Shown here: in pieces, positions 1-27,069 of the stretch | How positions within the stretch are numbered: the stretch's first letter is position 1 | Layout: the number at the start of each line of letters is the position of its first letter | Origin: a virus | DNA: 27,069 nucleotides | Virus record (IMG/VR): IMGVR_UViG_3300037234_000191 | Location: 1 to 27,069 of that record | Direction: 5' to 3' (one strand) | Made by a program: the position numbers and the translations under genes | The notes under the pieces: model-generated | The model's database searches: none | What the model was told of the DNA's origin: nothing | What the model saw: only the letters and a program-made list of their open reading frames with translations

Positions 1-427
1 AAGTGTTTACTGTTGCCAACCCTAATATTGAAAACTTAATGTTATTAAGTTTAATAATAATTATTTCTGGTTTGTGTGATGATTTAAAAATTAATGGATA
101 CTTTCCGTATTCAACAGTTTTAATACCAACACTTAACCCTAATTTGTTTAGGTCTGGTGTATGGTATTTTTTAGAGTTTCCAATAGATAAATCAACAAAA
201 GATTTATTTATATACTTTTCAAATGCTAGTTCACCACCAACACCAGTTCTCCAGCGTTTAGATTCGTTGAATGGGTCTATAATGTGATGAGTCTCTTTCT
301 TCTTTTTTTCTATAACATTATCTACAAATGTTTCCAACTTACCAACATTGTCTAATACTATAATATTATTTACATGTATTAATCTATCAACCGAATATGA
401 GTATAATAACTTATCTAATTTTGTCAT
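1..427 (-). CDS. PD-(D/E)XK nuclease-like protein (partial, runs off left edge)
   Basis: The reading frame opens with ATG at 427 and stays open to the window edge, giving 142 codons without its C-terminus. Around residues 60-125 there is a pattern typical of the PD-(D/E)XK nuclease fold: RTGVGGELAFEKYI, then a PDL motif, then SVGIKTVE, then a hydrophobic strand (EIIIIKL). The E of GELAFE, the D of PDL and the K of GIK would be the metal-binding and catalytic positions. The usual acidic residue two before the lysine is replaced by glycine, so activity is uncertain. The start overlaps the stop of the preceding gene as ATGA, so it is probably translationally coupled in a three-gene operon led by the winged-helix gene at 980. 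Role (DNA degradation, recombination or defence) is inference. Confidence 0.5.
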   Translation of the reverse strand, partial: MTKLDKLLYSYSVDRLIHVNNIIVLDNVGKLETFVDNVIEKKKKETHHIIDPFNESKRWRTGVGGELAFEKYINKSFVDLSIGNSKKYHTPDLNKLGLSVGIKTVEYGKYPLIFKSSHKPEIIIIKLNNIKFSILGLATVNT

Positions 428-753
428 TTATTATTCTTACTAAGTTCTAATTGACCTAACACAATAATTTTAGTTTCAACGCTAATATTTTTACTAAGTT
501 CAACGTATTCTTTATCTAACATCAAATTAATAACTTTATACTTTAATTCATTATCGGAATCGATAAATAATGAAATTATTGCATCAGTTAAGTTGGTATT
601 GTTATTCTTATGTTTTAGTGTTAATTCAAATCTAGATAATTCCAATTCATCTAAATTATATCTATCAATATAATCAATAACTTCTTGTTTTATAACATCG
701 TCTAAGTTAAATTTCAATCTTTTATAAAATTCTTTCTCTTTTTCTTTATCCAT
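424..753 (-). CDS. Hypothetical protein, 109 aa, charged and helical
   Basis: I do not recognise this family. The product is rich in lysine, glutamate, leucine and asparagine, with a very charged N-terminus (DKEKEKEF) and a regular hydrophobic spacing that suggests mostly alpha-helix, possibly a helical-repeat bundle. There is no signal peptide, membrane segment or cysteine motif. It lies eight bases after the winged-helix gene and its stop codon overlaps the start of the nuclease-like gene as ATGA, so the three are very likely one operon. The context suggests an early-expressed accessory protein of the nuclease-like neighbour, but that is inference only. Confidence 0.6.
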   Translation of the reverse strand: MDKEKEKEFYKRLKFNLDDVIKQEVIDYIDRYNLDELELSRFELTLKHKNNNTNLTDAIISLFIDSDNELKYKVINLMLDKEYVELSKNISVETKIIVLGQLELSKNNK

Positions 754-761
754 TAATCTAT

Positions 762-980
762 TTATTTTTCTAATTTATATTTTGAGTAACGAATTTTATC
801 ACCAAATTTATTCACACCTTCTACAATTTCAGATGAAATATCATGACCATCTTGTTTTAAAGAATGAATAGTTGCGGCCAACCTAGTATTACCTAACTCA
901 TTGATTGCATACCATGGTGAAATTGTTCTACCATTTTGCATTGCATCTAATACTCTTTGTTTGTGGGTTGTCTTTGTCAT
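762..980 (-). CDS. Small winged-helix / helix-turn-helix protein (HTH_39-like)
   Basis: A 72-residue protein whose whole length fits the small phage winged-helix family annotated as helix-turn-helix domain HTH_39: an N-terminal helix (HKQRVLDAMQNG), the ISPWYAINELGNTRLAATIHSLKQDGH core that would form the HTH with its recognition helix at about residues 31-43, and a C-terminal wing ending in KYKLEK. It probably binds DNA as a regulator or accessory factor; the target is not known. It is the first gene of a leftward operon and has a well-formed Bacteroidota-type promoter just upstream (1008-1039), so it is likely transcribed early by host RNA polymerase. The leader is A-rich (AAAAAAAAC before the ATG) with no clear Shine-Dalgarno site. 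Confidence 0.7.
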   Translation of the reverse strand: MTKTTHKQRVLDAMQNGRTISPWYAINELGNTRLAATIHSLKQDGHDISSEIVEGVNKFGDKIRYSKYKLEK

Positions 981-1007
981 TATTTGTTTTTTTTATTAAT
1001 AATATCA

Positions 1008-1039
1008 CAAATATACAAATAAAAAACGGGAAATGCAAA
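1008..1039 (-). promoter_or_regulatory. Bacteroidota-type promoter (TTTG-N20-TATATTTG)
   Basis: On the minus strand a TTTG (1039-1036) is followed after exactly 20 bases by TATATTTG (1015-1008), matching the Bacteroidota primary-sigma pattern TTTG / TAnnTTTG. It would start transcription near 1001, giving a leader of about 20 bases before the ATG at 980. The -33 element lies inside the terminator hairpin of the upstream gene, so terminator and promoter share bases. No start-site data are available; the call rests on the motif match and position. Confidence 0.6.
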
Positions 1040-1052
1040 TGCAATCCCGTTT
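1021..1052 (-). terminator. Intrinsic terminator after the zinc-ribbon virion gene
   Basis: On the minus strand, AAACGGGA (1052-1045) pairs with TCCCGTTT (1031-1024), with a small internal loop, an extra TGC/GCA stem and a four-base loop, followed by a run of six Ts. It sits 33 bases after the stop of the gene at 1085-1909 and would end that transcript. Confidence 0.8.
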
Positions 1053-1084
1053 AATTATAGTTAACTCTTTATGTTTAGTTTATA

Positions 1085-1909
1085 TTACGCTTTAGTACCA
1101 CATGATGGGCAAAACTTAAAATTTGGTTTTTGTTTACTACCACAGTTAGTGCAATATCTCTTTACCTTGATATCACCAACTGTGCTAACCTTTTGAGATA
1201 CAGGTTTCATCTTATATTCAATACTATGAAATGGTGTGTATTCCCAGTTTATATAAACTGTTGTAAGTGTTTGTTTAGATTCGGAACCTTGTTCAACTCT
1301 TCCAGTCTCTATATTTTTCTTAGATTTAAGAACCTTTTTACGTCTTAACATACTTCTAGGTTCTATATTCCTTTCAAGGTTTTGGTCCATGAAAGTCATT
1401 GTAGGTATGTTATCAGCTGAATAGTTGCTAACAGAACATGTTGTTGTGTTGTTAATATTAGTTACACCAAAGCAGTTGCTTTTGTAAGTTCCACCCCACC
1501 AATCATTACTAGGGGTGACTATTGGGTTGTAATTAACAGGTACACTCTCTTTATAGAAATCAACTTTAAAATCACCGTTATCTTCTATAGCTTTTCTATT
1601 CGTAGAGCTGTTTGTAACCTCGTAGGTGTCGAATTTGAACTTCTTGGCTACATCGATATACCTATCAAGAAAAACTCTCTGAGCGGGCTTTAAAACAACT
1701 CCACCTTGTGCAATAGAGTTTCCATTAAGGGAAATCTTTGCCATGATGGTATCTTTAGTTGGATTGTGTAGTTCTATTTGGAATTCTTGCCCTTTTTGTA
1801 GATAGTAAGTTGGGACTTCTGATGTCTTACCATATAATTTAATCCTACTGTTATTGATGGCTATGTTAGCCGTGGGTGTAGGAATCCCTTCGTTTGTAGT
1901 TTTGTACAT
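1085..1909 (-). CDS. Probable virion structural protein with C-terminal zinc ribbon
   Basis: A 274-residue protein. Residues about 35-120 (GQEFQIELHNPTKDTIMAKISLNGNSIAQGG, then KPAQRVFLDRYIDVAKKFKFDTYEV) match a beta-rich module I recall from hypothetical or virion proteins of large phages and giant viruses; I cannot name a formal family. The C-terminus is a zinc ribbon, with cysteines at 253, 256, 267 and 270 in a CX2C-X10-CX2C arrangement. The middle is rich in Asn, Thr and Ser. It is a single-gene unit between two terminators, downstream of virion genes. A beta-sandwich virion or head-decoration role is inference; a metal-bound tail on a surface protein would be unusual and could instead aid assembly. 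No clear promoter is visible in the 119 bases of noncoding DNA before it. Confidence 0.6.
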   Translation of the reverse strand: MYKTTNEGIPTPTANIAINNSRIKLYGKTSEVPTYYLQKGQEFQIELHNPTKDTIMAKISLNGNSIAQGGVVLKPAQRVFLDRYIDVAKKFKFDTYEVTNSSTNRKAIEDNGDFKVDFYKESVPVNYNPIVTPSNDWWGGTYKSNCFGVTNINNTTTCSVSNYSADNIPTMTFMDQNLERNIEPRSMLRRKKVLKSKKNIETGRVEQGSESKQTLTTVYINWEYTPFHSIEYKMKPVSQKVSTVGDIKVKRYCTNCGSKQKPNFKFCPSCGTKA

Positions 1910-2028
1910 TTTTTAACTTTTTAATATTGTTATTATCGTACCAATCTTCTCACTTCCCAAGGAAAGTTCAAAAGCCAAATAAATGACTCAAGACTAATAC
2001 TAGAGTTAACTTCTACAACTATAATAAA
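1910..2028. other. Noncoding gap upstream of the zinc-ribbon gene
   Basis: About 119 bases between a terminator and the ATG at 1909 with no credible reading frame on either strand. It should hold the promoter and leader of the 1085-1909 gene, since the preceding terminator would isolate it, but I find no exact TAnnTTTG element and no TATTTATA box. The last bases before the ATG are A-rich (ATTAAAAAGTTAAAAA on the minus strand). Confidence 0.5.
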
Positions 2029-2059
2029 AAACCCAAAAAAGTCAAGCAATTTTGGGTTT
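2029..2059 (-). terminator. Intrinsic terminator after the virion block and microprotein
   Basis: On the minus strand, AAACCCAAAA (2059-2050) pairs perfectly with TTTTGGGTTT (2038-2029) around an 11-base loop and runs into further Ts (TTTTTT). It starts five bases after the stop codon of the cysteine-rich microprotein, and would end the long transcript coming from the virion block at 7086. Confidence 0.8.
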
Positions 2060-2063
2060 AATT

Positions 2064-2138
2064 CTAATTTATTTTTTTGCAACAGTCACAGTTACAAGTT
2101 GGGCTTGATGGTGGCCAGCATTTACATTCTTCACACAT
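2064..2138 (-). CDS. Cysteine-rich microprotein, 24 aa
   Basis: A short frame, ATG at 2138 to TAG at 2066-2064, encodes 24 residues of which seven are cysteine: MCEECKC, then WPPSSPT, then CNCDCCKKIN. The pattern is CxxCxC, a proline/serine linker, then CxCxCC. The stop lies five bases before a strong terminator and the start 25 bases after the stop of the 2164-3579 virion gene, so it fills the gap exactly as a last gene of the operon should. The leader before the ATG is A/T-rich, like those of its neighbours. A metal-binding (zinc-knuckle or metallothionein-like) or disulfide-rich peptide is the natural guess, but no family is recognised. The alternative is a chance frame; cysteine density and exact placement argue against that. 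Confidence 0.55.
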   Translation of the reverse strand: MCEECKCWPPSSPTCNCDCCKKIN

Positions 2139-2163
2139 AATATATATTTTAGTTATTGTTATT

Positions 2164-3579
2164 TTATTGTGATATTCTCAATTCACTCTGACTTACAATG
2201 TCAAATGAAAGAGTATCTTTTATTGTTGTTATTTCATTATTCGATGATACCTTGATATCTAAGTAGTAGGTGTTTGGAATAAGGCTTTCAGTATCAAGTA
2301 AGAAATAGTTATGATTGAATGACCTTTCAACATCTTGGAAATCAATAACCGTATATTCGTTTCTACCTTCCTTAACGTAAAGTCTGTATTGTAATCCATC
2401 AATCAAAGCTGTTTGATTAGTTGTGTATGGAATCCTAGCAGTTACTTGTACACGTCTAATATCACCTCTCTTAATTCTCTCATCTCTTCTAATACCAGAC
2501 ACATTGAATCCGTACTTCTGAGGCATTGTATCGTTGTTTCCTATGTTGTAGTACTTGTTACTGTCAACTAACGCAAAGTCCATCTCTATATCTGGTCTAG
2601 CAACACCACCAATGGTAATTCCACCCCATATATCATTAAACAAGTAACAATCGGTATAAGTACTTGTGGTTGGTACAATTACTTCAACGCAGTAAACACC
2701 CTTTGTGACGTGAGTTACGTCATTAGATGTAATACTAGAGAATACGGCACCATTATTATCAATGATTTGTACACTTGGATTAACATCTAAGTTAGTTGGT
2801 TCTCCACCAGCATTAACATATAAATAAAGTTTGTTTGGTTTATCTAAATAAAAGTTTGCTCTGTCGTCAGTTATATGACAATCATAAACTGTCTCAACAT
2901 GTGGTTCATAGAATGTTTGAGTGTGTCTAGTAAAAAATCCAACGTATTGATATGAACCAGTCTCGGTTAATTCTAAACTTCTAGTAAATGCAAGACCTAA
3001 CCCGTGGTTTGTGCCACCAGTAAGGTATCCATTAACGATATCAGAAATATCTAATTCGATATTCTCATTACCTTGCTCAAAGTGAATTGTTTTAGTTTTG
3101 GCGGTAGTTGACCCAGTGTAGGTTCCGTTACCACCAGACCAAGAAATGTTTGTCTGTGCTTCAACCCAGTTGGATGGGCAAATAGATGTTGATGTTGCAT
3201 CACCACCAATGAATATAGAGCAAGCATCGTAGTCGTAACCTACACCCTCATCCCAAGTTTGTCCTATTGGGAATAATATAAGGTCGAATGAACATGCTCT
3301 ATCTTTACCATCACAAGTGGTCTTACCCATTAATTCCTTATCGAATGAACCAGTGTTGGTTAATCTTAGTGTGTGTTTAAGTTTACTTAAATCTGTATAT
3401 GTTCCACCAGTGTGTAATTCTTTTAGATTTGTTTCATCGAAGTAAAATAAGAATCTACTGTATTTGTTCTCAGCATCTCTACCGCCATAGAATAATTCAG
3501 CTACAGGGTTTCTACCCGTATTAGTGACGTTGTTGTATATAATAGTATTATTTCTATCAAAAAATGTTCTTTTTACCAT
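2164..3579 (-). CDS. Probable virion structural protein, 471 aa
   Basis: A large beta-rich, Thr/Gly/Asn-rich protein without signal peptide or membrane segment. Residues 1-230 describe strands such as SRFLFYFDETNLKEL, RLTNTGSF, and NIELDISDIVNGYLTGG with LGLAFTRSLE, which recall the carbohydrate-binding-like jelly-roll modules (DNRLRE type: paired beta strands with D-[IV]-T-x-x-[VI]) found on virion and cell-surface proteins. The C-terminal half has Ig-like stretches (GVYCVEVIVPTTSTY; TYYLDIKVSSNNEI). It sits 30 bases after the baseplate OB-fold gene and carries the TATTTATA box 12 bases before its ATG. A baseplate, tail or fibre-associated protein is likely; the exact part is unknown. The leader also has AAAAGGAAAC, a possible weak ribosome site. 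Confidence 0.6.
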   Translation of the reverse strand: MVKRTFFDRNNTIIYNNVTNTGRNPVAELFYGGRDAENKYSRFLFYFDETNLKELHTGGTYTDLSKLKHTLRLTNTGSFDKELMGKTTCDGKDRACSFDLILFPIGQTWDEGVGYDYDACSIFIGGDATSTSICPSNWVEAQTNISWSGGNGTYTGSTTAKTKTIHFEQGNENIELDISDIVNGYLTGGTNHGLGLAFTRSLELTETGSYQYVGFFTRHTQTFYEPHVETVYDCHITDDRANFYLDKPNKLYLYVNAGGEPTNLDVNPSVQIIDNNGAVFSSITSNDVTHVTKGVYCVEVIVPTTSTYTDCYLFNDIWGGITIGGVARPDIEMDFALVDSNKYYNIGNNDTMPQKYGFNVSGIRRDERIKRGDIRRVQVTARIPYTTNQTALIDGLQYRLYVKEGRNEYTVIDFQDVERSFNHNYFLLDTESLIPNTYYLDIKVSSNNEITTIKDTLSFDIVSQSELRISQ

Positions 3580-3591
3580 GTTTCCTTTTAA

Positions 3592-3599
3592 TATAAATA
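3592..3599 (-). promoter_or_regulatory. TATTTATA box before the 471-aa virion gene
   Basis: On the minus strand TATTTATA ends 12 bases before the ATG at 3579 and is followed by TTAAAAGGAAAC. It is one of four copies of the same box at 12-15 bases before a start codon in this window (others at 7100, 26002 and 26026). Confidence 0.4.
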
Positions 3600-3609
3600 C
3601 TTGGAAACC

Positions 3610-4602
3610 TTAATTAATACGTATGTTTTTAGATAATATTTGTTCTAAATCATACTCATTCATGTCTTGCATAACTTTAGCTGTTGCGGATGAACCCTCA
3701 CTATGTGGTGATATACCTGGGTATTTATGGGTGTGATTACTAATTGCATTCTTAACCAATTTAAGGAATTCAACTAACTTGTCACCGAATACCAATGGAT
3801 GAGCCTCAGCTAATATTTTCTGCATTTCCTCATCACTAATTAAATTGTCTTGGTTGGTTAAGTTAAATCTTGGGTTACCTTCTTTGTGTGTAAGTAGATT
3901 AATTTTGTTAGCAACAACATTGGTTACAGTACCAAACTCTTTTGGGTCATTATCAGATTCTGATACATTGGTTTGTGCATTATATTTTATTTGGATATAA
4001 CCTTGCGTTCTACTATTAAATTTAAATGGGTTTTTAAGTCTATTATCAAACTCATCATTACTTCTAGTATTATTAGCTAAGTCATCTGGATATACGAATT
4101 TACCAGCCCTTAACAATAATTCATCATCCTTAAGAATTACATCAACATTCTTTCTACCTTGGATTGCAATATCTTCTTTATTTGGGTAACCACCCCTAAT
4201 CTTTTTCCTGTTAACGACAGCTGGTCCTAAGTCTTGTTTTCCAAATGTAAATGCATTCCAAGCCTCTAAATCGAAGTCAGCCTTATCTAAATTCTGTGGT
4301 TGTGGTATTACAGGCCCAAGATACATCCTATCAACCTTATTGTTACCATTTGTAAATGTGAAAATTAAAACACCATCTTTAAGTTTTGGTACAACGTTGA
4401 TGTGTTTAGGTAACATAGGAAATGCGTAGAATACCTCAGAATCAGTATCTGCATTATCAACACCTAAAACCCTAACCTTTATTCTACCAGCATCGTTAGG
4501 GTCGTCAATAGATACAACCTTTCCTCTACGGATAAATGTCACATCAGTAATTCCTTGGTAAGCATTCTTACCTTCTCTTGAATATTTACCGTTAAAATAC
4601 AT
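3610..4602 (-). CDS. Baseplate central-spike/hub protein, gp5-like OB fold
   Basis: Residues about 22-100 read as the OB-fold domain of T4 gp5 and VgrG-type spike proteins: RRGKVVSIDDPNDAGRIKVRV, AFPMLPKHINVVPKLKDGVLIF and DRMYLGPVI, where small basic and hydrophobic strands surround the 'DPNDAGRIKVRV' hallmark of phage baseplate spikes. The C-terminal part includes NHTHKYPG, often seen in such spike proteins. The T4 lysozyme domain and long triple beta-helix are not present, as in many T4-like phages outside the enterobacterial group. The protein would sit at the tip of the tail tube in the baseplate. Its ATG shares one base with the stop of the 73-aa gene upstream (TAATG), so the two are coupled. 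Confidence 0.8.
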   Translation of the reverse strand: MYFNGKYSREGKNAYQGITDVTFIRRGKVVSIDDPNDAGRIKVRVLGVDNADTDSEVFYAFPMLPKHINVVPKLKDGVLIFTFTNGNNKVDRMYLGPVIPQPQNLDKADFDLEAWNAFTFGKQDLGPAVVNRKKIRGGYPNKEDIAIQGRKNVDVILKDDELLLRAGKFVYPDDLANNTRSNDEFDNRLKNPFKFNSRTQGYIQIKYNAQTNVSESDNDPKEFGTVTNVVANKINLLTHKEGNPRFNLTNQDNLISDEEMQKILAEAHPLVFGDKLVEFLKLVKNAISNHTHKYPGISPHSEGSSATAKVMQDMNEYDLEQILSKNIRIN

Positions 4603-4823
4603 TATACATCACCTTTTAATCTTTTTAATATTATTTCATTAGCCTCATTAAAATCAGATTCTACCTCTTCTAATCTAGACCATTCTTTTTTCATTTTAAT
4701 CTTTATAGCATCTATCGCATCATAATCTTTAACCATTGATAATTTAAGCGATTCATGCTCTGCTTGTAACTGCTTTATTTCAAGTAGTATTTCATTGTTT
4801 GTTTTATCTTCGTATTTACTCAT
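4602..4823 (-). CDS. Small coiled-coil protein, 73 aa
   Basis: Nearly the whole protein is heptad-like helix (NEILLEIKQLQAEHESLKLSM, then IDAIKIKMKKEWSRLEEVESDF), so a coiled coil is probable. It lies between two virion-type genes, three bases after the previous stop, and its stop codon overlaps the start of the baseplate spike gene (TAATG). A chaperone or small tail component co-made with the spike protein is plausible but unproven; no family is recognised. Confidence 0.6.
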   Translation of the reverse strand: MSKYEDKTNNEILLEIKQLQAEHESLKLSMVKDYDAIDAIKIKMKKEWSRLEEVESDFNEANEIILKRLKGDV

Positions 4824-4826
4824 ATA

Positions 4827-5267
4827 TTATCTAATTATCCCATTACATGCTTTATAGTTATTTGTATATCCTTGAGATACAACAGGGGCACCGAAATTAC
4901 CAGCACCAACAGCGGATAATGGAATGCCAGGTGGTACTACAACATTAACCACTGATTCATTTTGAATAGCATACACAACCTCTTCACAAATAATAGAGAT
5001 TAAACCTTCCATTATATTTTCTCCATCACCCCATATATCACCAACAGGGGCACCAGCTTCTGATTGTCTAGAGATAACCCTAGATGAAATTTCCTTAGAA
5101 CTCAATCCAGTTCTCATACCCCCACCCAACATAATTAATGGTGGTGGTAATGCAGTTACTGGTTGTTGTGGTATTGTAAATGCCGCTTGAACCACTTGTA
5201 TTATACTTCCTATTGAACCAATATCTATCCCTTCTGACGGTCCAGCTTTTTGTGTTGATTGTGCCAT
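4827..5267 (-). CDS. Probable virion protein, 146 aa
   Basis: Not assigned to a known family. It is rich in Gly, Ala, Val, Ile and Pro (IGSIIQVVQAAF, VTALPPPLIMLGGGMRTG, VNVVVPPGIPLSAVGAG), with moderately hydrophobic stretches but no clear transmembrane helix or signal. A proline-valine-rich sequence like this is common in small tail or baseplate proteins. It starts on the stop of the upstream 472-aa gene (TAATG overlap at 5267) and is followed by the coiled-coil and spike genes, so it is expressed with baseplate components. A structural role is inferred from position. Confidence 0.6.
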   Translation of the reverse strand: MAQSTQKAGPSEGIDIGSIGSIIQVVQAAFTIPQQPVTALPPPLIMLGGGMRTGLSSKEISSRVISRQSEAGAPVGDIWGDGENIMEGLISIICEEVVYAIQNESVVNVVVPPGIPLSAVGAGNFGAPVVSQGYTNNYKACNGIIR

Positions 5268-6685
5268 TATAAACCTTTTATTAATCTTAAAACCTGTGCG
5301 GGAACACCAACTAAACTAAGTATCTGTGCTAATTGATTTTTAGCTTTCTCCGTTGATATCTCTATGATAGTTTGTGATACTAGACTAGAGATTTGCTTTA
5401 AAACAGTATTTAATAAAACACTAATAATAGCATTTCTCACAGCTTTAGTAACATCCTTCATTAGGTTTTTATTTTGTCTCATAAAATCAGCAGCATCTTC
5501 ATATTGTTCATTGATACCATAAACAATTTTATAATTGATAAGGAATATACTAATAATTTTTGGTGATAGTATAAATCCTACGATTGCCGTAATAATATTT
5601 TGGATTAAATTCTCAATGAAATTTAATTCTAGAGCATAAGAATCTTTTTTATTATCAGCATTACCAGCAACATCACCACCTCTTGTTGTTATAGCATTGC
5701 CGAATGCATCCTTTTTTGCTTGCCCACTTGTCACACTACTTAATTCTGCATTAACAAAATCTAACGTTGATGGGTTGATAGATACTGGGGTTGGTTTACA
5801 AGATTCTATTATTCTAATACCCTTACTTCTCCACCTAGCAGCATCTTCTTGTGCGGCCACTTCCTCATTTGTGAATGTGAAGAAGCTATCATCAACTACA
5901 TCATCATCATCAGCATTGATAATGTTCTTAATAATACTATTAATTTGTTCTTCCTTTTGTAATTGACTAGTTGTCTTGTTTAACCTAATTGATAATGAAC
6001 CAAATAAATCATCTAGTATTTTATTCAATAGGTTTGCAGAATCAAATAAATCGATAGAATCGATATAATCATTATTTAAATCTGTTAATGTTTTATTGTT
6101 GTAAGAGGTGTTTGCATTAAACGTAAGTGTATTGTTTGGTGTTGGTGATACGTTAACCGAATCAAATCTAACGTCTAGTATGTTATTCCATGATTCAACA
6201 GTACCATCATTTTGAATAGTACCATATACAAATGTATTATAATCATTACTTGATGTTAATGGTGATACTTGTGTGTCTGTATATATTAAATTGCCTTCCG
6301 AAGTTATAGGGTCTGTTTTGAACATATCAAAGAAGTCCACCTTACTAGTTTTTATTGTAATGCCACTACCACCATCTTTAATATAAGTTGGTATTGATGG
6401 GTCAACCCCACAATTAACTAACTCCTTAAGTGATAATTTCATTGCAATCTTAATTGCAACTTCCATATCGTCTAACTTGTATACTAGTGTGTCAACAATT
6501 ATTTCACGTAATTGTTCTAGACCAACTAATGATTTAAGTAAATCAACAAGAAATGCGACACCATCACCATCGTTGTTAATTGACGGGAATGATGGGTTCG
6601 TAACCAATTTTGGTAATCCTTCAGCAACTGTTCTAGCAGCACCAATCTTACCAAATATTTGGGCTTTTTGGTCTATTATTGCCAT
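5267..6685 (-). CDS. Large virion-associated protein with hydrophobic C-terminal helices, 472 aa
   Basis: Family not recognised. The N-terminal third is helical (VAFLVDLLKSLVGLEQLREI, MEVAIKIAMKLSLKELVNCG); the centre has Thr/Asn-rich low-complexity and strand segments and an acidic patch (NADDDDVVDD, about residue 255); the C-terminal 130 residues are strongly hydrophobic helices (LIQNIITAIVGFILS, IISIFLINYKIVYG), which might insert in a membrane or pack in a large assembly. The following helices are amphipathic. It lies five bases after the helical 131-aa gene and shares a TAATG junction with the next gene, inside the baseplate block. A baseplate or neck component, or a tape-measure-like or membrane-interacting protein, are alternatives. 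Confidence 0.6.
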   Translation of the reverse strand: MAIIDQKAQIFGKIGAARTVAEGLPKLVTNPSFPSINNDGDGVAFLVDLLKSLVGLEQLREIIVDTLVYKLDDMEVAIKIAMKLSLKELVNCGVDPSIPTYIKDGGSGITIKTSKVDFFDMFKTDPITSEGNLIYTDTQVSPLTSSNDYNTFVYGTIQNDGTVESWNNILDVRFDSVNVSPTPNNTLTFNANTSYNNKTLTDLNNDYIDSIDLFDSANLLNKILDDLFGSLSIRLNKTTSQLQKEEQINSIIKNIINADDDDVVDDSFFTFTNEEVAAQEDAARWRSKGIRIIESCKPTPVSINPSTLDFVNAELSSVTSGQAKKDAFGNAITTRGGDVAGNADNKKDSYALELNFIENLIQNIITAIVGFILSPKIISIFLINYKIVYGINEQYEDAADFMRQNKNLMKDVTKAVRNAIISVLLNTVLKQISSLVSQTIIEISTEKAKNQLAQILSLVGVPAQVLRLIKGL

Positions 6686-6690
6686 GTGTT

Positions 6691-7086
6691 TTAAGCGTTA
6701 GTATCATTGTTAGTGTTTTGGTTATCCCCACCGTTCTTTATGATGTCTCTAATAGTCTTAAATTCACTTAATTGAGCCTTACCTTCGTATCTTTCTTCCA
6801 CGGCTTTCTCTTCGTTTCCACCATGTTTTAAAATATCACTTTGTAATTTAGCGATATCTAATTTAATTTTGATACTAGAGTCTTTTACCTTCTGAGCATC
6901 GATTTTAGTCTTAGCTATTTTTGTTGCATCTTCCACGTCTTCTGGGGTTGTCGAAGATTGCAACTCATTAATTGTCCTGTTAGCGTCATTAATTTGTCCA
7001 CAGGCATCATTATATACCTCTTGCATTAAACCCTCTAATGCGGTTGTATTATTAACTTTAATTTGTTGTTTTTTCTTTCTTGGCAT
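6691..7086 (-). CDS. Helical coiled-coil protein, 131 aa; possible small terminase or virion protein
   Basis: A very basic N-terminus (MPRKKKQQIK) is followed by long helices (ALEGLMQEVYNDACGQINDA, IKIKLDIAKLQSDILKHGG) and an Asn/Thr-rich tail. Small size, helical oligomer-like body and position directly downstream of the late sigma gene make a small terminase subunit (gp16-like) or capsid-associated factor thinkable, but I do not see a decisive motif. It begins a new block after a 27-base gap and carries the TATTTATA box 13 bases before its ATG, so it may be the first gene of the virion transcript. Confidence 0.5.
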   Translation of the reverse strand: MPRKKKQQIKVNNTTALEGLMQEVYNDACGQINDANRTINELQSSTTPEDVEDATKIAKTKIDAQKVKDSSIKIKLDIAKLQSDILKHGGNEEKAVEERYEGKAQLSEFKTIRDIIKNGGDNQNTNNDTNA

Positions 7087-7099
7087 GTTGTTGTTTTAT

Positions 7100-7107
7100 T
7101 ATAAATA
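7100..7107 (-). promoter_or_regulatory. TATTTATA box before the 131-aa gene
   Basis: On the minus strand TATTTATA is followed by ATAAAACAACAAC and then the ATG at 7086, a 13-base gap. Sequence after the box (ATAAAAC) is the same as at 26049, where the box is followed by ATAAAACGTATAACT. It lies in the 27-base gap after the sigma-factor gene. Confidence 0.4.
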
Positions 7108-7113
7108 TCACGC

Positions 7114-7893
7114 TTATGGGTTTTCATCAAAACCATTCTCTAAACCATCGGCCTTTAAGAACTCGTACATGGTTTTATACCTTTTCATAGCAACTCTAAT
7201 ATCCTTAGTTGATAGTTTAGTGTAGTTACGCATAGTTTCAAGAACTTGGTTCTTGTTGTATTTTGCACCACCCTTCATATCATCGAATACGGTTTCCCAT
7301 TTTTCCAATATTTCAATCAAACACCTACCAACCTTTATTTCATTTTCGGTTAGTTTCTTTTTGTCTGGATAATCTTGAATAATTTCATTCTCAATTTCGA
7401 TAATAATCTTGTTGATGAAATCATTTAAGATAAGTTTATCACTATCTATACGATAGCTTAGATTTTCATTCGATTCCAGAGAATCGTAATTATCTTCAAA
7501 AGAAGCGAACTGTTTAAGTACCCTATCATCCTTTTGAAGCATTCCTATCAAATAATTCTTACAAATTGTACCATAGTACGAGTAAGCTTTCTTTCCCTGT
7601 TTGGCCTCAAATTTATCAGCCTTGGTTATTAGAAACGATATTGTATCTGCATGTACTTCCTCGAATGTAACAGATTTCCTATAAAGCTTATAGGTTCTGA
7701 TAATTGACTCAACCATCTTTTCAATGGGGTGTCTAAGGAATTTATTGTAGATTTGGTTTCTCTCTATTATGTCATCTGATTCTAAGAATCTAACTACTGC
7801 TTCTTCTTGTTCTGGACCGAAATACAAACCTTTTTTCCTTTTGCGACCCCTTTTCTTTGGGGTCGCATCGGATTTGTTTTCAGTTTTTCCCAT
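7114..7893 (-). CDS. gp55-like sigma factor for late transcription
   Basis: A 259-residue protein with a basic N-terminus (KKRGRKRKK) and a sigma-70 region-2-like core at about residues 50-130: VTFEEVHADTISFLITKADKF followed by KKAYSYYGTICKNYLIGMLQK, the pattern by which sigma factors bind core polymerase and the -10 element. A second helical part at about residues 180-250 (NYTKLSTKDIRVAMKRYKTMY) could play a region-4-like part or bind a coactivator. Length and layout fit phage late sigma factors of the T4 gp55 type. It lies at the end of the unit that starts at 13011, 0 bases after a glycosyltransferase gene, and immediately before the virion block it would control. A plain DNA-binding helical protein is the alternative. 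Confidence 0.7.
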   Translation of the reverse strand: MGKTENKSDATPKKRGRKRKKGLYFGPEQEEAVVRFLESDDIIERNQIYNKFLRHPIEKMVESIIRTYKLYRKSVTFEEVHADTISFLITKADKFEAKQGKKAYSYYGTICKNYLIGMLQKDDRVLKQFASFEDNYDSLESNENLSYRIDSDKLILNDFINKIIIEIENEIIQDYPDKKKLTENEIKVGRCLIEILEKWETVFDDMKGGAKYNKNQVLETMRNYTKLSTKDIRVAMKRYKTMYEFLKADGLENGFDENP

Positions 7894-8697
7894 TTATCTA
7901 GTTTCTTCTTTTTCGTAAGCTACTGCTCTATCGTTGTCAAAGTAGTATTCTTTCTTAGCTTGAGATAACCACCACTTAGCCTCTGTTGGGTCAAGTTCGG
8001 TTCTGTATCCATGAAATAAAGAACCTTCTCTTTGGTTAAGGTGTTTGTAGCCGAATTTAGGGATAACAAATACTCTACTATCTTTGAATGTCATTCTTAA
8101 TAAAAATTCATATACAAAAGTAAGTTTAATACTTGGTTTAAGTCCACCAAACTCTTCGAATAAAGATTTCTTCATTACAACACCATCAATGTTAAAGTTT
8201 TGGTATGCTAATAAAGCACCGTTATCTAAAACACCCATTTCGTCTGAGAAACTTTGTGCCCAAACAGCTTCGTTGGTAAGACCAATGAATTGTTGTTTAG
8301 TATCAACATCAACGATAATAGGCATGAAGATATCAACATCTTCATACGCATTCTTATACTCAACAACATTCTTAAACCAAATCTTAGAATATTCATCATC
8401 TAATTCAAGAATAGAAATCCATTCAGTTTTTGCTGCCTCAACACCGAAGTTAATTTGAGATGCGAAGTCTATTTCGCCATCATTCTCAACTACCACTACG
8501 ATATCTTTTAGTTTTCCATAATCAAAAGAAGATAATTCTTTTGACACATCACTACCCTTAGGTACGACAACTAGGACTGAATCTGGTGTTACAATTTGTT
8601 CCTCAACACTTTTGATAGCGTTAGAGAATAATGGTCTTGTAGAATCATCCAATTCATGTACTGGTAATATTACTGTAATTTGTGTTTGCTCTTTCAT
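7894..8697 (-). CDS. GT-A (family 2-like) glycosyltransferase
   Basis: The N-terminus has the nucleotide-sugar-binding strand of GT2 enzymes (QITVILPVH), and the DXD-like acidic site reads SILELDDEYSK at about residues 96-105. A later segment (NGALLAYQNFNIDGVVMKKSLFEEFGG) is the typical acceptor-side helix region, 'NxDGVVMKKSLF'. At 267 residues it is the size of a single-domain GT-A enzyme without membrane helices, so cytoplasmic. It is three bases after a GT-B gene and directly before the late sigma gene. The sugar and acceptor are unknown; it may act on virion proteins or on the host surface. Confidence 0.75.
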   Translation of the reverse strand: MKEQTQITVILPVHELDDSTRPLFSNAIKSVEEQIVTPDSVLVVVPKGSDVSKELSSFDYGKLKDIVVVVENDGEIDFASQINFGVEAAKTEWISILELDDEYSKIWFKNVVEYKNAYEDVDIFMPIIVDVDTKQQFIGLTNEAVWAQSFSDEMGVLDNGALLAYQNFNIDGVVMKKSLFEEFGGLKPSIKLTFVYEFLLRMTFKDSRVFVIPKFGYKHLNQREGSLFHGYRTELDPTEAKWWLSQAKKEYYFDNDRAVAYEKEETR

Positions 8698-8700
8698 TTT

Positions 8701-9843
8701 TTATGCGTTTGTTTCTGCGTTAGTTTTTTGTGTGATAACTGATTCGAACTCAGCTTTTCTATTACTTACAAGAGTACCGTAAACCTTTTCGATTTCAGTT
8801 CTTTGTTTTTCCATTGTGTAGTTTCCTGTTGTAGCTTCCATACCATTGATAATATCTTGTGGTATTGAGTCTTCAAACCAAACTTTCATGAACGTACCAA
8901 TTAATTCTGGTATATTGATTGTTGTGTTAGTCCAAACACCATTGTTTAATAATAATGTTTCACCATTCTCAACTGTATGCTCCATCCATTCTGGAACCAT
9001 GTTAGGTATTTTTCCGATTACTGGTGTTCCAGATTGCATTGCTTCTAATGGGAATGTTCCAAAACCAGCTGGGTCATCAACCCACACAGCTAAACAAGAC
9101 TTACCTAATTCCTCAGCAAATTGGTCTTTTGGCATACCTCTAAGTTCTTTGAAGGTAACAAATTTATAGATTGGGTATTGTAAGTAGAATGCATTAGCAA
9201 TCTTCTTAGCATCACCGTGATTTCTAGTAACAATTGATACTACTGGAATCTTAGGTTTATCACTTGGCTTAAACTCGTCAGAAATTCCAACAGGGATAAT
9301 GTGAGTGTTAATACCATTGAAAAGACTAGTAATATAATCAGCTTGTTTTTGTGATGTTGTAATAACATCATAGAATCCGAAGTCAGTATGCCATTTCTTA
9401 CCAATTGGTAATAATTCTAGTAAGTAGTCATAACTTTGAGAGAATACAACCTTCTTGCAAGGGAATTTCTTAACTTGGTCCATAATATTAGCAAATATTT
9501 CTGGTATGATAATGAAATCAGATGGTGTAACATTAAGTTGTTGACCTTCAATTGAAATGTGTGGTAATTCTGCATATTCTTTACCTAACCAATCATCAAT
9601 ACCCATACTTTGTTCATCACCATGTAATTTATAGTCATTTTTCTCATGCATAATGTATGCCTTATAACCTAAGTCATTTAATACTTTTACATGTTCATAA
9701 ATGTTAGCAACACCAGCAACTGGGTTGCCCATGGTGTCAAGTGTAAAGAAGTAAAACGCAAAGTCTTTATTGTCTAATTGATTCAATAATAAAGCAACTT
9801 GCTCTTCTTGTGTTTTTTCTGGTAGGTTTGTTTGTTCTGCCAT
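8701..9843 (-). CDS. GT-B (family 4-like) glycosyltransferase
   Basis: Two-domain GT-B enzyme, 380 residues. The N-terminal domain contains FAFYFFTLDTMGNPVAGVANIYEHVKVLNDLG, a loop and helix before the nucleotide-sugar cleft; the C-terminal domain begins near residue 200 (VVSIVTRNHGDAKKIANAF) and carries the GT4-type acidic donor site FGTFPLEAMQSGTPVIG at about 261-277, where the two positions of the E-x7-E motif are partly replaced. No membrane segment. It is the first of a pair with the 7894-8697 GT-A gene. Between its stop and the upstream gene lies a tandem TAA run (9868-9882). Donor and acceptor are not inferable. Confidence 0.75.
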   Translation of the reverse strand: MAEQTNLPEKTQEEQVALLLNQLDNKDFAFYFFTLDTMGNPVAGVANIYEHVKVLNDLGYKAYIMHEKNDYKLHGDEQSMGIDDWLGKEYAELPHISIEGQQLNVTPSDFIIIPEIFANIMDQVKKFPCKKVVFSQSYDYLLELLPIGKKWHTDFGFYDVITTSQKQADYITSLFNGINTHIIPVGISDEFKPSDKPKIPVVSIVTRNHGDAKKIANAFYLQYPIYKFVTFKELRGMPKDQFAEELGKSCLAVWVDDPAGFGTFPLEAMQSGTPVIGKIPNMVPEWMEHTVENGETLLLNNGVWTNTTINIPELIGTFMKVWFEDSIPQDIINGMEATTGNYTMEKQRTEIEKVYGTLVSNRKAEFESVITQKTNAETNA

Positions 9844-9867
9844 TTTAGTTTGTTTTAATTTTTAATA

Positions 9868-9882
9868 TTATTATTATTATTA
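9868..9882 (-). repeat. Five tandem TAA triplets at the end of the 118-aa gene
   Basis: The stop codon of the gene at 9880-10236 is the first of five consecutive in-frame TAA triplets on the minus strand. This is a trinucleotide microsatellite that doubles as a redundant stop; it could vary in length without affecting either neighbour. Confidence 0.75.
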
Positions 9883-10236
9883 TTCGACTTCTTTTATGAT
9901 ACCATAACTTAGTAATGTATTGAAGGCCATCTTGAATGACACTGGAGTCTTGCTCATCGCATTTTCAAATCCTAGTGAATCGTCAAGTTCTTCTTGGAAT
10001 GTGAATATAATTTCTAAACACATTCTAATTACATCGTATTTTGGACCATCTATCTCTGGTCCTTTATCGTATTCTCTACTTATTACGGTAGTTCCTATTG
10101 GTTTGCATTCTTCATCATAGTTAGTTTTAGTTTCCGTCTCAACACCTTTTTCATCTTTCGATGTTATTAATAGTTTTCCAAACGTATCTAAATCTATTGT
10201 GAATATACTACCACCTATATCAATTAAATCCTCCAT
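9880..10236 (-). CDS. Hypothetical protein, 118 aa
   Basis: No family recognised. The longer frame from 10272 would overlap the upstream gene by 35 bases; the ATG at 10236 leaves a one-base gap after that gene's TAA and gives a normal junction, so I take MEDLIDIGG as the N-terminus. The N-terminal half is a beta-rich stretch (GSIFTIDLDTFGKLLITS), the C-terminal half helical (YDVIRMCLEIIFTFQEELDDSLGF and KMAFNTLLSYGIIKEVE), acidic overall, with no signal or membrane segment. It is coupled with the HAD-like protein gene, which may be its functional partner. Confidence 0.55.
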   Translation of the reverse strand: MEDLIDIGGSIFTIDLDTFGKLLITSKDEKGVETETKTNYDEECKPIGTTVISREYDKGPEIDGPKYDVIRMCLEIIFTFQEELDDSLGFENAMSKTPVSFKMAFNTLLSYGIIKEVE

Positions 10237-10237
10237 A

Positions 10238-10876
10238 TTATAATTCCTCAAAATCTGCTGTTTTAGTTCCAAAAATCTTATCTCTTAATTCTTGGTTATT
10301 CATAAATTCAAATAAATCATCAATTTCGAAATCAGCCTTAACATCTTTATTGTAAGATGTATTAACTTTAACTGATATTTTACCAGATGGTTTAACTTCT
10401 AACGCTGTTGGACATGCAGTAACCAAAACATCAAGACCTTCCCATTTATCAGCATATGTAGTAACAAATCTAATGTTAGATGCTTTGCAAAGTGTTTTAG
10501 ATAGAAAGAAGAATGTAGATGGGATGCTCATAGCTGCTTCTCTACTAACTAATTCAAATTCGTGTTCTTCTTCATCCCTCATCTCCATTAAAAAGTTATT
10601 GAAGTGAGTCATGATATTACTATGAGTCTGGTCAGCATGACCAAAAATCTCTAGTGCTGCTTCCATATAAAGAAACTTTTTCATGTCCATCTCATCTTCA
10701 AAATTAACTAACTCATGAGTCATAAGGTTAAAATCGGTTATTGGATGTTCTTTAAGGTCGAAGCTAATTGCTTTACCTTCTTCGTCTATACCAGTATCTC
10801 TATACTTTTCGTATGTATAAGCAAACTGACTTATGTAGTCCCTAAGGACATCATTTAATGTGATTCCTACTTTCAT
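10238..10876 (-). CDS. HAD-superfamily nucleotidase-like protein lacking catalytic aspartates
   Basis: The start KVGITLNDVLRDYISQF aligns with the HAD motif I of 5'-nucleotidase-like proteins (IDLDGVLRDF), but both catalytic aspartates are gone (DLDG reads TLND). The motif-II-like serine is in ELVSREAAMSIPSTFFFLSK (about residues 107-126), a lysine that could be motif III is in ADKWEGLDV, and the motif IV position reads VLVTACP where active enzymes have LIDDNP, followed by KPSGKISVKVNTSYN. Whole-protein layout and 212-residue length fit that family. My reading is therefore a HAD pseudoenzyme, perhaps a nucleotide-binding or scaffold protein. Sequence comparison is from memory, so confidence is moderate. 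It is 36 bases from the PhoH gene and one base from the 118-aa gene. Confidence 0.45.
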   Translation of the reverse strand: MKVGITLNDVLRDYISQFAYTYEKYRDTGIDEEGKAISFDLKEHPITDFNLMTHELVNFEDEMDMKKFLYMEAALEIFGHADQTHSNIMTHFNNFLMEMRDEEEHEFELVSREAAMSIPSTFFFLSKTLCKASNIRFVTTYADKWEGLDVLVTACPTALEVKPSGKISVKVNTSYNKDVKADFEIDDLFEFMNNQELRDKIFGTKTADFEEL

Positions 10877-10912
10877 GTACTAAAAATATAATAAAATTGT
10901 TATAAGTAAACC

Positions 10913-11764
10913 TTACCATTTGAAATTCTTATTAAACCATAGGTTTATTTTTCTAATAAACTTAGTAGTTTTCTTTTTCTTGTAAGATTTAGGTGGTGTA
11001 GGGTTAGCCCCTTCCCTTATTACTCTTGACTTTGGTGGGTTTGGTTTTTCTGGAATAATATTAGGTTTGTAATTTTCAAGTATAAGCGAAATCAATGGGT
11101 TTCTGACAATTTCAGATTCATCAAATTCAATAGTTCCTATTGGTTCTAACTTACCGTGTTTATCAATCGCATCATAAAGACCGCTCTTTCTAAAGTCGGT
11201 GTATCTATCCGATTGGTCAAGGTCACCAGATATTATGAACTTAGTACTGTGTCCAATTCTAGTTAAAAGCGTTTTCATTTGATTTGGTGACATATTCTGT
11301 GCCTCTTCCATAACAAGTATGGTATTATCGATAGTCTTACCTCTAATGAAACCTAAACCACCAACAACTATAATCCCTTCTTCTTCTAGTTTAACTCGTT
11401 TACCAGAGCCAACAACCTTATCAATGATGTCAATTGATGGTGCCACGAATGGGTCAAGCTTCTCACGAAGAGAACCTGGTAAATAACCAACTTTTTCCTC
11501 AGCCTCAACAGCTGGGTTTATTATTAATATCTTATTATATTGATTTGACGTGTTTTGAAGTAATTCAATTGCTCTAGCGATTGCCACATAGCTTTTACCA
11601 ACCCCAGCTGGACCTGTCGCTAATACGATTTCTTTATCGGTTATTAAATTTGCAAATTCCTTTTGTTTATGGTTTTTACATTTAAGTCTGTGTTTCTTTG
11701 GTAGAATTGAATTAACTGGTGAAAGTTGTTCTTTTTCGTCTTCTATTTTTATTCTTTTTCCCAT
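10913..11764 (-). CDS. phoH: PhoH-like ATPase
   Basis: A 283-residue P-loop protein with all PhoH signatures: Walker A GPAGVGKS at residues 51-58, a SLREKLDPF-type loop (residues about 98-106, the PhoH 'PGdl.eKl.Py' segment), Walker B TILVMEEAQN at about 148-157 and GDLDQSD at 180-186 (sensor-like). PhoH proteins are cytoplasmic ATPases with suggested RNA-helicase or RNA-metabolism roles; they are common in T4-like phages. The C-terminal 50 residues are basic and proline/lysine-rich (KPNPPKSR, SYKKKKTTKF), possibly for nucleic acid binding. Gene spacing to Pth2 is 15 bases, so one transcript is likely. phoH in phages is often host-phosphate-linked, but no such site is seen here. Confidence 0.9.
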   Translation of the reverse strand: MGKRIKIEDEKEQLSPVNSILPKKHRLKCKNHKQKEFANLITDKEIVLATGPAGVGKSYVAIARAIELLQNTSNQYNKILIINPAVEAEEKVGYLPGSLREKLDPFVAPSIDIIDKVVGSGKRVKLEEEGIIVVGGLGFIRGKTIDNTILVMEEAQNMSPNQMKTLLTRIGHSTKFIISGDLDQSDRYTDFRKSGLYDAIDKHGKLEPIGTIEFDESEIVRNPLISLILENYKPNIIPEKPNPPKSRVIREGANPTPPKSYKKKKTTKFIRKINLWFNKNFKW

Positions 11765-11779
11765 ATTATGTTATCACTA

Positions 11780-12139
11780 TTAATATAATTTTAAATGTTT
11801 TGTTATTTTGTCAATATATTCTGAGTTATTGGGTCCAATAGCAAGACAAGTCTTGGTTGGTACACCATTAAATTCAGTTCTTCCAGCATCTGTGATATAG
11901 TTAGCTTCTAACCCAGATTCTAATGCTTTCTTATGTAATTCTAATAATTCTTCTTCTGAATGTATTTGAAGACAAATCTTAGTTTGCCCACCCTTTAACC
12001 ATTCAGTTAAATCAATTTTATTAGCTGCTTCATCCACATAATTTCTAAGTATAAATGCCATCGAAGCGTGAGAACCTTGGGCAATCTCTTTACCACGTCT
12101 CATCTTAAGGTCTTTACGGATTAATATTACTTGTTTCAT
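11780..12139 (-). CDS. pth2: Peptidyl-tRNA hydrolase, Pth2 (archaeal/eukaryotic) type
   Basis: A 119-residue protein that starts with the Pth2 hallmark: QVILIRKDLKMRRGKEIAQGSHAS, where the conserved K, GK and QxSHA residues line the active site, and continues with the ITDAGRTEF and TCLAIGP motifs near the C-terminus. Pth2 frees tRNA from peptidyl-tRNA that drops off stalled ribosomes; bacteria normally use the unrelated Pth1. The usual cysteine or alanine after AQ is glycine. Its start overlaps the stop of the preceding gene (ATGA), and it is 15 bases from PhoH. The role is probably to keep translation going during infection. Confidence 0.85.
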   Translation of the reverse strand: MKQVILIRKDLKMRRGKEIAQGSHASMAFILRNYVDEAANKIDLTEWLKGGQTKICLQIHSEEELLELHKKALESGLEANYITDAGRTEFNGVPTKTCLAIGPNNSEYIDKITKHLKLY

Positions 12140-13011
12140 TTTTGGTCTTTCTTTTCTTTATCATCATATCTTTTATCTAACTCTTCATCTCTGTATTGTT
12201 CATAGATTGATTCGCCATTTTTAGTTACTTCTGCTTTGAATTTAATCACATGATAACCACCGTATTCAACTATCTTATCGAATCCAGTTATTTTATATTC
12301 AAATTCATGTAAATCCTTAGCACCTAAAGTATTGTAAGAAATAAACATAACCTTATCAACATCTAAGAAATCACCCACTCTAGGGTTCTTAATAGCTTTC
12401 TTTATTTCACTAAGAAATAATCTACTTCGTCTATTGTATTCATCTGGATATATAGAGATATAAAATTCTAGTAATTTATCAGTTTGTGAGACTGTTCTTA
12501 TGTTCATCTTCTTAGTGTAATCTTCGATATTGAATTTAACGACACCTTCTCTTTCACAACTAATAACACGTTCTGGTTTCTCATGTGTAGAGTTTGTTGC
12601 TTCACCCATACTAATAGTAATTGGGTCGTTGTTAACTAATAATTCTAGTGGATAACTGTCAAACCCATCCATTTTAATCTTGGATAAACTTACCTTCCCT
12701 AAATTACTATCGTCAATCTTAGTTTGTTCTGTTATCATGAATCCATCTTCATCATAACCAACAACTTTAGTTTTGTACTTTTTAGATTCCTCAAGGACCT
12801 TGTACGTTCTCCAACGTAATTCTTGTACTTGTTGTGTAACTTCCCCTTGTTTAAGGGCATCAGCTAAAGAACCTTGTCGGTGTCTTTGGTTTTGTGTAGT
12901 GTGACTGCCTAAATCAATACCACCATCTTGTTTTAACGCAGCATTTTCAACTGAAGATAAGGTCATTGATATTAAACCTATCTTATTCTTAACCCATTTT
13001 TTAATATTCAT
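12136..13011 (-). CDS. Conserved phage hypothetical protein, 291 aa
   Basis: Not assigned. It begins with a positively charged segment (MNIKKWVKNKIGLISMTLSS), then a Gln/His-rich helical part (HTTQNQRHRQGSLADALKQG; VTQQVQELRWRTYKVLEESK), followed by a beta-rich domain (residues about 100-270; GVVKFNIEDYTKKMNIR, FEYKITGFDKIVEYGGYHVIKFKAEV) and ends in a charged tail (DEELDKRYDDKEKKDQK). It is the first gene of a unit that also codes for Pth2, PhoH and the late sigma factor. The 51-base gap before it is AT-rich and without a clear promoter match. A function in early or middle takeover, or an internal virion protein, are both possible; nothing decides. Confidence 0.55.
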   Translation of the reverse strand: MNIKKWVKNKIGLISMTLSSVENAALKQDGGIDLGSHTTQNQRHRQGSLADALKQGEVTQQVQELRWRTYKVLEESKKYKTKVVGYDEDGFMITEQTKIDDSNLGKVSLSKIKMDGFDSYPLELLVNNDPITISMGEATNSTHEKPERVISCEREGVVKFNIEDYTKKMNIRTVSQTDKLLEFYISIYPDEYNRRSRLFLSEIKKAIKNPRVGDFLDVDKVMFISYNTLGAKDLHEFEYKITGFDKIVEYGGYHVIKFKAEVTKNGESIYEQYRDEELDKRYDDKEKKDQK

Positions 13012-13062
13012 GTAATAAATTTACATATATTTAGTAATAAGTAAATATTAGTTTGCTTTTAA

Positions 13063-13992
13063 TTATCTTCTGGGTCTACTTCGTCTATTAATTATAGGTT
13101 TTAATTTTTTTTGTATTGTTGATTTTAATTTTTGAGTTTTAGTGGTTTTAGGTTCTGATTTATCTGTAACTATATTTTTAGTTGGTGTTGTCAATTCTTT
13201 TGGGGGTGAAGGTTTATCAATATTTGTTGGTGTATCAATATTATCACCATTAATTATTTCACAAATCTCTATCACACTATTTTTTGACTCATTTAAAAAA
13301 TTGTATGTGTTTATTGGGCTTTTAACTCTTATATCCGAATTCATAACTGAGATATCACTATCAGTATGTTTAACTAAAGAATGACTTGGTTTAATACATA
13401 TTATATTTTTATTTGCTAGTCTATTGCTAACTTGTTGCCAAACACCGCTACTTTTAGTAGGGTTTGATATCCATCTAGATGGACGTATTTCCATAATATT
13501 GAACTCTATAGCATTCATAGCTATATTGGTGTATATTGCTCCACCATCTACCCATCTATTACCCAAACCCCATCTATTACCTTTAATTTCTTCCTTGCTA
13601 CATAAATGCAATGACATAACACCTATGTTATTATTATTATTTATAGTGTTAGCCATTAGTGTTATTGTTGTATCTATAAATGAATTACACAACGTAAAAT
13701 CATCATCTAATTGTATAATATAATCAAATTCAGTTTCTTTTAGTGGGTTAAATAGATTGTTTATTGTTTTCCAATACCCTCTTTTACCGTTGTTTTCTTC
13801 GGTATTAATAATTTCAATATTACTTAAAGAGTTTTTTATAGTTTTATATCGTTTGTCTGTAGAACAGTCATTAGAAACTATAATTCTAATATTATGAATA
13901 GTAGGTTGTTTTTGTAGTTGTGTAATTAAGGTTAATAGATTATTATACCTATTGTAACTAGATATAAGAACAATAATTTTATTTGACTCCAT
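13063..13992 (-). CDS. GT2 glycosyltransferase with basic C-terminal tail
   Basis: The N-terminus has the GT2 start (IIVLISSYNRYNNLL, residues 6-20), NDCSTDKRY nucleotide-site strand, NGKRGYW, and the DXD motif IIQLDDDFTL at 92-101. Downstream, NRWVDGGAIYTNIAM fits the acceptor segment. The last 50 residues are a Pro/Lys/Thr-rich, positively charged linker (PPKELTTPTK, KTTKTQKLKS, IINRRSRPRR), unusual for the family and perhaps a membrane or partner-binding tail. It overlaps the end of the epimerase gene by 14 bases and is the last gene of the glycan operon (next is a 51-base AT-rich gap). Donor unknown. Confidence 0.8.
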   Translation of the reverse strand: MESNKIIVLISSYNRYNNLLTLITQLQKQPTIHNIRIIVSNDCSTDKRYKTIKNSLSNIEIINTEENNGKRGYWKTINNLFNPLKETEFDYIIQLDDDFTLCNSFIDTTITLMANTINNNNNIGVMSLHLCSKEEIKGNRWGLGNRWVDGGAIYTNIAMNAIEFNIMEIRPSRWISNPTKSSGVWQQVSNRLANKNIICIKPSHSLVKHTDSDISVMNSDIRVKSPINTYNFLNESKNSVIEICEIINGDNIDTPTNIDKPSPPKELTTPTKNIVTDKSEPKTTKTQKLKSTIQKKLKPIINRRSRPRR

Positions 13993-14983
13993 AATTTTCT
14001 AATATTTTACAGATATATTTAGATGACTTACCATCACCATAAGGACATTTAGTATTTACGTTATAATTTTTGATATGTTCATTAAATACAGTTTTAAGTT
14101 TTGTTGGGTCGCTAACCATAAAACTAGTTAAGCCAACAGATTCTGGTCTTTCGGTTATTTTCCTACAAACCAATGCCTTTTTATTAAAGAAAGAACACTC
14201 TTCTTGTATACCACCACTATCAGTAATAACCATTTTTGTCTTAACTAATAACTTAATTAAATCTTCATGAATTAATGGTTGTATTATTTTTACATTAGTT
14301 AAGTGATGTTTTTCTTTTTGAACATTAGGATTTGGGTGTAATGGTAATATAAATTCAAGTTCTTTGTTATCTAAAGCTAAACTATTTATTTCTTTAAACC
14401 AAGACCCTATATCATCGTGATTTTCCCTTCTGTGCATCGTAACTAATACCTTATTAGTGTATTCGCAGTCTTTTTTATATGGTAATAAGTTGTCTAATAC
14501 AGTGTTGCCAACAACGTGACAATCACCACTAACATTTTCATTTAATAAGTTTGATTTACTATTGTCTGTTGGACATAAATTTATTGATGCTATTGACCCG
14601 ACAATACATCGATTATATTCTTCTGGGTATGGATTTTCAAAATCATATGTTCTTAAACCAGCTTCTAAATGTATAACTTTAATTTTTCTGTGCATTGAGG
14701 TTATAGCTAACCCCATAACTGATGTCGTATCTCCTTGAACTAAAACGTATTCTATACCTTCGAAACATTTATCTGGTATACTTAAACAGTTTTTCATAAC
14801 AGAATCTAATCGGTTACCAGTATAATTAACCATGGTTAAATTAAAATCTGCACCCTCTGGTACAATATCTTTATGTTGACCTGTAAATAATGTTTTAAAT
14901 TTAATACCTCTTTTAGTCATTTCAATTATAAGTGGTTTAACTTTAATATATTCTGGTCTAGTTCCGTAGGTTAATAAAATCAT
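13979..14983 (-). CDS. wecB: UDP-N-acetylglucosamine 2-epimerase (non-hydrolysing, WecB type)
   Basis: All family motifs are visible: GTRPE (7-11), QGDTTS (83-88), HLEAGLRT (105-112), PYPEEYNR (118-125), MHRREN (183-188), LPLHPNP (213-219), DSGGIQEE (255-262) and TERPE (277-281). The Asp, Glu and His residues of the active site (D85, E107, E121/122, H184 by analogy) are kept, so the enzyme should interconvert UDP-GlcNAc and UDP-ManNAc, giving an activated sugar precursor for glycan assembly. At 334 residues it is slightly shorter than the usual 360-380. It overlaps the previous methyltransferase gene as ATGA and the next GT gene by 14 bases. Host UDP-GlcNAc is the likely substrate pool. Confidence 0.9.
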   Translation of the reverse strand: MILLTYGTRPEYIKVKPLIIEMTKRGIKFKTLFTGQHKDIVPEGADFNLTMVNYTGNRLDSVMKNCLSIPDKCFEGIEYVLVQGDTTSVMGLAITSMHRKIKVIHLEAGLRTYDFENPYPEEYNRCIVGSIASINLCPTDNSKSNLLNENVSGDCHVVGNTVLDNLLPYKKDCEYTNKVLVTMHRRENHDDIGSWFKEINSLALDNKELEFILPLHPNPNVQKEKHHLTNVKIIQPLIHEDLIKLLVKTKMVITDSGGIQEECSFFNKKALVCRKITERPESVGLTSFMVSDPTKLKTVFNEHIKNYNVNTKCPYGDGKSSKYICKILENYGVK

Positions 14984-15555
14984 TTCTTTTTGTATAATAA
15001 AAACATTACATTATAATTATGATATGATGTTTTATCTATTAACTCATAACTATCATAGTTCTCGTTAACATACATTTCAACATCTCTATGTTTAATGTGT
15101 GTACTACCTTTTAATTTATCAGTATTAGTTGTATATAAACAAATAATATCAGACATACTAAATAAATCATCAATATACCTATAGAAAACAGAATCTTCAA
15201 CTAAATGATAAATAACATCTAAACTTAATGACATGTCGTAATTAACACTCATAATCTTATTGATATCATACTCGAATTCCTTAGTGGGGTCGTCTTTGTA
15301 AATTTCTTTGCAAGAATTAACAGCTGTAATACTAATATCATTACCAATGTATTTCTTATAACCATTAAATAACTTTAGTTGATTACCGTCACCACAACCT
15401 AGTTCTACCATACTTTTAATATTATTTTTCTTTATAATATCATTAACATAGTTTGCTTTAAAATTAATAGCATCAATATCATAAGAACCTAACCCAGAAT
15501 TACCACCATTTTTATATCTACGTTCCCAATATTTTTTTACAAATCCTTCTTCCAT
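14980..15555 (-). CDS. Class I SAM-dependent methyltransferase
   Basis: Motif I MVELGCGDGNQL is at residues 49-60, the acidic ribose-binding residue is D73 in KYIGNDIS, and motif IV-like LSLDVIYHLVED is at about 109-120. A conserved start with VKKYWERRYKNGG is common in small-molecule or sugar methyltransferases of surface-glycan clusters. It overlaps the epimerase start (ATGA) and follows another methyltransferase-like gene after one base. O-methylation of a sugar, lipid-linked glycan or protein acceptor is inferred from the neighbours; DNA methylation is unlikely because no target-recognition motif is present. Confidence 0.75.
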   Translation of the reverse strand: MEEGFVKKYWERRYKNGGNSGLGSYDIDAINFKANYVNDIIKKNNIKSMVELGCGDGNQLKLFNGYKKYIGNDISITAVNSCKEIYKDDPTKEFEYDINKIMSVNYDMSLSLDVIYHLVEDSVFYRYIDDLFSMSDIICLYTTNTDKLKGSTHIKHRDVEMYVNENYDSYELIDKTSYHNYNVMFLLYKKK

Positions 15556-15556
15556 A

Positions 15557-16117
15557 TTACTTTTTTATAACTAATAAACCACAAGTTAATTTAGCATATC
15601 TATTGTTTGGTATTATTGATACTGAACCATTCAACTCGTTATTAAACCTTTTAATCTTTTTATTAATAAATACTTCAATTTCACCTAATTGTATTCCAGG
15701 TATATCAAACGTGCAAATTAAAATACCATTTGGTTTAACTTGTTTTAATAAATTCTCTAATATTGTAACGTGATTGAAGTTAACTTCCTCAACGGTAGAT
15801 ACGTTTAACACAACATCAAATTTTGCTTCAAATTCTTTGTTTTCTTGTGTAATATCCCATATACCAGTATTTGCTATCTTAGATGTATTTATATCCGTAT
15901 TTGTGACCTTATTGAATTTTTCCTCTAAGATATCTTTAAATGTTATATGACAACCTTGATGACCCCATGAACTATTGTGGATTTTAATATCATTATTAGG
16001 TGTATATTTTTCAATCATTTCTAATACCATTGGGTATTCGTAGATTCTAGACCAAGTACTAAATTGCTTGTCATACTTATCGTCTGTTGTTAACTTTCTA
16101 AATTCTAAAACTTTCAT
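15557..16117 (-). CDS. Methyltransferase-like protein (degenerate SAM site)
   Basis: The C-terminal half has the class I methyltransferase layout: FDVVLNVSTVEEVNFNHV (motif IV region), LLKQVKPNGILICTFDIPG (motif VI-like), then a final strand CGLLVIKK. The usual GxGxG motif I is replaced by SSWGHQGCH, so cofactor binding is not certain. The track frame could start at TTG 16123, but ATG 16117 overlaps the stop of the GT-D gene as TAATG, giving 186 residues and the same coupling as other genes here. It likely works with its neighbours in sugar decoration, but could be non-enzymatic. Confidence 0.55.
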   Translation of the reverse strand: MKVLEFRKLTTDDKYDKQFSTWSRIYEYPMVLEMIEKYTPNNDIKIHNSSWGHQGCHITFKDILEEKFNKVTNTDINTSKIANTGIWDITQENKEFEAKFDVVLNVSTVEEVNFNHVTILENLLKQVKPNGILICTFDIPGIQLGEIEVFINKKIKRFNNELNGSVSIIPNNRYAKLTCGLLVIKK

Positions 16118-16839
16118 TACCAAATACAGGTTTTATTTAACGTTGGAGAACCTTTCAAGTATCCTCTAGTTGCTGGTAAGCCTAATTGTCTATCCAACAC
16201 TGACCCCAAGTCGATATATGTGTTATTTTTATTGTGTTCGTTCAATTGTTGAACTAATATGTTTGCAAATGGTCCAGCAGATATTAAAAAAATAATATCT
16301 TCTAATTCAGACTCTGTAATCTCATATTTAAGTTCGTCAATTAAATCTATATTATGTAACCATGCATCAGCTTTAACCTTATAAAACTTCTCAACCTCAA
16401 ATGGTAAGTTAGTTGTATCAGAAGCCTCATGAGCAATTAGGTATACTCTTCTTTCTTTTAACGCTGGAATCATTTGTTTATTAAATAATTCAAAATTAGA
16501 ATTAACAAATATATTAGCCCAAGTAAGATTTTCTTCCTTTTGACCAGATGTTATTTTCATGTTTTGATATTTGTCATCACCAACACAACATTTACAAGCA
16601 ATACCAACATAATAATCATCAGATTGATACGAGAATGATTTGGTTAGTAATTCTTTAGATTTTACATACTCTGGATTTTCAGAATCATATGCAAACTCAC
16701 CAGCACCTTTATTTAATAAATTCAAACTTACACCATTAATAATCATCATCTCACCATCACCAAATCTAGTTATGGCAAAATTTTCCTTATTCTTTATTCG
16801 ATTAAGTAATGCGTTAAAATTGCTTTTAAAGTTTTTCAT
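16117..16839 (-). CDS. GT-D fold glycosyltransferase (DUF1792-like)
   Basis: The N-terminus contains TRFGDGEMMIING at residues 24-36, the hallmark RxGDGE segment of the GT-D family, and the C-terminus carries IIFLISAGPFANILVQQL followed by TYIDLGSVLD (about residues 207-216), which is the other conserved end of this family. Length 240 is normal. GT-D enzymes transfer sugars from nucleotide donors in bacterial glycoprotein glycosylation, for example of serine-rich adhesins. Here it sits between two methyltransferase-like genes, overlapping the start of one (TAATG) and the stop of another (ATGA), with a run of nine adenines at the 16836-16853 junction. Family link is strong; donor unknown. Confidence 0.8.
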   Translation of the reverse strand: MKNFKSNFNALLNRIKNKENFAITRFGDGEMMIINGVSLNLLNKGAGEFAYDSENPEYVKSKELLTKSFSYQSDDYYVGIACKCCVGDDKYQNMKITSGQKEENLTWANIFVNSNFELFNKQMIPALKERRVYLIAHEASDTTNLPFEVEKFYKVKADAWLHNIDLIDELKYEITESELEDIIFLISAGPFANILVQQLNEHNKNNTYIDLGSVLDRQLGLPATRGYLKGSPTLNKTCIW

Positions 16840-17483
16840 TTTTTTTTAGTTATCTTAAGTATTTTATAAATACCACCAGTACTCCATTGGTCAATCCCAC
16901 CTTTGTTGTCCTCATGTAATACTTCAAAGTCAAAGAACAATGAAAATTTCTCTACAAAATCATAATGTGTGTAATCATCAATCAATATAATAGAATCAAT
17001 CGCTAAATGGTCTACCATATGTAAGTATGAGAGATTTCTACCATTACCATTTGGTCCATCCAAAATCATTAAATCATATATACCAGTTAAATCACCATCT
17101 TTAATCTCGTAGAAATTGTTCTTCTGTCTACTAGTTAATGGTGTCTTCTTAGTATATAATAATGACTTATCTAGCTTCTTGTTTTTGAACATTTTACTAT
17201 ATGATTCATCAGTACATTCTAATAAGTCCCTAATCAATAATTTTAAGAACTTATACTCACCAACATTTTTGTAAGCATATTGTGGATTATCATCAAATGA
17301 GACAATGTTTAGTTTTTTTATTTTCTCTAAAACTATATCCACAAAGAATTCAGTTGATTTACCAGAACCGAATTCTGCAACTCTTAACTCAGTTTTATTA
17401 TGTTTTTTAATTATTTCAAACAATTGACTGAATTGTTGTTTACTTAAACCCCAACCATCATTTTTATATTTATCAAAGTTCAT
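16836..17483 (-). CDS. SAM-dependent methyltransferase-like protein
   Basis: Motif I is RVAEFGSGKSTEFFVDIV (about residues 34-51), an acidic loop SFDDNPQYAY follows (residues 62-71), and DLMILDGPNGNGRNL (about 136-150) with SIILIDDYTHYDF (160-172) is the pattern of the later strands of class I methyltransferases found next to glycosyltransferases. Length 215 fits. It overlaps the sulfotransferase stop by 11 bases and the GT-D start by four. A small-molecule or glycan methyltransferase is likely; the acceptor is unknown. Confidence 0.65.
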   Translation of the reverse strand: MNFDKYKNDGWGLSKQQFSQLFEIIKKHNKTELRVAEFGSGKSTEFFVDIVLEKIKKLNIVSFDDNPQYAYKNVGEYKFLKLLIRDLLECTDESYSKMFKNKKLDKSLLYTKKTPLTSRQKNNFYEIKDGDLTGIYDLMILDGPNGNGRNLSYLHMVDHLAIDSIILIDDYTHYDFVEKFSLFFDFEVLHEDNKGGIDQWSTGGIYKILKITKKK

Positions 17484-18108
17484 AACCGTATTTTTTTGCT
17501 AATTTATGTAATTCTAAAAATTGGGGACTATCTTTAATTTCTTTTTCAACATCCACCCTTTTTAGTGTTTTTATTTTTTTATTTTTTTTATCATTAACAA
17601 CTTTATTCATAGGTGTTACTTTATGACCCAAGGTTGTTGATAATAAATCATAGTTTAAATTTTCAAGGTTTAATACCACCTTATTATTTATATTGTGCGT
17701 ATCTATTAATTTGAACCAACCAATATAATACGATATAGCCCTTTCAATCTGAGATTTACCCTTTAAATCAACATGTTTACCAATAAGTTTAACATATGGT
17801 GATGTATTTAAATTAGCATCATTAAAAAGGTCTAATTCCAAAAATGATTTAACCACATCCACAGGGTTTCTAACTATATGTATAAATTTTGTGTTTGGGT
17901 TAATTTTATATATTTTTGATATGTGTGGAACTGCTAACCAACTACTATCACCTTTATAATGTGTCCGTTTAATAGTATTTTGTAATTCCTTAAAATTAGT
18001 TGTAATACCATATATTGATTCATGACCGCAAGGTATGCCATTTTGTGTTAATAATTTTGATATAAAACCAGTACCACTTCTACCTACACCTATAACTATA
18101 AATTCCAT
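17473..18108 (-). CDS. PAPS-dependent sulfotransferase-like protein
   Basis: The N-terminal GVGRSGTGFISKLL (residues 7-20) is the 5'-phosphosulfate-binding loop of sulfotransferases; the 3'-phosphate-binding motif is IHIVRNPVDVVKSFL at 76-90, with the key Arg80 and Ser88 eight residues apart. The central part (SHISKIYKINPNTKFIHIVRNP) is the standard helix-strand unit. Length 211 is at the short end for the family. The enzyme would put sulfate on a carbohydrate (or lipid, protein) using host PAPS. It begins directly after the stop of the GT-A gene at 18109 and overlaps the next gene by 11 bases. Active-site base not identified; annotation rests on the two cofactor motifs. Confidence 0.75.
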   Translation of the reverse strand: MEFIVIGVGRSGTGFISKLLTQNGIPCGHESIYGITTNFKELQNTIKRTHYKGDSSWLAVPHISKIYKINPNTKFIHIVRNPVDVVKSFLELDLFNDANLNTSPYVKLIGKHVDLKGKSQIERAISYYIGWFKLIDTHNINNKVVLNLENLNYDLLSTTLGHKVTPMNKVVNDKKNKKIKTLKRVDVEKEIKDSPQFLELHKLAKKYGYEL

Positions 18109-18852
18109 CTAATTTACTGTTTTCCAACCTTTAGATATCATATCTACAACTAACTCATTTCTAATGTTAGTGTGATTTTTGTTAGTTAAATAATGTGCAT
18201 TTTCATCAGACCCCCAATCAACACCATCTGATGATGCTAATACCCTATCATTAGACCATAAATTTGATTGGTCCTCTGTATGTGGTGGGACAAATGTTTT
18301 AACGCCATGTTTTTGTGCGATAAATGAGAAGAAAATATCTTCACCATTATCCCAACTAGGTATTGGTTCTGTCCACATAAACTTTGCATGCTCTTGTTTA
18401 AAAAACCAAGCATGTCCAACTAAATCAACTTCAGTAATTGTATTATGTTTTAAACCATTCCAACCAACTTTTCTGTGTGGTGTATATGTTTTACCGTTTG
18501 TTAGTATGCCACTACCACCATAAATACCTTCTTGTTTATCCATAGATTCTAAACAATTTTTAAACCAATCTTTAGCTGGTAATATATCATCATCAAATAT
18601 TGCAACATATTTTGTCCTACAAAGTAATGGTATAGTAAATCTACCGAAAAATTTAGTGTTATAATTACACTGATATGTCTTAATTTTTGGGTCTTTAGGT
18701 AGTGGTTGGTCCACACCATCTATATTATTGTACCATACGTGAATATTTTCACTACTAATCGGTATAGTTTGATTTTTAATCGCCTCTATTTGTTGTTCTA
18801 GGGTATACCCTCTTTTGTATACATTTAGTATAACACTTATTGAATTTTCCAT
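18109..18852 (-). CDS. GT-A glycosyltransferase (GT2/GT64-like)
   Basis: Starts with the GT-A strand SISVILNVYKRGYTL and has the DXD site VAIFDDDILPAKDWF at about 83-97. A later block, HAWFFKQEHAKFMWTEPIPS then WDNGEDIFFSFIAQKHGVKTFVPPH, is the acceptor-side region also seen in exostosin-like (GT64) and some GT2 enzymes. I use ATG 18852, two bases after the upstream gene's stop, rather than a longer start at 18891 that would lie in that gene; this gives 247 residues. It sits directly before the sulfotransferase gene, so a sugar placed by it may be the one sulfated. Substrates not deducible. Confidence 0.75.
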   Translation of the reverse strand: MENSISVILNVYKRGYTLEQQIEAIKNQTIPISSENIHVWYNNIDGVDQPLPKDPKIKTYQCNYNTKFFGRFTIPLLCRTKYVAIFDDDILPAKDWFKNCLESMDKQEGIYGGSGILTNGKTYTPHRKVGWNGLKHNTITEVDLVGHAWFFKQEHAKFMWTEPIPSWDNGEDIFFSFIAQKHGVKTFVPPHTEDQSNLWSNDRVLASSDGVDWGSDENAHYLTNKNHTNIRNELVVDMISKGWKTVN

Positions 18853-18853
18853 A

Positions 18854-19495
18854 TTATATATCTGTTCTATTACCATCACCAATTTGGCCAATATTCACTA
18901 ACATTCGTTCAATTGTTACAACGGTTTTAATTTTATTAAATATCTTATCGATAAACCTAAAATCACCACATTTCCACCCATCCCATTTAACACCCTCTAA
19001 ATATTTAGAATGAAAAATAATGCATGGTGAACCAATATTACCCAATCTAGGTCTTTGATTAAGGGTTCCGTTTGCTGGTATTGGTTTATTATTCGGGAAT
19101 CTCATCTGAAATATTGCCATTGAATCTTCATTTGGTAATTTTTCCATGATAGTTTCTATAACCTTAATATTGGCTAGTCTATCATCATCATCTAATATCA
19201 TAACCCAACCTTCTTTAACCTCTAACATTAACTGATTAAAATATAAATTATGTGGTGAGTATTTGCCAGTATTTGGGTTAATAGACGTATCCTCTTTTAT
19301 TATCTGCTCTCTATCAACCATTATATAATCTACATCACTATATAGTTTTACATACTTCTCAGTTGTATCGTTATCAACACAAACTACATGTCTTATGTTT
19401 TTGTATGTTTGACTTCTAACACTAATTTTATTTAATTCAAATGCATTTGGTCTGTTAGATGTTCTGGTTAATATATTAACTAGTGGTTTGTTCAT
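18854..19495 (-). CDS. GT-A (GT2-like) glycosyltransferase
   Basis: Recognised by NILTRTSNRPNAF at the start (residues 7-19), VVCVDNDTTEKYV, and WVMILDDDDRLANI at 97-110, where the DDDD is the metal/nucleotide site. The C-terminal half (CIIFHSKYLEGVKWDGWKCGDFRFIDKIF) matches the acceptor region of small GT2 proteins. At 213 residues it is a short single-domain form. Its first 20 bases overlap the end of the preceding GT gene, so translation is coupled. Donor and acceptor unknown. Confidence 0.7.
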   Translation of the reverse strand: MNKPLVNILTRTSNRPNAFELNKISVRSQTYKNIRHVVCVDNDTTEKYVKLYSDVDYIMVDREQIIKEDTSINPNTGKYSPHNLYFNQLMLEVKEGWVMILDDDDRLANIKVIETIMEKLPNEDSMAIFQMRFPNNKPIPANGTLNQRPRLGNIGSPCIIFHSKYLEGVKWDGWKCGDFRFIDKIFNKIKTVVTIERMLVNIGQIGDGNRTDI

Positions 19496-20609
19496 TGTAT
19501 GTTTTTATGAATAATTCTTTATAATTGTTTATAGTCTTTTCCATTTCAATAAACTCTACTGATGATATATCTACGAATTTACATTCTGGATACATACTTT
19601 TATATGAATTTAATAAATCTGAATTTTCAGTAAATATAACATCATACTCAGCTTGATTTACTTTATATAATTTATTTGGTTCCGACAAAACCCCCCCATT
19701 TTTTGTTTGTATTGCAAACTTACCATCACCAATTTTAAAGCTTGGTGGTTCTTGTAGTTTGAATGTTTTAATTTTAGCTCTTATACTAGCCATTAAATTT
19801 TTTTTGTTGAAATCACTAACAATACCAACACTAACATCTAATTCGGATAATTTAGTCGCTAATTCTATAATTGATTCTAAAGAATTATCACCCTTACTAA
19901 TATGAGGAATTAACACGTTAATTTTTCTAGAACCCGTGAATTTATCAACCACCCTAAGTGGTAGTATATCTTTAAACTTATCAGCGAATATTACTCTATT
20001 AACTTCCCATTCATCATTAGTTTCACCAATAGATAAATGATTAATTCTAATCTTAGTGGTTACAGCGACACCACAACCATCTAAATAGTTTCTAAATGAG
20101 AAATCCACATCATAGAAATGAAACCCTTCAACAGATTCGTCAAAATTAACTTTTAATCTTTTTTTACTAACTGAGAACCAAACACCATCTACATTTAAAA
20201 CATCCTCAAGGTTGTTGCCTTGGTCTGGACTGTAGGAAGACAACCATGACTTACCTCCGTGTGTGTGTCTAACACGACCATACATATTTTTTCTATCATC
20301 CCACCATCTACCAGTTTTGTTCATAAATTTAGAACCAGCAACACCAATAATGCCAATATGTTCATTTTCTTTAAATTGTTTTATTAATTTATTACCCCAT
20401 TGTTTGGTCTCAATAGTAATGTCATCATGACAAAACACTACGATATCGTTTTTAGCTTGTTTTAATCCACGATTGTAACACTTTGTTAGTGATTCACCAT
20501 TATTAATGATTTCTATCACCTCAGCGTGTTTATGTAAGCCAGAAGTCTTAATAAGGTGTTCCTTATGTTCTGGTTTAGATTCTCTTGTACAGTATACTAT
20601 TGTAATCAT
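19476..20609 (-). CDS. GT2 glycosyltransferase (PF13712-like) with extra C-terminal domain
   Basis: Residues 1-220 fit the Glyco_tranf_2_5 type: MITIVYCTRE, NDIVVFCHDDITIETKQW (HDD at 61-63), IGIIGVAGSKFMNKTGRWW, VLNVDGVWFSVSKK (about 138-150) and GFHFYDVDFSFRNYL (162-176). The remaining roughly 150 residues (NVLIPHISKGDNSLESI to the end) form a second domain of GT-B-like or Rossmann look, family unknown. A seven-G tract (19691-19697) lies near residue 304. It is the first gene of the glycan stretch, eight bases after the dUTPase gene and 20 bases overlapping the next GT. It may start the glycan chain. Confidence 0.75.
   Translation of the reverse strand: MITIVYCTRESKPEHKEHLIKTSGLHKHAEVIEIINNGESLTKCYNRGLKQAKNDIVVFCHDDITIETKQWGNKLIKQFKENEHIGIIGVAGSKFMNKTGRWWDDRKNMYGRVRHTHGGKSWLSSYSPDQGNNLEDVLNVDGVWFSVSKKRLKVNFDESVEGFHFYDVDFSFRNYLDGCGVAVTTKIRINHLSIGETNDEWEVNRVIFADKFKDILPLRVVDKFTGSRKINVLIPHISKGDNSLESIIELATKLSELDVSVGIVSDFNKKNLMASIRAKIKTFKLQEPPSFKIGDGKFAIQTKNGGVLSEPNKLYKVNQAEYDVIFTENSDLLNSYKSMYPECKFVDISSVEFIEMEKTINNYKELFIKTYNEQTTS
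19691..19697 (-). repeat. Seven-G homopolymer tract inside the GT2 gene
   Basis: In an AT-rich genome a run of seven Gs on the minus strand (followed by four Ts, preceded by AAT) stands out. It is in frame in this copy, at about codon 304 of the glycosyltransferase gene. Slippage there would truncate only the C-terminal domain and leave the catalytic domain intact. Confidence 0.7.
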
Positions 20610-20617
20610 ATTTAAAA

Positions 20618-21193
20618 CTATTTAATCCCAGTACTGCCAAACCCACCAGCACCTCTTTCTGTATCTTTTTCTATTTTAGATACCTTATTTAATTTGATAA
20701 TATTCTTAGCTGTAACGGTTGCGATAACAGCTTGTGCTATCCTGTCTCCCTTAGCAATATCAAATGTTTCATTACCGTGATTTATTAATATAACTTTAAT
20801 CTCACCTGTGTAGTCAGAATCAATTGTTCCTGGTGAATTTAATACTGTAACACCCTTCTTGGCGGCCAAGCCACTTCTAGGTCTAACTTGTATTTCAAAG
20901 TTCTCTGGAAGGTCAAAAAACAATCCAGTTGGGACTACTTTGAATTCATTAGGTTTAATGCTACCATGTTCACTTGCTCTTAAGTCAAAACCAGCAGCTC
21001 CTGTTGTTTCCCAGTCTGGGTCTTGGTTGTTTGACTCATTAACAAATGATATGTTTAACTTTCCCATTGTTTCTATTTGGCTGGCCGATTCGTTACAATC
21101 TTCCATGAATTGTTCTTGAGTATAATCATCATTTGGGTCCATCACTCTAGCTAATAAAGCTTGGGCTTCTTCCATTCCAAAATATCCTTGCAT
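20618..21193 (-). CDS. dut: dUTP diphosphatase (trimeric dUTPase) with N-terminal extension
   Basis: The five dUTPase motifs are all present in order: AGFDLRA (67-73), RPRSGLA (104-110), GTIDSDYTGEIK (122-133, with the catalytic Asp), GDRIAQ (149-154) and RGAGGFGSTG (180-189). The enzyme hydrolyses dUTP to dUMP, keeping uracil out of phage DNA and feeding dTMP synthesis. The first 45 residues (MQGYFGMEEA to ETMG) have no counterpart in a standard 145-150 residue dUTPase and look like a helical, acidic extension, possibly for partner binding. Its start and the HD gene stop overlap in a TAATG junction, so both are coupled. Confidence 0.9.
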   Translation of the reverse strand: MQGYFGMEEAQALLARVMDPNDDYTQEQFMEDCNESASQIETMGKLNISFVNESNNQDPDWETTGAAGFDLRASEHGSIKPNEFKVVPTGLFFDLPENFEIQVRPRSGLAAKKGVTVLNSPGTIDSDYTGEIKVILINHGNETFDIAKGDRIAQAVIATVTAKNIIKLNKVSKIEKDTERGAGGFGSTGIK

Positions 21194-21750
21194 TATACTT
21201 TATTTTTTCCTTCTAAAGTTGCTAATTCATTTGCTTGTCTAAGGATAACCCCTAAAGTAGTAGAATACCACTTAGCTTGTTTGTCGGAATTATCTTTGTC
21301 GTAGTTAACAATAGCTTGATATTCTTCCTCTGATAATGTAATACCGTTATTTAAAGCATAGATAGCTGAACGCTCACCAACACTCATAGATACTAAATCA
21401 TTGTTGAATTTATACATCATACCTCTATCTTGATGCCACTTGTCTTCTTCAATATAAAGTTTAGCTTTTCCAATTTGATGTAATAGTGAAACCTTAATCA
21501 AAGATTTTTGGTCAACCCTTAATGCTTCTGGTAATACATTGTTAATAGAAACAGCATATTTAGTTGTAGTTAATAAGTGTGAAATAAGACCACCCTTAAA
21601 CGCATTATGTAGGTCTGACCTAGTTGATGCTGGTGCTTTAATAAAATCTTGTCCTAAGAAATCTAATAGAGTATCAGTCATAAACCCGTGTGTTTCTGCG
21701 GTTTTAAAGTATTTCTCAGTGTTCTTTAAAATTTTCTCTTCTTTAATCAT
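21193..21750 (-). CDS. HD-domain-like protein with substituted HD aspartate
   Basis: Contains the HD-superfamily frame HNAFKGGLISHLL (about residues 48-60) and SLLHQIGKAKLY (88-99), with H48, H58 and H91 as metal ligands by analogy. The defining HD pair is HQ here (LLHDIGK normally), so metal-dependent phosphohydrolase activity is in doubt. I recall similar phage proteins with this HQ form, but cannot verify. Length 185, helical throughout, no membrane segments. It is the first gene after a Bacteroidota-type promoter and overlaps dUTPase, which suggests a job in nucleotide metabolism or signalling; the exact role is unknown. Confidence 0.65.
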   Translation of the reverse strand: MIKEEKILKNTEKYFKTAETHGFMTDTLLDFLGQDFIKAPASTRSDLHNAFKGGLISHLLTTTKYAVSINNVLPEALRVDQKSLIKVSLLHQIGKAKLYIEEDKWHQDRGMMYKFNNDLVSMSVGERSAIYALNNGITLSEEEYQAIVNYDKDNSDKQAKWYSTTLGVILRQANELATLEGKNKV

Positions 21751-21796
21751 TTGTTTTTCCCTTTTATATTTATTAGTTTATATTTAAGTTAATAAA

Positions 21797-21828
21797 CAAA
21801 TATACGTTATAATTTATTATGATGCAAC
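21797..21828 (-). promoter_or_regulatory. Bacteroidota-type promoter for the HD/dUTPase/glycan operon
   Basis: On the minus strand GTTG (21828-21825) is followed after 20 bases by TATATTTG (21804-21797), the same -7 octamer and the same spacing as the promoter at 1008-1039. Transcription would start near 21790, about 40 bases before the ATG at 21750. The -33 element overlaps the end of the upstream glycosyltransferase gene and matches the TTTG consensus in three of four bases. Confidence 0.5.
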
Positions 21829-23100
21829 CTCTTCTGATTTTTTATTCTCTTTAGAAGATTCTAATACCTTAAGATATAACTCACGTCTATTTTTGGTCAC
21901 AGCTTCAATACTGTAAGTATCCTTAACAGTGTTATATAAATTAGTTTGAAGAATTTCAATTTGCTCTGGATTAGTGATTAATTTTTTAATATGTTGGTAC
22001 CATTGTTTATGGTTTTTACTAGACTCTACCATGTAGGCATTAGCTGTCTCATCAAATTTAGGTGTATCTTTCTTGTGTGCTGGTTTAACATAAGCATTCG
22101 TAAGGTCTATTTGGTATGGACCAAAGTTTTGTGCTACGATAGCTTTCTTGTGGAACCCAGATTCTATTACTTTTAATTGGCTCTTAACCTTATTGAAAAG
22201 ATTATCTTCGATTGGTGCTAATGAAATATCAAATAAATTGTAATTAGATGCATATGTTGAGATTGGTTTAGTCCAAACTCTTCTATATGGTTCGTTTTCA
22301 ATACCATCAAACTCACCTTTCTTAAATGTAAGAAGGAAATCCTTATATTCTTTAGATATTGATTCATAGTTAGATGTAAAGATTTGTTCGTATTTATACC
22401 AAACACTTTCTTTTGGTTTAATAGGTCTTTGAGTTTGTTTACCATTTTCATCAATCATTGTGACAGTACCTCTAAGGTCATACCCACATAACACGAATTG
22501 AACCTTATCTAATAAACCATCACTCTTTAATTTACCAACAAGTCCATTTAATAACTCAAGGTCTTTCAAGTGGGATGAACCACCTAGCCAACCAATTCTA
22601 ATTCTGCCAGAAGTTTCTAATTTTGGTGTGAATTGCTTTTCAGTTGGGTCAATAGCATTAGGTAAAACATATATGTTCTCACTATTAGTAACTCTTTTTA
22701 ATTCAGTAGCAAAAATTGGTGTTGTTGTAATGATATTCTCAGCACTTCTTAAATTACCTAAAATCTTTTTATCTATTTGGTTATTCTTAATTATATGGTA
22801 TGCTGGGTGATGTGGACCTGGGGCCCAGTGGTCATCAATATCCATAAATGTAACGATTCCTAACTTATTACATCTATCAATTAACGCTGCATGTTTTTCA
22901 TAAGGACCGAAAGTTCTATGGTAGTGTATTATATCATATTGCTTAAGCCAAGCATCATTATCTATTTTTGGTTCATATTCTATATCAACATGAAACTCTT
23001 TAGGGTACATTGTTTCTAATGTAATATGCGGTTTCGTACTTCTAAAGTAAGAAACACCTGTTCTGTCACTTGGGACAACTAAAACTTTAATTTTACTCAT
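21817..23100 (-). CDS. GT-B glycosyltransferase (GT4-like)
   Basis: A 427-residue GT-B protein. The N-terminal domain has KVLVVPSDRTGVSYFR (5-20), IIHYHRTF (57-64) and TFMDIDDHWAPG (84-95); the C-terminal domain has RIGWLGGSSHLKDL (168-181), and APIEDNLFNKVKSQLKVIESG (the E-rich donor-binding loop of GT4 relatives). Length and layout are those of a soluble retaining glycosyltransferase, here without membrane helix. It stands alone between a terminator and the HD/dUTPase promoter, 66 bases from the next gene, so it may have its own promoter, which I could not identify. It likely adds a sugar to the same structure as the main glycan operon. Confidence 0.75.
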   Translation of the reverse strand: MSKIKVLVVPSDRTGVSYFRSTKPHITLETMYPKEFHVDIEYEPKIDNDAWLKQYDIIHYHRTFGPYEKHAALIDRCNKLGIVTFMDIDDHWAPGPHHPAYHIIKNNQIDKKILGNLRSAENIITTTPIFATELKRVTNSENIYVLPNAIDPTEKQFTPKLETSGRIRIGWLGGSSHLKDLELLNGLVGKLKSDGLLDKVQFVLCGYDLRGTVTMIDENGKQTQRPIKPKESVWYKYEQIFTSNYESISKEYKDFLLTFKKGEFDGIENEPYRRVWTKPISTYASNYNLFDISLAPIEDNLFNKVKSQLKVIESGFHKKAIVAQNFGPYQIDLTNAYVKPAHKKDTPKFDETANAYMVESSKNHKQWYQHIKKLITNPEQIEILQTNLYNTVKDTYSIEAVTKNRRELYLKVLESSKENKKSEEVAS

Positions 23101-23173
23101 ATGGGTTTAATTTTTAAAACTTATTTACCCAATAATAGGAAACTATATACAATAGTAAATATTAGAAACAAAA

Positions 23174-23201
23174 AAAGGGGAAACAATTAAGTTGCCCCTT
23201 T
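23174..23201 (-). terminator. Intrinsic terminator after the 23220-25987 block
   Basis: On the minus strand, AAAGGGG (23201-23195) pairs with CCCCTTT (23180-23174); an inner AAC/GTT pair closes a six-base loop and a T-run of seven follows. It lies 19 bases after the stop of the last gene of the virion-type block. Confidence 0.85.
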
Positions 23202-23219
23202 AATATAAATTTGTTTATT

Positions 23220-23816
23220 TTAAACCTTTTTCTTTCTAACATTAATCTTACCTTCTTTGATAAGTGTTCCTATTGTTTTCTTGATTACATCTTCACTTAA
23301 ATTTTGAGTAAATGTTTGTGTCATGAATTCTAATAACATATCTTGAACAATTGCTCTAAGTGCACTTTCTGATACCGTAAACGTCCCATTAGGGTTACCA
23401 CCAATTGATTGTTGTTCATATTCTGGTTGTGGATTAGTTTTTGGTGTTGAAGGGAACTGTGTAGGTCGTTGTTGTCTTTGTGGTGGCTCTTGAACATCTT
23501 CTAAGTTGAATGTGTGGTTAACACCATTTCCTTGTGGTATTGGTGTTGCCATCATTGCTTCCTTGATTGCAGATGGCATGTTAGAGGTTTCCATATTTTT
23601 ATATAACGGTTGATTAGCTTGAATTTGAGGTGCCACAGATGTCTGTGGTCTTGTAATACCTTCGGCCATCATTTGTTGTACACCGCCTTCGTTCAACGCT
23701 CTACCGTCAACGTTACCAGTTGTATAATCACCTGTTTCTACTTTGTTCATGATAGCTTTAGCTCCACCAAGGATTCCTTTAAGTCTACTCACGTCAATTG
23801 GTTGTGGCATTTCCAT
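23220..23816 (-). CDS. Probable virion or assembly protein, 198 aa
   Basis: Family not identified. It has a Gln/Pro/Asn-rich, probably disordered middle (PQRQQRPTQFPSTPKTNPQP, about residues 110-135) between an N-terminal helical segment (DVSRLKGILGGAKAIMNKVE) and a well-ordered C-terminal domain (SESALRAIVQDMLLEFMTQTF, DVIKKTIGTLIKEGKINVRKKKV). That layout suggests a head or scaffold-associated protein with a basic C-terminal end. It is two bases after the WYL-like gene and is followed by a terminator, so it ends the five-gene transcript starting at 25987. The structural role is inference from position. Confidence 0.5.
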   Translation of the reverse strand: MEMPQPIDVSRLKGILGGAKAIMNKVETGDYTTGNVDGRALNEGGVQQMMAEGITRPQTSVAPQIQANQPLYKNMETSNMPSAIKEAMMATPIPQGNGVNHTFNLEDVQEPPQRQQRPTQFPSTPKTNPQPEYEQQSIGGNPNGTFTVSESALRAIVQDMLLEFMTQTFTQNLSEDVIKKTIGTLIKEGKINVRKKKV

Positions 23817-23818
23817 AA

Positions 23819-24559
23819 TTAATAATTTTTTATTTCATCATTTTCGTCTTCGATTTCTTCCTCTTCATACCCTAAATCGGTATCTTCTGGTTCATCTAAA
23901 GCCGCTTTTATCTTTTCATCATCAAACCCAACTCCATCTTCTTCTTTGTTGTCAAAAGTAGGTTCATTATTTAATTCTTCTGCGTCTTCTACTTCTGGTT
24001 CAACAGGAGTTGGTTCAGCATTATCGTATCTATAAGTATTTGCTTTAGGGTCAATGTTCCTATTATCAACACTTATTTTGTCATTTACATCACCACCCTT
24101 GCTATCAAAGTTTACTACCTTAACCTCTCCAACCATAGAATCATCACCCATCATATTCGTTTTTTGACCAGCAATTTCAATAGGTTCCCAATATTTTAGG
24201 TTTGTTGGTTCCCAATGCGAAATCCTATCTAGTCTGAATAGTTTCCATCCAGATGGTGATTCTGGTTTTCTAAGACTGTCACCATATACTTGATATGCTC
24301 TAATTGCTTCACGACCACCGTTCTTCAGTCTACCATACGCATGTGTTACGATATTCCTCCAACCCTTACCTTCTCTAGTGGTATTACCAAATTTATCAGT
24401 AACATCATCACCATCATAATGTATCCTAATTCTTCTAATGAACTTCTTACCATTGTTGGCATATTCACCATCAATGGTATCGATAATCTGGTCGGTACTA
24501 ACACCTTCCGTTATCAACCCTTCTAATATAACTTCTTCGTATAAATTGTAAAGCTTCAT
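23819..24559 (-). CDS. WYL-like domain protein with long acidic tail
   Basis: Residues about 38-130 resemble the WYL fold: FIRRIRIHYDG, NIVTHAYGRLKNGGREAIRAYQVYG, WKLFRLDRISHWEP. This is the SH3/Sm-like barrel pattern of WYL domains (regulators and phage proteins that bind ligands or nucleic acid). The last 60 residues are strongly acidic (EVEDAEELNNEP, DEPEDTDLGYEEEEIEDEND), a DNA- or protein-mimic-like tail, preceded by a Pro/Glu linker. No HTH is visible. It lies within the 23220-25987 block, two bases before the 198-aa gene. It might be a virion-packaged or regulatory protein; the domain assignment is moderate. Confidence 0.5.
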   Translation of the reverse strand: MKLYNLYEEVILEGLITEGVSTDQIIDTIDGEYANNGKKFIRRIRIHYDGDDVTDKFGNTTREGKGWRNIVTHAYGRLKNGGREAIRAYQVYGDSLRKPESPSGWKLFRLDRISHWEPTNLKYWEPIEIAGQKTNMMGDDSMVGEVKVVNFDSKGGDVNDKISVDNRNIDPKANTYRYDNAEPTPVEPEVEDAEELNNEPTFDNKEEDGVGFDDEKIKAALDEPEDTDLGYEEEEIEDENDEIKNY

Positions 24560-24571
24560 TAGTTTTTATTT

Positions 24572-24895
24572 TTATTGAAATACCACTTGACCTTGATTAC
24601 CAGTAGTATCTGGTTTTTGGTACGTATTTAAATTGTTAAATTGGTTTGTAGCTACATTTTGTATTCTACCAGAACCAGCAGCTTGTGGACTACCGTTAAC
24701 ATCTAATGAACCACCTCCATTGTAGGTATCTAAGAATACACCAGTACCTTTACCAGCTACTGGTGTGTTTTCATCAGATAATGCCCTTGTGTGTGTTGCA
24801 CTATATTCGTTACCAGCAGAATCATCGTTGTATGTGTTGATTGGTAATGTTGCGTTTCTTGCTGCAATTGCAGCTTGTTCTAATTTGTTACTCAT
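24572..24895 (-). CDS. Small Asn/Gly/Thr-rich protein, 107 aa
   Basis: No recognised family. After a short helical start (MSNKLEQAAIAARNATLP) the rest is Gly-, Asn-, Thr- and Ala-rich with no predicted helices (YNGGGSLDVNGSPQAAGSGR), which is typical of small, flexible virion proteins. It is two bases from the preceding gene, and the ATG immediately follows that gene's stop in the string TAAATATG. Its place in the divergent virion-type block is the only hint of function. Confidence 0.5.
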   Translation of the reverse strand: MSNKLEQAAIAARNATLPINTYNDDSAGNEYSATHTRALSDENTPVAGKGTGVFLDTYNGGGSLDVNGSPQAAGSGRIQNVATNQFNNLNTYQKPDTTGNQGQVVFQ

Positions 24896-24897
24896 AT

Positions 24898-25362
24898 TTA
24901 TATTTGTTTTTTATTGTTATTCATATACTCTATTAAATACTTGTTAGCTTGAATTTCTGATTCAACTGACTCGTATGTTGCTGAGTTATTCATTATTTCT
25001 CTAGAACCACCTTTAATCTTAGCTATTCTAACCCTAGTTGGGTCAGCATTTTCATCATCCTTACCCTTGAATTCTTTGAAGTGGTTAGAGTTAGTCCCAT
25101 CAGCACCCATCTTAGTACCTGGTGCATCGGTATCCATTCCTATTTTCTTTTTAGTGTCCTCTGGTTTATGAATATTGTCAAATTCACCATCAATCCATTT
25201 GATTACCTTTTCATCATTACCATCCTTAACTTCTTTGTTTGATAATTCAGACTTAACCTTTTTCATATATTCGGTTGTTGTTGTATCATTACCACCAAAG
25301 TAGTTTTTGAAAGCTGGGTTCTTTATAGTGAAAACTTGTCGTTGTGTTGATAATCTAGGCAT
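24898..25362 (-). CDS. Hypothetical virion-block protein, 154 aa
   Basis: The longest frame begins at 25446, but the ATG at 25362 falls one base after the upstream gene's stop and gives a plausible N-terminus (MPRLSTQRQVFTIK), so I shorten it to 154 residues. The protein is lysine/aspartate/glycine-rich, hydrophilic and partly disordered (DGNDEKVIKWIDGE; KKKIGMDTDAPGTKMGADG), ending in a helical, asparagine-rich stretch. No family recognised. It is the second gene of the block that starts at 25987. Confidence 0.5.
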   Translation of the reverse strand: MPRLSTQRQVFTIKNPAFKNYFGGNDTTTTEYMKKVKSELSNKEVKDGNDEKVIKWIDGEFDNIHKPEDTKKKIGMDTDAPGTKMGADGTNSNHFKEFKGKDDENADPTRVRIAKIKGGSREIMNNSATYESVESEIQANKYLIEYMNNNKKQI

Positions 25363-25363
25363 T

Positions 25364-25987
25364 TTATATTTTTTTTCTAATAATCGTCTTATAATCATAA
25401 GGGATTTGAGTTGTATCAACAGAACTAAGGAAATAGTTAAGTACAATACCTAATTCTTCACCATTCATATTAGTTGAATCCATCGAATCAATTAAATCTT
25501 TCAACTTACCAACAATAATCATTTGAGTATCACCTAAATCTTCAATGTCTGGAACATTGTTTCTGTTTACATCACTATTAGTGCCCTTCTTTACAATATC
25601 ACCCCTATTCGATTTTTTAGCTATAATATCTTCAACCATCTTTCTCATTCTTTGCTCTGCTGTTAACTCTGATTCATCAATTGCTTCTGACTCACCAAGA
25701 TTACTAGCTATAGGATTACCAGACCCTCTCCCAGTACCTTGACCATAACCATACGTTAATGACCACCACCAATTACGGGGTTGGATTGCATTAGCTGCAT
25801 GTTTATTGGTTGTTAAGGCTAATCCTTTATCATCACCTGGCATATTAATAGGTCCTGTTTTAACATCAACACCCTTATTGTATTTCTCATCACCACCAAT
25901 AACGCCACCATCATCATTGACGAATTCATCTATTGTTTTAGATTCAATTACTATGTTTTTGAACTCTTTCTTTTTAAATGTTGCCAT
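25364..25987 (-). CDS. Hypothetical virion-block protein, 207 aa
   Basis: I place the start at ATG 25987 (MATFKKKEFKNIV) rather than 26077; the upstream stretch is low-complexity hydrophobic (VLKFIVIRFIINIPILPYIY) and lies across the divergent promoter region, and the fibre-gene leader mirrors this start exactly. The 207 residues include an acidic N-terminal segment, a glycine/tryptophan stretch (NWWWSLTYGYGQGTGRGSG), and helical segments (AEQRMRKMVEDIIAKK; TQMIIVGKLKDLIDSMDS). No family recognised. It is the first gene of the five-gene unit, preceded by the TATTTATA box 14 bases upstream. Confidence 0.5.
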   Translation of the reverse strand: MATFKKKEFKNIVIESKTIDEFVNDDGGVIGGDEKYNKGVDVKTGPINMPGDDKGLALTTNKHAANAIQPRNWWWSLTYGYGQGTGRGSGNPIASNLGESEAIDESELTAEQRMRKMVEDIIAKKSNRGDIVKKGTNSDVNRNNVPDIEDLGDTQMIIVGKLKDLIDSMDSTNMNGEELGIVLNYFLSSVDTTQIPYDYKTIIRKKI

Positions 25988-26001
25988 AATTATACTTTTT
26001 A

Positions 26002-26009
26002 TATAAATA
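26002..26009 (-). promoter_or_regulatory. TATTTATA box before the 207-aa gene
   Basis: On the minus strand TATTTATA ends 14 bases before the ATG at 25987. Read on the plus strand the same bases are TATAAATA, the T4 late -10 octamer, facing the fibre gene at 26049 with a distance that would give a 30-40 base leader. Either reading is possible; see findings. Confidence 0.4.
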
Positions 26010-26025
26010 TAAGGAAGTATGGGAA

Positions 26026-26033
26026 TATTTATA
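26026..26033 (+). promoter_or_regulatory. TATTTATA box before the fibre gene
   Basis: On the plus strand TATTTATA ends 15 bases before the ATG at 26049. On the minus strand these bases read TATAAATA facing the 207-aa gene at 25987. This is the mirror image of the box at 26002. Confidence 0.4.
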
Positions 26034-26048
26034 ATAAAACGTATAACT

Positions 26049-27069
26049 ATGAACTTTAGAACAAGATTAGATATCACAAACAGACAAGTGAAACAATATG
26101 AAAAAACAGGTGTAGTATTATCTGGTGCTTCTGTGTTTGGTTTACCTTATAGTGCTTTAACTGCTGGACCAAACCTAACAATGACAGCAGAAACATATAA
26201 TGATTTATTATTGACAAGTACATATTCTGGTAATACTGGTGATACAGTGTATGCGTTTGCTGACCCTAGAATGTACATTGATGAGGGTGATTTAATACCG
26301 TTAACACCTAGTAATAGCGGAACAACACAATTTGCTGGTCCAACATGGCTTGGTTATAATATGTTCACTACTGTTGATGGTTATACTGGTTGGACAGCTT
26401 ATTCTGCTGTGACTTATACAGTTAGTCCAGATAGTATGATAGATTTAGGTGGTGGTTCATATTCTGGTCAAGTTTCTCACGATTTTAGTGTTTATAGTGC
26501 AAGTAGTCTTGATTTTACTGGTAGTACAACTTGGGTTGATGTTTCTGGTATTACTAGAACTCATGATTTAGTTGTTAGTAATGGTGCAGTTACAGGTTAT
26601 GTCTTAACTTGTGATGATTCAACTGGTAAGGCAACATGGCAACCTTCAAGTGGTGGGACAACTGGCGGTACTAATTTGTGGACTGCTGGTACTGGGAGTA
26701 ATTCGGTTGTTCAAGCTGGTAGTGGTGGTATTGCTAGTGGTTTAACATCAATATCGCAAGGTATTAATACAATTGCTGGTGGTGATGGTTCACACGCTGA
26801 AGGTATACAAACAATAGCAAGTGGTGATTATTCTCATGCTGAAGGTGAATCGACAATCGCAAGTGGTAGAAGTGCACATGCTGAAGGTGCCACTACAGAG
26901 GCTTATGGTGATTATTCTCATGCTGAGGGACAAGCTAATCAAGCACTTGGTGACTATTCTCATGTTGAGGGTAGAGATAGTATAGCTTCTGGAAATGTCG
27001 CACATGCTGAGGGTCAAACTACGTTAGCCAGTGGTGATAATAGCCATTCTCAAAATAGATATACTGAAG
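26049..27069 (+). CDS. Tail fibre / adhesin with YadA-head-like repeats (partial, runs off right edge)
   Basis: The only plus-strand gene; 340 codons are visible and the frame is still open. ATG 26049 is chosen because it mirrors the start of the opposite gene; an in-frame ATG at 26019 lies too close to the AAGGAAG before it. The first 200 residues are Thr/Ser/Gly-rich beta-type (YNDLLLTSTYSGNTGDT, GYTGWTAYSAVTYTV). Residues about 185-205 (GYVLTCDDSTGKATWQPSSG) are the module that usually links a fibre shaft to its distal part. From about residue 238 it has seven 14-residue units with the SHAEG signature, as in the left-handed beta-roll head of trimeric adhesins and in many phage fibres. It should bind the host surface; a C-terminal chaperone or tip domain lies outside the window. 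Confidence 0.8.
   Translation, partial: MNFRTRLDITNRQVKQYEKTGVVLSGASVFGLPYSALTAGPNLTMTAETYNDLLLTSTYSGNTGDTVYAFADPRMYIDEGDLIPLTPSNSGTTQFAGPTWLGYNMFTTVDGYTGWTAYSAVTYTVSPDSMIDLGGGSYSGQVSHDFSVYSASSLDFTGSTTWVDVSGITRTHDLVVSNGAVTGYVLTCDDSTGKATWQPSSGGTTGGTNLWTAGTGSNSVVQAGSGGIASGLTSISQGINTIAGGDGSHAEGIQTIASGDYSHAEGESTIASGRSAHAEGATTEAYGDYSHAEGQANQALGDYSHVEGRDSIASGNVAHAEGQTTLASGDNSHSQNRYTE
26760..27053 (+). repeat. Seven 42-bp coding repeats (SHAEG beta-roll units)
   Basis: Seven tandem units of 42 bases encode 14-residue repeats of the form G-x-x-T-I-A-S-G-D-Y-S-H-A-E. The aligned GD(Y/G/N)(S/A)HAE core is kept while the flanking residues vary (SHVE in unit five, SHSQ in unit seven). They are degenerate at the DNA level, so not a recent amplification, but could still recombine to change fibre length. 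Confidence 0.8.

Follow-up and report, generated by a model that had tools for sequence, protein, structure and literature searches.

The late promoters of phage T4 consist of an 8-bp box located approximately one turn upstream of the start, with no conservation at −35 (PMC2988020). The bacterial bidirectional promoters described by Warman and Grainger share a −10 element for both strands, with transcription start sites usually 18 bp apart (PMC10268837), and the housekeeping promoters of Bacteroidetes carry TTTG at around −33 and TAnnTTTG at −7 (PMC7366714). No description of a phage promoter with the box TATTTATA was found in the papers searched. Here, we analyse two oppositely oriented copies of this box, found between two divergent genes within a 27,069-nucleotide stretch of viral DNA (IMG/VR record IMGVR_UViG_3300037234_000191; hereafter, the window). 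In our view, they likely correspond to two late-type promoters that stand back to back without overlapping, one for each neighbouring gene, of which both the transcription and the late timing are deduced from the sequence.

Symmetry and Conservation of the Divergent Pair

The region between both genes contains the near-perfect inverted repeat with a start codon at each end that had been noticed in the original prediction (Table 1), and its analysis confirmed that the arms (ATATTTAT-ATAAAAAGTATAATTATG aligned with ATATTTATAATAAAACGTATAACTATG, positions 25,985–26,051) are identical in 24 of 27 columns, with one gap and two mismatches, and extend to both ATGs. A gap-free search yielded only a 15-nt arm pair with an 87% match, and the count of inverted repeats in the window (15-nt arms, at least 13 pairs, spacer of up to 30) was three, versus 1.4 ± 1.6 expected from first-order Markov simulations. 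The quality of the repeat alone is within chance for such an AT-rich window (68% A+T, 32% G+C) and, as symmetry alone is not rare at this composition, the case rests on the comparison with relatives. Each arm includes one copy of ATATTTATAWWAAAA, the sense strand of the box being TATTTATA, which is the reverse complement of the T4 late box.

Table 1. Features of the divergent locus and related elements in the window.
Feature	Position	Strand	Remarks
Conserved gene, 207 aa, starts MATFKKKEF	25364–25987	−	Divergent partner
ATG, minus-strand gene	25987–25985	−	
Promoter-like element, minus-strand gene	25996–26010	−	TATTTATATAAAAA at 26009–25996; half-site ATATTTAT at 26010–26003
Spacer between half-sites, 14 bp	26011–26024	.	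Constant length, diverged sequence in divergent orthologues
Promoter-like element, plus-strand gene	26025–26039	+	ATATTTATAATAAAA; motif found singly upstream of other genes
ATG, plus-strand gene	26049–26051	+	
Fibre-like gene, MNFRTRLDITNRQVKQ..., continues past window end	26049–27068	+	phrog_25468
Single element copy TATTTATAATAAAA	7094–7107	−	7 nt ahead of ATG of gene 6691–7086
Single element copy TATTTATATTAAAA	3586–3599	−	6 nt ahead of ATG of gene 2164–3579
Candidate recognition factor, 259 aa	7114–7893	−	Weak sigma-70 region 2 similarity, C-terminal helical segment

A scan of viral contigs for two outward boxes returned 77 stretches, versus 8 for a convergent control pattern. In 51 of these 77, the octamers TATAAATA and TATTTATA are separated by a 16-bp gap, equivalent to 14 bp between the half-sites ATAAATAT and ATATTTAT, and nearly all of the 51 pairs, with about two exceptions, sit between the same two genes. 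The fibre genes were also gathered by coding sequence only, by means of a degenerate coding-sequence pattern, thus avoiding the bias of a motif search. This approach recovered 70 stretches, 61 of them divergent, and in all 61 both half-sites were perfect matches, with a spacing of exactly 14 bp and their centres 22 bp apart. The other nine correspond to copies of the fibre start without the divergent pair, of which five carry one box. The pair is therefore non-random, as the divergent arrangement is conserved even in orthologues chosen by coding sequence. The comparison with related phages that had been put forward as a possible refutation did not refute the reading as a bidirectional late promoter, the symmetry being kept there alongside both genes, and a chance inverted repeat, with which the symmetry alone would fit, was rejected on this conservation.

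Across 45 distinct sequences, the spacer showed 58% mean identity, with a conserved A-rich part that is asymmetric, and the distance from the half-site to the fibre ATG ranged from 12 to 21, mostly 16–18. Selection had also been proposed on the bases between the box and the ATG (GTATAA), a claim that found no support, as the nearest relatives have CATATTAATTATG, CAGATTAATTATG, or TAGATAAATATG on the fibre side. Since other divergent box pairs exist with gaps of 10, 13, and 22 bp, a spacing of 14 bp is not needed in general. One of the relatives also contains a second pair (G014:C1:16802-16832) in which the boxes are much closer, with 3 bp between the 14-mers.

Regarding the genes on both sides, the minus-strand partner is conserved in the relatives, with sizes of 154–212 aa, and gave no match to PHROG or Pfam. 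Relatives of the fibre-like protein contain SHAEG repeats and, judged by eye, a C-terminus resembling an intramolecular chaperone.

The Box as a Single Element Upstream of Genes

The motif TATTTATAWWAAAA shows four copies in the window, all of them in the sense of the gene and 6–9 nt ahead of an ATG. In the relatives, too, most copies of the element stand alone, oriented with the gene and only a few nt ahead of an ATG, and isolated copies of ATATTTATAWWAAAA precede ATGs by 8–24 nt throughout the T4-like phages that are distant relatives of the cultured Flavobacterium Immutovirus. In eight genomes with 1,171 predicted genes, leaving out the divergent locus, the sense TATTTATA was found 108 times at 8–24 nt ahead of starts, versus 19 for TATAAATA, and the box is carried by around a tenth of the genes. 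Similarly, the pattern ATATTTATNNNNAA...ATG gave 145 matches in 14 phage records, versus 10 for a reversed-pattern control. The sense TATTTATA is apparently favoured also in the segment of Microcystis phage Mel-JY01 that we inspected. No match was found when a long composite pattern was scanned in bacterial genomes, and a BLAST search of named phages with a 44-mer consensus produced weak matches only.

Among the relatives, the box is present upstream of TerL, and also of a PhoH-like gene and a homing endonuclease. In the cultured Immutovirus immuto, a T4-like Flavobacterium phage, it precedes the terminase, the gp20 portal, the tail tube, a tail fibre, and other genes, and it lies farther off, at 25–30 nt, ahead of the sheath and the baseplate hub. 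A capsid family of the gp23 type was present in 12 of the 15 records examined. No late-type box was detected directly upstream of the major capsid genes of six relatives (G001, G002, G003, G010, G012, and G014), the leaders of which are A-rich, so that these genes must be read from farther upstream or from another promoter. As separate observations, several genes bearing the putative promoter in a 362-kb phage (G012:C1) resemble homing endonucleases, one of them confirmed, and the frame of the terminase large subunit at G010:C1:25488 onward encodes 1445 aa, with two intein-like insertions apparent by eye.

In addition to the box, single sites are rich in T from −18 to −14 relative to it, and this T-rich patch may consist in part of the U-tracts of the terminators of upstream genes.

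Candidate Recognition Factor

The divergent protein with similarity to sigma region 2 (Table 1; E = 0.013 against the Pfam domain) is the best candidate for recognition of the box. Its structure model, which is poor (pLDDT 64, pTM 0.35), gave no match below E 0.001 in the PDB, most of the top hits being sigma factors; likewise, no PHROG match was detected, and no match to T4 gp55 was found. A sigma-region-2 protein was identified by domain in 14 of the 15 phage records examined, and viral contigs yielded at least 459 stretches with homologues of the window protein. Since larger relatives also encode ordinary sigma-70 proteins, its assignment is that of a candidate only.

Interpretation of the Divergent Element

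The back-to-back arrangement fits a bidirectional late promoter with mirrored halves, which was among the options initially considered and is the one supported here, as each arm matches a promoter-like motif found genome-wide in gene sense. According to this reading, each promoter would have a −10-like box, ATATTTATAWWAAAA, beginning around 24 nt ahead of its ATG, the left one directing transcription of the small gene on the minus strand and the right one that of the fibre gene. By analogy with the T4 spacing, initiation would take place near the A-run and generate very short leaders of around 6–12 nt, with specificity presumably conferred on the host core polymerase by the divergent sigma-like protein. 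This promoter class would be used by a large T4-related phage group, probably of Bacteroidota, the distant tie to immuto pointing to a probable host of this phylum for the window phage.

In the divergent pair, the opposite half-site occupies the position of the T-rich patch of single sites, which suggests that it acts as an upstream contact for the opposite promoter. If each half-site in this way also provided the other promoter with its upstream contact, the invariant 14-bp spacing, with two helical turns between centres, would be explained, and the two polymerases would be mutually exclusive. It is conceivable, though we regard it as rather unlikely, that the whole 44-bp element constitutes one bipartite promoter, with each −10-like box serving also for upstream recognition of the opposite promoter. 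In such a case, the 22-bp phasing would be fixed by the geometry of the sigma–polymerase complex, and a hard-wired, mutually exclusive ratio of the fibre gene to its partner would operate across an entire T4-like clade with a late box in the sense opposite to that of T4.

The orientation of the boxes could also be the opposite if the functional sense were TATAAATA, as in T4, with each arm driving the gene on its far side and overlapping transcripts, as in the gene 4/53 and inh/segE gaps of that phage. The gap between the divergent T4 genes 4 and 53, TATAAATA-N7-TATTTATA, with 26–28 nt from TATAAATA to the ATG, has indeed the same box order as the window, where the boxes are separated by N16. 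Such face-to-face promoters require an excess of TATAAATA at 35–50 nt from starts, and none was found in the eight genomes (seven TATAAATA versus seven TATTTATA), the enrichment being that of TATTTATA close to the ATG. Moreover, only the box in TATTTATA sense adjoins the ATG in single sites. The T4 sense was consequently rejected on genome-wide orientation, and we find this explanation improbable.

Comparably low is the probability that we give to an operator for a dimeric DNA-binding regulator controlling both genes jointly, as contemplated in the original prediction. The dyad symmetry, the exact two-turn spacing between centres, and the extra conservation within the spacer would agree with it, but isolated half-sites also precede many other genes, with a sense and a distance to the ATG that resemble a promoter rather than an operator. 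In addition, conservation within the spacer is asymmetric, and the analysis revealed neither a candidate regulator nor anything else that points to one.

Even less probable, to the point of being very hard to sustain, is an element acting at the RNA level, either a hairpin or an A/U-rich leader for translation initiation without Shine-Dalgarno. The box lies near the ATG in all the genes that have it, the arms are able to pair, and covariation links some of their positions (columns −3 to −1 and columns 30 to 32), but these are A/T variants also present in single sites, in sequences that share descent. A box carried by such a minority of genes is unlike a general translation signal, and a fixed spacing between boxes on opposite strands is meaningless for two separate mRNAs. 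The length of the spacer is kept where its sequence drifts, so an RNA leader cannot account for the element. Furthermore, the spacer is not palindromic, with positions 8 and 21 pairing in none of the 45 sequences, and neither of the expected transcripts would hold both arms; a hairpin was thus discarded on spacer asymmetry and on the logic of two transcripts.

For a large group of T4-related phages, most of them uncultivated, the reading as back-to-back promoters provides a candidate late-promoter consensus together with a candidate sigma factor. It also warns that a box looking like TATAAATA can be given the wrong orientation when T4 serves as the model, and the perfectly kept spacing leads to a precise and testable prediction on polymerase recognition.

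Comparison with Known Promoters

With bacterial bidirectional promoters, the locus shares a short, near-symmetric sequence between divergent genes and the expectation of mutually exclusive polymerase binding, although those have a single shared −10 element, whereas two complete and separate boxes, with 14 bp between half-sites, are present here. The housekeeping promoters of Bacteroidetes resemble our element in the T-rich upstream patch and in a box beginning with TAnnT, but neither box of the window has TTTG, on which basis a host promoter of this class was rejected.

The late promoters of T4, served by the gp55/gp33/gp45 system and recognised by a gp55-type sigma factor with a C-terminal epitope that binds the clamp, have in common with the element an 8-bp box made only of A and T, followed by an A/T-rich segment downstream. 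They are also located ahead of structural genes, such as gp23 and TerL, in T4-type phages, a position that corresponds here to TerL in the relatives and to the terminase, gp20, and tube genes in immuto, but not to the region directly upstream of the major capsid gene. T4 promoters lack conservation at −35; the single sites here show the T-rich patch, possibly explained in part by terminator U-tracts. The candidate sigma factor is longer than that of T4, with extra C-terminal helices. Divergent T4 genes are likewise separated by paired late boxes in two places (L349:3350-3372 for gene 4/53 and 38022-38043 for inh/segE), in the order of the window and with a far shorter gap. The sense of the T4 box, used as a positive control, is TATAAATA, and that of the box described here is TATTTATA; since the genome-wide sense is the reverse of that of T4, the boxes of the window stand back to back, whereas those of gene 4/53 face each other.
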